Assembly: GCA_027482185.1 (NCBI GenBank)
Contig: JAIXWF010000013.1
Location: 372,001-436,000, forward strand
Source of the DNA: Opitutaceae bacterium
GTDB taxonomy: Bacteria > Verrucomicrobiota > Verrucomicrobiia > Opitutales > Opitutaceae
Length of the DNA stretch: 64,000 bases
Direction of reading: 5' to 3'
Of the stretch, positions 1 to 64,000 are shown piece by piece; within the stretch, counting starts at the first letter, position 1; each line of letters starts with the position of its first letter. The notes below the pieces were generated by a model. That model did no database searches, had not been told where the DNA came from, and saw only the letters and a program-made list of their open reading frames with translations. The position numbers and the translations under genes were made by a program.

Positions 1-238
1 AGAAGTTGTACTGGTCGTACTTCAGGTCGGGGCCGAGGTTGGCCTTGGCCCAATTGGTGTCCCAGTCGCCGGAGCGGCGCATGTAGCCGACGACCTCGGC
101 CGTGATCGGTTCGTCGGGGTGGCTCCAGCCGCGGTCGTACCAGGCGACGCGGAGGCCGCAGCCGGCGGCAAAGACCAACACCCAGAGCAGGCGCCCGGGC
201 CAGGGGTTCCGGCGGGCCGCGGGAGCGGCGGCGTCCAT
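1..238 (-). CDS. GT-C type membrane glycosyltransferase, N-terminal part (cut by window edge)
   Basis: Reading from the ATG at 238 toward position 1 gives 79 codons without a stop. The protein starts with a short basic tail, one hydrophobic segment (about residues 17-30, LLWVLVFAAGC) and then WYDRGWSHPDEPITAE. An acidic pair in the first periplasmic loop just after the first membrane helix is the usual catalytic feature of GT-C glycosyltransferases of the ArnT/PMT kind, which move sugars from polyprenyl-phosphate carriers on the outer face of the inner membrane. The remainder lies outside the window, so acceptor and donor cannot be guessed. It could instead be another multi-helix protein with a similar start. 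The gene is followed (upstream on this strand) by the phosphatase gene ending at 247, 8 bp away, so the two probably share a transcript. Confidence 0.55.
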   Translation of the reverse strand, partial: MDAAAPAARRNPWPGRLLWVLVFAAGCGLRVAWYDRGWSHPDEPITAEVVGYMRRSGDWDTNWAKANLGPDLKYDQYNF

Positions 239-246
239 GGTCCGGA

Positions 247-1044
247 TCAGCGGGCCGGGAGCAGCCGGAGTTCCGCGACGATGGGCAGGTGGTCGGAGGC
301 CTCGGAGGAGAGGACCTGCATCGAGACCGGAGCGAAGGCGCCGGGCGTGAGCCAGATGTAGTCGATGCGCTTGTTGGGTTTGCGCACCGGGATGGTGTAG
401 CCCGGTTCCCGATACAGCGCGGTCCACGTGTCGGTGAGGAAGGCGCGGAGGGCGGCGATGGACGGGGCGTCGGGAGCGGCGTTGAAGTCGCCGAGGAGAA
501 TCACCGGCATCGCGGCGGCGGCGACGATGGCCTTGAGCTCGGTGGAACTGTGCTCGCGCTCGGCCGGGTCGCGGCGGGCGTCGAGGTGCGTGTTCATGAA
601 GAGGATTTCGCGGCCGCCGACCTCGAGGACGACTTGCTGGACGCCGCGCTGTTCGCCGTTGGCAAAGGATTTGAGATGCGTATTTTTGGCGCGCTTGATC
701 GGCAAGCGGGAGAGGACGGCGTTGCCGTATTCGCCGCCCTGATGCGGGATGTTTTTCTCGAAGACCACGGTCATGCCGGTGAGCTTGGCGAGTTCGGCGG
801 GCAGGTCGCGTTTCTGGGTACGTTCGACGCCGCGGTCGACTTCCTGAAGGCCTACGACGTCGGGTTTGGCGTCGAGGATGACGCGGGCGATCCGTTCGAC
901 GTCGAGTTTGCCGTCGATGCCCTCGGCATGGTGGATGTTGTAGGACATCACGCGGATCGAGGCCGGGGCGGCGGGGGCGGCGGAGAGGGCGGCCGCGGCG
1001 AGCAGGGACAGGAGGCCGGCGAGGAAGCGGAGAGCGGGGCGCAT
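247..1044 (-). CDS. secreted endonuclease/exonuclease/phosphatase (EEP) family protein
   Basis: The 265-residue protein begins at the ATG at 1044 with a signal peptide (about residues 1-23, ending LSAAPAAPA). It then carries the complete EEP fold signature: SYNIHHAEG, LQEVDRG, an NTHLD box, GDFNA and a C-terminal SDHLPI, which supply the metal and phosphate ligands. The family cleaves phosphodiesters in nucleic acids, phospholipid head groups or sugar phosphates; the sequence does not tell which. An open frame runs further upstream to 1176, but that stretch only translates repeat DNA, so the Met before the signal peptide is the better start. No Shine-Dalgarno sequence precedes it. The gene lies downstream of the TonB receptor, separated by a repeat element. 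Confidence 0.85.
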   Translation of the reverse strand: MRPALRFLAGLLSLLAAAALSAAPAAPASIRVMSYNIHHAEGIDGKLDVERIARVILDAKPDVVGLQEVDRGVERTQKRDLPAELAKLTGMTVVFEKNIPHQGGEYGNAVLSRLPIKRAKNTHLKSFANGEQRGVQQVVLEVGGREILFMNTHLDARRDPAEREHSSTELKAIVAAAAMPVILLGDFNAAPDAPSIAALRAFLTDTWTALYREPGYTIPVRKPNKRIDYIWLTPGAFAPVSMQVLSSEASDHLPIVAELRLLPAR

Positions 1045-1082
1045 AAAGGAAAAGAGGACCGGCAGTGTGGAAGGCCCGAGCG

Positions 1083-1222
1083 CGGTTGAAAGTTGAAAGG
1101 TGAAAGGTGAAGGCGCTCGGCGTTCAGCAGTCAGCCGGCGACTTCGGCAGTCGGTGGCCGGCGATCGGACCTTCAACTTTCAACTTCGGACTTTCAACCG
1201 CCGCCGCGCGGCACGCGGCGGC
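1083..1222. repeat. heptad-array repeat element with fold-back hairpin
   Basis: A forward array of TTGAAAG-type 7-mers (1083-1110), a core of about 60 bp, and a reverse array of CTTTCAA-type 7-mers (1170-1199). The outer ends match as GCGGTTGAAAG and CTTTCAACCGC. On the receptor side the array abuts a perfect hairpin with 9-bp arms (1200-1208 and 1214-1222) and a 5-nt loop, which touches the receptor stop codon. Confidence 0.8.
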
Positions 1223-1223
1223 C

Positions 1224-4200
1224 TCAGAGCTTCGTCGTGAGCGTGAGGTTCCAGCTGATGGGTTGCTTGAAGGCGTAGTAGCGCGGGACGGTCTCGCGGG
1301 CGGGCGAGGTGTAGTCGTTGTTGCGCGGGCGCATGACGTGGGCGCTTTGGGCGGTCGACGAGTAGGTGGGGCCGCGGTCGTTGAGCAGATTGTTGATCAC
1401 GAGGTTGGCCTGGACCTCGCGGCGGTTCCTGAAGCGCCAAGTGTAGGCGAGGGTGGCGGTGACGATCTTGTAGTCGTCGGGCGTGTAGGCCGGCGTGTAG
1501 GCGTCGGAATTGGGATCGTCGATGGCGCGCGTGGGATTGGCGGGATCGACGATGGTGTCCTCGACCTTCGACCAGTAGATCTGTTTGCCCCGGTAGCGGA
1601 CGCCGGCGCCGAAGCGCAGGCCCTTGAAGCGGCCGGTCTGGATCGTGTAGTCGCCGAAGAGATTCGCGACGGGTTGGTCCTGCTGGAGGCGTTTCCCGTC
1701 CACGATGTTCCGGCGGAAGCTGTAGATGTTGTTGTAGGCGTTGACGGCGTTGTTGACGTCGGAGGAGCGCTGGTTGACGGGAATGGATTCGTCGACGCGG
1801 GCGACGTTGTCGGCGCCGATGATGACGCCGGCGTCCTGGGCGATCTGCTTGAAGGCATCGGCGTTCTTGTCGATGTAGGCGCGGACGTCGGGGTAGGCGT
1901 CGGCCTCGTAGAGTTTCGGGAAACCGATGTTGCCGGTGAAGCGGAGGCCGCGCACGGGGTTGAAGACGATCTCGATCTCGTAGCCGTCGCCGCTGCGGGT
2001 GCGGGTGTCGCGGTATTGGTTGGGCAGGCGGCCGAAGCCGCGGATGTTGCGGCCGGTGGCGGAGGTGTCGCCGACGACGTTGGCGTCGTAGAGATTGTTG
2101 AAGAAGGCGGGGCCGTCCTGGGGGATCGTGTTGTTCACCTCCTCGGTGGTGTAGTACACGAAGTTCAGGTTCAGCTTGTTCTCGAAGAGCTCCATGCGGA
2201 GGGAGTAGTCGATGCCGGTGGCGACGGTGGGTTCGAGGGAGCGGCCGTCGATGCGGACGATGGAGCCGGGCGGGTTGAAGGTTTCCGCGAAGTTGATCGC
2301 GGGGTTCAGCCAGTTGGTGAAATGGAAGACGGTGCCGACGCTGCGGGTGACCTGGCTGCCCTCGACGGGCGGCGGGTTGAAGTCGTCCTTGAAGCGGACG
2401 TTGGCGTACTGGGCATCGCGGGTGCCGTTGGTGGGATTGCGCGGACGGATGGCGGCTTCCTGGGTGGGGCCGGTGACGTTGCCGGCGGCATCGCGCGGCG
2501 TGAACATCAGCGTCGCGTAATCCGCGGGCGCGGCCGGGCGCATGATGCGGTACTGGGCGTTCCAGTCGGAAGGATAGTCGCCCTGGTGGATCTGCTGTTC
2601 GGATTGGAAGAAGTAGGAGTCTTTGCGGACGGCGCCGAGGACGACCCAGCGGCCCTTGAAGAACTTGGCGTTGAGGGAGGCGAGGGCGTACTTGAATTTG
2701 TTGGTGGAGACGTTCTGCGTGTCGCGGCGGTCGGCCTCGATGGCCCAGATGGGCTGGATGGTGCGGCCGGAAGAGAACGTGGGATTGGGATTCGGGTCGA
2801 AGTACGTGAGTTGGCGGAGCGAGAGATCGGGCGTGGGGCGGCTGTTGTTGTTCCAATAGCGGCGGATGCGGATGCGCTGGTTGCTGAAGGCCCAGAGACG
2901 GGGATCGGAGCCCTGCGCGACGCTCAGGTAGCGGTGGTCGCTGGTGTTCTCGCTGTTGTTGGAACCGGCGAGGGAGTTGACGGTGAAGTGGCCGAAGCGC
3001 GTCGGGAGGACGTAGGCGACGGCGGCGCGGACATTGTTTTCGGAGAACGTGCGGTAGCCGCGCATGAACTGGCCGTCGCCGTAGGGCACGAGGAAGTTGG
3101 GATTCTCGGTGCCGTCGGGGAGGACGCGGTTGATATCGATGAAGATATTGGGGAGATCGCGGTTGGGTTCGCCGTTGGTGAGGGCGGAGGTGCGGTTGAT
3201 GTCGCCGGCGATCTCGAAGTGGAAATTGCCCCAGCGCTGGTTGAACGTGAGCTGCAGGTCCTTGAAGCGCTGCTGCAAAATCGGGAGATCGGGGGAGAGG
3301 GTGAATTCCTCGGTGGGGGTGCGGAACGCGGAGAAGCGCTCGGCGTTGGCGAAGCGGTCGGCGGGGACGTTGAGGGCGTAGAGCAGATCGGCGCCGGCGG
3401 TGTTGAAGGTGAGATTCGAGCCGTAGGTGAAGCCGCCGATCGGGGTCTGCGCGGTGTTGCCGCCGGCGACGGTGATGGGGTCGTTCTGGTAGTTGAAGAT
3501 CGTGTTGGGCGAGGCGAAGGGCTGGTAGACGAAGTAGTTCGCGCCGCGGCGATTCACGCCGATGGCGTTGGCGTTGGTCGGGAGGGTGGCGAGGGCGCGG
3601 GGGGCGTTGTAGGTCGTGCCGTTCCAACCGGAAAAACGGTCGTTGAGAAACGTGACCGCGACCTGGCGGGAGTTGGTGCCGTACTCGCCCTCGAGGCGGA
3701 GCTCGGTGTCGCGCCAGGGTTTGAACGTGGTGGTGAGGAAGACGGCGTCGCGTTTGTCGAAATCCTTCAGGCGCCAGCCGCCGGCGTCGCCCCAGACGCC
3801 CGCGGCGCGGACGGCGAATTTGTCGTTGAGGGGCTGATTGATGTCGAAGGTGGCGCGGTAGTTTTCCCAGGAGCCGACGCCGAACTGCACCTGCCGGAGC
3901 GGTCGGTTGGTCTGGGCGCGTTTCGTGGTGGAGGAACTGATACCGCCGAGGGAGCCGTTGCCGAAGAGGACGGCGTTGGGGCCGCGGCCGAAGTCGTAGC
4001 GCTCGAGGTTGTAGGAGTCGCCGTTGTTGAACTGCGGGAAGAAATTCCGCTGCGGGCGGCCGCCGCCGGCGCCGCGCACGGTGTACTGGATCGGGTTGAA
4101 GAAGAAATTCTGCTGGCCGTTGTCGACGGCGACGGTGGACGACGTCGTCCACTCCGCGGCGGACTGGAGATCGACGAGATTGAGCGCGTCGATGAACTCG

Positions 4201-4460
4201 CGGGTGACGACGGAGTAGGCGACGGGGGTGTCGCGGAGGTCGCTGGCGAGACGGCCGCCGGCCATGGAGCTGGCGGCGGCGAAGCCGGTGTCGCGGCTCG
4301 TGTTGACCTCGAAGGGCGAGAGCTTCACGGCGGGCGCGGGCACGTCCGCCTCGGCGGCGGGCTTGGCGGGGGCCGGGGCGGGGGCGACCTGGCCGGAAAG
4401 GGCGGAGGCGAGCAGGCAGAACGCGGCGGCGAGGCCGCGCGCAGAGGCGGGGTGGGGCAT
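1224..4460 (-). CDS. TonB-dependent outer-membrane receptor
   Basis: A 1078-residue protein with a signal peptide (ending near ASALSGQ), an Ala/Pro-rich stretch, then VKLSPFEVNTSRDTGF, the conserved start of the plug domain in Opitutaceae receptors. The plug (about residues 55-200) includes RGAGGGRPQRNFF and YDFGRGPNAVLFG, and the rest is a long beta-barrel region with alternating aromatic strands. The final residues LTLTTKL are a beta-strand end although the usual terminal Phe is Leu here. Such receptors import oligosaccharides or other large ligands with energy from TonB-ExbBD. It is divergent from the LacI regulator at 4635, and a palindromic operator candidate lies in the 174-bp spacer, so sugar-responsive control is likely. 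Substrate unknown. Confidence 0.95.
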   Translation of the reverse strand: MPHPASARGLAAAFCLLASALSGQVAPAPAPAKPAAEADVPAPAVKLSPFEVNTSRDTGFAAASSMAGGRLASDLRDTPVAYSVVTREFIDALNLVDLQSAAEWTTSSTVAVDNGQQNFFFNPIQYTVRGAGGGRPQRNFFPQFNNGDSYNLERYDFGRGPNAVLFGNGSLGGISSSTTKRAQTNRPLRQVQFGVGSWENYRATFDINQPLNDKFAVRAAGVWGDAGGWRLKDFDKRDAVFLTTTFKPWRDTELRLEGEYGTNSRQVAVTFLNDRFSGWNGTTYNAPRALATLPTNANAIGVNRRGANYFVYQPFASPNTIFNYQNDPITVAGGNTAQTPIGGFTYGSNLTFNTAGADLLYALNVPADRFANAERFSAFRTPTEEFTLSPDLPILQQRFKDLQLTFNQRWGNFHFEIAGDINRTSALTNGEPNRDLPNIFIDINRVLPDGTENPNFLVPYGDGQFMRGYRTFSENNVRAAVAYVLPTRFGHFTVNSLAGSNNSENTSDHRYLSVAQGSDPRLWAFSNQRIRIRRYWNNNSRPTPDLSLRQLTYFDPNPNPTFSSGRTIQPIWAIEADRRDTQNVSTNKFKYALASLNAKFFKGRWVVLGAVRKDSYFFQSEQQIHQGDYPSDWNAQYRIMRPAAPADYATLMFTPRDAAGNVTGPTQEAAIRPRNPTNGTRDAQYANVRFKDDFNPPPVEGSQVTRSVGTVFHFTNWLNPAINFAETFNPPGSIVRIDGRSLEPTVATGIDYSLRMELFENKLNLNFVYYTTEEVNNTIPQDGPAFFNNLYDANVVGDTSATGRNIRGFGRLPNQYRDTRTRSGDGYEIEIVFNPVRGLRFTGNIGFPKLYEADAYPDVRAYIDKNADAFKQIAQDAGVIIGADNVARVDESIPVNQRSSDVNNAVNAYNNIYSFRRNIVDGKRLQQDQPVANLFGDYTIQTGRFKGLRFGAGVRYRGKQIYWSKVEDTIVDPANPTRAIDDPNSDAYTPAYTPDDYKIVTATLAYTWRFRNRREVQANLVINNLLNDRGPTYSSTAQSAHVMRPRNNDYTSPARETVPRYYAFKQPISWNLTLTTKL

Positions 4461-4614
4461 GGTGTGGGGGAACCGCCGGATCGCAGCCGGGGGGCTAGCC
4501 GCCGGGCGGAAACGGCGACGCGCCAGAGGTAACGGCTTTGGCGCGGACGACTAGCCAAATCCGCGCGCGCCGCGGGCCGCGCCGGCCGCGGGAATCGCGT
4601 GGACCGCGGTTCGC

Positions 4615-4627
4615 GTTTACCGTAAAC
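4615..4627. promoter_or_regulatory. palindromic LacI-type operator candidate
   Basis: GTTTAC-C-GTAAAC is a perfect 13-bp inverted repeat around one central base, 7 bp before the LacI start and 154 bp before the divergent receptor start. An 11-bp palindrome with the same arms (TTTAC-A-GTAAA) recurs at 13108-13118 before the second receptor. The length and odd-numbered symmetry suit LacI-family operators. Confidence 0.6.
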
Positions 4628-4634
4628 CTCCGGA

Positions 4635-5702
4635 ATGCCCGCCGCCGCCGCTCCCGCCCCCGCCCGCCCGACGCTCCGAACGCTGGCCGCGGCGGCGGGG
4701 GTGAGCGCGATGACGGTGTCGCTGGCGCTGCGCCACCACCCGCGGATCCCGGCCGCGACGCGGCAGCGCGTGCAGGCGGCGGCGGAGAAGCTGGGCTACC
4801 GGCCGGACCCGGAAGTGGCGAAACTGATGCACCACCTGCGCCGCCGGCGCACGGCGGCGGTGCGCTCGGCGCTGGCGGCGGTGACGACGGTGCCCGAGGC
4901 GGAGGAGCTGCCCTACTTGCGGGAAATCCGGCGCAGCGCGCAACGCCGCGCGGAGGAACTGGGCTTCGGGCTGACGGTGTTCCGGGTGGAGGACGGCGCC
5001 GGACCGCGCGCGGAGCTGGCGCGGGTGCTGCGCAGCCGCGGCATCGAGGGCGTGATCATGTTGCCGGTGCGCCGTCCCGGCGACTTCGGGGCGCTGCTGC
5101 CGTGGGCCGAGTTGGCGGTCGTCGGCACGACGCACGCGGTGCTGGCGCCGACGTTTCACCGCGTGGTGCCGCACCAATTTGCGAACGCCCGGCGGATCTG
5201 CGCGCAGTTGGCGGAACGCGGTTACCGGCGCATCGGGCTGGTGCTGACGGCGGAGCACGACCTGCGGGTGAACCACGGATTTTCCGCGGCGGTGGCGTGG
5301 CAAAGCATCGTCGGCGGAGGCGAGATGGTGCGGCCGTTGCTGCACGCCGGTGCGCTGCCGGAGCGCGCGGAACTGGCGGAGTGGCACCGGCGCGAGCAAC
5401 CCGACGCGATCATCGCGGCGGGCGACAAGGACTGCCGGCTGATCGCGCGGTTGCTCGGTTTGCCGGTGCCGGGGCGCATCGCCTTCGCGAGCGCGAACAA
5501 GGCGGAGCGGTCGGTGTTCGCCGGCATCGAAGAGCAACCGGCGGAAATCGGCGCGGCGGCCGTCGAGGAACTCGCCGGCATGTTGCAACGCGGCGAGCGC
5601 GGGATCCCGGCGGTGCCGAAGGTCACGATGATCGAGGGCCGCTGGGTGGAGGGAAGATCGGTGCGGGCGCGCCGCCGGCGCGCGTTGAAAGTTGAAAGGT
5701 GA
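4635..5702 (+). CDS. LacI family transcriptional regulator
   Basis: 355 residues. An Ala/Pro tail is followed by LRTLAAAAGVSAMTVSLALR, a clear LacI helix-turn-helix (about residues 13-35), the hinge helix region with LGYRPDPEVAKLMHHLRRRR, and a periplasmic-binding-protein-like effector domain to about residue 335. Effector unknown; its place next to a TonB receptor and near a lyase operon suggests an oligosaccharide. The last ten residues (RARRRRALKVER) and the stop codon are encoded by a repeat: the hairpin 5667-5683 and the TTGAAAG array that follows. The ancestral C-terminus was therefore probably replaced. It likely binds the palindrome directly upstream and regulates itself and the receptor. 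Confidence 0.92.
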   Translation: MPAAAAPAPARPTLRTLAAAAGVSAMTVSLALRHHPRIPAATRQRVQAAAEKLGYRPDPEVAKLMHHLRRRRTAAVRSALAAVTTVPEAEELPYLREIRRSAQRRAEELGFGLTVFRVEDGAGPRAELARVLRSRGIEGVIMLPVRRPGDFGALLPWAELAVVGTTHAVLAPTFHRVVPHQFANARRICAQLAERGYRRIGLVLTAEHDLRVNHGFSAAVAWQSIVGGGEMVRPLLHAGALPERAELAEWHRREQPDAIIAAGDKDCRLIARLLGLPVPGRIAFASANKAERSVFAGIEEQPAEIGAAAVEELAGMLQRGERGIPAVPKVTMIEGRWVEGRSVRARRRRALKVER

Positions 5703-5722
5703 AAGTTGAAAGCCCGAAAATC
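5667..5722. repeat. heptad-array repeat with hairpin, overlapping the lacI 3' end
   Basis: A perfect hairpin GCGCGCC-GCC-GGCGCGC (arms 5667-5673 and 5677-5683, 3-nt loop) runs straight into GTTGAAAGTTGAAAGGTGAA. The TGA stop of the LacI gene (5700-5702) lies inside the array. Confidence 0.85.
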
Positions 5723-5744
5723 TCCGTCCGGCGGGGAGTGAACT

Positions 5745-7748
5745 TCACGGTGCCGGTGCGAGGGTGACGGAATCGAAGCGGACCGTGGTCGTGAGGGCGT
5801 CGAAACCGGAATTGACGAAGAGGCCGGCGGCGAGGGGCCCGGCGGAGGTGAGTTCGGCGGTGCCGGCGTCGCGCCACGTCGTGCCGTCGGCGGAGATCGC
5901 GGCGCCGATCCAATCGCCACGGCGCGTGAGTCGCAGCCAGCACGGGGCCAAGAGGCGCCCGTAGGCGCTCAGACCCGGAGGGAGATCGGTCGCGGTTCCG
6001 CCGGCGGGCCCGAAGGCAGCGCGCCACACCGGGCGCTCGGAGTCGCCGCCGCGGATCGGCGCCAGCAACAGGACTGCGACGGGAGCGCCGCCGGCGGCGG
6101 GGCGCAAGGCGAGGCCGAAGCGGGAAAACTGCGAACTCGTTTGCGGCACGAAGCGCGCGATGAGGGTGCCGTCGCCGGCGAGCACGGTGCCGGCGAAGGT
6201 TCCGGCTTCGCCGCGACCGGCGGCTTCGAAGGTGAAGACGGTGCCGTCCCAGGCGACAAGTCCGGGGGCGGCTCCTGCGCCGAGGGCGGCGGTGGTCCAA
6301 CCGGCCGGCAACGTGGCGGCAGCGGCGAGCGGGGAGGAGGCGGGACCGGGGCCCGCGGCGTTTTCCGCCTGGACGCGGTAGAGGTAGACGCGGCCGGGGG
6401 CGGTGTCGGCGTCGGTCCACGCCGGCACGGGCAGATCGCGCGCGACGAGCGTATCGGAATCGGCCGTACGTTCGCGGCGCAGGACGCGGTAGGTGCGGGC
6501 GCCGCGGACCGCGGCCCAGGCGAGGGCGATGCGGCCGTCGGCCGGGGCGGCGTGGAGGCCGGCGGGCGCGGCGGGCGGAGCGGAGGAGTCCGCGGCGGGC
6601 GGATTCGCGGCGCCGGCCGGAAGGGAGAAGAGGAAGGTGCCGAAGCCGGGATGGTCGGCGTTGACCGCGGCGCCTTCGGGGCGGTGCGCCTCGGCGAGGC
6701 GGCGCGAGGCCGGTGCGGGCACGCCGGCGCGGTTTTCGTAGTGGTTCCAGAGCTGCTCGAACACGGGGCGGTACCGGCCTTGGCCGAGCGCGGAGATCGT
6801 GCGGTGCCGATACTTGCCGGTGCGGTCGAGCCAAGGTTCGAAAGGCACGGTTTCGCCGAGGGCGAAGCGCGCACTGTATTCGAAGCCGCGGAGCAGCCGA
6901 TGGTCGGCGGCGGCGAAGAGGTCGAGGCCCTGCTGCCACGCGATCTCGGCGGCTTCTGCGAGGTGGCCGAGACCGAGCAGCATGTGCGGCTGATCGCGGC
7001 CACTTTCCTGGCCCTGGCCGGCGGCGTTGACGACGTAGTGGGTGAGGCGGCCGTTGCCGGCGCCGGCGAGGTAGAAGCGCACGGCGCGGTCGAAGAGTTC
7101 GCGGTCGTCCAGGAAAACGCCGGCGGCCATGACGGTCTTGAGGCAGGCGGTGTCCCAATTGCCGTTGGCGTAGAGGGCGAAGTCGCCGACGGCCGGGAGA
7201 ATCGCGCGGCGGAGGAAGGCCGTGAACACGGCGGTGTCGGCCTCGGTCCAGCCGGCGTCCGTGTGGCGCAGGAGTTCGGCGGCGTTGATCAATTTGAAGG
7301 GCCCGAGGCCGGCCATGAGGGCGGCGTCGGCGCCGGTGACGCGCTGCACGGCGCCGGACCAGCCGCGGACGAGAGCGAGCGCGCGGTCGGCGTGGGCGCG
7401 GTCGCGGACGGCGGCCCAGATGAGGGCGGAGTGGTAGGCGGCGGTGGCGTCCTGGTCGAATTCCGAGAACGCGACGTTGGGATTGCGGCCGATCTCGGCG
7501 ACGGGCGCGTGCGTGCGGGCGGCGAGTTGGGAGCGCGGGTGGGAGCGCAGTTTCTCGAAGCCGGAAAAAATCGGTTCGGCGCGTTGGGCGACGGCGGTTT
7601 GCCAGCGCGTGAGGTCGTCGCGGCCGTGCAGCAGGCCGGGATGGACAAAACGGAATTCCGCTTCGCCCGCGCGGCCGGGGTCCGCGGCGAACATGCCAAG
7701 CAGGATCGCGACGCAAACGGCGAAGCGGCGGCCAAAGGTCGCGTTCAT
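5745..7748 (-). CDS. secreted alginate-lyase-family protein with FN3-like and C-terminal lectin-like domains
   Basis: The 667-residue protein has a signal peptide (1-27), an alginate-lyase-type helical domain (about 30-375) with GNWDTACLKTVMAAGVFLDD and QGQESGRDQPHMLLGLGHL, a fibronectin-III-like module (about 390-475, TYRVLRRERTADSDTL) and a C-terminal beta-sandwich (about 480-667) resembling DUF1349/concanavalin-type domains. The family cleaves or binds uronic-acid-rich polysaccharides; whether this one acts on alginate is not shown. The start codon overlaps the stop of the hydrolase gene by 4 bp (ATGA), so they form one operon. Export and the two accessory domains suggest action on polymer outside the cell, feeding the TonB receptors nearby. 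Confidence 0.85.
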   Translation of the reverse strand: MNATFGRRFAVCVAILLGMFAADPGRAGEAEFRFVHPGLLHGRDDLTRWQTAVAQRAEPIFSGFEKLRSHPRSQLAARTHAPVAEIGRNPNVAFSEFDQDATAAYHSALIWAAVRDRAHADRALALVRGWSGAVQRVTGADAALMAGLGPFKLINAAELLRHTDAGWTEADTAVFTAFLRRAILPAVGDFALYANGNWDTACLKTVMAAGVFLDDRELFDRAVRFYLAGAGNGRLTHYVVNAAGQGQESGRDQPHMLLGLGHLAEAAEIAWQQGLDLFAAADHRLLRGFEYSARFALGETVPFEPWLDRTGKYRHRTISALGQGRYRPVFEQLWNHYENRAGVPAPASRRLAEAHRPEGAAVNADHPGFGTFLFSLPAGAANPPAADSSAPPAAPAGLHAAPADGRIALAWAAVRGARTYRVLRRERTADSDTLVARDLPVPAWTDADTAPGRVYLYRVQAENAAGPGPASSPLAAAATLPAGWTTAALGAGAAPGLVAWDGTVFTFEAAGRGEAGTFAGTVLAGDGTLIARFVPQTSSQFSRFGLALRPAAGGAPVAVLLLAPIRGGDSERPVWRAAFGPAGGTATDLPPGLSAYGRLLAPCWLRLTRRGDWIGAAISADGTTWRDAGTAELTSAGPLAAGLFVNSGFDALTTTVRFDSVTLAPAP

Positions 7749-9364
7749 GTCCCGAGCAGCAGCGCGCGTTCCACGGGGGCGGCGCTGCGCAGCTTCGGCT
7801 CCGCGATGCGGCCCCATTGCCAAGCAACGACGGTGATTTTCACCGGGCGGCGGGCGCGCGGCGGGATCGGCGTGAAGACGAGCGTGCGGCCGTCGGGGCC
7901 GAGCACGGCCGGGCCCTCGCGCACGTAGAAGTAGACGGGCAGGCCCGAGGACGACGTGGCCGCGAGCGGAATCGAGGCCGCGCCGACGGGCGGAACTGGC
8001 AGCGGCGGAAACGCGATCGACTGTTCGGCGCCCTCGGCGTTGCGCAGGGGGAAACGGAGGACGGCCTGCTGCACGCTGCGTTTGAAGGTCGCGTCGCCGG
8101 GATGCGACGCGGCGAACCAGATTTCGCCGGCGCGCTTCCGGTTGGCGAGGCCCATGCGGTAGAAGCGGACGGCGAAGGTGTCGGGGGCGAGTTGCTGCAC
8201 GGGACCGCAGATCCGTGCAATGGATACGGGCACCGCGGACTTGGGTTGGGGGACGGCGCTGCCGGCCTTGAGGCCGGTCCAGCGTTCGGGCCGGCCCTTC
8301 GGCACTTCGGCGAGGAAGGTGCCGGACAATTTGAATTCGAGGGCGTCGTTCTCCGGGCGGAAGGGAATCGTGACCTGCTGGTGGGTGCCGGGGACCTGCG
8401 GGAGGACTGCGCCGTCCTGCACGTAGCCGAGGAGGGCGGCGCGTTTGCCGCGTTGGTCGGAGCGGAATTTCTCGGTGGCGACGGCGTGTTCGCGATCGAA
8501 GCACCAGAAGGCCTCTTCCGGTTCCGCATATTCGGCGACGGGCGCGGCGGGCACGCGCGGAAACTCGTTGAAACGCCAGCGGTCGACGAGCCAGCCCTCG
8601 GCGAGCGGATCGATTGGGCGCAGGACGGGCGCGGTGCCGGCGGCGGGATCCCAGGCCGCGGGCAAGCGGAACGCGGCGGCCTTGCGCAGGTAGAGCGCGA
8701 GGTAGACGACTTTTTCGTCGGAGACCTCGAAGTGGCCGCCGCCGGCTTCGGCGAGCATCGTGAGGGGAAGCTCGGGGTAGGCGGCGCGTTGTTTCAGGCC
8801 GATGCCGGCGCGCTCGTCGGCCCATTCGTATTCGCCGATCGTGACGAGGCCGGGAATGCCGGGCGGGAGTGGATCGGCGACGACCTCGCCCTTGGGATCG
8901 TTTTGCGGCGTGGGCCATTGGCCGCTGACGGAGATGGCTGCGAGCGTACGCTTGGGCTCCCAGCGGAGGAAATGCCACGGAAACGACGCCGCGGCGGAAT
9001 GCCCGATCGGCACGACGGGCACGCGGACGAGTTCGGTGTAGCCCGATTCCGCGGCGAGTGCGGCGAGCATGGCATCGAAGGCGCGGCCGGAGCCTCGGGC
9101 CGGGTCGAATTCGAAATCGAGCGGCGGCGAAATCCAGATCGCGGCGAAGCCGAGTTCACGGAGCGCGGACCGGAAATCCGGATGCTCGAGAATGGGCTCC
9201 TCCTCCATGTTGTGCTGGCCGACGACAATGCCGCGGAGCCAACGGCAGTCCGGCGGCACCCAAAGAAACGCGCGGGGCGGGCCGTCGGTTTCCGGGGACA
9301 CGACGTCGGGAATCTCGGCGGACCAAGTCCAATCGGCGGCGGGGGCGGAAACGGGAGCGGGCAT
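7745..9364 (-). CDS. alpha/beta hydrolase-like protein
   Basis: 539 residues from the ATG at 9364; an upstream extension to 9442 is possible but Arg-rich and unconvincing. The N-terminal half has an alpha/beta hydrolase layout: GIVVGQHNMEEEP (strand and oxyanion region), IGHSAAASFPW with a nucleophile-like Ser near residue 123, and GGGHFEVSDE with a candidate His near 235. The C-terminal half is beta-rich without a recognised domain. No signal peptide is evident. Similar proteins occur beside polysaccharide-degradation genes in Verrucomicrobiota, where they may deacylate sugars. It is co-transcribed with the lyase gene (4-bp overlap). Exact substrate unknown. Confidence 0.7.
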   Translation of the reverse strand: MPAPVSAPAADWTWSAEIPDVVSPETDGPPRAFLWVPPDCRWLRGIVVGQHNMEEEPILEHPDFRSALRELGFAAIWISPPLDFEFDPARGSGRAFDAMLAALAAESGYTELVRVPVVPIGHSAAASFPWHFLRWEPKRTLAAISVSGQWPTPQNDPKGEVVADPLPPGIPGLVTIGEYEWADERAGIGLKQRAAYPELPLTMLAEAGGGHFEVSDEKVVYLALYLRKAAAFRLPAAWDPAAGTAPVLRPIDPLAEGWLVDRWRFNEFPRVPAAPVAEYAEPEEAFWCFDREHAVATEKFRSDQRGKRAALLGYVQDGAVLPQVPGTHQQVTIPFRPENDALEFKLSGTFLAEVPKGRPERWTGLKAGSAVPQPKSAVPVSIARICGPVQQLAPDTFAVRFYRMGLANRKRAGEIWFAASHPGDATFKRSVQQAVLRFPLRNAEGAEQSIAFPPLPVPPVGAASIPLAATSSSGLPVYFYVREGPAVLGPDGRTLVFTPIPPRARRPVKITVVAWQWGRIAEPKLRSAAPVERALLLGT

Positions 9365-9540
9365 GCGGGGCGGTTGCCCAGTACGAAGGCGACGCGTTGC
9401 GGCGGTGCAAGCGCGCCGGGCGGGTCGGCGAGGTATCTTCACGGCGGGGGAGTTTCGCCGGGCGAAGTTCGTCCGGCGGCGGCCTCCCGCTCACGTTCGC
9501 GGCGAGGAAACAAGCGCGGTACGGCCGCGCGGTCGCGTTT

Positions 9541-9597
9541 CCGATCTCTCAACGCTCAACCCTCAACGCTCAACTCCATCGCCCCGCCTCAGAGGCG
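9541..9597. repeat. reverse heptad array at the end of the second TonB receptor gene
   Basis: CTCAACG and CTCAACC 7-mers (9545-9577) followed by a short inverted repeat CGCCTC/GAGGCG (9585-9590 and 9592-9597) that contains the receptor stop codon. The rest of the 224-bp spacer to 9364 holds no recognisable gene. Confidence 0.7.
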
Positions 9598-12500
9598 CAG
9601 CGTCGTTGTGAAGAGGAAGCTGATCGGTTCGGTGAATTGGCCGATGCGGACGGGGACGCTGACGCGGTTGGGTTTGGTGATGTCGCCGCCGGGCGGGCGG
9701 GCCTGGAGGCCGGCGTCCTGGTAGACGACCTGCTGGTTGTTGAGCAGGTTCTTGATGCGGAGTTGGAAATCGATCGTGTGCGGCTGCCAGCGGACGCCGG
9801 ATTTCAATTTCAGGGAATAGCCGAGCGTCATCGTGACGAGCGTCGGGATCTTCACGTAGACGGGCGAGTTGGTGCCGAGGGCGGGATCGTCGATCGCGAG
9901 ATTGGGATTCGCGGGATCGACGATGGTGTCGGCGGTGCGGTACTGGAGAAAATTGGTGCCGCGGTATTGGGCGCCGAGGCCGGCGCGGAGGCCTTTCAGT
10001 TTGCCGGTCTGGAGCGTGTAGTCGGTGAAGAAATTCGCGGTGACGCGGTTCGTGCCCTTGATCGGCTGGTCGTTGAGGACGGCTTCGTAGTTGATCCAGA
10101 TGTTGTTGTAGTCGTTGACCGCGTTCGTGCGTTCGGCGGCGACGGCGGGATTGACGGCGGGGTTGACGACGGCGAGGCCGGGGGCGTTGGGGGCGGCGCC
10201 GGGTTTGCGGGTGGTATCGAGGAGGCCGCCGGAGTCCTCGAGGACCTGGCGGTAGGCGTCGGCGTTTTCGCGCACAAAGGAGCGGGCGAGCGGGAAACGG
10301 TCGAAGGCCTCGACCTTGCCGGTGCCGACGTTGAGCATCATGCGCCAGCCGCGGGCGACCTGGCCCTGGAGCTCGAGTTCGTAGCCGCGGTTTTTCGCGG
10401 ATTCGTAATCGGTGCCGAAGACATCGGGGATGCCGCGGAGATTGCGGCCGCCGCTGGTGGCGTCGGTCGCGGCGTTGCGTCCGAGGAGGGCGTTGATCGC
10501 GGCGGTGGTGGGCGCGGCGATACGGCGGTGTTCCTCGACGTTGTGGAAGGCGTTGACGTTGGCGGTGAGTCGGCCGCCGAAGAGCGTGAAGCGCAGGCCG
10601 CCGTCGAAGCCGCGGCCGGTCTGGGGCACGACGACGTCGTTGCTCAGCGTGAACGCGCCGACGGGCGGCGGCACGTAGGCGGTGGCGTAGTTGAACGTGA
10701 GGGAGGCCCAGCGCAGCGCGTGCCAGACGAAGCCGTCGCTGAGGCGGACGCCGTCGCCCTCGTTGACGGGGTTGGAATAGTCGTTGCGGAAACGGTCGTT
10801 GGCGAAGAAGGGGACGCCGACCTGCACGCCGTTGTTGGACGTGTTGGCGGGGATGGCGGGGTTCACGCGCGGGCGGGTGGCGGCGGGAATCGGCGCGGTG
10901 GCGAGGGCGGCGCCGGTGGTGTTGTCGCGCGGGATGTAGGCGAGGTTGCGCCAGTCGGCGGGGGCGTCGGGTTTGTAGAACAGCGTCGTGCCGTCCCAAT
11001 TGGCGGGGAGGTCGCCGAATTCGGCGCGGGAGCGCTGCTTGGTTTTGAAGGCGTCGTAGCGCGTGGAGCTGAGGAAAACGAGGCGGCCGCCGAAGTACTT
11101 CGCGCTGAAGGCGAGGATGGCGTTGTCGAAGGTTTCTTTCTGGTCGTTCCAATCGCCGACGACCCAGCGCGGCGAGACGGCGGCGGTGCCGGCGACGGGG
11201 TTGTTGCCGTCGGCCCAATTGACGCGGAAGACGGAATTGGGAATGCCGGCATCGGTGTAGGGGCGGGAGGCTTCGTTCCAGTAGTAGCGGTAGCGGATCT
11301 GTTCGTCGCCGCCCTGCCACATGCGCGGGTCGGCGTTCGAAGCGAGGCTGTAGACGAAGTTGCGGTTGCGGATCTCGCGGCTGGCGAGGCTGGTGTTGAG
11401 GTTGACGACGTAGTCGCCCCAGCGGCCGAAGTTGCGTTTCCAGCCGACGTTGGCGCGGAGGGAAGCGTTGTCGGTGTAGCGGTTGTTCCAGAGCAGCGGC
11501 GTGTCGAGGTAGGGCTCGAGGAAGTGGGTGTTGGCGGCGCCGTTGGGCAGGGTTTGGTTGAGGTCGATGCGGACGTTGCGGAGGTTGTTGGGGTTCATCC
11601 GGCGGTCGTGGACGCGGTTCACATTGCCGCCGAGCTCGAGGTAGAGGCTGTCGCCGACCTGGTGGGCGAGGGTGAAGTTGGCGTCCTTGGTCCGCTGGCC
11701 GATGATCTCGACGTCGGCGGAATTGTTGAACCGTTTGCCGGGGAGGCGGAAGTTGGAGCCGGCGAGGGCGCGGTTGTAGCGGTCGTCGGGCAGGCCCTGC
11801 TGGTAGCGGAGATCGAGTTCGCCGCCGTTGGAGGTGGCGGTGATGAGGGCGGGGAGGGTGGAGGTGGCGCCGGCGTTGCCGAAGGGGAGCGTGGCGGCGC
11901 CGCCGGGCATGAGGGCGCGGGTGTAGACGGTGCCGTTCCAGAGCATGGGCGTGCGCGCGGTCTCGTCGGCGCGGCGGGTGTAGCCCTCGAACTGGTAGTT
12001 CATGATCTGGTTCTGGCCGGAGAACGGGCTGTAGACATAGTAGGGGCTGCCCTGGCGGTTCACGCCCTGGGTCTCGCCGTTCCAGGTGAGGGTGTAGCCG
12101 AGGGCGTTGGCGGCGCCGGGGACGGCGCTCTGGTTGCCCCAGATCGCGTTGGTGATGGGGCCGCGGAAGACGGTGCGTCCGTCCCAACCGGATACGTTGT
12201 CGAACAGGTTTACCTGGGGATTGTTGCGGCGGGTGTAATCGTAGGCGCCCTCGACGCGGAGTTCGGTCCGCGGCGTGAGCATGTAGGAACCGGTGACGGT
12301 GAGGCCCTTGGTCTGCTCGAACTCGTTCATCCGCCAGCCGTGGCGGTCAAAGAGGACGGCGTTGGCGCGGACGGCGAGGCGGTCGGTGAGGGGGCGGTTC
12401 ACGTCGAGGGTGACGCGGTGGTAGTCCCAGGAGCCGTAGGTTACGGCGACGGTGTCGGCGGCCTTGTCGTAGCGGGCGCGTTTGGTCTGGCCGCCCATGC

Positions 12501-13020
12501 CGCCGCCGAGGGCGGTGTTGCCGCCGATGCTGAAGAGGGCGGCGTTGGGGCCGCGGCTGAAGTCGTAGCGCTCGAGGGCGTAGGAATCGAGGGTGCCGGC
12601 GCTGAGGTAATTGTTGCGCTGCTGGCCGCCGGAAATGGCGACGCCGCGCATGTTGGCGAGGAAGGTGATGTTGAAGACATCCTGGCCGTTGCCGTCGACG
12701 ATGCTGGCGCCGTTGGTGGCCCACTGGGTGGCTTCCTGGACATTGGTGATGCCGAGGGCGTCGATGAAGTCGCGGGTCATGACCTGGTACGCGGCGGGCA
12801 CGTCCTTCATGTCGAGGGCGAGGCGGGTGGCGGTGCCGGCGTTGGCGGCGGAGAAGCCGTCGTCGCGCTCGGTGTTCACGGTGAACGGCGAGAGCGTGAC
12901 GACCTCTTTGGCGGCGGGAGCCGGCGCCGCGGCGGCGGCGGCCGGGACGGATTGCGCGGCGAGCGGGGCGGCGCCGCCGAGGGCGGCGAGGAAAACGGAC
13001 AGGCAGGCGGAGGGTTTCAT
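9589..13020 (-). CDS. TonB-dependent outer-membrane receptor
   Basis: 1143 residues from the ATG at 13020; the frame stays open upstream but that part is antisense to cimA. Signal peptide about 1-23 (PLAAQS), then VVTLSPFTVNTERDDGF as plug start, MTRDFIDALGITNVQEATQW, and YDFSRGPNAALFSIGG. The barrel follows and ends FLFTTTLRL. It is a paralogue of the receptor at 1224-4460, sharing the order of conserved blocks (RGPNA, ERYDF, TIVDPANP). It probably imports a related glycan or its breakdown products. It is divergent from cimA, with a LacI-type palindrome between them. Confidence 0.95.
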   Translation of the reverse strand: MKPSACLSVFLAALGGAAPLAAQSVPAAAAAAPAPAAKEVVTLSPFTVNTERDDGFSAANAGTATRLALDMKDVPAAYQVMTRDFIDALGITNVQEATQWATNGASIVDGNGQDVFNITFLANMRGVAISGGQQRNNYLSAGTLDSYALERYDFSRGPNAALFSIGGNTALGGGMGGQTKRARYDKAADTVAVTYGSWDYHRVTLDVNRPLTDRLAVRANAVLFDRHGWRMNEFEQTKGLTVTGSYMLTPRTELRVEGAYDYTRRNNPQVNLFDNVSGWDGRTVFRGPITNAIWGNQSAVPGAANALGYTLTWNGETQGVNRQGSPYYVYSPFSGQNQIMNYQFEGYTRRADETARTPMLWNGTVYTRALMPGGAATLPFGNAGATSTLPALITATSNGGELDLRYQQGLPDDRYNRALAGSNFRLPGKRFNNSADVEIIGQRTKDANFTLAHQVGDSLYLELGGNVNRVHDRRMNPNNLRNVRIDLNQTLPNGAANTHFLEPYLDTPLLWNNRYTDNASLRANVGWKRNFGRWGDYVVNLNTSLASREIRNRNFVYSLASNADPRMWQGGDEQIRYRYYWNEASRPYTDAGIPNSVFRVNWADGNNPVAGTAAVSPRWVVGDWNDQKETFDNAILAFSAKYFGGRLVFLSSTRYDAFKTKQRSRAEFGDLPANWDGTTLFYKPDAPADWRNLAYIPRDNTTGAALATAPIPAATRPRVNPAIPANTSNNGVQVGVPFFANDRFRNDYSNPVNEGDGVRLSDGFVWHALRWASLTFNYATAYVPPPVGAFTLSNDVVVPQTGRGFDGGLRFTLFGGRLTANVNAFHNVEEHRRIAAPTTAAINALLGRNAATDATSGGRNLRGIPDVFGTDYESAKNRGYELELQGQVARGWRMMLNVGTGKVEAFDRFPLARSFVRENADAYRQVLEDSGGLLDTTRKPGAAPNAPGLAVVNPAVNPAVAAERTNAVNDYNNIWINYEAVLNDQPIKGTNRVTANFFTDYTLQTGKLKGLRAGLGAQYRGTNFLQYRTADTIVDPANPNLAIDDPALGTNSPVYVKIPTLVTMTLGYSLKLKSGVRWQPHTIDFQLRIKNLLNNQQVVYQDAGLQARPPGGDITKPNRVSVPVRIGQFTEPISFLFTTTLRL

Positions 13021-13107
13021 GGCAGGGAAGGAGGAAACGGTAGCGGGGCGCGGCCGGAGCGGCAGAGGTTCGCGAAACGCCCGGGCCGGCGGCGAAGCCT
13101 TTGGCGC

Positions 13108-13118
13108 TTTACAGTAAA
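13108..13118. promoter_or_regulatory. palindromic operator candidate (second copy)
   Basis: TTTACAGTAAA is an 11-bp palindrome centred on one base. It repeats the core of the operator candidate at 4615-4627 and lies 88 bp before the second receptor gene, which suggests both receptors answer to the same LacI protein. Confidence 0.5.
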
Positions 13119-13182
13119 CCGAAATGCGCCCGAAAACGCCCCTTGCCAGCGCCGGGGCGGTTCCCAACGGTCGGCCGTTCGC

Positions 13183-14745
13183 ATGAGCACCGCGGTGAAA
13201 ATCTACGACACGACCCTGCGCGACGGGACGCAGGGCGAAGGCATCAGTTTCTCGGTGACGGACAAGCTGCTGATCGCCGAACGCCTGGACCAGTTCGGCG
13301 TGGATTACATCGAGGGCGGCTTCCCGGGGTCGAACCCGCGCGACATCACGTTTTTCCAGGAGGCGCGGCACCTGAAGCTGCGCCACGCGCGGCTCGCGGC
13401 GTTCGGCTCGACGCGGCGCGCGGGCGCGAAGGCGGACGAGGATCCGCAGCTGAAAACCCTGCTCGAGAGCGGCATGCCGGTGACGACGATCGTCGGGAAA
13501 ACGTGGACGTTGCACGTGACCGAGATCCTGCGGACGACGCTCGAGGAAAATCTGGCGATGATCGAGGATTCGGCCCGCTACCTCACGGCGCAGGGCCGCG
13601 AGGTGATCCACGACGCGGAGCACTTTTTCGACGGCTACAAGTCCGATCCCGATTACGCGCTGCGCACGCTGGCCGCGGCCCTGAAGGGCGGCGCCGCGAA
13701 CCTGACCCTCTGCGACACCAACGGCGGCACGCTGGTCGACGAGTTCAAGGACATCGTGGCGCGCGTGGTGCGCGAGTTCGGCGCCGACAAGGTCGGCGTA
13801 CATTGCCACAACGACAGCGGCCTGGGCGTGGCGCTCACGCTGGCCGGCGTGGCGGCGGGCGCGACGCTCGTGCAGGGCACGGCCAACGGCTACGGCGAGC
13901 GCGTGGGCAACGCCAACATGACCACGATTCTGCCGAACCTCTTTCTTAAGATGGGCCGCACCGCGGCCTGCGCGGGGAACCTCGGCCAGCTGCGCGACCT
14001 GTCCCTGTTCTTCGACGAACTCGCGAACCTGCGGCCCGACCCGAAGGCGCCGTTCGTCGGGCAGTCGGCTTTCGCGCACAAGGGCGGGCTCCACGCCAAC
14101 GCGGCCCAGAAGGTCGCGCGCAGCTACGAGCACATCGACCCGGCGCTGGTCGGCAACCGCACCCGCGTGCTGGTTTCCGACATGGCCGGCCGCAGCAGCC
14201 TCGCCCTCAAGGCGAAGGAACTCGGGCTCGAGCTCGACGAGAAGCGGCCGGAGATGAAGGGCCTGATCGAGGAATTGAAGGAACGGGAATTCCGCGGCTA
14301 CGAGTACGAGGCGGCGGACGCGTCGTTCCGGCTCCTGGTCGCGAAACACCTCGGGCAGGCGAAAACGTTTTTCGAGGTCGACACCTACCGCGTCATCATC
14401 GAACGGCACGGGGCCGACCTCTGGTCCGAGGCGACGGTGAAGCTGCGCGTGAACGGCGAGATCGTGCACACCGTGGCGGAGGACACCGGCCCGGTCGGTG
14501 CGCTCGACAAGGCGCTGCGGCTGGCGCTCGAGAAAACCTACCCTACGCTCCGCGACCTCAAGCTGCGGGACTACAAGGTGCGCATTCTCGAGGGCAACAG
14601 CGGCGCCGGTTCGCGCACGCGCGTGCTGATCGAGAGCGGCGACGGCCACCGCATCTGGGGTACCGTCGGCGTGAGCGACAACATCATCGACGCCAGCTGG
14701 GAAGCGCTCCGCGAATCCGTCGCCTACAAGCTGTCGCTGGGCTGA
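13183..14745 (+). CDS. cimA: (R)-citramalate synthase
   Basis: 520 residues. The catalytic TIM barrel opens with YDTTLRDGTQGEGISFS (residues 8-24), carries VHCHNDSGLGVA near 205-216 with the metal-binding His-x-His, and NGYGERVGNANM. A LeuA-type regulatory domain occupies roughly 370-515. The DTTLRDGTQ(G)EG and YIEGGFPGSNP blocks match the CimA branch (TIGR00977) rather than 2-isopropylmalate synthase. It condenses pyruvate with acetyl-CoA to citramalate, the first step of the threonine-independent isoleucine route, and is presumably feedback-inhibited by isoleucine through the C-terminal domain. No Shine-Dalgarno sequence is visible before the ATG. Confidence 0.93.
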   Translation: MSTAVKIYDTTLRDGTQGEGISFSVTDKLLIAERLDQFGVDYIEGGFPGSNPRDITFFQEARHLKLRHARLAAFGSTRRAGAKADEDPQLKTLLESGMPVTTIVGKTWTLHVTEILRTTLEENLAMIEDSARYLTAQGREVIHDAEHFFDGYKSDPDYALRTLAAALKGGAANLTLCDTNGGTLVDEFKDIVARVVREFGADKVGVHCHNDSGLGVALTLAGVAAGATLVQGTANGYGERVGNANMTTILPNLFLKMGRTAACAGNLGQLRDLSLFFDELANLRPDPKAPFVGQSAFAHKGGLHANAAQKVARSYEHIDPALVGNRTRVLVSDMAGRSSLALKAKELGLELDEKRPEMKGLIEELKEREFRGYEYEAADASFRLLVAKHLGQAKTFFEVDTYRVIIERHGADLWSEATVKLRVNGEIVHTVAEDTGPVGALDKALRLALEKTYPTLRDLKLRDYKVRILEGNSGAGSRTRVLIESGDGHRIWGTVGVSDNIIDASWEALRESVAYKLSLG

Positions 14746-14746
14746 G

Positions 14747-14914
14747 GCTCCGGGCCGGAGGCCCGGAGCGAAGGTGAAAGTTGAAAGGTGAAGGTTGAAA
14801 GACCGGAGCCGGAAGAGCTGCGGCTGGCGGCCTATTCGCGTCGCGCCGCGGGCCGGCTTTCAACTTTCAACTTTCAACCTTCAACTGCGGACCTGAGCAT
14901 CGACTCAGGTCCGC
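14747..14914. repeat. complete hairpin-bordered heptad element between cimA and ispA
   Basis: Left hairpin GCTCCGGGCC-GGA-GGCCCGGAGC (arms 14747-14756 and 14760-14769), forward TTGAAAG array (14771-14801), 55-bp core, reverse CTTTCAA array (14857-14886), right hairpin GCGGACCTGAG/CTCAGGTCCGC (14887-14897 and 14904-14914). The right hairpin spans the ispA stop codon. Either hairpin could also help end transcription, though neither has a T-tract. Confidence 0.85.
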
Positions 14915-15789
14915 CGATCCGCCATCGCGGCGGCGAGGGCGAGGAGGAAGGCGGTGTCGCCGCCCGCCGCGGCGAGCGCCTCGCGGGCGCGGGCCGTGTG
15001 CTCGGCGGCGATGCGGCGCGAGGCGTCGAGGCCGTGCAGTTTCACGTAGGTGGTCTTGTCGGCCTTGGCATCCTTGCCCGCGGTTTTGCCGAGCGTCGCG
15101 CTGTCCGCGGTGGCATCGAGCACGTCGTCGACGATCTGGAACGCGAGGCCGAGGTGCCGGCCGGCGGTGCGCAGCGCCTCCACCCGGGCGGGCGCGGCGC
15201 CGCCGACGAGGGCGCCGAGCACGAGCGCGGCCTCGATCATGGCGGCGGTTTTGTTGAGGTGGATGAAGTCGAGGTCGTCGGCCGTGGCGTCGGCCTTCTT
15301 CTCGGCCAGGAGGTCGGCCATCTGGCCGCCGATGAGGCGCGCGCTGCCGGCGGCGTCGGCCAGTTCGCGCACGAGGGCGGCGGCGAGGGCGGGGCGGTCG
15401 GCGTAGGCGGTGGCGAGCAGGGCGAACGCGTGCGTCAGCAGGGCGTCGCCGGCCAGCAGGGCCGTGGCCTCGTCGAAGGCGCGGTGGGCGGTGGGCCGGC
15501 CGCGGCGGAGGTCGTCGTTGTCCATGCACGGCAGGTCGTCATGGATGAGCGAATACGTGTGGAGGCATTCGACGGCGACGGCGGCGGGCAGCGCGGCGTC
15601 GGCCGGTGCGCCGCAGAGGTCGGCGGCGGCGAGCACGAGGACGGGACGCAGGCGTTTGCCGCCGGCCTCGAGGCTGTACCGCATGGCGGCGTGGAGGCGG
15701 GCGGGCCGGGCGGCGGCGGGCGGGACGTGGCGGTCGAGCCCGGATTCGACGCGGGCGACGAGGCGCTTGAGTTCGGCCGGGAAGTCCAT
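14905..15789 (-). CDS. ispA: polyprenyl (farnesyl) diphosphate synthase
   Basis: 294 residues from the ATG at 15789; the open frame upstream to 15861 lacks family similarity. The protein has GGKRLRP, the first Asp-rich motif DDLPCMDNDD (about 84-93), GDALLTHAF, KTAAMIEAA and the second Asp-rich motif FQIVDDVLD (about 216-223). The two residues between the Asp pairs and the CM at the chain-length site fit the short-chain FPP/GGPP group that adds isopentenyl diphosphate to allylic primers in the cytosol. Its length matches E. coli IspA (299). The stop codon lies inside the hairpin of the neighbouring repeat element. Confidence 0.9.
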   Translation of the reverse strand: MDFPAELKRLVARVESGLDRHVPPAAARPARLHAAMRYSLEAGGKRLRPVLVLAAADLCGAPADAALPAAVAVECLHTYSLIHDDLPCMDNDDLRRGRPTAHRAFDEATALLAGDALLTHAFALLATAYADRPALAAALVRELADAAGSARLIGGQMADLLAEKKADATADDLDFIHLNKTAAMIEAALVLGALVGGAAPARVEALRTAGRHLGLAFQIVDDVLDATADSATLGKTAGKDAKADKTTYVKLHGLDASRRIAAEHTARAREALAAAGGDTAFLLALAAAMADRRT

Positions 15790-15898
15790 GGTCGCGCGGA
15801 GTAGCGCCGGCTTCGCGCCGACCGGCAAAGCAAAAACGCGGGCGCACTCCGCTCTCGCCAACCCGGAAGGCGGTGCCCATAACCCCGGCGTTCCCGAT

Positions 15899-16165
15899 AT
15901 GCCGACCTACGAGTATGCCTGCCCCAAGTGCGGACACGAATTCGAGCAGTTCCAGTCGATGCGCGACGAACCGCTCAAAAAGTGCCCGAAGTGCAAAAAG
16001 ACGGGCGTGAAGCGCCTCGTCGGCGGAGGCGCGGGCCTGATTTTCAAGGGCACCGGATTCTACATCACCGACTACAAGAACAAGCGCCCGGGCGGGTCCG
16101 AGCCGAAGGCGGCGGAGAGCAAGCCGGCCGCCGCGGCGCCGAAGTCCGACGCCGGCAAAAAATAA
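15899..16165 (+). CDS. FmdB-family zinc-ribbon protein
   Basis: 88 residues. MPTYEYACPKCGHEFEQFQS and CPKCKKTGVKRLVGG give the two CxxC knuckles of the FmdB/CxxC_CXXC_SSSS zinc ribbon, followed by FKGTGFYITDY, the typical end of the domain. The tail is Lys/Ala/Pro-rich and probably disordered. The family is named after a putative regulator of formamidase but its general role is unknown. It is followed after 7 bp by a membrane protein gene, so the two probably form one transcript. Confidence 0.9.
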   Translation: MPTYEYACPKCGHEFEQFQSMRDEPLKKCPKCKKTGVKRLVGGGAGLIFKGTGFYITDYKNKRPGGSEPKAAESKPAAAAPKSDAGKK

Positions 16166-16172
16166 TTCCACC

Positions 16173-16862
16173 ATGAGCCGCAAGACCGACCGTTCCAAAC
16201 AGGGCCCCGGCTGGGGCGAAGTGATCCTCGGGGCCGCGCTGAGTCTGGCGCTGGGGGCGGGACTCGGGGCGACGCTGCTGGTGCTGCGGCCCGTGAAGGT
16301 CGTGAAGGAAGAGCCCAAGGAGCGGGAGCCGGGCGCGGTCTATTATATCGAGGGCTCGCGCGACGCGGCCAAGGGCAAGATGGCGATGGCCAAGCGCCGC
16401 GCCTTCCTCGAAGGCCAGACCGTCACGATCACCGAGGACGAGATCAACGCGATGCTCGCCCCGCCGCCGGCGGCGCCGCCGAAGGCCGACGCCAAGGGCA
16501 AGGCCCCGGAGAAGGCGCCCGAACCGGCCAAGGGCGGCGGCTACGTTTCCGCGGGGACCCCGACGGTACGGCTGCACGACGGCCAGCTGCAGGTGGGCGT
16601 GCCGGTGACGATCGAACTGCTCGGCCAGAAGACCATCGTGCAGGCGAAGGGCGGCTTTGTGCGCGGCAGCCAAGGTTTCGAATTCGATCCCCAATCCATC
16701 TACCTCGGGTCGCTGCCGATCGAGCGGTTGCCGGTGGTCGCCGGGATCGTGCGGAGCAAGTTTCTCTCGCTGGACGTCATGCCGGACGATTTCCGGGCCA
16801 ATTGGACGAAGCTGAAGTCCGTCGCCGTCGAGGGCAACGCGCTCAAACTGCAGATGCCGTGA
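16173..16862 (+). CDS. conserved membrane-anchored protein of unknown function
   Basis: 229 residues. A basic N-terminus precedes one membrane helix (about residues 14-40, VILGAALSLALGAGLG). The rest should be periplasmic: a Pro/Ala/Lys-rich linker (about 98-123) and a C-terminal domain (about 125-229) with VRLHDGQLQVGVPVTIELLG. I do not recognise the domain. Its stop overlaps the GTG start of the next gene by 3 bp, so translation is coupled. Confidence 0.8.
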   Translation: MSRKTDRSKQGPGWGEVILGAALSLALGAGLGATLLVLRPVKVVKEEPKEREPGAVYYIEGSRDAAKGKMAMAKRRAFLEGQTVTITEDEINAMLAPPPAAPPKADAKGKAPEKAPEPAKGGGYVSAGTPTVRLHDGQLQVGVPVTIELLGQKTIVQAKGGFVRGSQGFEFDPQSIYLGSLPIERLPVVAGIVRSKFLSLDVMPDDFRANWTKLKSVAVEGNALKLQMP

Positions 16863-18028
16863 GCCGGCGGCCGGTGCTGCGCCTCGGGTTCTGGCTCGTC
16901 GCGGCGGGCGCGGTCCTGCGGGCGGCCGCCGCACCGGCGCCCGTGATGGTGCTGAGCGCGCCCGGGCAGTTCGAAGTGGCGGCGCTCGACGCCGCGGAGG
17001 CGCATGCGGTGGCGGCGGCGGGATCCGGGCTTTGGCGTCAACTCGCCGGTCCGCTCGGCCTGCCCGACGCGTTTCCCGCGCCGATCTTCGTGCGCGTAGT
17101 GCCCGATCCGGCCGCAACGGAGGGGGCGGGATCGGCGACGCAGTTTTCGGCCGTGGCGGAAAGCGGCGGCGTGGTGTCGGTGCGGCTGATGCGCCGCGGC
17201 GAACTCGAACCGGCCGCCGTGCAGCGCGCGCTGATCCGCGGACTCCTGCTGCGCCTGCGGACGGCGGCTTTCGGCACGGAGCACACCGGCGAACCGCCGG
17301 CGTGGCTGGAAACGGGCCTGCGGGCCTGGGCCGCGGCGCGCGCCGAGCCGGCGTTGCTCGACCGGCTGAAGTACGAATCCGCGCGCGAAACGCCGCCCCG
17401 CCTCGCCGCGCTGCTGGCGGGCGCGGACCGGGCCGGCGCCGATCCGGCGGGGGAGCGGGCCGCGGCGTGGTGGGTGGCCTTGCTGCTGGCGGAGTCGGGC
17501 CGGGCCGGCGAGTGGCCGGCGCTGTTGCGGGCGGTGCTCGGCGGCCGCGAGGCCGGGGCGGCGCTCGCGGCGGCGTATCCGGGCCGCTTTGACACGGACG
17601 CGGAACGCGAGCTGTGGTGGGCGACCGGCTGGCATCACCTGCGGCGGCAGCGCACGCTCCCGGTGCTCGAGGCGGCGGAAGCGCGCGGCGAGCTGGAGGC
17701 GCTGGCGCGGTTTGTCTTCGCGGCGCCGGACGCGGACCGGGACGTCGTCCTGCCGCTCGCGGAGGCGGTGCAGCATCCGCCGGACGGTTTGCTCGACGCG
17801 GAAATCGTCCGCCGCCGGCAGCGCCTCGAGCGGCTGGTGCCGGCCCTGCATCCTTTCTATCGCAACGCCGGGTTGGCGTTGGCGGAGGTGTTTGCCGCGC
17901 GGGTCCGGCCTCCGGCGCAGCGGACGGCGGCGCTGGCGGCCTTTGCGCAGGACTGGCGCGACGCGGAGGAAGTGGCGGCGCTGACGACGGCGGCGCTGGA
18001 CCGCTGGGAGCGGGCCGGGCCGCGCTGA
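16859..18028 (+). CDS. secreted protein of unknown function, possibly a degenerate gluzincin-like peptidase
   Basis: 389 residues starting at GTG 16859 inside the preceding stop; the more upstream TTG would overlap the previous gene by 60 bp. Signal peptide about 1-25 (AVLRAAAAPAP). Around residues 120-160, VQRALIRGLLLRLR and GEPPAWLETGLRAW resemble the helix pair of peptidase-MA-like proteins (HEYTH plus PxWLxEGLA), but the zinc-binding HExxH is absent. Most likely a non-catalytic relative or a lineage-specific protein. It lies in the run FmdB-like, membrane protein, this gene, murJ. Confidence 0.65.
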   Translation: MSRRPVLRLGFWLVAAGAVLRAAAAPAPVMVLSAPGQFEVAALDAAEAHAVAAAGSGLWRQLAGPLGLPDAFPAPIFVRVVPDPAATEGAGSATQFSAVAESGGVVSVRLMRRGELEPAAVQRALIRGLLLRLRTAAFGTEHTGEPPAWLETGLRAWAAARAEPALLDRLKYESARETPPRLAALLAGADRAGADPAGERAAAWWVALLLAESGRAGEWPALLRAVLGGREAGAALAAAYPGRFDTDAERELWWATGWHHLRRQRTLPVLEAAEARGELEALARFVFAAPDADRDVVLPLAEAVQHPPDGLLDAEIVRRRQRLERLVPALHPFYRNAGLALAEVFAARVRPPAQRTAALAAFAQDWRDAEEVAALTTAALDRWERAGPR

Positions 18029-18089
18029 CCGGAGCGTGCCGCCAACGGGCTTGCGCTGTCCGGCCGGGCGTCGCGAAGCTGGTCGCCGC

Positions 18090-19661
18090 GTGTCCAAGAA
18101 GCTGAAAAACATCGGGATCGTGTCGCTGCTGACGGCGGTCTCGCGGGTGCTCGGCCTCGTGCGCGACCTGCTGAGCGCGGCGATTTTCGGCACCTCGGTT
18201 TTCAACGACGCGTTCGTGACGGCGTTCAGCCTGCCGAATCTGTTCCGGCGGCTGCTCGGCGAGGGCTCGCTGACGGCGGCGTTTGTGCCGACGTTGCAGG
18301 CGGAATTGCACGAGCACCAGCGCGCGGGCGCGTTCGCCTTGCTGAGCAAGGTGGCGAGCTGGCTGGCGGTCGTGACGGGCGGCCTCGTGCTGCTGGCGAT
18401 GCTGGCGTTCTCGCAGGCGCGGCGGGTGACCTTCGACGATCCGGCCTGGTATCTCGTCGCGGACCTGAGCCTGCTGCTGTTTCCTTACATGGCGCTGGTG
18501 TGCGTGGCGGCGGTGTTCAGCGCGGCGCTGAACGTGCTCGGCCGTTTCACCGAGCCGGCGCTGTCGCCGATCTGGCTGAACCTCGCGATGATCGTGTCGT
18601 TGGGCGGCGCGGGTTGGAACTGGGCGACGACGGACCTCGGCCGCATGCACTGGCTGTGCGCGGGCGTGCTGGTCGGCGGCGTCCTGCAGATGGCGGTGCC
18701 GGCGGCGGTGCTGATGCGCGAAGGCTGGCGGCCGCGCTTCGACCTAGGGTTGGCGCCGCGGGTGCGCGAGATCGCGCTGCTGATGATCCCGGGACTCGCG
18801 GGCACGGCGATCTACCAGGTCAACGTGTACGTGTCGCGGCTGCTGGCGTTTTCGGTCGAACGCTCGGCGGCGACGGTGATGTTCTACGCGAATCGCCTGA
18901 TGGAATTGCCGATCGGGGTGTTCGCGATCGCGGTGGCGACGGTGGTCTATCCGCTGATCACGCGGCACGCGGTGGAGAAGAACTACGTCGCGATGGCGAA
19001 GGACTACCGCAAGGGACTGCGCCTCATCCTCGTGATCAACATTCCCGCCGCGGCGGGCCTGGTGCTGCTGAGCGAACCGATCGTGCGGCTGATCTTCGAA
19101 CGCGGGCGCTTCACCGCGGACGACACGCACCTGATGGCGCCGCTGCTGGCGCTGTTCGCGCTGGGCATGCCGTTTTTCGCGATGTCGAGCCTGACGACGC
19201 GGGCGTTCTACGCCATGCGCGACCTGAAGACCACGGTGTGGTACGCCGGCGTGAGTTTCGCGGTGAACCTGGCGCTGAGCCTCGTGCTGATGGACGGCTA
19301 CGGCGCGAAGGGCCTCGTGCTGGCGAGCACGGGCGCGGTGATCGTGCAGACGCTGCTGCTGCAACGGACCCTCGCGCAGCGGCTGCCGGGCATGGCCTTC
19401 GGACCGCTGTGGGTCTGTCTCGCCAAAGTCGCCGCGGGCACGCTGGCGATGGCGCTCGTGGTCGGCGGAGGCTGGCGCTTGCTCCACGGAATGGGCGGGG
19501 CCGGCAAGTGGGCGGATGCGGCGGCGATCTTCGGATTGATTCCGCTCGGTGCCGGCGTTTACGGCGCCGTGCTTTGGCTGCTGAAGATCGAAGGCGTCGA
19601 GGAACTGGCCGCGGTGGGTCGAAAACTGAAGGCGAAGTTCGGACTCGGACCGCGCGCATGA
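18090..19661 (+). CDS. murJ: lipid II flippase MurJ
   Basis: 523 residues from a GTG at 18090 (VSKKLKNIGIVSLLTAVSRV). The start, GLVRDLLSAAIFGTSVFNDAF, LPNLFRRLLGEGSLTAAFVP and LPIGVFAIAVATVVYP are signature MurJ/MviN blocks, and about 14 hydrophobic segments are visible. MurJ flips lipid II across the inner membrane for peptidoglycan synthesis; the conserved early Arg residues (ARVLGLVRD, NLFRR) correspond to those required for transport. The next gene starts within its stop codon (ATGA). Confidence 0.95.
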   Translation: MSKKLKNIGIVSLLTAVSRVLGLVRDLLSAAIFGTSVFNDAFVTAFSLPNLFRRLLGEGSLTAAFVPTLQAELHEHQRAGAFALLSKVASWLAVVTGGLVLLAMLAFSQARRVTFDDPAWYLVADLSLLLFPYMALVCVAAVFSAALNVLGRFTEPALSPIWLNLAMIVSLGGAGWNWATTDLGRMHWLCAGVLVGGVLQMAVPAAVLMREGWRPRFDLGLAPRVREIALLMIPGLAGTAIYQVNVYVSRLLAFSVERSAATVMFYANRLMELPIGVFAIAVATVVYPLITRHAVEKNYVAMAKDYRKGLRLILVINIPAAAGLVLLSEPIVRLIFERGRFTADDTHLMAPLLALFALGMPFFAMSSLTTRAFYAMRDLKTTVWYAGVSFAVNLALSLVLMDGYGAKGLVLASTGAVIVQTLLLQRTLAQRLPGMAFGPLWVCLAKVAAGTLAMALVVGGGWRLLHGMGGAGKWADAAAIFGLIPLGAGVYGAVLWLLKIEGVEELAAVGRKLKAKFGLGPRA

Positions 19662-20632
19662 AATTCAAACCCGATTGGTTCCTGACGGGCATGGTGGCGG
19701 CGACGGTGCTGGCGTGGCTGTTTCCCGGGCCGGGGGCGACGGGCGGCTGGATGCACCCCGAATTGCTGACCAAGGCGGGCGTCGCGCTGATTTTCTTCCT
19801 GCACGGCTTGGCCCTGGCGTTTTCGGCCCTGCGGGCGGGAGCGCTGAACTGGCGGCTTCATGTGCTCGTGCAGGGCTCGACGTTTCTCCTGTTTCCGATC
19901 CTGGGCTTCGGGCTCGACGCCGTGCTCGGCGGGCGCATTGCGCCGGAATTGAGCTTGGGGATTTTCTTTCTCTGCGCGCTGCCTTCGACGGTATCGTCGT
20001 CGATCGCGATGACGGCCGCGGCGCGGGGCAACGTGGCCGGGGCGGTGTTCAACGCGACGCTTTCGAGCCTGATCGGCATCGTGCTCACGCCGCTGTGGGT
20101 CGCGTTCGTGCTGAAGGCGACGGGGGAGAGCCGGCCGCTCGGACCGGTGGTGCTCGACCTGTGCCGTTGGCTGCTGCTGCCGCTGGCGCTCGGGCAGGCG
20201 TTGCGGCCCTGGCTCGGGGCCTGGGCGGCGCGGCACAAACCGAAGATCGGGATCGTCGACCGGCTGACGATCTTGCTGCTCGTGTACACCTCGTTTTGCG
20301 AATCGTTCAAGCAGGGCATCTGGTCGCGGCAGGGCCCGGGGACGATGCTGCTGGTCGTGGCGGTGGCGGCGGCGTTGTTCGCGGCGGTGCTGTGGACGAC
20401 GTCGCGGCTGGCGCGGCGGCTCGGTTTCAGCCGCGAGGACCGGATTGCGGCGGTGTTCTGCGGTTCGAAGAAGACGTTGGCGTCGGGGGTGCCGATGGCG
20501 AAGTTGATTTTTGCGGGGCATCCGGGGCTCGGCCTGATTCTGCTGCCGATCATGGTCTACCATTCGCTGCAGCTGATGGTGGGCGGCGTGCTGGCGCAGC
20601 GCTGGGGCAAAGAGGTGGACGACGCGAAGTGA
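19658..20632 (+). CDS. bile acid:sodium symporter-like (SBF-like) membrane transporter
   Basis: 324 residues with about nine to ten hydrophobic helices and no signal peptide. KFKPDWFLTGMVAATVLAWLF, LIFFLHGLAL, ALPSTVSSSIAMT and FCGSKKTLASGVPM match the SBF-like family (PF13593, E. coli YfeH relatives). The paired discontinuous helices with ALPST and CGSKKTLA are the expected ion/substrate crossover sites. Natural substrate unknown. The ATG overlaps the murJ stop by 4 bp. Confidence 0.88.
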   Translation: MKFKPDWFLTGMVAATVLAWLFPGPGATGGWMHPELLTKAGVALIFFLHGLALAFSALRAGALNWRLHVLVQGSTFLLFPILGFGLDAVLGGRIAPELSLGIFFLCALPSTVSSSIAMTAAARGNVAGAVFNATLSSLIGIVLTPLWVAFVLKATGESRPLGPVVLDLCRWLLLPLALGQALRPWLGAWAARHKPKIGIVDRLTILLLVYTSFCESFKQGIWSRQGPGTMLLVVAVAAALFAAVLWTTSRLARRLGFSREDRIAAVFCGSKKTLASGVPMAKLIFAGHPGLGLILLPIMVYHSLQLMVGGVLAQRWGKEVDDAK

Positions 20633-20701
20633 AGGCGCGGTGCGGCTGGGTTGCCGGGAGAAGCAGTTGAGGCCGGCCGCGGAAGCGGTTTGCTGGGCGG
20701 C

Positions 20702-20989
20702 ATGAAGAACGAAGCGACGGCCACGGACGTGCGGCACAATGCGGCGGGGCGGCGGTTCGAGACCGGAGCCGACGGCCAACGGGCGGTGCTCGATTATGAA
20801 TTGGAAGGGGAGACGATGATGCTGACGCACACCTTTGTGTCGCCGGAACTGCGCGGGAAAGGCATCGCGGAGAAATTGGTGCGCGCGGCGCTGGCGTGGG
20901 CGCGGGCGGAGAAGCGCCGGGTGGTGCCGGTGTGCTCGTACACGGTGACGTTTCTGCAGCGGCATCCGGAATTGGCGGGGGAGGGTTGA
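20702..20989 (+). CDS. small GNAT-type N-acetyltransferase (YjdJ-like)
   Basis: 95 residues. LDYELEGETMMLTHTFVSPE, then LRGKGIAEKLVRAAL (the acetyl-CoA-binding loop Q/RxxGxG/A) and VVPVCSYTVTFLQRHPE, the closing block of the short COG2388 acetyltransferases. The family is much shorter than normal GNATs and its substrates are unknown. The start at 20702 is chosen because similarity begins soon after it; an alternative start exists at 20651. Confidence 0.85.
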   Translation: MKNEATATDVRHNAAGRRFETGADGQRAVLDYELEGETMMLTHTFVSPELRGKGIAEKLVRAALAWARAEKRRVVPVCSYTVTFLQRHPELAGEG

Positions 20990-21003
20990 ATCGGCGGGGC
21001 GGC

Positions 21004-21031
21004 GGAATACCCGGGCTGAAGCGCCGGGCTA
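21004..21031. repeat. REP-like palindromic repeat, copy 1
   Basis: GGAATAC followed by CCGGGCTGAAGCGCCGGGCT; arms CCCGG and CCGGG fold around GCTGAAGCG. A second copy lies at 40762-40791 with 22 identical consecutive bases. Confidence 0.7.
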
Positions 21032-21032
21032 G

Positions 21033-22142
<1,110 letters not shown>

Positions 22143-22167
22143 GGCGCCGCGCCGAATCCGGTTTTCC

Positions 22168-22821
22168 ATGTCCGAAACGATTCCTCCCTCCCGCCTCGTC
22201 GCGGCGCTGAATTGGCGCTACGCGGTGAAGAAATTCGATCCCGCCAAGACAATCCCGGCCGAAACCTGGGCCGCGCTCGAGCAGGCGCTGGTCCTGACGC
22301 CGTCGTCGATCGGGTTGCAGCCATGGAAATTTCTCGTCGTGACGACGCCGGAACTGAAAGCGCGACTGACGGCGGCCTCGTACCGGCAGAGCCAGGTGGC
22401 GGATTGCTCGCACTTCGTCGTGTTCGCGGTACGGCAGGACCTCGACGCCGAGCACGTCGACCGGCACATCGCGCGGATGGCGGAGGTGCGCGGCATCACG
22501 GTCGAGTCGCTGGCGAAGTTCCGGGCGATGACGATGGGCAATCTGGATCGGGCGCGGAACGAGGGGACGCTCGACACCTGGCAAACGCATCAGATCTACA
22601 TCGCGCTCGGGCAATTCATGGCGAGTGCGGCCCTGTTGGGCGTGGACACGTGCCCGATGGAAGGCATCGAGCCGGCGAAGTACGACGACGTGCTCGGGCT
22701 GCAGGGCACGGGATACGCGACGGTGGTGGCCTGCGCGGCGGGTTACCGATTGCCGGAAGACAAATATGCGACGACGCCGAAAGTGCGGTTCAAACCGGAG
22801 GATGTGATCGAGCGGTTGTGA
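22168..22821 (+). CDS. nitroreductase-family NAD(P)H oxidoreductase
   Basis: 217 residues. LNWRYAVKKFDPAKTIP, LTPSSIGLQPWKFLVV and the C-terminal GYATVVACAAGYRLPEDKYA match the NfsB-like FMN-dependent nitroreductases (usual length 215-220). Arg17 and the PSSIGLQPW block would bind FMN phosphate. Likely reduces nitroaromatics or quinones. Located 25 bp behind the old yellow enzyme gene on the same strand. Confidence 0.93.
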   Translation: MSETIPPSRLVAALNWRYAVKKFDPAKTIPAETWAALEQALVLTPSSIGLQPWKFLVVTTPELKARLTAASYRQSQVADCSHFVVFAVRQDLDAEHVDRHIARMAEVRGITVESLAKFRAMTMGNLDRARNEGTLDTWQTHQIYIALGQFMASAALLGVDTCPMEGIEPAKYDDVLGLQGTGYATVVACAAGYRLPEDKYATTPKVRFKPEDVIERL

Positions 22822-22947
22822 GCGGGCGGATGCGCGTTTCGCACGCGGTGGGGTGGGCGGGGGCGGGGGGGGAGGACAGGATATACCGGAGGGCGGAGAC
22901 CGGATGGACAGGACGGGATTGGGAGGGCGGTGGCTTTGTTCGGTCCG

Positions 22948-23005
22948 CTTTCGACTTTCACCCTTCAACTTTCAACGGTCTTTGCCGCCGCCAGGGGCAA
23001 AGACC
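22948..23005. repeat. reverse heptad array with hairpin, overlapping the rluE 3' end
   Basis: CTTTCAA-type 7-mers at 22948-22976 joined to a perfect 10-bp inverted repeat GGTCTTTGCC/GGCAAAGACC (22977-22986 and 22996-23005). The TGA stop of the pseudouridine synthase comes from the array edge. Confidence 0.85.
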
Positions 23006-23562
23006 GACGTGCGTTCGGCGGCGGTGAGTTCGCGCCAGGTGCCAGCGGGCAAAGTGCCCAGGTCGAATTGCCCGATGCGGACGCGGAGGAGGCGCAAGGT
23101 CGGATGGCCGACGGCGGCGGTCATGCGGCGGACCTGGCGGTTTTTCCCTTCCGTCAATTCGAGCGCGAGCCAGGCGTCGGGCACGGATTTGCGATAGCGA
23201 ATCGGCGGTTCGCGCGGCGGAATTGCCGGCGCGGGATCGAGCCGGCGGGCGCGGCACGGCAAGGTGCGGTAGTCGCCGAGATCGATGCCGCCGCGGGCGA
23301 GACGCGCGATGGATTCAAGGGAAGGGAGGCCTTCGACCTGCGCCCAGTACTCGCGGCGGTGGGCGTGCTTCGGGTCGAGCAGACGGGAATTGAGCCCCGG
23401 CTCGTCGCTCAAAAGGAGCAATCCCTCGGAGTCGGCGTCGAGTCGGCCGAGGGCGTAGACGGACTTCGGGAGTTTGAAATCGGCGAGCGTGCGCCAACGC
23501 GATCCGGGCTCCGGGGTGAACTGCGAGAGCACCCCGTAGGGTTTGTGAAAGGCGCACAGCAT
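22972..23562 (-). CDS. rluE: RluE-like 23S rRNA pseudouridine synthase
   Basis: 196 residues. FHKPYGVLSQFTPE, GRLDADSEGLLLLSDEPGL with the catalytic Asp, and LELTEGKNRQVRRMTAAVGHPTLRLLR are the RsuA/RluE family motifs. There is no N-terminal S4 domain, which fits RluE (U2457 of 23S rRNA in E. coli) rather than RsuA or RluB. The last residues, APGGGKDR, and the stop are formed by an inverted repeat and heptad array. Divergent from the MDR gene at 23604. Confidence 0.85.
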   Translation of the reverse strand: MLCAFHKPYGVLSQFTPEPGSRWRTLADFKLPKSVYALGRLDADSEGLLLLSDEPGLNSRLLDPKHAHRREYWAQVEGLPSLESIARLARGGIDLGDYRTLPCRARRLDPAPAIPPREPPIRYRKSVPDAWLALELTEGKNRQVRRMTAAVGHPTLRLLRVRIGQFDLGTLPAGTWRELTAAERTSVFAPGGGKDR

Positions 23563-23603
23563 GGCGGCGTTGGCGAAAGAAGAACGTCGCCCTTGGGGCT
23601 TCG

Positions 23604-24611
23604 ATGCAATTCCTCAAGCCGATGCGTGCCGTCCTTTTCCCCGCCGTCAACGAAGTCGCCGTCGCCGATGTGCCCGCGCCCGAGCCGGCGGCGGGCGAGG
23701 CGGTCGTGGCGTTGCGGGCGGCGGCGCTGAACCACCGCGACGTGTGGATCAAGGCGGGGCAGTACGCGGGATTGAAGTGGCCGGTGCGGCCCGGATCGGA
23801 CGGCGCGGGCACGGTGATCGCAACGGGCGCCGGGGTCGACGCGGGGTGGATCGGCCGCGACGTCGTGATCAACCCGAGCTGCGGTTGGGGCGGGAGCGAG
23901 CGCGCGTTCGGCGGCGATTTTTCGATTCTTGGGCTGCCGCGGGCGGGGACGTTGGCGGAACAGATTGCGGTGCCGGCGGTGCAGCTGGCGGAGAAGCCGG
24001 CGCATCTGACGTGGGAGCAGGCGGCGGCGTTGCCGTTGGCGGGGCTGACGGCGTACCGGGCGTTGTTCGCGCGGGCGCAACTGCGGGCGGGCGAGCGGGT
24101 TTTGGTAAGCGGGATCGGCGGTGGCGTGGCGTTGTTTGCTCTGCAGTTCGCGGTGGCGGCGGGGGCGGAGGTGTGGGTGACGTCGAGCGCGCCGGAGAAG
24201 ATCGCGCGGGCGCAGGCGCTTGGGGCCAAGGGCGGTTTCGACTACCGGCAGGCGGATTGGCCGGCGGAAGCGGCGCGGACGGCGGGCGCCTTCGACGTCG
24301 TGGTCGACAGCGCGGGCGGTGACGGTTTCGGCAAATTGGTCGACGCGACGGCGTCGGGCGGGCGGATCGTGTTCTACGGGGCGACGCGCGGGGACGCGGC
24401 GTTGCCGGTGCGGAAGATTTTCTGGCGGCAGATTTCGCTGCTGGGGACGACGATGGGCTCGCCGGCGGATTGGGCGGAGATGACGGCTTTCGCGGCGCGG
24501 CACCGGATCGTGCCCGTGGTGAGCGAGGTGTTTCCCTTGGCGGAGGCCGCGGCGGCGCTGGCGCGGCTGGAGCGCGGGGAGCAATTCGGGAAGATCGTGG
24601 TGGCGAGGTGA
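23604..24611 (+). CDS. zinc-binding/quinone-type medium-chain dehydrogenase/reductase
   Basis: 335 residues; a second Met at 23622 (MRAVLFPAV) is an equally good start. GroES-like fold with ALNHRDVWIKAGQY and PGSDGAGTVIATG, then the Rossmann segment GERVLVSGIGGGVALFALQ (glycine-rich NAD(P) motif) and SAGGDGFGKLVDATASGG. The structural-zinc Cys cluster is not seen, so it is nearer to zinc-free quinone oxidoreductase-like reductases. Substrate unknown. Confidence 0.9.
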   Translation: MQFLKPMRAVLFPAVNEVAVADVPAPEPAAGEAVVALRAAALNHRDVWIKAGQYAGLKWPVRPGSDGAGTVIATGAGVDAGWIGRDVVINPSCGWGGSERAFGGDFSILGLPRAGTLAEQIAVPAVQLAEKPAHLTWEQAAALPLAGLTAYRALFARAQLRAGERVLVSGIGGGVALFALQFAVAAGAEVWVTSSAPEKIARAQALGAKGGFDYRQADWPAEAARTAGAFDVVVDSAGGDGFGKLVDATASGGRIVFYGATRGDAALPVRKIFWRQISLLGTTMGSPADWAEMTAFAARHRIVPVVSEVFPLAEAAAALARLERGEQFGKIVVAR

Positions 24612-24682
24612 GGCAAGCGGGGTGCGGCGCAGTCCGGCCTTGGCGCGGGGAGAACGGCCCGGTATAAATTCCGGTTTACCGA

Positions 24683-25753
24683 ATGAGCGAACCTTCCCGA
24701 TTCTTTGCGTGCATCATGGCCGGCGGCAGCGGTGAGCGTTTCTGGCCGATGAGCCGGGCGCAGACTCCGAAGCACCTGCTGAAGCTGCTGTCGGAGCGGA
24801 CGCTGGTGGAGGAAACGGTGCGGCGGCTCGGGGCGGCGGTGCCGCGGGAGAATATTTTCGTCCTGACGAATGAAGTGCAGCTGCCCGGCACGCGCGCGGC
24901 GCTGGCCGGATTGCTGGCGCCGGAACAGATTGTGGCGGAGCCGGCGAAGCGGGATACGGCGCCGGCGGCGGCGCTGGCGACGGCGTTGGTGCGGGCGCGG
25001 GGCGGCGACGGCGCGACGCTGGCGTTGCTGCCGGCGGATGCGTTCATCGCGGATGCGGCGACGTGCGCGGCACAGCAGACGGCGGCGTTGGCGCGGGCGG
25101 AAACGGCGGACGCGATCCTGACGATCGCGATCCGGCCGGACCATGCCGCGACGGGATTCGGTTACCTCGAAATGGGAGAGGTGCGGCAGGAAGGACCCGC
25201 GGGCACGGTGCGGGAGGTGAAGCGCTTCGTGGAGAAACCGGATGCGGCCACGGCGGAGAATTACCTCGCAAGCGGGCAGTACGCGTGGAACGCGGGGATG
25301 TTCTTCTGGCGCGTCGGGACGTTTCTGCGGGAGGCGGACGCGCAGGCGCCCGAGCTGGCGGCGTTCGTGCGCGAGTTTCCGAAAACGGATTTTGCGGCGT
25401 TTCTCGCGGCGCGGTTTCCCGTGCTGCCCAAGATTTCCGTCGACTACGCGATTATGGAGAAGGCGCGGGCGGTCGAGACGTTGGTGGCGAAGTTCGACTG
25501 GGACGACGTCGGGCTTTGGACGGCGCTGCCGAAACACCTGGCCAAGGATGCGGCCGGCAACGCGACCCGCGGCCATGTGGTCGTGGCGGGCGCAGCGAAC
25601 AACATCGCGGTGAGCAACGGCCGGACGATCGCGTTGTGCGGCGTGAGCGATCTCGTCGTGATCGAAACGGCCGATGCGATTCTCGTGTGCCACCGCGACG
25701 CGGTGCAGAATATCAAGCAGGTCGTGACGCAGCTGCCGAAGGAACTGCTGTGA
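24683..25753 (+). CDS. manC: mannose-1-phosphate guanylyltransferase
   Basis: 356 residues. IMAGGSGERFWPMSR is the nucleotide-binding signature, followed by PKHLLKLL, EPAKRDTAPA, LPADAFI, VKRFVEKPDAATAENYL, WNAGMFFWR and DDVGLWTAL. The length shows a stand-alone GMP domain without the fused phosphomannose isomerase half. It makes GDP-mannose for capsule, LPS or glycoprotein sugars in the cytosol. A perfect GC-rich hairpin and a heptad array follow the stop codon. Confidence 0.94.
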   Translation: MSEPSRFFACIMAGGSGERFWPMSRAQTPKHLLKLLSERTLVEETVRRLGAAVPRENIFVLTNEVQLPGTRAALAGLLAPEQIVAEPAKRDTAPAAALATALVRARGGDGATLALLPADAFIADAATCAAQQTAALARAETADAILTIAIRPDHAATGFGYLEMGEVRQEGPAGTVREVKRFVEKPDAATAENYLASGQYAWNAGMFFWRVGTFLREADAQAPELAAFVREFPKTDFAAFLAARFPVLPKISVDYAIMEKARAVETLVAKFDWDDVGLWTALPKHLAKDAAGNATRGHVVVAGAANNIAVSNGRTIALCGVSDLVVIETADAILVCHRDAVQNIKQVVTQLPKELL

Positions 25754-25754
25754 G

Positions 25755-25810
25755 GTCGCCCGCGCGGGGCGCGGGCGACGGTCCGAAGTTGAAGGTTGAA
25801 AGGTGAAGGA
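25755..25810. repeat. hairpin plus forward heptad array after manC
   Basis: Perfect inverted repeat GTCGCCCGCGC-GGG-GCGCGGGCGAC (25755-25765 and 25769-25779) one base after the stop, followed by AGTTGAAGGTTGAAAGGTGA. No T-tract, so it is not a normal intrinsic terminator. Confidence 0.75.
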
Positions 25811-25851
25811 AGCGTGCGCCGGGGCCGCGGCCCGCCGCACGTCCGGCCGGG

Positions 25852-26520
25852 TCAGGCGCCCGATTTTTCCGCCGCCGCGCGCCGCGGCCCGACGTGCCGC
25901 CAGTGGAGAAAAATCTCCGCGATCAGGAGCGGCAACACCCAGCAAGCCCACGCCACCGCGGCGAGCTTGGTCCGGCCGAGGCCGGCGAAGACGGGCCAGT
26001 CCACGATGAAGCGGAACATGACGAAACCGAAGGTCACGATGTAGCTCCGGATCATCCAGTCGCGATGGGCTTCGAAGCGACGGTTGCGGATGGCGATGAG
26101 CGCCATGCCCAGCGTGTGCCACCAGGCAAAGCCGAGGAAAAACAGGGCGAAGCCGAAGTCCGGAATCGAGGACCGGATTGCCAGAACAAAGGAGGAGCCG
26201 CCGCCCACCGCGATGCCCAGGGCGTAGACGTAACCTAGGCCGCGATGCAGCCGCGGTTGCCAGTGCCGGAAGCCGGACCACAGTTGAAACGGGCCGGTCA
26301 ACAGCGCGAGCGAGCCGCCCGCGATGTGCGCCACCAGCCAGAGGCGATTCGGCCAGTAGCGGCGGAAGACCGACTCCTCGGGCCGGAGGAGGTACTGCAG
26401 CGCGGCATCAAACCAGTAGTAGAGACCGGCCGCGAACAACGCGACGAGTGCGAGCGTGCCCCAGAAGCGAGGGCGCGAACGATTGGCAGGCAGGGACGAA
26501 GACGGAGCAAGGGAGGCCAT
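25852..26520 (-). CDS. DUF2306 integral membrane protein
   Basis: 222 residues with seven predicted hydrophobic helices. WLVAHIAGGSLALLTGPFQL, HRGLGYVYALGI and HRDWMIRSYIVTFGFVMFRF carry the conserved His and Arg residues of DUF2306 (PF10067), a family resembling haem-containing cytochrome b561-like or ferric-reductase-like four-helix units. Function unknown. The start at 26520 (MASLAPSSS) precedes the first helix directly. It is downstream of typA on the same strand, with the typA terminator between them. Confidence 0.82.
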   Translation of the reverse strand: MASLAPSSSLPANRSRPRFWGTLALVALFAAGLYYWFDAALQYLLRPEESVFRRYWPNRLWLVAHIAGGSLALLTGPFQLWSGFRHWQPRLHRGLGYVYALGIAVGGGSSFVLAIRSSIPDFGFALFFLGFAWWHTLGMALIAIRNRRFEAHRDWMIRSYIVTFGFVMFRFIVDWPVFAGLGRTKLAAVAWACWVLPLLIAEIFLHWRHVGPRRAAAEKSGA

Positions 26521-26615
26521 GGCGTCGCGGGGTTGGGGTACCCCGAGGAAGTGCGGCCGAGGTGCTCGAAGCCAGTGCCAAATCGGAATCGCGGCACCGA
26601 CCGAGGCCGGGGCGC

Positions 26616-26644
26616 AAAAAGGGCCGCCCGGCGAAGGGCGGCCC
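26616..26644 (-). terminator. intrinsic terminator of typA
   Basis: On the minus strand GGGCCGCCC-TTCGCC-GGGCGGCCC is a perfect 9-bp hairpin followed at once by TTTTT. It starts 32 nt after the typA stop. Confidence 0.88.
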
Positions 26645-26675
26645 GAAGGGGAGCGGGACGAAGAACGCCGACGGA

Positions 26676-28502
<1,827 letters not shown>

Positions 28503-28735
28503 GGCGGACACTGGCTATGGTTGGAAAAAAGAGTCCCAACGTGCGCCGCGCCGGGGGCGAAGGCAAGGCCTAAGCCGAGGCGCCGGTTCCGCGCCGGCCG
28601 AAATCGGCCCGAGGGGGCCGGCGGAGCCGATGCCGCGCGGGAGGCTTGCTTCGACCGCTGGGCGCGGCTGTCGTCGCACATCCCGGAGCCGGTTGCCGCC
28701 GGCCGTTGCTCAATCGCCGACCCGACCTGCGACTT

Positions 28736-30481
28736 ATGGAACCGACCCCGCCTCGTGCCTTTGTCGAATCGAGCTTCACTGCCGCCGACGGCGCGTCGCT
28801 CCACTATCGCCGCTGGCCGGCCAAGGGGGACGGCAAGCGAGCCGTGTTGCTGTTCCATCGCGGCCACGAGCATTCCGGCCGCTGGCAGGAAACCGTCGAC
28901 GCCCTCGCGCTGGACGACTGTGCCGTCTTCGCGTGGGACGCGCGCGGGCACGGCGACTCGCCGGGCGAACGCGGGTCGGCGCGCGACATCGGCGTGCTGA
29001 TCGCCGACGTGGACGCGTTCGTGCGGCACGTCGCGGCGACGTACGGGATCGCGACGGAAGACATGGTGGCGGTGGCCCACAGCGTCGGCGCCGTCGTGGT
29101 CGCCGCCTGGGTGCACGACTACGCCCCGCGGTTGCGGGGGCTGGTGCTGGCGACGCCGGCATTCCGGGTGAAACTGTATGTGCCGTTTGCGGTGCCGATG
29201 CTGCGGCTGAAGGAGGCGATCTTTGGTCCGGGGTTCGTGCGCAGCTACGTGAAGTCGCATATGCTGACGCACGATCCGGAGCAGGCGAAGCGGCACGCGG
29301 CCGACGAGAAGATTTTCCGGGAGATCGCGGTGAACATCCTCCTCGACCTGCACGACACCGGGGCGCGGTTGGCGGAGGATGCGGGGGCGATCCGGGTGCC
29401 GACGCTGCTGTTCGCGGGCGGAGCCGACTGGGTGGTGGACAACGGCATCCAGGAGCGGTTCATGGAGCGGCTGGGCACGGCGGACAAATCGCTGGTGCTG
29501 CTGCCGGGCTTCCACCACGCGATCTTCCACGAGACGGACCGGCGGCTGGTGACGGACCAGATCCGCAACTTCGTGCGCCGGGTCTTCGGCGCGCCGCCCG
29601 CCGTGCCGCCGAGTCTGCTGGCTGCCGACGAGCGGGGTTACACGCGGGACGAATTCGACGCGCTCCAGCGGGAGCCGCGCACGTTGCGCGCCCTGGCCCG
29701 CCGCGCGGTATTCGGAACGCTGGGACGCCTGAGCCGCGGGATCGCGACGGGCCTGCGCACCGGGTTCGATTCCGGCGAGATGCTCGACTACGTTTACGAA
29801 AACCGGCCCCGCGGTCTCACCCCGCTCGGCCGGGCGTTCGATCGGGCCTACCTCGAGAGTCCGGGCTGGACCGGGATCCGGGTGCGGCGGCAGAACCTCG
29901 AGGCGGCGCTCGGGTCCGCGGTGCGCGAGTTGCACGCGGCCGGCCGGCGGGTGCACATCCTGGACGCGGCCTGCGGCGGCGGACGCTACGTGCTCGAGAC
30001 GCTGGCGGCGCACCGGGACGTGCCGGCGACGGCGCTGCTGCGCGACTACCGGCAGCACAATCTCGACGTCGCCGAGCGACGCCGGGCGGAGCTGGGACTC
30101 GACGGCGTGAAGCTGGCGCTGGGCAACGCGTTCGACCGCGCGAGCTTCGCCGGCCTCGCCCCGCGGCCGACGATCGCCGTCGTGTCCGGCTTGCTGGAGC
30201 TGTTTCCCGGCAACGACGCGCCGCGCGGCCTCTTCGCCACGTTGGCCGAGATCATGGAACCGGGCGGCATTCTGATCTACACGAACCAGCCCTGGCATCC
30301 CCAGCTGCGGTTCATCGCCGGCGTGCTGCGGAACCGCGAGGGCCGGCCGTGGATCATGCGGCGCCGGACGCAGGCGGAGATGGACGAGTTGGTCGCCGCC
30401 GCCGGGTTCAGGAAGGAGGGCCAGACCGGGGACCGGTGGGGCATCTTCACTGTGGCGCGGGCGCGGTTGCCGGGCGCATGA
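28736..30481 (+). CDS. bifunctional alpha/beta hydrolase - class I SAM methyltransferase (YnbC-like)
   Basis: 581 residues. Residues about 1-300: alpha/beta hydrolase of the monoacylglycerol-lipase type with LLFHRGHEHSGRW, AWDARGHGDSPG, VAHSVGAVVVAAW (nucleophile Ser in AHSVG) and LLPGFHHAIFHE (His). Residues about 360-581: methyltransferase with HILDAACGGGRYVLET as SAM motif I. The same fusion is E. coli YnbC. The hydrolase suggests an acylglycerol or lysophospholipid substrate; the methyltransferase may act on the head group. It is the first gene of a two-gene plus-strand operon (ATGA overlap with the PAP2 gene) in a cluster holding homologues of ynbA, ynbB and ynbD. Confidence 0.9.
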   Translation: MEPTPPRAFVESSFTAADGASLHYRRWPAKGDGKRAVLLFHRGHEHSGRWQETVDALALDDCAVFAWDARGHGDSPGERGSARDIGVLIADVDAFVRHVAATYGIATEDMVAVAHSVGAVVVAAWVHDYAPRLRGLVLATPAFRVKLYVPFAVPMLRLKEAIFGPGFVRSYVKSHMLTHDPEQAKRHAADEKIFREIAVNILLDLHDTGARLAEDAGAIRVPTLLFAGGADWVVDNGIQERFMERLGTADKSLVLLPGFHHAIFHETDRRLVTDQIRNFVRRVFGAPPAVPPSLLAADERGYTRDEFDALQREPRTLRALARRAVFGTLGRLSRGIATGLRTGFDSGEMLDYVYENRPRGLTPLGRAFDRAYLESPGWTGIRVRRQNLEAALGSAVRELHAAGRRVHILDAACGGGRYVLETLAAHRDVPATALLRDYRQHNLDVAERRRAELGLDGVKLALGNAFDRASFAGLAPRPTIAVVSGLLELFPGNDAPRGLFATLAEIMEPGGILIYTNQPWHPQLRFIAGVLRNREGRPWIMRRRTQAEMDELVAAAGFRKEGQTGDRWGIFTVARARLPGA

Positions 30482-31776
30482 AACGGCCCTGGGCCGCGGC
30501 GGCGGGCACGGCGGCGGCGACGTCGCTGCTGTTTCTGGTGCTCTACCATGCCTGCAACCAGTTGACGCGGGTGAGGCCGGACGTCGGCGTCTGGGCTTTC
30601 GGTTGGGAAACGCACTGGCCGGTGGTGCCGGCCATGATCGTGCCGTACTGGTCGATCGACCTGCTGTTTGTCGCGGCGCCGTTTCTCGCGGCCACGGCCG
30701 CCGACGTCGCGTGGCTGCGGCGGCGCCTGACCGCGGTGATCGTCGGCGGCGCGTTGGGTTTTCTGCTCGTGCCGTTGCGGTTCGCGTTTCCGCGGCCGGA
30801 GATCGACGGGGTCTTCGCCCCTTGGTTTGCGGCGCTCTACGGCTTCGATGCGCCGCACAACCTGTTTCCCTCGCTGCACATCGCGTTGCGGACGGTGCTG
30901 GCGGTTTGGTATGTGCGCCGGACGACCGGCGGGTTGCGTTGGGCGCTGCACGGGTGGTTTTTCCTGATCGGGGTTTCGACCTTGCTGACGTGGCAACACC
31001 ACCTGGTGGACGTGGCCGGCGGCTTTTGGCTCGCGGCGATCGTGCTGCATCTGGCGCGCGACGAGCCGGCTCCGGCCGAGGGGCGGAATCCGAAAATGGC
31101 GTGGGCCTACGGGCTCGGCGCCGTGGCCTGCACGCAGATCGCGCGACTGACGTGGCCGTGGGGGCTGGTCGCGATCTGGCCGGCGTTTTCCCTCGGGGCG
31201 GCGGCCTGGGCCTATGCGGGCGGGGCTTGGCTTTACCGCAAAAACGACGGGCGTCTCGCGCCGGCCACGAAGTGGCTGATGGGTCCGATGCTCGCCGGGC
31301 AATGGCTGTCGTGGCGGTGGTACGCGCGGCAGGCGCAGCCGTGGGACGCGTTGGCCCCTGGGGTATGGATCGGGCGGCGCTTGACGGAAGCGGAAGCGGC
31401 GGCGGCCGTGCGGGCCGGGGTCACGGCGGTGCTGGACCTGAGTTCGGAATTCTCGGCGCCGGCGTCGTTTCTCGCATGCCGTTACCGCCATCTGGCCGTG
31501 CCGGACCTGACGGCGCCGACGTCAGCCCAACTCGACGCTGCGGCGGACTTCGTCGCCGAGGCGAAGCGGAACGGGATTGTCTACATCCATTGCAAAGCGG
31601 GCTATTCGCGCACAGCGGCGGCGGCCGGAGCGTGGCTGCTGCGGTCCGGAGCCGTCGCGGACGCCGACGCGGCGTGTCGCCGGCTGGCGGAAGTGCGGCC
31701 GGCGATCGTGATCCGGCCGGAGATCCGGCGGGCGTTGGCCGCGTATGCCGGCCGGGGGCGGGCGCCGCAGCGATGA
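30478..31776 (+). CDS. PAP2 phosphatase fused to dual-specificity phosphatase (YnbD-like)
   Basis: 432 residues. The N-terminal two thirds has about eight membrane helices with a PAP2-type site: RFAFPRPEID, FPSLHIALRT and WQHHLVDVAGG in place of the standard KxxxxxxRP, PSGH and SRxxxxxHxxxD. The C-terminal cytosolic domain (about 295-432) is a dual-specificity phosphatase with HCKAGYSRTAAA, the CxxxxxR loop, and a preceding VLDLSSEF strand. E. coli YnbD has the same two-domain layout. Probably dephosphorylates a lipid intermediate such as a phosphatidylglycerol-phosphate-like product made by the neighbouring CDP-alcohol transferase. Confidence 0.9.
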   Translation: MKRPWAAAAGTAAATSLLFLVLYHACNQLTRVRPDVGVWAFGWETHWPVVPAMIVPYWSIDLLFVAAPFLAATAADVAWLRRRLTAVIVGGALGFLLVPLRFAFPRPEIDGVFAPWFAALYGFDAPHNLFPSLHIALRTVLAVWYVRRTTGGLRWALHGWFFLIGVSTLLTWQHHLVDVAGGFWLAAIVLHLARDEPAPAEGRNPKMAWAYGLGAVACTQIARLTWPWGLVAIWPAFSLGAAAWAYAGGAWLYRKNDGRLAPATKWLMGPMLAGQWLSWRWYARQAQPWDALAPGVWIGRRLTEAEAAAAVRAGVTAVLDLSSEFSAPASFLACRYRHLAVPDLTAPTSAQLDAAADFVAEAKRNGIVYIHCKAGYSRTAAAAGAWLLRSGAVADADAACRRLAEVRPAIVIRPEIRRALAAYAGRGRAPQR

Positions 31777-31843
31777 CCGCGGCCGGCGGGTGCCGCGTCG
31801 CGAGGCTGGTTTTTGGCGGGGCATCTGCTTGAAACGAAGCACG

Positions 31844-33109
31844 ATGAAACACGGCTGCATCCGGATCGGGTTGGCGTTGATGCTGGGCGGAGCGGGCTTG
31901 CGGGGCGCGGAAACGCCCCTGCCGGCGACGACGCCGGCGGCGGCGGGAATGGTTGCCGCGAAATTGGACGGGTTGCACGCGCGCCTGGCCGAGGAGGTGG
32001 CCGCGGAGCGCTACTCGGGCTATGTGACCTTGGTCGCGCGGGACGGTAAGATCGTCGATTGGCGCGCCCACGGCTGGCTCGACCTCGAGGCCAAGCGGCC
32101 GATGCCGAAGGACGCGATCGTGCGGATCTATTCGATGACGAAGATCGTGACCACGGTGGCGGCGCTGATGTTGTTCGAAGAGGGAAAGCTCAAGCTGACG
32201 GATCCGGTGGAACAGTATTTGCCCGCGTTGAAAAACCGGCAGGTGTACGCGGGCGGGCCGGCGGAGGCGCCGAAACTCGAACCGGCGCAGCGGCCGATGA
32301 CGGTGGTCGAATTGCTCACGCACACGGCGGGTTACTATTACGACGCGCCTTGGTCGGCGGAAGCGGTGCCGATGGCGCTGATGGCGAAGGCGAAGTTGTG
32401 GGAAGCGGCGGACCTCGACGACTTCGTGCGGAGGTTGGCGGCGGTGCCGTTGCACCAACAGCCGGGGACGAAGTTCCGCTACGGCATCCACACCGATTTG
32501 GTCGGCGCGATCGTGGAGAAAATCTCGGGCCAGCGGATCGACGCGTTTTTCCAAAGCCGGATTTTCGGTCCGCTCGGGATGAAGGATACGGCATTCTGGG
32601 TGCCGGCGGAGAAGCGCGGGCGGATGGCGGTGCTGTACGATCATGCCGGCGGCCGGGCGAAGGTCGCGGTGCCGTTGCTGGGCGGCGAGCCGACGCCGAC
32701 GAAGGGCCTGCTGATTCCGGGCGGCGGATTGCACAGCACGGCGGCGGATTATGCGCGTTTCGCACAGGCGCTGCTGAACGGCGGGGAACTCGACGGCGTG
32801 CGTTTGCTCGGCCGCAAGACCGTCGAATTGATGGTGCAGAACCGGCTCGTGGGCTTCGCGGACCCGCATCCGTTCGGCGGCAAGGAACTGGGATTCGGCC
32901 TCGGTGTGCGGATGATCACGAATCTCGGCGCGAGCCGTCACCTCGGTTCGCCGGGGATGTTCGGCTGGGATGGCGCGGGCACGACCCTCGTCTGGATGGA
33001 TCCCAAGGAACGCCTCGTCTCCATTTTGCTGACGCAGCATTTCCCCTACAACGAAGGGGACATCTTCGCGACCTTCATGAACGGCGTGTACGGCGCGGTG
33101 GAAAAGTGA
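31844..33109 (+). CDS. secreted serine hydrolase of the beta-lactamase class C / EstB family
   Basis: 421 residues from the ATG at 31844, signal peptide about 1-20. IYSMTKIVTTVAALML gives the SxxK nucleophile motif, YGIHTDLVGAIVEKISG the Tyr motif (the usual YxN third residue is not Asn), and GSPGMFGWDGAGTTLVW the C-terminal HxG-like region. Such proteins are more often esterases or peptidoglycan-active enzymes than true beta-lactamases. It sits inside the Ynb-like cluster, 67 bp after the PAP2 gene; a role in lipid metabolism is possible but unproven. Confidence 0.88.
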   Translation: MKHGCIRIGLALMLGGAGLRGAETPLPATTPAAAGMVAAKLDGLHARLAEEVAAERYSGYVTLVARDGKIVDWRAHGWLDLEAKRPMPKDAIVRIYSMTKIVTTVAALMLFEEGKLKLTDPVEQYLPALKNRQVYAGGPAEAPKLEPAQRPMTVVELLTHTAGYYYDAPWSAEAVPMALMAKAKLWEAADLDDFVRRLAAVPLHQQPGTKFRYGIHTDLVGAIVEKISGQRIDAFFQSRIFGPLGMKDTAFWVPAEKRGRMAVLYDHAGGRAKVAVPLLGGEPTPTKGLLIPGGGLHSTAADYARFAQALLNGGELDGVRLLGRKTVELMVQNRLVGFADPHPFGGKELGFGLGVRMITNLGASRHLGSPGMFGWDGAGTTLVWMDPKERLVSILLTQHFPYNEGDIFATFMNGVYGAVEK

Positions 33110-33112
33110 GTT

Positions 33113-33305
33113 TGGAGTTGAGAGATGAGAGTTGAGAGCCGGAACGGGCGGTTGAGGGTTGAAAGGTGAAAGTTGAAGGAAAGGAAGGTCTGGCCGGGCG
33201 GCAGCCGTGCGACCGCAGATGGCAGGACGGGCGCGCGCCGGATCGATCTCTCAACCTTCAACTTTCAACTCTCAACGGTCGCCGCCGGCTCGGGCCGGCG
33301 GCGAC
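33113..33305. repeat. heptad element between serine hydrolase and CDP-alcohol transferase genes
   Basis: Forward array TTTGGAGTTGAGAGATGAGA to TTGAAGG (33113-33180), core of about 65 bp, reverse array (33248-33276), then a perfect hairpin GTCGCCGCCGGC-TCGG-GCCGGCGGCGAC (33278-33289 and 33294-33305). The hairpin is coding sequence of the minus-strand gene. Confidence 0.83.
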
Positions 33306-33901
33306 TCGGCCAAGGCGCGGCGGGCGCGGTTGACGATCGTCGCGACGAGGAGGGCCGCGGTGAGCCAGAGCGCGGCGGGCAGCCACGGCGACGTCGGGAC
33401 GCCGAGGGCCGTGACGAGGGCGAGCACCCCGAAGACGGTGGCGCGGTCGCTCTTGCCCATGGGGCCGTCGTAGCGGCGGGAGGCGCCGATTTGCAGGCCG
33501 ACGACGCCGGTCATCTCGCTGATGACGGCGAGCAGGCAGACGACGATCACGGCCGGGGCGGAGAACCCGGGCACGAGGGCGAGCGGAAGGTAGAGCGCGG
33601 TGTCGGCGGCGACATCGCCGATCTCGTTGAGCACGGCGCCGAGGCGGGATTTCTGGCCGTGTTCGCGGGCGAGCATGCCGTCGATGGCGTTGAGGGCCAT
33701 GCGCACGAAGAGACAGAGCGGCAGCAAAAAGAGCGGCCAGCGGGCGGACGGGTTGAGCGCGATGGCGGCGCCGACGGCGGCGGAGAGCAGGGCGGCCGCG
33801 ACCGTGACTTGATTCGCGGTGATGCCGGCGGCGGCGAGGGCGCGCGTCGTCGGGCGCAGCAAGGCCTGAAACTTCGGTTTGAGATCGTAGACGGAGGCCA
33901 T
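33272..33901 (-). CDS. CDP-alcohol phosphatidyltransferase family protein (YnbA-like)
   Basis: 209 residues with about six hydrophobic helices; start at 33901 (MASVYDLKPKFQ), the frame upstream translates repeat DNA. The CDP-OH signature reads NAIDGMLAREHGQKSRLG then AVLNEIGDVAAD: relative to the standard D-x2-DG-x2-AR-x8-G-x3-D-x3-D, the first and third Asp are Asn. The residues after it, ALYLPLALVP, are typical of the YnbA branch. It should transfer a phosphatidyl group from CDP-diacylglycerol to an alcohol at the inner membrane, if still active. The C-terminus SPPARAGGDR and the stop come from a repeat hairpin. Confidence 0.88.
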   Translation of the reverse strand: MASVYDLKPKFQALLRPTTRALAAAGITANQVTVAAALLSAAVGAAIALNPSARWPLFLLPLCLFVRMALNAIDGMLAREHGQKSRLGAVLNEIGDVAADTALYLPLALVPGFSAPAVIVVCLLAVISEMTGVVGLQIGASRRYDGPMGKSDRATVFGVLALVTALGVPTSPWLPAALWLTAALLVATIVNRARRALAESPPARAGGDR

Positions 33902-33909
33902 GGGGGCGC

Positions 33910-34114
33910 GGAGCGCGGAGCGCTCCCCGCGGTTGAAAGTTGAAGGTTGAAAGGTGAAAGACCGGACCCGGAAAAGGCGAAAGGCGGAAGGCGAAAAACG
34001 GGGGCGGGGGTCGAGGAGCGGAGGATTCGGTTTCGCGCGTAGCGGCTGCGACTGGGGTTTCCGTACCGTGACGGATCGGTCTCTCAACTCTCAGCTCTCA
34101 ACGCTCAACTTTAT
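33910..34114. repeat. heptad element upstream of the CDP-alcohol transferase gene
   Basis: Hairpin GGAGCGC-GGA-GCGCTCC (33910-33916 and 33920-33926), forward array (33931-33963), core starting GACCGGACCCGGAAAA, and reverse array TCTCAACTCTCAGCTCTCAA (34081-34112). Fills the spacer between the transferase start and the cytidylyltransferase stop. Confidence 0.78.
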
Positions 34115-34116
34115 AC

Positions 34117-35058
34117 TCAGGTGTAGCAGTAGCGGACGAGGTGGAAGAAGACGGGGGCGGCGAAGCAGACGGAGTCGATACGGTCCATGACGCCGCCGTG
34201 GCCTTCGATGAGGTTGCCGTAGTCTTTGACGCCGCGGTCGCGCTTGATGGCGGACATCACAAGGCCGCCGAAGAAACCCATGAGCGTGATGCCGAGGGAA
34301 AACAGGGCCGCTTGCCACGGGGCAAACGGCGTGGCCCACCAGAGCGCGGCGCCGACGGCGGAAGCGGAGAGCACGCCGCCGACGAAGCCCTCCCAGGTTT
34401 TGCTCGGGCTGAGGACGGGCGCGATTTTCCGGCGGCCGAAGAGTTTGCCCCACACGTATTGGAGCACGTCGCTCAGTTGGACGATGATGAGGAAAAAGAG
34501 AAGGAGGCGGGCGTTGCCGTTTTCGAAACCCGGGATCTTCAACATGAGCAACGCGGGCACGTGGCTCACGCAGTAGACGCAGACCATGAGGGCCCATTGC
34601 GTGCGGGCGGTGCGGGCGAGGAAATCGGTGGTCTCGCCGGCGAGCGCGCTGCGGATTGCCACGAAGAGGAAGGCGTAGACGGGAATGAAGACGGAGAAGA
34701 GGCCGTACCATTCCCGCGCCACCAAAAGGTATTGGACCGGCGTGATGACGAAGAAGGCCCAGAACAAGGTGCGGTGATCGGCGGCGCGGGTGGGCGCGAG
34801 CGTGACGAATTCCCGCAGCGCGAAGAACGAGAGGAGACCGAAGAGCACGATCGCGCCGATTTCCCCGATGGCCAAGGCGACGGCGACAATTGCAACCATG
34901 GCCCACCAGGCGCGGACACGGGCGTCGAGGTTGGCGACGACGTTGCTCGGTTGGCCGGCGGGCTGCCGGCTTTTCAAAACGGCGGTGACCACGCTCGCAA
35001 GCGCGAGCAGGGCGCCGATGCCGCCGAGCAGATAGAGCGTGAGACGATCGTTCAACAT
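34117..35058 (-). CDS. phosphatidate cytidylyltransferase (CdsA family, YnbB-like)
   Basis: 313 residues, about eight membrane helices. The signature near the C-terminus, SAIKRDRGVKDYGNLIEGHG followed by GVMDRIDS, contains the Asp and Lys residues of the CdsA catalytic site. The N-terminal half (FALREFVTL, REWYGLFSVFIP) resembles YnbB more than housekeeping CdsA. It would make CDP-diacylglycerol (or a variant lipid) for the adjacent CDP-alcohol transferase. Same strand and order as the transferase and acyltransferase genes. Confidence 0.92.
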   Translation of the reverse strand: MLNDRLTLYLLGGIGALLALASVVTAVLKSRQPAGQPSNVVANLDARVRAWWAMVAIVAVALAIGEIGAIVLFGLLSFFALREFVTLAPTRAADHRTLFWAFFVITPVQYLLVAREWYGLFSVFIPVYAFLFVAIRSALAGETTDFLARTARTQWALMVCVYCVSHVPALLMLKIPGFENGNARLLLFFLIIVQLSDVLQYVWGKLFGRRKIAPVLSPSKTWEGFVGGVLSASAVGAALWWATPFAPWQAALFSLGITLMGFFGGLVMSAIKRDRGVKDYGNLIEGHGGVMDRIDSVCFAAPVFFHLVRYCYT

Positions 35059-35229
35059 GGGGGAGGTGCCGCAAGAAGGCGCAAGGGACGCAAAGAGGAG
35101 AAACCGCACCGCGACTCACTCAAGCAAACGCACGCGATCGGAAAAGCCGAGTCGAGGATTCGGAGGCAGGCGCGGAAGGATGCGCGCCGGGCGGAACGGG
35201 GCGGTGCGTTTTTCCGAGCGGCTCGATTG

Positions 35230-35272
35230 CCCGACTTTCAACTTCGGTCCTTCACCTTTCAACTTTGGGCCG
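35230..35272. repeat. reverse heptad array after the acyltransferase gene
   Basis: GACTTTCAACTTCGGTCCTT continuing CACCTTTCAACTTTGGG; ends 5 bp before the acyltransferase stop. Only a 4-bp inverted repeat (GGCC) is visible at the edge. Confidence 0.7.
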
Positions 35273-35276
35273 CGCT

Positions 35277-35885
35277 TCAGGCCGGGTCGCGGAGGGCGGC
35301 GACGGCTTCGCGGGCGCGGACGAGGAAGGCGTTTTTGTTTTCCGCCGGATCGAAGGCGAGTACCGGGCCGGTGCGCACGGCGCCGAGGAGCGGCACGGGG
35401 AGGAATTCCCCTTTGGGCAAGATGCGGTTCAGGTTGTCGAGATGGACGGGCACGAGCGGGACCGACGGACGGCCGCGGGCGAGGTGATGGAGGCCGGATT
35501 TGAATTCGCCGATCGTGCCGTCGGCGCTGCGCGTACCCTCGGGGAAGACGATCAACGTGTCGCCGGCGTCGAGGGCGGCGAGCATGGGCTCGAGGGGATT
35601 GGTGGCGACGGTGACGCGTTTGCGTTCGATCAGGACGGCGCGGAAAACGGTGCCGGCGAGCCAACGGCGGAACGACGTGGCTTCCCAGTAATCGCGGCCC
35701 GCGACCGGGCGAGTGCGGGCGCGGATCGCGGGCGGCAAAGCGGCCCAGATGACCGCGAAATCGAGGTGGCTGGAGTGGTTCGCGAAGAGAAGGCAGGGCC
35801 CGGGGGGCAATGCGTCCGCCGGCAATTCGCGCACTCCGCAGAGGAGGCGGATCCCGGCGGCGACGACGTCACGGGCCAACGACAT
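35277..35885 (-). CDS. lysophospholipid acyltransferase (PlsC family)
   Basis: 202 residues. LFANHSSHLDFAVIWAAL carries the Hx4D catalytic motif, then AGRDYWEATSFRRWLAG, and VFPEGTRSADG is the glycerol-phosphate binding motif III. Shorter than housekeeping PlsC (about 245) and with the compact form found in Ynb-type clusters. It probably acylates lysophosphatidate or a related lysolipid. First gene of the minus-strand run acyltransferase, cytidylyltransferase, CDP-alcohol transferase. Confidence 0.92.
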   Translation of the reverse strand: MSLARDVVAAGIRLLCGVRELPADALPPGPCLLFANHSSHLDFAVIWAALPPAIRARTRPVAGRDYWEATSFRRWLAGTVFRAVLIERKRVTVATNPLEPMLAALDAGDTLIVFPEGTRSADGTIGEFKSGLHHLARGRPSVPLVPVHLDNLNRILPKGEFLPVPLLGAVRTGPVLAFDPAENKNAFLVRAREAVAALRDPA

Positions 35886-35906
35886 GGCGCGAACCGCGGC
35901 GGACGC

Positions 35907-36896
35907 TCAGGGCGTGCCGAGGAATTTGCGTTCCTTGAACCAGTAGAGGAGCTGGTCGGCCCAGGGCGGGGCCTCGCGGCCGGGGCGGCCGAAGCCGAGG
36001 CCGTGGGGACCGTTTTCGTAAATGTGCAGGGAGAACGGAACGCCGGCTTTGCGGAGGGCGGCGGCGAAGAGGAGCGAGTTTTCGACCGGGACGGATTTGT
36101 CCTCGACGGTGTGCCAGAGGAACGTGGGCGGCGTCTGCGGCGTGACCTGCAGTTCGGACGAGAGCGCGCGGACGAGTTCGGCCGGGGGATTGTCGCCGAT
36201 GAGATTGCGGCGGGAGCCGGAGTGGGCGAATTCGTAAAACGAGATCACCGGGTAGCAGAGGATGGCGAGGTCGGGGCGGGAAGACTCTTTGTCGATCGGG
36301 TCGCCGGGGATGAGGGTGGGGCCGTAGGGCTGCACGGGGTCGAAGTGCGTGATCAACGTGGACGCGAGATGGCCGCCGGCGGAGGAGCCGATGACGCCGA
36401 TGCGGGCGGGGTCGAGGCCGTCGCGTTTGGCGAAGGCGCGGACGAGCCGGAGGGCGCGGGCGGCGTCGTTGAGCATCACGGGGTGTTTGTAGCCGCTGGA
36501 GCCGAGGCGGTACTTGAGCACGTAGCAGGTGATGCCGTGGGCGGTGAAGAAATCGGCGTAGCCCTTGCCCTCGTGTTCGGCGAGGCCGCCGTAGCCGCCG
36601 CCGGGGAGAATGAGCATGGTCGCGCCGTTTTTCTTGGCGGGATCGGCGGGGTAGGGCGTGAGCGTCGGAATATCGAGGACGCGGTCGCCTTTGGCGGCGG
36701 GGGTGTCGGCTTCCCAGAGGCGGATCGGACCGGGGATGCTTTGGTAGCTCGGGGCGGCGGGGGCCTTGGGGGCGGGCGCTTTGGCGGCCGGGGCGGCGGC
36801 GGGCGCCGCAGGGGCGGGAGCTTGGCCGAAGGCGGCGGAGACGAGAAGCAAACCGGCGGCCGCAGCGGCCGGGAGACGGGTGGGGCAGAGACGCAT
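35907..36896 (-). CDS. secreted alpha/beta hydrolase (esterase/lipase-like, BD-FAE/Aes type)
   Basis: 329 residues from the ATG at 36896. Signal peptide about 1-23, an Ala/Pro/Lys linker, then the hydrolase: LILPGGGYGGLAEHEGKG (oxyanion region), IGVIGSSAGGHLASTL with nucleophile Ser in GSSAG, FLWHTVEDKSVPVENSLL (Asp) and NGPHGLGFG (His). Close in layout to acetyl-xylan/feruloyl esterase-like proteins common in Verrucomicrobiota. Substrate not determined. The strong terminator at 36991-37030 insulates it from the RNA gene upstream. Confidence 0.9.
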   Translation of the reverse strand: MRLCPTRLPAAAAAGLLLVSAAFGQAPAPAAPAAAPAAKAPAPKAPAAPSYQSIPGPIRLWEADTPAAKGDRVLDIPTLTPYPADPAKKNGATMLILPGGGYGGLAEHEGKGYADFFTAHGITCYVLKYRLGSSGYKHPVMLNDAARALRLVRAFAKRDGLDPARIGVIGSSAGGHLASTLITHFDPVQPYGPTLIPGDPIDKESSRPDLAILCYPVISFYEFAHSGSRRNLIGDNPPAELVRALSSELQVTPQTPPTFLWHTVEDKSVPVENSLLFAAALRKAGVPFSLHIYENGPHGLGFGRPGREAPPWADQLLYWFKERKFLGTP

Positions 36897-36990
36897 AGGG
36901 GGAAGATACGAGTGCACGCGGAATCGGCGGCGGCGACAAGTCCGGGTTGCGGGCGGGCAGAGCGCGGCGCGGGCCGGGCGTCCGCGTTGG

Positions 36991-37030
36991 AAAACAAAAA
37001 GGCCCCGGACGTCTTGCGACGTCCGAGGCC
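36991..37030 (-). terminator. intrinsic terminator at the 3' end of the RNA gene
   Basis: Minus strand GGCCTCGGACGTC-GCAA-GACGTCCGGGGCC forms 13 pairs (one T-G wobble) with a GNRA loop, followed by TTTTTGTTTT. No protein gene on this strand ends upstream within 1 kb, so it must end an RNA transcript. Confidence 0.92.
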
Positions 37031-37870
37031 AATTTGTGGGGGTGGGCGCTCGTCACGCGCTCTTTCCCGGTGGCACACGCTTGGACGCGCTCGCTTTCGC
37101 GGGCGGTGTGCTTCCCGACGCCACTCTCCGCGGCAGGCGGATGTTTCGGTCTCATGGCGGGACCGTCCCGGCCGTTGCCGGTCGGGATTTGTCGAGTGAG
37201 GCCTCTGCGCCCGGTTCGGACGCTCCCTGCCGGGAGCGGCGCGCCGGACGTGGTGTTGACACGCCTGCAACGGATGTCGTCGCGCGTCGGCACCTTTGCC
37301 ACGGGGACGGCGCCGGCTTTTGGCCGGCCGTTGGCCCCGCGTTACGGGTCTGGCCTCTTACCTCTCAGGCTGCGTTCGCGTTGGCAGTAGGGTGACCCCG
37401 TTTTGCGGGACCGCCCCAGTGAGGAGGTTTGCGGGCTTTGCCTAGGTCCGCTCTCTCCCCGCCTTCGCGTCTCCCTTGCGCGCCCGGGTCGGATGGCGAT
37501 CCGGGCCTTTTGGCGGGGTCGTCCCGCCGGGAAACGCGCTGGCGTTCTGGTCTGCGCAGTAGCAGCCGTGTACCTCTGGGGTAACTGCGTCGGCTTGCAG
37601 GTCGAAACGTCCCGCAAGCCTGACTCCGCGCGGCGCGGTTTCTGATCGCGCCTGGCGGCACAGTTCCTGGTTCGTGGATGGACTGACCGGACACGACTCC
37701 GGCCAGAGGAACTGGTGATATATGCCTCGCGCCGGCTTGCGCCGGCCTGAGGGGGCGGCGGCACCAGTTGCCACCGTCCTTTCCCCGGTCACCCGGGATT
37801 ATCCCAGTCGGGCGATCAGCGCTCATTTCAGACCGCTGCGCGTTCGACTGTGCTATCAAGGAACGAGGAA
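36991..37870 (-). ncRNA. candidate large structured non-coding RNA (family not recognised)
   Basis: About 0.9 kb without a convincing protein gene. On the minus strand it contains many stems: 37661-37668/37707-37714 enclosing 37672-37676/37692-37696; GCCGGC-GCAA-GCCGGC (37731-37746) inside CCTC/GAGG; 37592-37598/37614-37620; CGCTCCC/GGGAGCG (37221-37227/37232-37238); 37312-37317/37323-37328; and 37066-37074/37079-37087 with a GCAA loop. Three stems, including the terminator, have GCAA (GNRA) loops only when read on the minus strand, fixing the orientation. The 3' end is the terminator 36991-37030. The 5' end is uncertain (near 37870). I find no tmRNA T-arm/CCA end and no RNase P conserved regions. 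Function unknown. Confidence 0.65.
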
Positions 37871-37935
37871 GACCATGCGTGCCGCGGCGCAAAACTGAAG
37901 GCTTTGTTCCGCGCAACTTCTTCACCGGCCGGGGC

Positions 37936-37976
37936 GGTGAACAACGTGTGAGTTATGTTGTTCACCGGTTGTTCAC
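37936..37976. promoter_or_regulatory. inverted repeat with a third half-site, operator candidate
   Basis: GGTGAACAAC (37936-37945) and GTTGTTCACC (37957-37966) are perfect 10-bp inverted arms 11 bp apart; GTTGTTCAC occurs again directly at 37968-37976. It lies between the RNA gene and hrpB, where both promoters are expected. Confidence 0.6.
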
Positions 37977-38112
37977 TGCGGCGGCGGAGGGCGAGTCCGC
38001 CGGCGGGCCGGGGGCCGGGCCGTGCCCGGAAACAGGATACGCGGGCGGCCGGCCCGGGCCGGAACGGAAAGCGTTGCGCCGGGCGGCGCGGCGCGCACGG
38101 TGTCCGGTCCGC

Positions 38113-40677
38113 ATGTCGCCGCGCGCCCTGCCCATCTACGAACTCGAATCCGCGCTCGTCGCCTCCCTGCGCGCGCAGGGGCGCCTGATCGTGCAGGCGC
38201 CGACGGGCTCCGGCAAATCGACCCAGCTGCCGCAGATGCTGTGGCGGCACGGGCTGCTCGGCGAACGCGGCGAAGTCGTCGTGTTGCAGCCGCGGCGGCT
38301 GGCGGCGCGCATGCTGGCGAAGCGCGTGGCGGAGGAGGCGGGCACGGCGCTCGGCGAGGGCGTCGGCTACCAGATCCGGCTCGAGTCGCGGGTCAGCGAG
38401 CGGACGCGGATCCGGTTCGTGACCGAGGGCATTCTGCTGCGGCAGATGTCGTTCGACGCGACGCTGCGCGGGATCAGCGCTCTGGTGTTCGACGAATTCC
38501 ACGAGCGGCACCTTTACGGCGACATCTCGCTGGCGCGGGCGTTGCAGATCCAGCAGACCGTGCGGCCCGACCTGAAGATCGTGGTGATGTCGGCGACGCT
38601 GGACGCGGGCGCCTTGCGGCAGTACCTGGCGCCCTGCGACGTGCTGGTCTCGCAGGGCCGGAGCTTTCCGGTGCGGATCGAATACCTGCCGAAGGCGGTG
38701 AACTTCGAGCAGGAGGCGGTGTGGGACGTCGCGGCGCGGGAGTGCGAGCGCGCGGCCGCGGAGACGGACGGCGACCTGCTCGTGTTCATGCCGGGTGCCT
38801 ACGAGATCAACCGCACGGTGCAGGCGCTGGAGTACGCGCGCGGGCTGCGGGGGTTCACGGTGTTTCCCTTGCACGGCGAATTGCCGCCGGAGCAACAGGA
38901 CCGCGCGGTGGCGCGGTACGAGGCGCGGAAGATCATCGTGTCGACCAACGTCGCGGAAACCTCGCTGACGATCGACGGCGTGACCGCGGTGATCGACAGC
39001 GGCCTGGCGCGGGTGGCGCGATTCGATCCGCACCGCGGCATCAACACGCTGCTGATCGAGAAGATCTCCGCGGCGAGCGCGGACCAGCGCGCCGGCCGCG
39101 CCGGGCGCACGGCGCCGGGCGTGTGCGTGCGGCTCTGGACGGAACGCGAGCACGGATCCCGCGCGCCGCAGGAGTTGCCGGAGGTGCGGCGGCTCGATTT
39201 GTCCGAGGTCGTGCTCACGCTCAAAGCCAGCGGGATCGACGACGTGTTCGGTTTCCCGTGGCTCGAGAAACCGGAATTGCGCGGGCTCGAGCGGGCGGAG
39301 CGGCTGTTGGCCGACCTCGGGGCGCTGGCGCCGGCGGAGCGCGGCGGGACGACCGTCCTGCGGATCACGGAAACGGGCAAACGCATGCTGCGTTTCCCGG
39401 TGCACCCGCGGTACGCGCGCATGCTGCTGGCGGCGGAGGAGCGCGGGTGCGTGCGGTCGGTGGCGCTGATGGCGGCATTGACGCAGGGCCGGAGCTTTCT
39501 GCTGCGCAACGTCGACAAGCGCACCGAGGAGGCGCGCGAGGAGGTGCTGGGCGAGGAACACGAAAGCGACTTCTTCCTTTTGATGCGGGCGTGGCGCTAT
39601 GCCGACCAGGCGAACTACGGACTCGAGGCCTGCCGTCGACTCGGGATCCACGCCCAAGGCGCGCGGCAGGTGGGGCCGTTGTTCGAGCAGTTCCTGGAGA
39701 TCGCGAAAAAGGAAGGGCTCGACACGGCGGAGCGGCGCGTGGACGGCGCGGAGGTGCGCAAGTGCGTGCTCGCGGGATTCTCGGACCAATTGGCGAAACG
39801 GCTGGATACGGGGACGCTGCGCTGCGAGCTCGTGCACGGCCGCCGCGGCGTGCTGGCGCGGGAGAGCGTGATCCAGAAGGCGCCGCTGCTCGTGGCGGCG
39901 GAGATCAGCGAAATCGGGCGCGGCGACGGCGAGGTCAACACGCTGCTCACGCTGGCGACGGCGATCGAGGAGCCGTGGCTGAAGGAGATTTTCCCCGACG
40001 ACTACCGCGAGACGCGCGGCGTGAGCTACGACGAGCAGGCGAAGCGCGTGATGGCGCGGCGCGAACGCCGTTTCCGCGACCTCGTGCTCGAGGCGAAGTC
40101 GAGTCCGGACGAGGCGCCGCTCGACGCGGCGGCGGCGATCCTGACGAAGGAAGTGCTGGCGGGCCGATTGAAACTGGAGGCGTGGGACGAGGCGGTGGAG
40201 CAATGGATCACGCGCGTGAACCGGCTGGCGGAGTGGTTTCCCGAATTGGAAGTGAATCCGATCACCGAGGCGGACCGCGCGACGCTCGTGGAGCAGATTT
40301 GCTACGGCGAACTCGGGTATCGGGGAATCAAGGACAAGCCCGTGATGCCGGTGCTGCGGGATTGGCTGACGGCGGAGCAGTTCGCCGTGCTCGACGACTA
40401 TTTGCCGGAACGCCTCGTGATGGGCAACGGCCGGAAATCGCGGCTGACCTATCACAAAGAAGGCCCGCCGGTGCTGAGCGCACGCATCCAGGAACTCTAC
40501 GGGATCGACGGCCGTTTCTTCGTCGGCCACGGGCGCGTGGCGGTGAAGTTCGAGATCCTCGCGCCGAACCAGCGGCCGATCCAGATCACCGACGACCTCG
40601 GGAATTTCTGGCGCGAGCAGTACCCGAAGGTGAAGGCGGAATTGTCGCGGCGGTACCCGCGGCACGAGTGGCGGTAG
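38113..40677 (+). CDS. hrpB: ATP-dependent RNA helicase HrpB
   Basis: 854 residues from the ATG at 38113 (MSPRALPIYELESAL); the frame is open further upstream but that region is the RNA gene and operator. DEAH-box motifs: APTGSGKSTQLPQ (I), QPRRLAARM (Ia), DEFHERH (II, here DEFH), MSATLD (III), STNVAETSLTIDGV (V), QRAGRAGRTAPG (VI). The HrpB-specific C-terminal domain closes with the conserved YPRHEW. Role in bacteria is unclear; HrpA/HrpB helicases act on structured mRNA or ribosomes. A heptad array follows. Confidence 0.93.
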   Translation: MSPRALPIYELESALVASLRAQGRLIVQAPTGSGKSTQLPQMLWRHGLLGERGEVVVLQPRRLAARMLAKRVAEEAGTALGEGVGYQIRLESRVSERTRIRFVTEGILLRQMSFDATLRGISALVFDEFHERHLYGDISLARALQIQQTVRPDLKIVVMSATLDAGALRQYLAPCDVLVSQGRSFPVRIEYLPKAVNFEQEAVWDVAARECERAAAETDGDLLVFMPGAYEINRTVQALEYARGLRGFTVFPLHGELPPEQQDRAVARYEARKIIVSTNVAETSLTIDGVTAVIDSGLARVARFDPHRGINTLLIEKISAASADQRAGRAGRTAPGVCVRLWTEREHGSRAPQELPEVRRLDLSEVVLTLKASGIDDVFGFPWLEKPELRGLERAERLLADLGALAPAERGGTTVLRITETGKRMLRFPVHPRYARMLLAAEERGCVRSVALMAALTQGRSFLLRNVDKRTEEAREEVLGEEHESDFFLLMRAWRYADQANYGLEACRRLGIHAQGARQVGPLFEQFLEIAKKEGLDTAERRVDGAEVRKCVLAGFSDQLAKRLDTGTLRCELVHGRRGVLARESVIQKAPLLVAAEISEIGRGDGEVNTLLTLATAIEEPWLKEIFPDDYRETRGVSYDEQAKRVMARRERRFRDLVLEAKSSPDEAPLDAAAAILTKEVLAGRLKLEAWDEAVEQWITRVNRLAEWFPELEVNPITEADRATLVEQICYGELGYRGIKDKPVMPVLRDWLTAEQFAVLDDYLPERLVMGNGRKSRLTYHKEGPPVLSARIQELYGIDGRFFVGHGRVAVKFEILAPNQRPIQITDDLGNFWREQYPKVKAELSRRYPRHEWR

Positions 40678-40684
40678 GCGCGGA

Positions 40685-40716
40685 AAAGTTGAGGGGTGAA
40701 AGTTGAAAGGTGAAAG
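40685..40716. repeat. forward heptad array after hrpB
   Basis: AAGTTGAGGGGTGAAAGTTG continuing AAAGGTGAAAGACGG. The edge AAAGAC(C)GG recurs after the arrays at 14801 and 33963. Confidence 0.75.
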
Positions 40717-40761
40717 ACGGTGGACTCGTGGGGGCGGACGCGTCGGGGTGCGCGGTGAGAC

Positions 40762-40791
40762 GGAATAGACCCGGGCTGAAGCGCCGGGCTA
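40762..40791. repeat. REP-like palindromic repeat, copy 2
   Basis: Shares 22 consecutive bases with 21010-21031, and the flank GGAATA is also shared. Lies just before the stop of the minus-strand glycosyltransferase gene. Confidence 0.7.
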
Positions 40792-40798
40792 CACTACT

Positions 40799-42394
40799 TC
40801 ACCGCTTGGCGGGCGGCTCGTGCCGGAGGACGAAGAAGCGGGCGTCGTGGGCGAGCCAGCCGCGGCCGGGGAGGAGCGCGACGGCGTCGAGCTGCGGGCG
40901 GGCGTCCCAGGTCTTGACGAGGCGGTATTCGCGCAGGACGGCGTTTTCCGGGAGACTGGGATCCGCCAATTCGTGCGGGCGCAGGACCAGCCAGGTCGGA
41001 CGCAGCGCGTCGATCACGGCGCGGTAGCGCGGGCCGGTGCGGCGGACGACGTCGACGACTTCCGGCGAACTCAGACCGGGGAGGTCGTAGGTCTTGAGGT
41101 TGGAGAAATAGCCGACGTAGCCGAGGCACTCCATCAGCACGCTGTCGCCGGACTTGGCCTGGCTGCGGAGCCAGAGGCCGATGTCGCGGCGGACGCCGTT
41201 TTCGATCACGCGTTGCTGGATGCGCATTTGCCAGGTGGCGGCGGCGAGCACCGAGAGTTGCACCGCGACGGTCAGACCGACGGAGATGCGCAGCGCGGAA
41301 GCAAAGGCGGGGAAGTGCCGCCGCTGCGCCCAGCCGAGTCCGGCGTTCACGAGGCCGGCCAGCGCGAGGGCAGAGAGCAGCGTCCACGGCGGGGCGTACC
41401 ATGGAAACATGAGGATCGCGCAAATGTAGAACATGCCCAGAAACACCGACAGCGACACGCGGCGGACTGCGGCCGGCAGGGTGGGCACGAGCCAGGCGAA
41501 GGCGGCGAGAACTCCGATGCCGTGGCCGAAGTGTTTCAGGCCGGCGGGCCAGTCGCCGTAGAACCAATACGTCGGCAGGAAGAGATCCATCAGCAGCGAA
41601 TCGCCGGTGAGCGAACGCCACGGAATCAGCAAAAATTCCTTCAGGCCCAACGGCGGCAGCAGCACGGACTTGGCGAGGATGGTGTGCGGAATCGGCGAGC
41701 CGTAGTACCACCAGGCCCACGCGAACCACGGGGCGTAAAGCAGGCCGCCGAGCAGGACGCCGCGGACGACCGGACGCCAGGGCCAGCCCGCGGGCGCCCC
41801 GGGGGGACGGGCGCGAAAAGCAAGGTGCGGCAGCAGCAGGGCTGCGCCCAAGATGAAGGCGTCGGGCCGCGTCCACATCAGGCCCGCGGTCCAGCCGGCG
41901 ACGGCGCCGGCGCGCGGGCCGGCCGGGCGCTCGAGTTCGCTCCACAGACCGAGCACCGCAAAAACGAGGAGGGCCGTCTCCATGCCGTTGGTGGCGAAGT
42001 CGGCGAGTTTGGAATCCGCCAGCATGAACCCGAAGAACAGGACGCGGGCGAGCGGGGCGACCTGCTGTTCCGCGAAGCGGCGCCAGACGAAGGCGCAGGA
42101 CAGGGCGAGCAACGCCGCGCCGAGCAGGCGGAAGAGCCAGAGGGCGGCCTCCTCGCGGCCGGGGCCGACGATCCAGGTGCAGAACGCGGGCACGAGCACG
42201 CCGAGCGGGGAGGTGAAGGTGTGGACGCGTTCGCCGGGTTGGAAAACGAGACCATGGCCCTCGACGAGATTCCGGCTCGAACGGAGGGTGATGTAGTAGT
42301 CCTCCCAGGCGTGGCCGGTGAGGGCGGCAAAAAGGAGCGGGAGGGTGAACGCGGCGGCGAGCAGCAGGGGAGGAGGCCGGTAGCCGACGTGCAT
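40799..42394 (-). CDS. GT-C type multi-spanning glycosyltransferase-like protein
   Basis: 531 residues with about ten membrane helices. After the first helix, AWEDYYITLRSSRNLVEGHG and GLVFQPGERVHTFTSPLG match the DDxYITxRYAxNLxxGxGLVFNPGE loop of the arabinofuranosyltransferase-like and related GT-C families. The acidic pair ED is the probable catalytic site. The C-terminal part (about 400-531) is soluble with GLWLRSQAKSGDSVLMECLG. It likely transfers a sugar from a polyprenyl-phosphate donor in the periplasm. Confidence 0.85.
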   Translation of the reverse strand: MHVGYRPPPLLLAAAFTLPLLFAALTGHAWEDYYITLRSSRNLVEGHGLVFQPGERVHTFTSPLGVLVPAFCTWIVGPGREEAALWLFRLLGAALLALSCAFVWRRFAEQQVAPLARVLFFGFMLADSKLADFATNGMETALLVFAVLGLWSELERPAGPRAGAVAGWTAGLMWTRPDAFILGAALLLPHLAFRARPPGAPAGWPWRPVVRGVLLGGLLYAPWFAWAWWYYGSPIPHTILAKSVLLPPLGLKEFLLIPWRSLTGDSLLMDLFLPTYWFYGDWPAGLKHFGHGIGVLAAFAWLVPTLPAAVRRVSLSVFLGMFYICAILMFPWYAPPWTLLSALALAGLVNAGLGWAQRRHFPAFASALRISVGLTVAVQLSVLAAATWQMRIQQRVIENGVRRDIGLWLRSQAKSGDSVLMECLGYVGYFSNLKTYDLPGLSSPEVVDVVRRTGPRYRAVIDALRPTWLVLRPHELADPSLPENAVLREYRLVKTWDARPQLDAVALLPGRGWLAHDARFFVLRHEPPAKR

Positions 42395-42458
42395 TTTGCG
42401 CCACGATTTGGCGCGGCCGCGGCGGCGACAATCCCGAATTTCCGCGCCGGCCGGCAGA

Positions 42459-42476
42459 ACGTCACGACGATGTCAC
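42459..42476 (+). promoter_or_regulatory. Pho-box candidate upstream of phoX
   Basis: ACGTCAC-GACG-ATGTCAC: two direct 7-mers 11 bp apart, as in the PhoB box CTGTCAT-N4-CTGTCAC. It ends 36 bp before the phoX-like start, and TTTAAT at 42499-42504 could be the -10 element. Confidence 0.55.
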
Positions 42477-42512
42477 ACGGCGCGGGCCGCGGGTGTGGTT
42501 TAATGGCCGGTC

Positions 42513-44177
42513 ATGAATCCGCTCGCCCATTCGCGCCGGCAGTTCCTGCAGTTCACCGGGGCCGCGGCCGTGGTCGCGGCGGGGCACCGGCTGGTGCCGG
42601 CGTGGTTCAACGCGCAGGCGGCGGCGCCGGCGGCGCAAGCGGTGCCGCCCTCGCTGCTGGGCGATCTCGCGTTCCCGGAGGTTGCCCGTTCGCACGCGGA
42701 CGCGCTGACGGTGCCGGAGGGATTCCGGGCGGAGGTGCTGCTGCGGCGCGGCGACGTGCTCAACCCGCAGGGCGAGCGCTACGGCGACCACAACGATTTC
42801 CTTACTTGGCTGCCGCGGGACGAACGCACGGCGTGGCTGTGGTGCAACCACGAGGATGCGCAGCTGGAACTGGCGGACGGCAGCTGGGGCGCGACGTGGA
42901 CGCGCGAGCGCGCGGCGGAGTTTCTGCGTTGGCAGGGCGGGTCGGCGATCCGGCTGGAACGGGATCGCAGGGGCCGTTGGCGGCCGGTGCTGCCGCATGC
43001 GGAGAATTTCCGGCTCGATGGGCTCACGACGAAGATCGCGTTCGACGGCCCGGCGGCGGGAACGCTTTGGGTGCACGGGGCGCGCGAGGCGATCGGCACG
43101 ACGAGCAATTGCGGCGGCGGACTTACGCCGTGGGGCACGGTGTGCACGGCGGAGGAGAATTTCCAGGAAACCTGGGGCGATCCGGTGCTGGGGACCGCGC
43201 CGTCGCAGGCGGCGGGCTTCTTCCCGCGACCGTCGGAGCACTACGGCTACATCGTGGAGGTCGACCTCGCGACGCGGGCGGCGGTGAAGCACACGGCGCT
43301 GGGGCGGTTCGCGCACGAGAACGTGGCCTTCAACACGGCGCGGGACGGCCGGCTGGTCGCCTACATGGGCGACGATCGGAACGGCGAGTGTCTCTACAAA
43401 TACGTTTCCGAGGAACGCTACGAACCGGCGGCCGGAGCGGCGAACCGGCGGCTCCTGCAGCGGGGCACGCTGTACGCGGCGGATACGGAGCGGGGCCGCT
43501 GGCGGCCGCTGGATCCGGCGCGGACGCCGGCCTTGGCGCGGGCGGGCTTCGACCGCGCGCGGATCTGCGTGCACACCCGGGCGGCGGCGAAGCTGGCCGG
43601 GGCGACGCGGCTGGCGCGGCCCGAGGACGTCGAAGTGCATCCGGAGACCGGCGAGGTGTATGTGGCGCTGACGGCGTGGCAGCCGGGGGCGAACGACCCG
43701 CGGCGCCCCGCGTATTTCAAAGAGGCGGCCGGGGCGATCGGGGCGTTGCGCGAGGCCGGCGGCGACGCGGGGGCGGAGGAATTCGATTTCCGGATTTTTG
43801 TGCCGGGCGGGCCGGACACGGGGCTGGCGTGGCCGGACAACCTCGCGTTCACCCCGGAGCGGCACCTGCTGGTGACGACCGACTTCAGCGTGAAGCCGCG
43901 GCCGGAGCCCGGCGGCACGCAGGAGACGTTCGGCAACAACTTCCTGGTCGTGGTGCCGACGGCGGGTCCGGCGGCGGGGAAGGTGAAGCGGTTTGCGGTG
44001 GCGCCGCGCGGCGCGGAGTTCTGTTCGCCGACGCTGAGTCCGGACGGGGAAGAGCTGTGGGTGAACGTGCAGCACCCCGGCGGGGACAGCACGGCGGCGG
44101 AGATCACGAGCCGCTGGCCGGACGGCGGGACGAGTTTGCCGCGTTCGGCGCTGGTGGCGATCCGGCGGGAGACCTGA
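42513..44177 (+). CDS. PhoX-family alkaline phosphatase
   Basis: 554 residues. A Tat signal, HSRRQFLQFTGAAAVVAAGH, is followed by a DUF839/PhoX beta-propeller: YGDHNDFLTWLP, WCNHEDAQ, TSNCGGGLTPWGTVCTAEEN, GRFAHENVAF, YKYVSEERYEP, RPEDVEVHPETGEVYVALT and FCSPTLSPDGEELWVNVQHPG. The conserved acidic residues bind the Fe/Ca cofactor known from Pseudomonas PhoX. It would release phosphate from esters outside the inner membrane. The upstream direct repeat suggests control by phosphate starvation. Confidence 0.9.
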   Translation: MNPLAHSRRQFLQFTGAAAVVAAGHRLVPAWFNAQAAAPAAQAVPPSLLGDLAFPEVARSHADALTVPEGFRAEVLLRRGDVLNPQGERYGDHNDFLTWLPRDERTAWLWCNHEDAQLELADGSWGATWTRERAAEFLRWQGGSAIRLERDRRGRWRPVLPHAENFRLDGLTTKIAFDGPAAGTLWVHGAREAIGTTSNCGGGLTPWGTVCTAEENFQETWGDPVLGTAPSQAAGFFPRPSEHYGYIVEVDLATRAAVKHTALGRFAHENVAFNTARDGRLVAYMGDDRNGECLYKYVSEERYEPAAGAANRRLLQRGTLYAADTERGRWRPLDPARTPALARAGFDRARICVHTRAAAKLAGATRLARPEDVEVHPETGEVYVALTAWQPGANDPRRPAYFKEAAGAIGALREAGGDAGAEEFDFRIFVPGGPDTGLAWPDNLAFTPERHLLVTTDFSVKPRPEPGGTQETFGNNFLVVVPTAGPAAGKVKRFAVAPRGAEFCSPTLSPDGEELWVNVQHPGGDSTAAEITSRWPDGGTSLPRSALVAIRRET

Positions 44178-44190
44178 GGGCCGAATCCGG

Positions 44191-44928
44191 TCAGTCGCGC
44201 AGCCGGATGATCAGGTTCTCGCCGGACACGTATTGCTGAAATTCGCGGCCGGCCAAGGCGCGGTACATGCTGACGCTGCATCCTTCGCGCATGAAGTCGT
44301 GCAGTTCCACAATCAGGCAGCGGACTTGGTCGAGCCAGGATAGATCGGCGGCGGAGAAGACCTCTTTTTCGGCGCCCTCGATGTCCAGTTTGAGGACATC
44401 AATCGGTCCGTGCCGCCGGATGATTTCCGGCACCGTCAGGGTCGCGACGGTCGGATCCGCCCCTTCGCCGACCATAATCGCGGTCTTGGGGGCGTCGGGG
44501 TTGGAGATCGAGAGCCGAGTAAGCGTGTGCCACAGGGCCCCGAGAAACGCCTCGGCCCGCGGCAAGGCAGAGAGATTCCGCCGGAGGATCTCGTGGTTGG
44601 AGGCATCGGGCTCGATGGCGAGGATCCGGGCGGCGGGAAACATCCGGGCGAAATCGCGCGAGGCGTAGCCGACGTTGGCCCCGGCATCGACGATGAAGCG
44701 CACGCCGGGAAGTTCGAACGGCAGCACGTAGGCGCGCCGCAGCACGACCTGGTTGAACACGCGGACGTCCGACAGGCCCTTGCGGGCATGGAAGGCGGCG
44801 GCGTAGCCTGGCACGCGAAACATGAGCGTCCTGCGGCTGAGGGCGTAGCGGAGGAGAAATCCGCCGGTCCAAATCAAACCGTAGGCCGACCCGTAGGCGG
44901 CGATTATCCGAAGACTGATCGTTTTCAT
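44191..44928 (-). CDS. FkbM-family methyltransferase
   Basis: 245 residues. VRFIVDAGANVGYASRDFAR is the SAM-binding motif I, ILAIEPDASNHEILRRN motif II, and DVLKLDIEGAEKEVF the FkbM hallmark. A hydrophobic N-terminal stretch (SLRIIAAYGSAYGLIWTGGF) may anchor it to the membrane. FkbM enzymes O-methylate sugars or polyketides, and are often found with polysaccharide genes. Convergent with phoX, with a 13-bp gap. Confidence 0.9.
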   Translation of the reverse strand: MKTISLRIIAAYGSAYGLIWTGGFLLRYALSRRTLMFRVPGYAAAFHARKGLSDVRVFNQVVLRRAYVLPFELPGVRFIVDAGANVGYASRDFARMFPAARILAIEPDASNHEILRRNLSALPRAEAFLGALWHTLTRLSISNPDAPKTAIMVGEGADPTVATLTVPEIIRRHGPIDVLKLDIEGAEKEVFSAADLSWLDQVRCLIVELHDFMREGCSVSMYRALAGREFQQYVSGENLIIRLRD

Positions 44929-45093
44929 GGCAGCAAGGAACTCGCCGGCGAAAACGACACTCGGGCAAATCGGTGAAGGGCAAAACGGCGGCAGGGACAG
45001 CGTCGTCCGCGGCCGGGAACAGGCAAGAGCCAAGTTTGGATTTTGTCCGCGCGACGTTGAATCGGGCGCCGGGCGCCGCCAGCGTCGGCGGCG

Positions 45094-46296
45094 ATGCCCC
45101 ACCTGATGACGGAAGCGATGCGCTGGTTCGGACCGGCGGATACGGTGACCTTGGCCGAGATCCGGCAGGCCGGAGCGACGGGCGTGTATTCGGCATTGCA
45201 TGACATTCCGGCGGGCGAAGTTTGGCCGGCGGCGGCGATCGCGGAGCGGAAAGCGGCAATCGAGGCGGCGGGACTGGCGTGGGTGGCGGTGGAATCGGTG
45301 CCGGTGTCGGAAGCAATCAAGACGCGGACGGGGGATTTGGGGCGGCATCTGGCCAACTACCGGACGACGCTGGCGCACCTCGGCGCGGCCGGGATCCGTA
45401 CCGTGGTCTACAACTTCATGCCGGTGATTGACTGGGTGCGCACGGACCTGAAGTACCGGCTGCCGGACGGGGCCGAGGCGCTGCGCTACGTGCCGGCGCA
45501 GTTCGCGGCCTTCGATCTCTTCGCGTTGGAGCGGCGCGGGGCGGCGGAGGATTGGGACGCGGCGACGCAGCGGGCGGCGCGCGCGTATTGGGATGCCTTG
45601 GACGACGCGGGTCGCGCGGCGTTCACGCGGCAGACGCTCGATCTGTTTCCCGGGGTGCGGCTGGGGCTCACGACGGCGGATTTCAAGGCGATGCTCGCGC
45701 GGTACGAGGGCATCGGGCCGGAGCGGCTGCGCGAGCATCTGCGGCTTTTCCTCGCGGAGGTCGTGCCCGCGGCGGAGGCGACGGGGGTACGGCTGGCGAT
45801 CCATCCGGACGATCCGCCGTTTCCCGTGCTCGGGCTGCCGCGGATTGTATCCACGGAGGCGGACTTGCGGGCGATCGCGGCGATGGCGGAGGCGCCGGCG
45901 AACGGGTTCTGTTTTTGCACGGGTTCGCTCGGGGCACGGCGGGACAACGACCTCGCGGGCATGGTGCGGCGGCTCGGGCCGCGGATCCACGCGGTGCATT
46001 TGCGCAGCGTGCAGCACGAGGCGGACGGGGCGTTTTTCGAGGCGGGGCATCTGGAAGGGACCGTGGACATGCCGGCGGTGGTGGGCGCGTTGCTGGAGGA
46101 GCAGGCGGCGCGGCGGCGCGCGGGGCGGGCGGATGCGCGGCTGTCGTTCCGGCCCGATCACGGCCACAAGCTCATCGACGATTTCAAACGCGCGGAGCCG
46201 ACGTGTCCGGGCTATCCGATCACGGGGCGTCTGCGCGGGCTGGCGGAGTTGCGCGGGTTGCAACGCGGGCTGGCGGCGGCGGGAATCGGAAGCTGA
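45094..46296 (+). CDS. uxuA: mannonate dehydratase
   Basis: 400 residues. MRWFGPADTVTLAEIRQAG, VVYNFMPVIDWVRTDL, IHPDDPPFPVLGLPRIVST, NGFCFCTGSLGARRDND, HLRSVQHEADGAFFEAGHLE and SFRPDHGHKLIDDF are the standard UxuA blocks with the Cys/His/Asp residues that bind Mn or Fe. It dehydrates D-mannonate to 2-keto-3-deoxygluconate in glucuronate breakdown. Start at 45094 or 12 bp later. Only 24 bp separate it from the next gene. Confidence 0.94.
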   Translation: MPHLMTEAMRWFGPADTVTLAEIRQAGATGVYSALHDIPAGEVWPAAAIAERKAAIEAAGLAWVAVESVPVSEAIKTRTGDLGRHLANYRTTLAHLGAAGIRTVVYNFMPVIDWVRTDLKYRLPDGAEALRYVPAQFAAFDLFALERRGAAEDWDAATQRAARAYWDALDDAGRAAFTRQTLDLFPGVRLGLTTADFKAMLARYEGIGPERLREHLRLFLAEVVPAAEATGVRLAIHPDDPPFPVLGLPRIVSTEADLRAIAAMAEAPANGFCFCTGSLGARRDNDLAGMVRRLGPRIHAVHLRSVQHEADGAFFEAGHLEGTVDMPAVVGALLEEQAARRRAGRADARLSFRPDHGHKLIDDFKRAEPTCPGYPITGRLRGLAELRGLQRGLAAAGIGS

Positions 46297-46319
46297 GGCG
46301 CGGAGAACCAATTCGGACC

Positions 46320-49226
46320 ATGGGCGCGAAGGCACGGGGCAACGTTCAAATCGGCTGGGCGGCGGGACTGCTGGCGGCGGCGGTCGGCTGGGCGCAGCCG
46401 GCGGGCCCCGCGGCGGCACCGTGGATCTGCGGTTGGGCCGAGACGCCGCCCGTGCTCGACGGTCGCGCCGATGACGCGGCTTGGCGCGGGGCGGCGGACT
46501 TGGGGACGTTCCGGCAGGCGTGGAAACCGGGCGAGCCGGCGGCCAAGGAAGGCACGCGCGTGAAACTGCGCTGGGACCGCGAGTACCTCTATTTCTTCGC
46601 GGCGATGGAGGACGCGGAGATCGCGGCGGATTCGCTGGAGCACGACGGGCCGCTGTGGCTGAACGACGTGATCGAACTCTTCCTGAAGCCGTCGGAGGCA
46701 CATCCGGGCTATTATGAGTTCGAGGTAAATCCGGGCGGGGCGGTGGTGGATGCGTTTTTTCCGAATCCGGAGGCGCGGCGGGATCGGGCGCAACTGCGAC
46801 GGGGGCGGTTCAATCTCGAGGCCAAGGTGGTGCTGGATGGAATCCTCAACGACCCCGGTGACCGCGACCGCGGGTGGACGGTGGAGGGACGGATCCCGTG
46901 GAGCGATTTCGCGGCCTGCGGGGGAAGGCCGGCGCCGGGCGAGACGTGGCGGGTGAATTTGGCGCGGGTAAACGGCAAGGGGGCGACGCAGGAACTTTCG
47001 AGCGCGGCGCCGCTGCGCGCGCCGAGTTTCCATCGGACGGAGGATTACGTGCCGCTGATTTTTGCGGGACCGGAAGCGCGGGAACGGCAGCCCTGGGCGG
47101 GCGGGGCGATCCAGGCGTCGGCGGAAACGGGGGCGGGATTTGCGACGGTGCCGGCGTGGCCGCGGTGGGCGGCGCAGGCGGCGGTGGCGCTGGCGCCGAG
47201 CCCGGACGGCGCGTGGCTCTGGTACGTCGAGCAGGACGGCGGCCGCGGCGGCGCGATGCGCGTCGGACGGATGCGCGCGGAAGGAGACGGCGCGGACGCG
47301 GAGGTGCTGCTGGAGACGGGCGAACAGGTGACGAGTTTGGTTTTTCATCCGCGTTTTGCGGCGCAGCCGTACGTCTACCTTGGAACCAACGGGCCGCAGG
47401 CGAAGCGGCCGCGGTTTTCGCGGCTGGTGCGCTACACGGTCCGGGATGGAAGGCCGGACGCGGCGACGCGGCTCGAAATTTTGAGTTGGCCCAGCGACGG
47501 CCACAACGGCGGCGGATTGGCGTTCGGGGCGGACGGGATGCTGTTTGTCACGAGCGGCGACGGGAGTTCGGAAGGGGACCGCGACCGCGTGGGGCAGGAT
47601 CCGGCGTCGTGGCGCGCGAAAATCCTGCGGATCGACGTGGACCGGCCGTCACCGGAAAAGCCCTACAGCGTGCCGGCGGACAATCCGTTCGTCGGAGACG
47701 CGCGGTTTTTGCCGGAGACGTGGGCGTACGGCTTGCGGAATCCGTGGCGGCTGACCTTCGACGCGGCGTCGGGGCAGCTGTGGTGCGGGGAGAACGGGCA
47801 GGACGCGTGGGAGTACGCGCACCTGGTGCGGCGCGGGGCGAATTACGGCTGGAGCGCGTTCGAAGGCAGCCATCGTTTCCATGCGGGCCGGGCCCTGGGG
47901 CCGACGCCGGTGACGCCGCCGACGGTAGAATTTCCGCATGCCGAATTCCGGTCTTTGACGGGTGGGATGGTTTACCGGGGGAAGGCGTTTCCCGAATTGG
48001 CGGGGGCGTATGTGTTCGGGGATTTCGCGACGGGGCGGATCTGGGCGGCGAAGCACGACGGGACGAAATTGGAATGGGTGAAGGAGTTGGCGGATACGCC
48101 GTTGGCGTTGACGCACGTGACGGCGGATGCGGCGGGGGAAATCATTTTGGCGGATTACGGCTTCGAGAAAGCGCGCGGCGGTCCGCGCGGCGGCGTGCAC
48201 CGGTTGGTGCGGGCGCCGGCGGCGGGCGGGAAGGCGTTGCCGTTTCCGGAACGGCTGAGCGAAACGGGATTGTTCGCGGCGACGGCGAAGGCGGTGCCGG
48301 CGGCGGGGGTGATCGCATATGCGGTTAACGCGCCGGGTTGGCATGACGGGGCGACGGGAGCGCACGTGTTGGCTTTGCCGGCGGGCGGCAAGGTGACGGT
48401 CGAAGGGCCGAAAGGCTGGACCGTGCCGGACGGGACGGTGTTGGCGCAGACGCTCGAACACGGCGGAAGGAAAATTGAAACGAGGGTATTGGTGAAACGG
48501 CAGGAGGACTGGAGCGGCTACACCTATGTCTGGGCGGAAGACCAGCGGGACGCGGTGCTGGCGCACAAGGGCGGGGCGGACTTGGCGTTGCCGAACGGGC
48601 AACCGTGGCGCGTGCCGAGCCGGGCGGAGTGCATGATGTGCCACACGCGTGAGGCGGGTTTTGCACTGACGTTGAACGAACTGCAGCTGAACCGCGGCGG
48701 GCAATTGGCCGAGTGGGAAGCGCGCGGAATACTCGCGGTCGATTTGCCGCGGTATGAACGCGCGCGGCGATTGCTCGACGGAGAGATGCGCGGCGGCGGC
48801 GGCGGCCGGGCGGCGCCGGGGCAACGGACGCCGCCGACGACCTCGCTCCTGCCGCGGGCGCCGGCGCAGCTGGGGCGGTACGCGGCAATCGGCGAGGCGA
48901 CGGCGAGTCTCGAGGTGCGGGCGCGCAGCTACCTCGCGGTCAACTGTGCGCCGTGCCATGTGCCGTCGGGCGGCGGCAACAGCGCGATGAATTTCGAATG
49001 GGGCGTATCGTCGGCGCGGATGCAGGCGCTCGACGCGGGGCCGATGCACGGCGAGCTGGGCTTGCCGGACGCGCGGGTGATCGCGCCGGGGGCGGCGGGG
49101 CGGAGCGTGCTGGTGCCGCGGGTGGCGATGCGGGGGCCGGGGCAGATGCCGCCGGTGGCGAGCCGGGTGGGGGATGCGGAAGCGCTGCGGGTGCTCGTGG
49201 CTTGGATCGAGGGGATGGGGCGCTGA
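46320..49226 (+). CDS. CBM9-like / PQQ-type sugar dehydrogenase / dihaem cytochrome c fusion
   Basis: 968 residues. Signal peptide about 1-25. Residues about 35-250 match the CBM9 domain of periplasmic sugar-binding or oxidase proteins (PVLDGRADDAAW, VKLRWDREYLYFFAAMED, DVIELFLKPSE). About 270-620 is a beta-propeller of the GSDH/sorbosone dehydrogenase kind (SDGHNGGGLAFGADGMLFVT, LPETWAYGLRNPWRL, NYGWSAFEG). About 640-968 carries two haem c sites, CMMCHT and CAPCH, in an SO2930-like tail. A sugar oxidation system delivering electrons to haem in one polypeptide is the reading from family knowledge; PQQ binding is not shown. Probably same operon as uxuA. Confidence 0.87.
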   Translation: MGAKARGNVQIGWAAGLLAAAVGWAQPAGPAAAPWICGWAETPPVLDGRADDAAWRGAADLGTFRQAWKPGEPAAKEGTRVKLRWDREYLYFFAAMEDAEIAADSLEHDGPLWLNDVIELFLKPSEAHPGYYEFEVNPGGAVVDAFFPNPEARRDRAQLRRGRFNLEAKVVLDGILNDPGDRDRGWTVEGRIPWSDFAACGGRPAPGETWRVNLARVNGKGATQELSSAAPLRAPSFHRTEDYVPLIFAGPEARERQPWAGGAIQASAETGAGFATVPAWPRWAAQAAVALAPSPDGAWLWYVEQDGGRGGAMRVGRMRAEGDGADAEVLLETGEQVTSLVFHPRFAAQPYVYLGTNGPQAKRPRFSRLVRYTVRDGRPDAATRLEILSWPSDGHNGGGLAFGADGMLFVTSGDGSSEGDRDRVGQDPASWRAKILRIDVDRPSPEKPYSVPADNPFVGDARFLPETWAYGLRNPWRLTFDAASGQLWCGENGQDAWEYAHLVRRGANYGWSAFEGSHRFHAGRALGPTPVTPPTVEFPHAEFRSLTGGMVYRGKAFPELAGAYVFGDFATGRIWAAKHDGTKLEWVKELADTPLALTHVTADAAGEIILADYGFEKARGGPRGGVHRLVRAPAAGGKALPFPERLSETGLFAATAKAVPAAGVIAYAVNAPGWHDGATGAHVLALPAGGKVTVEGPKGWTVPDGTVLAQTLEHGGRKIETRVLVKRQEDWSGYTYVWAEDQRDAVLAHKGGADLALPNGQPWRVPSRAECMMCHTREAGFALTLNELQLNRGGQLAEWEARGILAVDLPRYERARRLLDGEMRGGGGGRAAPGQRTPPTTSLLPRAPAQLGRYAAIGEATASLEVRARSYLAVNCAPCHVPSGGGNSAMNFEWGVSSARMQALDAGPMHGELGLPDARVIAPGAAGRSVLVPRVAMRGPGQMPPVASRVGDAEALRVLVAWIEGMGR

Positions 49227-49246
49227 AGGGGGGCGGCGATCCAGAA

Positions 49247-49325
49247 ATGGGACTGATGGGACTGATGGGACGGATGGGACCTATAGGACCTATGAGTCTT
49301 ATCAGTCCTATGGGTCCTATGGGGC
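49247..49325. repeat. 9-bp tandem array with orientation switch, between convergent genes
   Basis: GGGACTGAT, GGGACTGAT, GGGACGGAT, GGGACCTAT, AGGACCTAT and then inverted units CAGTCCTAT, GGGTCCTAT, GGGGCC. The two halves can pair as a long imperfect hairpin. The TAG stop of the sulfatase gene (49317-49319) is within it. Confidence 0.85.
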
Positions 49326-50864
49326 CTTCGGGGCCGCTTGCTTCTTCGAATTCTTCGGCGCGACGGGCGCCGGCACCAGGCGCCCCTCCTGGGCTTTGAG
49401 CCAGGTGTCGTAGGCTTTGGTGCGGGGGCCGACGTATGCGTAGGTGTCGAAGACGGCGGCTTGGCCGAGGGCGCGCGGGTCGCCGTCGTCGCGGAGGAGG
49501 GTGAGCATGCGCTGGCGCAGCTGGGCGAGGGTGTCGGCCAGGACGGGGTCGGCGGCGAGGTTGTTGTAGCCGGAGGGATCGCGGCGGAGGTCGTAGAGTT
49601 CCTCGGCGGGGCGTTTGCCGAAGGAGAGATCGTAGTAGTGGCCGCCGAGGAGCTTGAGGATTTCCTTGGTGGGGCCGGGGTCGCAGTTGCCGAAATCGGT
49701 CTCGGGGTTGCAGGCGGGCCAGCGGTCGGGGTGGAAGTTCCGCACGTAGAGAAACTCTGGCGTGCGCAGGGCGCGCACCGGGTAGCCGAGGTCCTGCGGG
49801 CGGCCGAGGTCGTGGCGTTCCTTGCCGACGAGCATCTCGCGGCGGTCCTCGACGTAACCGGAATTCGGAGACAGCAAGATCGGGCGGAGGCTGCGGCCGG
49901 TCATCTGCGGGTGGACGGGCTCGCCGGCGAGTTCGAGCCAGGTGGGGGCGAAGTCGCGGACGTTGACGAAATCGTCGACCGTGCGCCTGGGCTTGATGTG
50001 CCGGCCCCAGCGGATGGCGAGCGGGAGGCGGAAACCGTCCTCGTGGATCTGGCCTTTGACGTAGGGGAAGGGCATGCCGTGGTCGGAGGTGACGACGACG
50101 ACGGTGTTGTCCAATTGGCCGCGGGCCTCGAGGGCGGCGAGGGCGCGGCCGATGTGGGCGTCGGCCCATTCGACCTCGATCGCGTAGTCGGCGAGATCGC
50201 CGCGGACTCCGGGGGTGTCGGGCAGGTAACCCGGGACGGCGACGTCGGCGAGTTGCTTGCCGAGACGGACGCCGGAATTCAATTCGTAGGCGCGGTGGGG
50301 TTCCTGGAAACCCATCCAAAACGTGAACGGTTTCTGCGGGTCGCGTTGGTCGAGGAAGGCCTCGAAGTTTTTGGCGTAGTCGTTGCGGCCGATGCCGGAG
50401 GCGGGCGGGTTGCTGCGGTGGACGTCGAAGGAGGGGCCGGCGGGATTGCGGGTGCGGCCGGCGAGTTTCTGGAAATCGCCGGGGCCCCAGCCCTTGCCGG
50501 TGAGACCGACGCTGTAGCCGGCGCGTTCGAGGAGATCGGGGTAGACCTCGAAGCCGGCGGGGAAGTAGCCGTTGTGGGAAACGGCTTCGCGCAGTTGCCA
50601 TGTGTTGCGGCCGGTGAGGATGCTGGCGCGGCAGGGGCTGCACTTCGGGTTCGAAGTGAAGGCGTGCCGGAAGAGGATGCCTTCGCGGGCGACGCGGTCG
50701 AAGTTCGGCGTCTTGACCCAGGTCGAGCCGTAGGCGCCGGCGTGCTGCCAGCCCCAGTCGTCGAAGATGATGAAGAGGAAGTTGGGGCGCTCGGCGGGGG
50801 AGGCGGGCGCGGCGTGGGCGGAGGAATAGGCGAGGACGAGGGCTAAGAGGAGGAGGGGGCGCAT
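49317..50864 (-). CDS. sulfatase (arylsulfatase family)
   Basis: 515 residues, signal peptide about 1-18. PNFLFIIFDDWGWQHAGAYG supplies the metal-binding Asp pair, and NPKCSPCRASILTGRN the C-x-P-x-R motif whose Cys is converted to formylglycine; the fourth residue is Cys rather than the usual Ser. VVVVTSDHGMPFPYVKGQ gives Asp-His, and DLRRDPSGYNNLA the C-terminal subdomain. It resembles heparan-sulfamidase-like sulfatases by its PKCSP and GRNTWQ context. Verrucomicrobiota use such enzymes on sulfated glycans. Anaerobic or aerobic maturase not in the window. Confidence 0.93.
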   Translation of the reverse strand: MRPLLLLALVLAYSSAHAAPASPAERPNFLFIIFDDWGWQHAGAYGSTWVKTPNFDRVAREGILFRHAFTSNPKCSPCRASILTGRNTWQLREAVSHNGYFPAGFEVYPDLLERAGYSVGLTGKGWGPGDFQKLAGRTRNPAGPSFDVHRSNPPASGIGRNDYAKNFEAFLDQRDPQKPFTFWMGFQEPHRAYELNSGVRLGKQLADVAVPGYLPDTPGVRGDLADYAIEVEWADAHIGRALAALEARGQLDNTVVVVTSDHGMPFPYVKGQIHEDGFRLPLAIRWGRHIKPRRTVDDFVNVRDFAPTWLELAGEPVHPQMTGRSLRPILLSPNSGYVEDRREMLVGKERHDLGRPQDLGYPVRALRTPEFLYVRNFHPDRWPACNPETDFGNCDPGPTKEILKLLGGHYYDLSFGKRPAEELYDLRRDPSGYNNLAADPVLADTLAQLRQRMLTLLRDDGDPRALGQAAVFDTYAYVGPRTKAYDTWLKAQEGRLVPAPVAPKNSKKQAAPKAP

Positions 50865-50882
50865 GGGGTGGTGCGGGGGCGG

Positions 50883-50914
50883 ATCGGGATGGGACCGATG
50901 GGACGGATAGATGG
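50883..50914. repeat. short 9-bp tandem array
   Basis: GGATGGGACCGATGGGACGG with ATAGATGG following; same 9-mer family as at 49247 and 55095. Lies in the 74-bp spacer before the sulfatase start. Confidence 0.7.
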
Positions 50915-50938
50915 TCGTGGGCGGGCGGGCGGGCGCGG

Positions 50939-51601
50939 TCAGCGCATGGATTTGTCGAGGTTGCGGCGCATGGTGCGGAGCTCGTCGAGTTGCTTCTGGA
51001 GCATCGCTTTTTCCTCTTTGGTTTTGGCGTGGGCGATGGCCTCGATGAGGTCCTTCTCGGCTTCCATGAGCTCGACGCGCTCGCTGGCGACGTTGCGGCG
51101 GTATTGGGCGGAATCGCCGCCGAAGATCGCGAGGGGCTTGGCGAGCTTGCTGTCGTTGAGGGCGAGGTCGGTTTCGGAGACCTGGAGGTTTTTCTTTTCG
51201 CGGGCGATGTCCTGTTCCTGCAGGGCGAGCTTTTGGTCGAGGACCGTGATGCGGCCCTTCTTCACCTCCATCTTCGGGAGGACGGTGGCGGTTTCTTTGG
51301 CGGCGGGATTCTTGGCGGCGGTCTTGGCGGGGACGGGAACGGGCGCGGCAGGGGCGGCGGGCTGGGCCGCGGCCGGTTCGTTGGCGGGGGCGGAAATTGC
51401 CGGAACGGAATTCGGGGCGGGGGCGGCGGGCGTGGACGTCGCGGAGTTCGCGGCGGGGGCGGGGCGGCGGGCGGGGATCTTTTTGGCGTCCTCGGCGGCG
51501 CGGGCGCGGAGGGCTTCGCGGGCGCTTGGTTTCGGCGTTTCCTCCTCTTGGGCGAAGAGCGGCAAGGCGAGGGCGAGAAGGAGCAGCGCGCGGGCGAACA
51601 T
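50939..51601 (-). CDS. secreted coiled-coil protein of unknown function
   Basis: 220 residues. Signal peptide about 1-18 (LLLALALPLFAQ), a long Ala/Pro-rich low-complexity region (about 20-105) and a charged helical region (about 110-220: VLDQKLALQEQDIAREKKNL, RVELMEAEKDLIEAIAHAKT) typical of a coiled coil. No domain recognised. May be a periplasmic structural or scaffolding protein. It is separated from eno by the eno terminator. Confidence 0.75.
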   Translation of the reverse strand: MFARALLLLALALPLFAQEEETPKPSAREALRARAAEDAKKIPARRPAPAANSATSTPAAPAPNSVPAISAPANEPAAAQPAAPAAPVPVPAKTAAKNPAAKETATVLPKMEVKKGRITVLDQKLALQEQDIAREKKNLQVSETDLALNDSKLAKPLAIFGGDSAQYRRNVASERVELMEAEKDLIEAIAHAKTKEEKAMLQKQLDELRTMRRNLDKSMR

Positions 51602-51640
51602 GGCAGGGAGACCGTGCGGACCTTTGCCGGTTTCGGCAAA

Positions 51641-51668
51641 AGAAAAGGCCGGGCGTTGCCGCCCGGCC
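51641..51668 (-). terminator. intrinsic terminator of eno
   Basis: Minus strand GGCCGGGCG-GCAA-CGCCCGGCC, a perfect 9-bp hairpin with GNRA loop, followed by TTTTCTTTT. It begins 42 nt after the eno stop. Confidence 0.9.
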
Positions 51669-51710
51669 CGAGATTGGAAATTCGGAAATCGGAATTTCCG
51701 GAGGAGCCGA

Positions 51711-54129
<2,419 letters not shown>

Positions 54130-54251
54130 GACGGCCGGAGGAGGGAAACGGGCTGCTCCGGGCGGGGCAAACCAAACGATTGGGTAATTGCACGCGGTCG
54201 GCGGGAATTCGGTTTGCCAATGCCGGAGGCGAAAAACAGTGTGCGCGAACC

Positions 54252-54683
54252 ATGAGTGCGCCCGACGCCAAGCCGACCGTGCCCGAGGCACCCAAGAAAG
54301 ACGCCGTGCTGCTGGTCGACGACGAGAAGCCGCTGCTGGACGTTTATGTGTCGGCGCTGGGGCCGTACTTCGATCTGACGACGGCGTCGAACGCGCGCGA
54401 GGCCGACTTCATCCTGCAGAAGAAGACGTTCAAGGTCGTGGTGGCGGACCACCTGATGCCGGGCGGCAACGGGATGAATTTCCTGGTGCGGGCGCGGGAG
54501 GATTTCCCGCACATGCAGCGGATATTGGTCACCGGCTACATGAAGCCGGAGATGCTGCTGCGCAGCGTGAACGAGGCGGCGCTGTTCCGCTATTTGCTGA
54601 AGCCGGTCTCGATGGGCGAATTGCTGAAGGTCGTGATGGACGCGGCGAAAGCGCACGACGCAAGCGTGGCGTCCGCCGACTGA
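54252..54683 (+). CDS. receiver-only response regulator
   Basis: 143 residues. VLLVDDEKPLLDVYVSAL (acidic pair), VVVADHLMPGGNGMNFLV with the phospho-accepting Asp, ILVTGYMKPE (Thr) and LLKPVSMGELLKVV (Lys) complete a CheY-like receiver. No output domain: it probably acts through protein interaction or as a phosphorelay shuttle. The stop overlaps the start of a second receiver gene. Confidence 0.92.
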   Translation: MSAPDAKPTVPEAPKKDAVLLVDDEKPLLDVYVSALGPYFDLTTASNAREADFILQKKTFKVVVADHLMPGGNGMNFLVRAREDFPHMQRILVTGYMKPEMLLRSVNEAALFRYLLKPVSMGELLKVVMDAAKAHDASVASAD

Positions 54684-55066
54684 TGCCTGCGCCGGCGATA
54701 CCGCCGCGGCCGGTCGTGCTGCTGGTCGACGACGAGGCGGAGTTCGCCCGCGCGCTCGGGCTCAATCTCGCGGCGCATTTCGACGTCGATTACGCGGGGT
54801 CGGCGGCGGAGGCGGAGATGATGCTGGGGACGCGCGCGTACGACGTGATCGTCTGCGACCATTTGATGCCGGGGGAGGAAGGCCTGCCGTTTCTGACGCG
54901 GGTGCGGCGGCATTTCCCGCAGGTGCAACGTATCCTGCTCACCGGATACATGAACCCGGAATTGATTTCGCGCAGCACGACGGTGGCGGGCTTGGCCGGG
55001 TGTCTGATGAAGCCGATCCATGCGGCGGAGCTGGTGGATCTGATCCGGTTGGCGATGCCGCGGTAG
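54683..55066 (+). CDS. receiver-only response regulator
   Basis: 127 residues starting in TGATG with the previous stop. VLLVDDEAEFARALGLNLAA, DVIVCDHLMPGEEGLPFLTR, ILLTGYMNPE and LMKPIHAAELVDL give all receiver residues. It shares the DHLMPG site and TGYMxPE switch with its neighbour, so the pair arose by duplication. A hairpin and a 9-bp repeat array start at its stop codon. Confidence 0.92.
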   Translation: MPAPAIPPRPVVLLVDDEAEFARALGLNLAAHFDVDYAGSAAEAEMMLGTRAYDVIVCDHLMPGEEGLPFLTRVRRHFPQVQRILLTGYMNPELISRSTTVAGLAGCLMKPIHAAELVDLIRLAMPR

Positions 55067-55138
55067 CGCCGCGCGGGGCGCGGCGCGTGGAAGGGGATGG
55101 GACCTATAGGACTTATGGGACGGATGGGACGGATAGGC
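55066..55138. repeat. hairpin plus 9-bp tandem array after the second receiver gene
   Basis: Perfect hairpin GCGCCGCGC-GGG-GCGCGGCGC (55066-55074 and 55078-55086) then GGATGGGACCTATAGGACTT, ATGGGACGGATGGGACGG. Same hairpin-plus-array design as the 7-bp elements. Confidence 0.8.
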
Positions 55139-55182
55139 GTGCGGGCGCGGGGTCGACCGCGGCGGATCGGGGCTGATCCGGC

Positions 55183-55209
55183 TTTTGGCTTCCGGCTTTC
55201 AATTCTCAA
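55183..55209. repeat. degenerate heptad array at the uvrA 3' end
   Basis: TTTTGGCTTCCGGCTTTCAA then TTCTCAA; touches the uvrA stop. Weak copy. Confidence 0.5.
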
Positions 55210-58200
55210 CCGGCGGCGCGGCGCGCGGTCTTGAGTTTGGCGCGGAGGTAGGGGGCGGTGGGGCTGCCTTTGGTTTTGAGGAGGCCGGGGAGCGGGCCCT
55301 GGTAGAGGAGTTCGCCGCCGGCGGGGCCGCCGACGGGGCCGAGTTCGACGATGTAGTCGGCCTCGGCGAGCAGATCGAGGTGGTGCTCGATCACGACGAC
55401 GGTGTGGCCCTGGTCGACGAGGGAGTGGAGGACGCGGATGAGTTTTTCGCAGTCGCTGAGGTGGAGGCCGATGGTCGGTTCCTCGAGGAGGTAGAGGTTG
55501 CGCGGGAGTTCGCCGCGGCTGCGTTCGCGGTAGGTGGCGAGACCGGCGGACAACTCGGTGACGAGCTTGAGGCGCTGGGCCTCGCCGCCGCTGAGCGTGG
55601 GGGAGCTTTGGCCGAGCGTGAGGTAGCCGAGGCCGCAGTCGACCATGAGCCGGCAGACCTGCGAGAGCTGCGAATGGAAATCGAAGAACGTCGCCGCTTC
55701 CTCGAACGTGAGCTGCAGGACCTGGCCGATGTTCTTTCCCTTCCACGTGAGATCGGCGAGGTCGGGGCTGTAGCGCGAGCCGCGGCAATCGTCGCAGGGG
55801 AGGTAGGTGTTCGGCATGAACGCCATTTCCAATTTGATCCGGCCGCCGCCCTCGCAGGCCGGGCAGCGTCCGCCGGCGGTGTTGAAAGAAAAGCGCGAGG
55901 CGGTGAAGCCGCGGATCTTGGCGTCGGGGAGCGAGGCGAAGAATTGGCGGATGAGATCGAAGATGCCGAGGTAGGTCGCGGGGGTGGAGCGGGGCGTCTT
56001 GCCGATGGGGGATTGGTCGACCTCGATGACACCTTTGAAGATCTGCGCGCCGCGCAGCTCTGCAAAGGGGAGTTGAGCGCCGAGAGTTGAGCGTTGAGAG
56101 ATGAACTCGTCCGCGGCGAAGCCGGTGGCTTTGACGAAGTCGCGGCCGGTGAGTTTCGCCTTCTTGATTTTGATGGCGTGGGTGACGGCGGGATGGAGCA
56201 GGTCGCGGAAGAGCGTGGATTTGCCGGCGCCGCTGGGGCCGGCGACCATAATCAGGCGGCCGAGCGGGAGGCGGAGGTCGAAGCCCTTGAGGTTGCGGAA
56301 ATTTGCGGCGCGCAGGTCGAGCCAGGCGCCGGCGGCGTTCGCGGCGGGCAACGGGCGGTACTCGCCGCGCAGCGGGTGGGCGATGCCCTTGGCGAGGAAG
56401 AGACCGGTGAGGGAACGGTCGCTGGCCTTGATTTCCGCGGGCGTGCCTTCGGCGAGCAGTTCGCCGCCGTGGATGCCGGCGGCGGGCCCGAGGTCGATGA
56501 TGCGATCGGCGCGATCCATGAGCTCGTCGTCGTGCTCGACGACGAGGAGGGTGTTTCCTTTGTCGCGCAGCGCCTCGAGAGTCTCGATGAGGCGGTCGTT
56601 GTCGCGGGCGTGGAGGCCGATGCTCGGTTCGTCGAGGACGTAGAGCACGCCGGAGAGATTGGAGCCGAGCTGGGCGGCGAGGCGGATGCGTTGGGCTTCG
56701 CCGCCGGAGAGCGTCTCGGTGGGCCGGTCGAGGGCGAGGTAGCCGAGGCCGACGTGGTCGAGGAACTTGAGGCGTTCCTCGATCTGCGGGACGATGTCCT
56801 GCACGACAAGTTGGCCGCGGGCGTCGAGGTCGAGGGCGCGCAGGTGGGCGAGGAGTTGCGCCGGCACGGATTGCAGCAGGCCGGGCAACGAGAGCGGCGC
56901 CTGCTTGGTGCGGAAATGCAATTTTACCGCGCGGCCGATGCGGTTGAGGCGGGCGCCGTGGCATTCGGGGCAGGGTTGGCCGTCCTCGGCGACATCGTCG
57001 GCCGAATCGACGCCGAATTCGCGGAGGCGGGCGGCGGGGTCGTCTTCGTTTTCCTCGTCGGGCTCGAGCATCCACGGGAAGACGCGGCCGTGGCCGCGGC
57101 AGGTGGGGCACCAGCCGCGGGGCGAGTTGAAGGAAAAGTTCTTCGGATCGAGTTCGGGAAACGACTCGCCGGTCTCGATGTCGGTGCGCGTGGTCGAGAA
57201 CCAGGAAAGGATCTCGCCGGTGGGCGTGAGCAGAAAACAGGCGCCGTGGCCGAGGCGGAGGGCGAGGGTGAGCGGATCGGTCTGGGGTTTTGGGTTTTGG
57301 GTTTTGGGTTTCGGGTCCTTCAGCTTGGAGCTTTCGGCTTTGGGCCCTTTGAGATCCGCGACGACGACCTCGATGTCGTGCTCTTTGTAGCGGTCGAGTT
57401 TCTGGAAGGCGTCGACGCGCGTGAGGCGGCCGTCGATGCGCATGAGCTCGTAGCCCTGGTTCTCGATCCAGGTGGCGATGGGCTGGTGGTGGCCCTTGCG
57501 GCCGCGGATGAGCGGGGCGCAGAGGTACAGGTGTTTCGCTTTTTTCGCCTTCGGGTTTTCGGCGAGGACGCGGGCGAGCAGGGCCTTGAGGGCGCCGGGC
57601 GAGAGCGGTTTCACAGGTTTGTCCGTGTCCGGGTGGTGCTGGACGCCGAGGCGCGCGTAGAGCAGGCGGAGGTACTGCGCGACCTCGGTGATGGTCGCGA
57701 CGGTGGACTTGCGGGAGCCGCGCGTGACGCGTTGCTCGATCGCAACCGTGGGCGGGATGCCGGTGAGGCGGTCGACGGCGGGGCGAGGGAGCTGTTCCAC
57801 GAATTGCCGCGCGTAGGGCGACATCGATTCCATGAAACGCCGCTGGCCCTCGGCGAAGACGATGTCGAAGGCGAGGGTCGACTTGCCGGAACCGGAAACG
57901 CCGGTGACGACGTTCAATTGCCGGTGCGGGATCGAGAGGCTGAGATTCTTGAGGTTGTTTTCGCGGGCGCCTTCGATGCGGAGCATCGAGGGTTCGGAGT
58001 TCCGGACGAGGGGTTCGGAGTTTGGGGTTTGGCGTTTGGAGTTGGCGGCGCGGGGGGAGGTTTTGGGTTTTGAGTTTTGGGTTTTGGGTTGGGGGTCGTA
58101 GAAGCCGGGGTCTTCGGCGGCCAACAATTCGCGATCCGCGATCCGCGATCCGCGATCCTGAAGGGCTTCGCGGAGGAAGGGAGAGGTGGCGGTGTCGGTG

Positions 58201-61190
58201 GCGGCGACCTCCTCGGGGGTGCCGGCGGCGACGATCTTGCCGCCGTCGGCGCCGGCGTCGGGGCCGACCTCGATGAGCCAGTCGGCGGATTTGAGGACGT
58301 CGAGGTTGTGCTCGATGATGACGACGCTGTGGCCCGCGGCGACGAGGGCCTGCAACACGGAGAGCAGGCGCTTGACGTCGTGACGGTGGAGGCCGGTGGT
58401 CGGTTCATCCAACAGGAGCAGGGCTCCTGTTGGATGAACCGGGAGTTCGGAGTTTGGAGTTTGGAGTTTGGAGTTACGGATATTGGCCGGAGCGGATTTT
58501 GGTTTCCCTTCCGGCAACTCCGAACCCCGAACTCCGAACTCCGAACTTTCCCCGGCGCCTGCGGCGCCGAAGGCGGACAAATAGCGGACGAGTTTGAGGC
58601 GTTGGGATTCGCCGCCGCTGAGCGTGTTGAGCGGTTGGCCGAGGGTGAGGTAGCCGAGGCCGACGGATTCGAGGGCGGCGAGGCGTTGCTGGATCTTGGG
58701 GAATTCGGCGAAGAGGGCGGCGGCGTCGCTCACGCTCGTCGCGAGGAGATCGGAGACGGAGCGGCCCTGCCACTTGATCGCGAGGACTTCGGGTTTGAAG
58801 CGGCGGCTTTCGCAGACGGGGCAAGGGACGAAGACATCCGAGAGGAACTGCATCTCGACGCGCTCGTAGCCGAGGCCCTGGCAATGGTCGCAACGGCCGT
58901 CGCCGCTGTTGAACGAAAAACTCGAGGAATTGAAACCGGCCTCCTGGGCCTCGGGCGTGCGCGCGTAGAGTTCGCGGATCTCGTCCCAGGCCTCGGTGTA
59001 GAGCGCGGGATTGGAGCGCGGCGTGCGCGAAAGCGGCGATTGGTCGACGAGCACGATCTCGCTGAAATCGAGATCGCTCGCGATGCCGGCGAAGGTAGCG
59101 GCGTCCTCGGTGATCTGCAGGCGCTGCGTCATCAGGCCCTGGTAGATCACGTGGTTGAGGAGCGTGGACTTGCCGGAACCGGAGACGCCGCTGAGGCAGA
59201 CGAGGCGTTGCAGCGGAATCCGGAAGGAGAGGTGCGCGATGTTGTGTTTGGAGACATCGGTGAACGTGAGCCATGGGCCGTCCTGCACGGGGCGGCGCAA
59301 CTCGGGGACGCCGATCGAGCGGCGGCCGGAGAGGTAGGCGCCGGTGAGGCTGGCGGGAGAGGCGAGCAGCGCGGGCACGTCGCCCTGGAACACGATGTGG
59401 CCGCCGCGGCTGCCGGGCTCGGGGCCGACCTCGATGACGTGGTCGGCGGCGCGGATCATGGCTTCGTCGTGTTCGACGACGACGACCGTGTTGCCGGCGT
59501 CGGTGAGCCGGCGGACAATGGCGATGAGGCGGTCGATGTCGCGCGGGTGGAGGCCGACGCTGGGTTCGTCGAGGATGAAGAGCGTATCGACCAAAGACGT
59601 ACCGAGGCAGCCGGTGAGGTTGACGCGCTCGACCTCGCCGCCGGAAAGCGTGCGCGAGGAACGGTCGAGGGTGAGATAGCCGAGACCGACCTGCTGCAGG
59701 TAGCGCAGGCGCGTGAGCATCGATTCGTAGGCGAGCGTCGCGGAGCGGGCGTCGGGGGCGTCGGCGCGGAGTTCGTGGGCGGACGTGAGCTCGGCGACGA
59801 GTTGCGAAACCGGCAATTGGTAGAGCTCGGGCAAGGTGCGGCCGCGCCATTTCCAGCAGAGGGCCTCGGGCTGGAGGCGTTGGCCGCCGCAGTCGGGGCA
59901 GGGATTGTAGGCGCGGTAGCGGGAGAGGAAGACCCGCACGTGCATCTTGTAGGTGTTCTTCTCCAGCCAGCGGAAGAAACCTTTCAGGCCGTACCAATAC
60001 TGCGGCCAGGTCTTGCCGTTCTCCTCGCCGTAGCCGGGTTCGCCGTCGATGACGAAGCGCTGTTGCTCCGGCGGCAACGAGGCGAACGGCACGTGCGTCG
60101 GGACCTTCTTCTTTTTGGCGAAGGCGAGGAGGTCGTTTTTCGAATCCCCGTAGACTTCGCTTTCCCAGCACTTGATGACGCCGGCGTCGATCGAGAGGGA
60201 CTGGTCGGGAACCGCGAGCCGGTAGTCGATCTCGATGATGCGGCCGAAGCCGCGGCAGCGCGGGCAGGCGCCGAGCGGCGAGTTGAAGGAAAACAGCGCG
60301 GGCGTCGCGGGCCGGAACGTGCGGCCGGTCTTCGGCGAATGCAGGCCGCGGGAATAGTGGCCGAGTTCGCTGAAGTGCGGAGTTCGGGGTTCGGGGTTCG
60401 GAGTCGAGGAAGCGGCGGCGGCGGATTCGCCGAAGAGGCGGACTTCGCCTTGGCCGAAGTGGAGGGAGGTCTCGATGGCCTCGAGGCCGCGGGCGCGGTG
60501 CTCGGCGGCGAGGACGACGCGGTCCTGCGCGACGAAGAGCGTGTCGGTTTTCGCGAGGGGCGCGGGAGCGGCGAGCAGGTCGTCGATGCGGTGGACGTGG
60601 AGCACGTCGGCGGCAGCGGGCACGAGGCCGCGGACGTAGGACTGGCCCTTCAAATTCCCGAGGATCTCGGGCCAGGTGAGGTTGGCGGGTTTCGCGATCT
60701 TGAAGGCGACGACGGCGGTGCGGCCGGGGTGGGCGGCCAGGGCCTTCGTCCAGATCGAAGCGGGGGTGTCGTCGTCCACGCGTTCGCCGGTGGCGGGGTC
60801 GTAGCAGGCGGCGACGTGGCTGAACCAGACTTTGGCGAAGTCGGTGAGCTCCGTCATCGTGCCGACGGTGGAGCGCGAGGTTTTGACGGTGTTGGTTTGC
60901 TCGATGGCAATCGAGGGGCGGATGTTCTCGATCGAGTCGACCTTGGGTTTGTCGAGGAGTTCGAGGAATTGGCGCGTGTAGGCGCTGAAGGTCTCGACGT
61001 AGCGGCGCTGGCCCTCGGCGTGGAGCGTGTCGAAAACGAGCGACGATTTGCCCGCGCCGCTCAGGCCGGTGACGACGATGAAGCGGCCGAGCGGCACATC
61101 GAGATCGAACCCCTTGAGGTTGTTTTGGCGGACGCCGCGGAGGCGGATGCAGTCGGTCGAGGAAGCGGACACGTTGGGCGAAGAACTCAC
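55206..61190 (-). CDS. uvrA: double-length excinuclease ABC subunit A
   Basis: 1994 residues, two UvrA units in tandem (about 10-1000 and 1070-1994). Four ATPase sites: GLSGAGKSS (42-50), GVSGSGKST (near 665), GVSGSGKST (near 1093), GPSGAGKST (near 1650), each with LSGGE (TLSGGEVERVNL, TLSGGESQRLKL, TLSGGEAQRIRL, TLSGGEAQRLKL) and LDEP/EEP Walker B. Zinc knuckles such as CPRCRGFG and CDHCQGLGY are kept. It scans DNA for bulky lesions with UvrB. Chlamydial UvrA is also double-length, near 1786 residues; this one is longer partly because of five in-frame 7-bp repeat insertions. No frameshift is seen. Confidence 0.95.
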   Translation of the reverse strand: MSSSPNVSASSTDCIRLRGVRQNNLKGFDLDVPLGRFIVVTGLSGAGKSSLVFDTLHAEGQRRYVETFSAYTRQFLELLDKPKVDSIENIRPSIAIEQTNTVKTSRSTVGTMTELTDFAKVWFSHVAACYDPATGERVDDDTPASIWTKALAAHPGRTAVVAFKIAKPANLTWPEILGNLKGQSYVRGLVPAAADVLHVHRIDDLLAAPAPLAKTDTLFVAQDRVVLAAEHRARGLEAIETSLHFGQGEVRLFGESAAAASSTPNPEPRTPHFSELGHYSRGLHSPKTGRTFRPATPALFSFNSPLGACPRCRGFGRIIEIDYRLAVPDQSLSIDAGVIKCWESEVYGDSKNDLLAFAKKKKVPTHVPFASLPPEQQRFVIDGEPGYGEENGKTWPQYWYGLKGFFRWLEKNTYKMHVRVFLSRYRAYNPCPDCGGQRLQPEALCWKWRGRTLPELYQLPVSQLVAELTSAHELRADAPDARSATLAYESMLTRLRYLQQVGLGYLTLDRSSRTLSGGEVERVNLTGCLGTSLVDTLFILDEPSVGLHPRDIDRLIAIVRRLTDAGNTVVVVEHDEAMIRAADHVIEVGPEPGSRGGHIVFQGDVPALLASPASLTGAYLSGRRSIGVPELRRPVQDGPWLTFTDVSKHNIAHLSFRIPLQRLVCLSGVSGSGKSTLLNHVIYQGLMTQRLQITEDAATFAGIASDLDFSEIVLVDQSPLSRTPRSNPALYTEAWDEIRELYARTPEAQEAGFNSSSFSFNSGDGRCDHCQGLGYERVEMQFLSDVFVPCPVCESRRFKPEVLAIKWQGRSVSDLLATSVSDAAALFAEFPKIQQRLAALESVGLGYLTLGQPLNTLSGGESQRLKLVRYLSAFGAAGAGESSEFGVRGSELPEGKPKSAPANIRNSKLQTPNSELPVHPTGALLLLDEPTTGLHRHDVKRLLSVLQALVAAGHSVVIIEHNLDVLKSADWLIEVGPDAGADGGKIVAAGTPEEVAATDTATSPFLREALQDRGSRIADRELLAAEDPGFYDPQPKTQNSKPKTSPRAANSKRQTPNSEPLVRNSEPSMLRIEGARENNLKNLSLSIPHRQLNVVTGVSGSGKSTLAFDIVFAEGQRRFMESMSPYARQFVEQLPRPAVDRLTGIPPTVAIEQRVTRGSRKSTVATITEVAQYLRLLYARLGVQHHPDTDKPVKPLSPGALKALLARVLAENPKAKKAKHLYLCAPLIRGRKGHHQPIATWIENQGYELMRIDGRLTRVDAFQKLDRYKEHDIEVVVADLKGPKAESSKLKDPKPKTQNPKPQTDPLTLALRLGHGACFLLTPTGEILSWFSTTRTDIETGESFPELDPKNFSFNSPRGWCPTCRGHGRVFPWMLEPDEENEDDPAARLREFGVDSADDVAEDGQPCPECHGARLNRIGRAVKLHFRTKQAPLSLPGLLQSVPAQLLAHLRALDLDARGQLVVQDIVPQIEERLKFLDHVGLGYLALDRPTETLSGGEAQRIRLAAQLGSNLSGVLYVLDEPSIGLHARDNDRLIETLEALRDKGNTLLVVEHDDELMDRADRIIDLGPAAGIHGGELLAEGTPAEIKASDRSLTGLFLAKGIAHPLRGEYRPLPAANAAGAWLDLRAANFRNLKGFDLRLPLGRLIMVAGPSGAGKSTLFRDLLHPAVTHAIKIKKAKLTGRDFVKATGFAADEFISQRSTLGAQLPFAELRGAQIFKGVIEVDQSPIGKTPRSTPATYLGIFDLIRQFFASLPDAKIRGFTASRFSFNTAGGRCPACEGGGRIKLEMAFMPNTYLPCDDCRGSRYSPDLADLTWKGKNIGQVLQLTFEEAATFFDFHSQLSQVCRLMVDCGLGYLTLGQSSPTLSGGEAQRLKLVTELSAGLATYRERSRGELPRNLYLLEEPTIGLHLSDCEKLIRVLHSLVDQGHTVVVIEHHLDLLAEADYIVELGPVGGPAGGELLYQGPLPGLLKTKGSPTAPYLRAKLKTARRAAG
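56068..56104. repeat. heptad array inside uvrA (residues about 1696-1708)
   Basis: GGGGAGTTGAGCGCCGAGAG then TTGAGCGTTGAGAGATG; encodes FISQRSTLGAQLP between the fourth ATP site and the DQSPIGKTPRS block. Confidence 0.75.
57283..57345. repeat. heptad array inside uvrA (residues about 1282-1303)
   Basis: TTTTGGG units (GGTTTTGGGTTTTGGGTTTT), then TCAGCTTGGAGCTTTCGGCT. Translates to KDPKPKTQNPKPQT and neighbours on the minus strand. Confidence 0.85.
57973..58160. repeat. heptad element in the linker between the two UvrA halves
   Basis: Hairpin TCGATGC-GGA-GCATCGA (57973-57979 and 57983-57989), then TTCGGAG/TTTGGGG/TTTTGGG units and a block of four CGCGATC units (58131-58158). Encodes the low-complexity linker about residues 1010-1069. 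Confidence 0.85.
58401..58569. repeat. complete hairpin-bordered heptad element inside uvrA
   Basis: Left hairpin with 19-bp arms (58401-58419 and 58423-58441, loop AGG), forward TTTGGAG array (58442-58475), core of about 40 bp, reverse CTCCGAA array (58515-58547), right hairpin CGGCGCC-TGC-GGCGCCG (58553-58569). One arm of the left hairpin is the Walker B coding sequence of uvrA; the other is its inverted copy. Confidence 0.9.
60376..60411. repeat. heptad array inside uvrA (residues about 261-272)
   Basis: GTGCGGAGTTCGGGGTTCGG with GGTTCGGAGTC following; encodes STPNPEPRTPH. Confidence 0.8.
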
Positions 61191-61248
61191 GCGCGCACCA
61201 AGCGGAGGACAACGGGAATCGCAACCGGCGCGCCGCGGCGGACGAATC

Positions 61249-61270
61249 TCCTGACAGGACGCTGTCAGGA
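61249..61270. promoter_or_regulatory. inverted repeat upstream of uvrA
   Basis: TCCTGACAG-GACG-CTGTCAGGA, perfect 9-bp arms with a 4-bp spacer, 59 bp before the uvrA start. May be an operator (for example of a damage regulator) or the outer hairpin of the adjoining repeat element. Confidence 0.5.
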
Positions 61271-61273
61271 AGC

Positions 61274-61398
61274 GGACGCGTTTAGGCGTCAGCGGTCGGC
61301 TTTCAGCGATCAGCTTTCAGCTATCAGCAATCGGCGGTCGGGTCTCAGCGGTCGGCTTTCGGCTTTCAACCGCGGTCGCCGGCCGCGCTCAGACCGCG
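61274..61398. repeat. heptad element between uvrA and the DeoR gene
   Basis: Left hairpin GACGC/GCGTC (61275-61279 and 61286-61290), array of TTTCAGC, TATCAGC and TTTCAAC type units, right inverted repeat CGCGGTC/GACCGCG (61371-61377 and 61392-61398) that spans the stop of the DeoR gene. Confidence 0.78.
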
Positions 61399-62153
61399 AG
61401 TTTGAGTTTTGCGCCGGCTTCGGAGATGGCCTTGACGACGGATTCGGGCGGGGGCCGGTCGGTGACGACGGTGACGCGGCGGTCGAAGGGCGTGGCGAGG
61501 CTGAGGGCCTTGCGGCCGAACTTCGTGGCGTCGAGGGCGAAGAGCGTGCGTTCGGCGGCGGCCATCATTTTCCGCTGCACGGCGATGACGAGGGCGTTGT
61601 GGTTCCAGACGCCGGCTTCGGTGATGCCGGTGCCGCCGAGGATGGCGACGTCGGCGTGGACCTCGGCGAATGCGGCCTCGCATTGCGGGCCGACGAGACT
61701 GCCGAGGCGGCCGAGAATGCTGCCGCCGGCGACGATGGTTTCGACGTTGCCGACTTCGCCGAAGAGACTGGCGACGGGGATGGAGTTGGTGATGACGCGG
61801 ACGCGTTTCTCGGCGAGCAGGCGGGCGACGGCGTAGGTGGTGGTGCCGCCGTCGAGGATGACGCTGGTGCCGGGCTGGACCTGTTCGGCAATGAGGCTGG
61901 CGATGGCGAACTTGCGGTCGGACTGCTTCTGGATCTGGGAGAGGAAGTCGAGTTCCTGGCTGAAGGCGTCGTTCTCGATGAGCGAGGCGCCGCCGTGGTG
62001 GCGCCGGACGAGGCCGCGGGCTTCGAGTTCGTCGAGGGCGCGGCGGACGGTCGAGAGCGAGCCGCCGTAGCGGTCGGCGAGGGTGCGGAGGTCCGCGTAC
62101 TTGTGGTCGCGGAGATGGCGCTCGATCAGGTCGGTGCGTTGCTTGTTGGTCAT
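61389..62153 (-). CDS. DeoR/GlpR-family transcriptional regulator
   Basis: 254 residues from the ATG at 62153. N-terminal HTH: RTDLIERHLRDHKYADLRTL and STVRRALDELEARGLVRRHH. Sugar-phosphate-sensing domain with ILDGGTTTYAVARLL, VITNSIPVASLF and FALDATKFGRKAL, where the KFG(R) Lys binds the effector. Typically represses a sugar catabolism operon. The glycosyltransferase gene starts upstream on the same strand, 13 bp away, so the two may be co-transcribed. Effector not predictable. Confidence 0.93.
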   Translation of the reverse strand: MTNKQRTDLIERHLRDHKYADLRTLADRYGGSLSTVRRALDELEARGLVRRHHGGASLIENDAFSQELDFLSQIQKQSDRKFAIASLIAEQVQPGTSVILDGGTTTYAVARLLAEKRVRVITNSIPVASLFGEVGNVETIVAGGSILGRLGSLVGPQCEAAFAEVHADVAILGGTGITEAGVWNHNALVIAVQRKMMAAAERTLFALDATKFGRKALSLATPFDRRVTVVTDRPPPESVVKAISEAGAKLKLAV

Positions 62154-62166
62154 GGCGCCGGGACGT

Positions 62167-63276
62167 TCAGCGGGCGGGCGCGGAGTCTCCGCGGAGCCGC
62201 GCGAATAGTGCAAGATAGGCGTCGACCTGGCGGGCGGGGTCGAAGGTTTCGCGCGCGAAGCGCCGGGCGGCGGCCGCGAGGGCGGCGCGTTCGGCCGGGG
62301 TGGCGGCGGCCAAGGCGCCGAGCCGGGCGCGGAACGCGGCGTGGTCGCCGCGCGCGATTTCCCAACCCGTCACGCCCGGGACAAAGCATTCGCCGATGCC
62401 CTGCGCGGCGCAGGCGACTGCGGGCAAGCCGTGGGCCTGGGCCTCGATGAGAAAATTCGAGAGGGCCTCGCTCGACGACGCGTGCACGGCGACGTCGGCG
62501 GAGCGGTAGAGCTCCGACGGATCGCGGAGGAAACCGGGAAACTTGATCCGCGCGCCGAGACCCTTGGCGGCGGCGAGGGCTTCGCAGGCGGGCCGGGCGG
62601 GGCCGTCGCCGGCGAGCCAGAGCTGCCAGTCGGCGCCGGCGGGGAGCCCGGCGGCGATCTCGATCAGCTCGCGCTGGTTCTTCTCGGGCCGGAACATCGC
62701 GACGCAGAGGAGGACCTGGGTGGCCGGCGTAGCCCCGAAACGGATACGCAGGGCCGCATCGGCGGCCCCGGTGCCGGCAGCGGGCGCGGCGGGGAAGACG
62801 AGGGAGTTGTGGATGACCGTAATGCGGGCCGGAGCGACGCCGTAGACGCGCGCGAGGGTGGCGGCGGCGTCGCGGCTGTTGGCCACGAGGTGGCGGACGA
62901 GGGCCAACGAACGGCGGAAGAGGAACGGCAGCGGTTTGCCGGTGCGCATGGTGCCGAGCACGGCGGCGCCGGGGAGGGCGGCCTGGAGTCCGCCGGCGTA
63001 GCAGTTGGCCATGCGGCCGAGGCAGAGGACGATGTCGGGCGCGAAACGCCGGGCCGCGGCGGCGAGCCCGGGGGCGAACCAGTCGAGGCCGAGGTCGAAA
63101 GGTTGGAGGACGATGCGGGCGACGCCGGGGGCGACGGTGCCGGCGAGGGGGCCGCCGGGGCGGAAAGTGAGAAGGGTGGCGGCGTGGCCGGCGGCGGCGA
63201 AGGCGTTGGCGAGGAGCACGGCCTGGCGTTCCGTGCCGCCGCTGCGCAGGCGATCCTGGACGAGCAGGATTTTCAT
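62167..63276 (-). CDS. group 1 (GT4) glycosyltransferase
   Basis: 369 residues from the ATG at 63276. KILLVQDRLRSGGTERQAVL with the donor-domain G-rich loop, ITVIHNSLVFP, LLCVAMFRPEKNQRELIE (strand and EK motif), WLAGDGPARPA and SSSEALSNFLIEAQAHGLPA, the EX7E motif of GT4 enzymes. Cytosolic sugar transfer from a nucleotide sugar, probably to a lipid or polysaccharide acceptor. Fits with manC and the GT-C proteins in the window. Confidence 0.93.
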   Translation of the reverse strand: MKILLVQDRLRSGGTERQAVLLANAFAAAGHAATLLTFRPGGPLAGTVAPGVARIVLQPFDLGLDWFAPGLAAAARRFAPDIVLCLGRMANCYAGGLQAALPGAAVLGTMRTGKPLPFLFRRSLALVRHLVANSRDAAATLARVYGVAPARITVIHNSLVFPAAPAAGTGAADAALRIRFGATPATQVLLCVAMFRPEKNQRELIEIAAGLPAGADWQLWLAGDGPARPACEALAAAKGLGARIKFPGFLRDPSELYRSADVAVHASSSEALSNFLIEAQAHGLPAVACAAQGIGECFVPGVTGWEIARGDHAAFRARLGALAAATPAERAALAAAARRFARETFDPARQVDAYLALFARLRGDSAPAR

Positions 63277-63317
63277 TGCCCGAGCGGGAGCCGGGCCGAT
63301 GGTGGGCGACTCAGGCA

Positions 63318-64000
<683 letters not shown>

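Follow-up and report, generated by a model that had tools for sequence, protein, structure and literature searches.

Tandem 9-bp palindromic boxes dispersed in an Opitutaceae genome: candidate sites for a dimeric DNA-binding protein

Three 9-bp repeat arrays in the window

The window analysed is a stretch of 64,000 nt (G000:C3:372001-436000) from the genome of an Opitutaceae bacterium (6.43 Mb in 24 contigs; here G000). The array under study is situated between two convergent genes. The upstream gene (46320-49226, + strand) codes for a product with CBM9-like and glucose/sorbosone dehydrogenase domains, and the downstream gene (49317-50864, - strand) codes for a sulfatase; a first-pass annotation had named these neighbors a cytochrome fusion and a sulfatase, and the cytochrome c match of the upstream product is weak and below its cut-off. 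The array itself (49249-49327, without assigned strand) contains eight recognizable 9-mers and a decayed ninth, and reads in nines from 49249 as GGGACTGAT GGGACTGAT GGGACGGAT GGGACCTAT AGGACCTAT GAGTCTTAT CAGTCCTAT GGGTCCTAT GGGGCCTTC. Units 1 to 5 (49249-49293, + strand; GGGACTGAT twice, GGGACGGAT, GGGACCTAT and AGGACCTAT) are in the GAC state, and units 6 to 8 (49294-49320, - strand), which hold the predicted stop codon of the sulfatase gene (49317-49319), are in the GTC state with the 9-bp frame kept. Read in nines, the switch near 49294 is therefore in phase.

Two further arrays lie, like the first, where the first-pass annotation had placed them. The array at 50891-50908 (+ strand) has two units, is flanked by two predicted - strand genes and has a four-unit ortholog in genome G006; that at 55099-55134 (+ strand), 3′ of a response-regulator gene, has four units, as does its G006 ortholog, with other letters at the variable (nn) positions. 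Allowing one mismatch, GGGACNNATGGGAC matched the window eight times, as compared with a mean of 0.51 and a maximum of 3 in 100 shuffles, and GGGACNNATNGGACNNAT matched the 6.4 Mb genome 57 times, with no match for the reversed pattern, which confirms a genuine, genome-wide 9-bp family with inverted units.

A long imperfect hairpin had also been proposed at 49247. The predicted fold of 49227-49345 agrees with it on the + strand (-64.3 kcal/mol, z -7.0) and less so on the - strand (-36.4, z -3.3). Likewise, the GGG-loop hairpin reported before 55095 is present, as a perfect 9-bp GC stem at 55066-55086 (+ strand) directly after the upstream gene's stop codon, and we read it as a gene-end hairpin, but the fold predicted for the entire surrounding region, 55060-55150, is no more stable than expected (z -0.94; 29/200 shuffles equal or better). 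The window also contains a 99-bp imperfect tandem repeat of ca. 7 copies within a predicted gene (53266-53963).

The apparent switch of orientation occurs within one palindromic frame

The units of the window's family fit a single skeleton, ATnnGWCnn. This is a palindrome of 9 bp whose center may be A or T, and GAC-type and GTC-type units occupy one common 9-bp frame. Among the loci sampled, this frame was continuous through 32 of the 35 switches that were at most 28 bases apart (G000, 18/20; G006, 8/9; G030, 6/6), and one more G000 switch, at a distance of 29-60, was out of phase. Against a chance of 1/9 this yields a naive binomial p of ~1e-27, in which the switches are not independent, since several can share one array, and units sharing an AT are in phase by construction. 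The switch is thus not the meeting point of two opposed arrays, as had been supposed, because the frame runs through it unbroken. Arrays lacking a switch, which the first-pass annotation had named as evidence against its reading, are common: 23 of the 39 elements sampled in the source genome have none.

Scanning with nnGWCnnAT for arrays of at least three units, at loci chosen for their GGGAC hits, recovered 43 arrays in G000, 32 in G006 and 15 in G030, and none with the letters reversed. Positions 3, 5, 8 and 9 were G, C, A and T in 93-100 % of cases, values inflated by the use of the same positions for finding the arrays. Most arrays have 3-8 boxes, four being the commonest size in G000 (13/43), G006 (16/32) and G030 (13/15), but not in G022 (3/15). 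Mixed arrays tended to contain one switch only (G000, 8/15, with 1.7 expected by shuffling; G006, 7/11, 2.2 expected; G022, 5/7, 2.7 expected); in G030, 12 of the 13 mixed arrays passed from GTC to GAC with one switch (5.7 expected), and its four-unit GTC-to-GAC arrays are palindromic elements of ca. 38 bp.

In other phyla, where its distribution is patchy, the family mostly has arms of the asymmetric form GGGACnnAT, often as inverted pairs around a loop, and switches at most 28 bases apart were in phase in 10/29 cases, which is above 1/9 but not locked, so that the palindromic description is firm solely for the window's family. Likewise, the nn letters are not free in every genome, since those of G402 are nearly fixed, being GT in 26 of 29 units.

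Orientation of the units follows local GC skew

Where the local skew was at least 0.1, GGAC lay on the G-rich strand in 59 of 59 one-orientation elements, and the mixed elements gave 17 concordant cases, three discordant and two ties; at low-skew places eight of nine elements were mixed. At low-skew places of G000 and G006, units with a central A had a G before the core in 88 % of cases, and units with a central T had a C after the core in 75 % and 93 % and a G before it in 62 % and 43 %, respectively. At strongly skewed places, a G before the core was common with either center (77-95 %). Between tandem genes, the G-rich strand was antisense in 25 of 28 one-orientation elements.

KOPS motifs are the familiar example of a polar orientation signal. 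We make no such claim for the 9-mers because strand composition alone favors, and could by itself yield, the concordance with skew, and the one-strand GGGAC appearance would rather come from strand-biased mutation of the free letters. This suggests that a repeat can look oriented merely because mutation is biased by strand at a site that is itself symmetric. As a separate observation, contig G030:C1 (L210-L229), with dnaA at position 31, had negative GC skew in 8/9 samples below 2 Mb and positive skew in 9/11 above, the opposite of the usual leading-strand rule.

The arrays are mainly intergenic

Gene context was assigned with a home-made gene caller, which placed 74 of 90 elements outside its predicted genes. 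The comparison set consisted of 282 gaps of at least 40 bp from these loci, counting those that bear arrays. Convergent gaps were enriched (24/74 elements vs 51/282 gaps, p 0.01), divergent gaps were depleted (6/74 vs 53/282, p 0.03) and gaps between tandem genes held 44 of the 74 elements. The placement between convergent genes that had been noted at this one locus is therefore somewhat enriched among the elements examined.

Distribution and lineage-specific outer letters

A two-unit GGGAC pattern was found in 11 of 57 genomes (own included), being abundant only in G000 and G006 (57 matches each) and G030 (14). The three-unit pattern occurred in 24 of 387 genomes of the phylum (own included), from 20 of 197 genera, with a reversed control of 0; in a few genomes, G326, G365 and G373 among them, all listed three-unit hits come from one long homogeneous array. 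Among named genomes, at least 118 stretches contain the GGGAC pattern, 80 of them listed by title; part of these stretches are long minisatellites, and the matches listed include Planctomycetota, Acidobacteriota, Hydrogenedentota, Lentisphaeria, Akkermansiaceae, Chlamydiae, Bacteroidota and others. Very long GGGACnnAT-like arrays were seen in L062, L108 and L137 (among them one Hydrogenedentota and one Akkermansiaceae record), and GGGACGTAT-type arrays in the record of Oligosphaera ethanolica DSM 24202 (L104).

A palindrome-only pattern matched 13 of the 57 genomes (own included), with a reversed control of 0. Genome G022, from the same genus, had no match to the GGGAC pattern, yet 32 of its windows contained the palindrome-only pattern. 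Its 15 arrays, from 14 of 15 places fetched, have the consensus CnGWCnGAT, with outer letters C..G, and one G003 array resembles this type; the outer letters are R..Y in G000, G006 and G030. Lineages within one genus therefore share the skeleton and differ in the outer letters.

Arrays keep their place and core letters between orthologs

We compared G000 with G006, which are 82-93 % identical in long matches around the arrays. Of 27 matched array pairs we used 24, leaving out three L155 pairs with doubtful partners, and in these 24 the arrays keep their place. With G006 letters aligned to G000 units, core positions 2, 3, 5, 8 and 9 differed in 31/570 cases, vs 638/4460 in the flanks (p ~1e-10), the nn letters differed in 26 %, and double nn changes numbered 17, with 7.6 expected. 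In the swapped direction the values were 30/575 for the core, 617/4391 for the flanks, 27 % for the nn letters and 17 double changes, with 8.3 expected. These rates indicate a conserved core beside nn letters that are replaced more quickly than their surroundings, partly as whole units, although core conservation could come from homogenization between units rather than from selection. Unit number differed in 16 of the 24 pairs. A partner was missing for 12 G000 and 10 G006 elements, a count confined to the loci compared and not evidence of absence. In L166 (1663-4037), G000 has an extra ca. 2.4 kb that ends at a 9-mer array and is missing from the matching G006 stretch, with no clear junction.

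Heptamer arrays share places with the 9-mers but differ in symmetry

The first-pass annotation had suggested one mechanism for 7- and 9-bp units, which is not supported by their symmetry or, largely, by their abundances. The heptamer units (GnTGAAR) are non-palindromic, and their inverted arms stand apart, paired around a spacer. One heptamer pattern, with 122 matches in G000 (reversed control 8) and present in 11 of 57 genomes, was largely uncoupled from the 9-mer pattern (71 vs 0 matches in G013, 21 vs 0 in G012, 36 vs 2 in G010 and 0 vs 14 in G030); G030, which lacks that pattern, holds other heptamers. In favor of the suggestion, the two kinds of array sometimes adjoin and share a place: by eye, a heptamer array lies directly 5′ of a 9-mer array at several G000 and G006 loci (L155, L166, L169 twice and L186). 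Also by eye, heptamers follow GC hairpins at gene ends; as these hairpins come after stop codons both before heptamers and before 55095, the GC hairpin may mark the gene end and not the repeat.

Two other observations concern the heptamers. In G013 (L270-L274), inspection by eye identified an element of ca. 150 bp with heptamer arms and a similar interior at five of eight heptamer places, some of them close after stop codons. In the window, a predicted protein of 1,988 aa with UvrA domains, probably a double UvrA, is encoded at 55206-61172, and heptamer arrays of the GGGTTTT, GGAGTTT and CGCGATC types are found inside this predicted coding region, at 56072-60401.

Candidate function and alternative explanations

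The locus belongs to a family of palindromic boxes, AT-nn-GWC-nn-AT, that stand in tandem with a 9-bp period and are dispersed over the chromosome. The explanation that we favor, with slightly less than even confidence, is that the arrays are boxes bound by a candidate dimeric, array-forming DNA-binding protein. Each box would be the site for one dimer of this putative protein, adjacent dimers would bind neighboring boxes cooperatively, whichever way the boxes face, in the manner of Omega on the 7-bp repeats of parS, and binding would take place at many chromosomal sites, as with the nucleoid protein CdbA. The symmetric arrays, their phase continuity, the conservation of the core in place, the lineage-specific outer letters, the frequent four-unit size and the depletion in divergent gaps support this model. 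The variation in array length in 16/24 ortholog pairs, the different commonest size in G022, the asymmetric and loosely phased arms of other phyla and the nearly fixed nn letters of G402 count against it, as does the possible homogenization of the core. Judging from sequence, the way in which some letters are fixed and others free speaks for recognition of the individual box, and the strongest hint that the reader would differ in specificity from lineage to lineage comes from the differing outer letters within one genus. From this evidence we infer a protein reader, its dimeric state and a role in the chromosome rather than in the control of individual genes. A more specific version is possible but doubtful, in which the outer letters reflect each lineage's own chromosome-organizing protein and the arrays are the dispersed chromosomal counterpart of plasmid parS arrays. 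No cognate protein was found among the two families looked for, Y1 transposase and CsrA; target arrays for CsrA were discarded because only three of 11 array-bearing genomes tested had CsrA, with no match in the other eight.

The arrays could instead be the arms of small non-autonomous palindromic elements of the REP or MITE kind, moved by a transposase and later decayed, which we consider unlikely. Inverted pairs of arrays within 150 bp of each other are in fact frequent (65 among all the loci examined, from several phyla), and inspection by eye revealed several G269 copies in which arms of ca. four units flank a similar GC loop, several G240 arrays (L230-L238) of ca. three 9-mer units followed by a GTGGTGACTACGTCACC-like hairpin, and the ca. 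150-bp element common to five of the eight G013 heptamer places. However, the flanks of G000 and G006 arrays show no conservation beyond AT before and A after the array, and the 24 usable ortholog pairs remain in place. Additionally, Y1 transposase, the only transposase type looked for, occurs in 25 of 25 genomes tested, with arrays or without, so that the RAYT/Y1 association that characterizes REP/BIME elements is not apparent. No clean empty site was seen among the few looked for: 26 of 27 genomes of the genus (own included) match the queried sulfatase region, but in the 10 relatives whose loci were viewed by eye the neighbors differ, precluding a clean comparison at that locus, and the search at L154 gave no aligned intergenic stretch.

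It is also improbable that these are neutral minisatellites, with functionless 9-bp arrays made and kept by polymerase slippage and template switching. This would agree with the fast turnover of unit number and nn letters between orthologs, with the excess of double nn changes, with the prediction of visible orientation from GC skew and with the long homogeneous arrays that make up some of the named-genome matches; slippage is indeed proposed for similar repeats in the consulted part of PMC4692102. Nevertheless, the same positions are fixed and the same free in distant genomes, with a reversed control of zero, the core changes less than the flanks, and slippage by itself does not explain why the frame is palindromic.

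A constraint to form G-quadruplexes, as proposed for the GGGNATC heptamers of Xanthomonas and Nostoc, appears highly unlikely, in spite of several traits that recur in the text consulted of PMC4692102, namely the four-unit preference (in three genomes), the G-rich strand, the depletion in divergent gaps and the variation of length in place. With the motif defined as at least four G3 tracts with loops of at most 7, only a minority of arrays contain it: 12/49, 10/40 and 0/18 arrays of at least four units in G000, G006 and G030, and 1/5, 1/12, 3/8 and 1/3 arrays in G240, G269, G362 and G402, respectively. Besides, the first G is loose (R), and C5, A8 and T9 are kept though a quadruplex needs none of them. 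We thus rejected quadruplex formation as the common constraint.

Most improbable of all is a bidirectional transcription terminator acting as an RNA hairpin between convergent genes. The stable + strand fold predicted for 49227-49345 and the enrichment of convergent gaps (24/74 vs 51/282) are in its favor, as is a small terminator-like site at 49323-49335 (+ strand), which overlaps the decayed last unit, has a T-containing tail that passes the T criterion and was the single site found on scanning this locus, as compared with 0.2 in shuffles. Yet this site is a separate five-pair stem and not the array hairpin, with none on the - strand, and 44 of 74 elements sit between tandem genes. The variable letters of paired arms matched in 77/193 cases vs 73.0 ± 2.6 in shuffles, with 101 of 1000 shuffles as high, and two other arm registers gave 105 and 31 of 1000, so that compensating changes in a paired-arm RNA are marginal at most and the terminator is weak as a general reading. 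Rfam searches at the gathering score gave no match in 18 loci, and 48800-55600 had three weak hits, none at an array.

Comparison with known repeat families and box-binding proteins

STRRs are short intergenic tandem repeats, and REP/BIME sequences comprise a conserved palindrome with a tag. The 9-mers have the traits of an intergenic tandem-repeat family, with short units in dozens of dispersed, mainly intergenic copies that are patchy among relatives, but with a period of nine and not of seven as in heptanucleotide families. They share with REP/BIME palindromes the dispersed extragenic inverted structures, and differ from them in the tandem 9-bp period and in the lack of a conserved flank in G000 and G006.

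Our limited search of the literature yielded no paper on the 9-bp family, and it is conceivable, though on balance we doubt it, that tandem 9-bp palindromic chromosomal marks form a class not described in the literature searched. The closest published family that we found is that of the GGGNATC or GGGGA(C/T)T heptamers of Xanthomonas and Nostoc (Rehm et al., 2015; PMC4692102). In the portion of that article consulted, these are likewise dispersed, mostly non-coding, with a G-rich strand, a preference for four units and under-representation in divergent gaps; relatives carry them between the same genes, with variation in length and letters, and inverted repeats are mentioned. The 9-mers differ in the length of the unit, 9 bp instead of 7, in the palindromic in-phase skeleton of the window's family and in that the G-run is not the conserved part. 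The TAACTGA heptamers of Beggiatoaceae (MacGregor, 2015; PMC4679880), according to the sections consulted, are also dispersed short direct repeats, patchy across phyla, for which a nucleic-acid-binding protein has been proposed as the reader; they differ in unit, period and symmetry, and most are found just before start codons in the orange Guaymas genome, in contrast to the depletion of the 9-mers in divergent gaps.

Many bacteria have short repeats between their genes. Here, the letter pattern, the palindromic frame and outer letters that differ by lineage together predict a protein that reads 9-bp boxes. If such a box-reading dimeric protein exists, it would point to a hitherto unrecognized system for nucleoid organization or segregation in bacteria that have received little study. 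Tandem box arrays are a known target of ribbon-helix-helix-type proteins, such as Omega and MetJ, and the 9-mers, like such targets, are short boxes that adjoin one another in direct or inverted order. The same likeness extends to the parS arrays of Omega/ParB-pSM, where, in the passages seen of PMC9499535, each 7-bp repeat is the site of one Omega dimer, and binding by two dimers is strong whether the repeats are direct or inverted. Those arrays, however, form a plasmid centromere of six sites with a non-palindromic 7-bp box, whereas here there are dozens of chromosomal sites and a 9-bp palindromic box. In this respect the dozens of 9-mer arrays over one chromosome resemble the targets of CdbA, a ribbon-helix-helix protein described, in the part consulted of PMC7156744, as binding over 500 chromosomal sites with minor effects on transcription.
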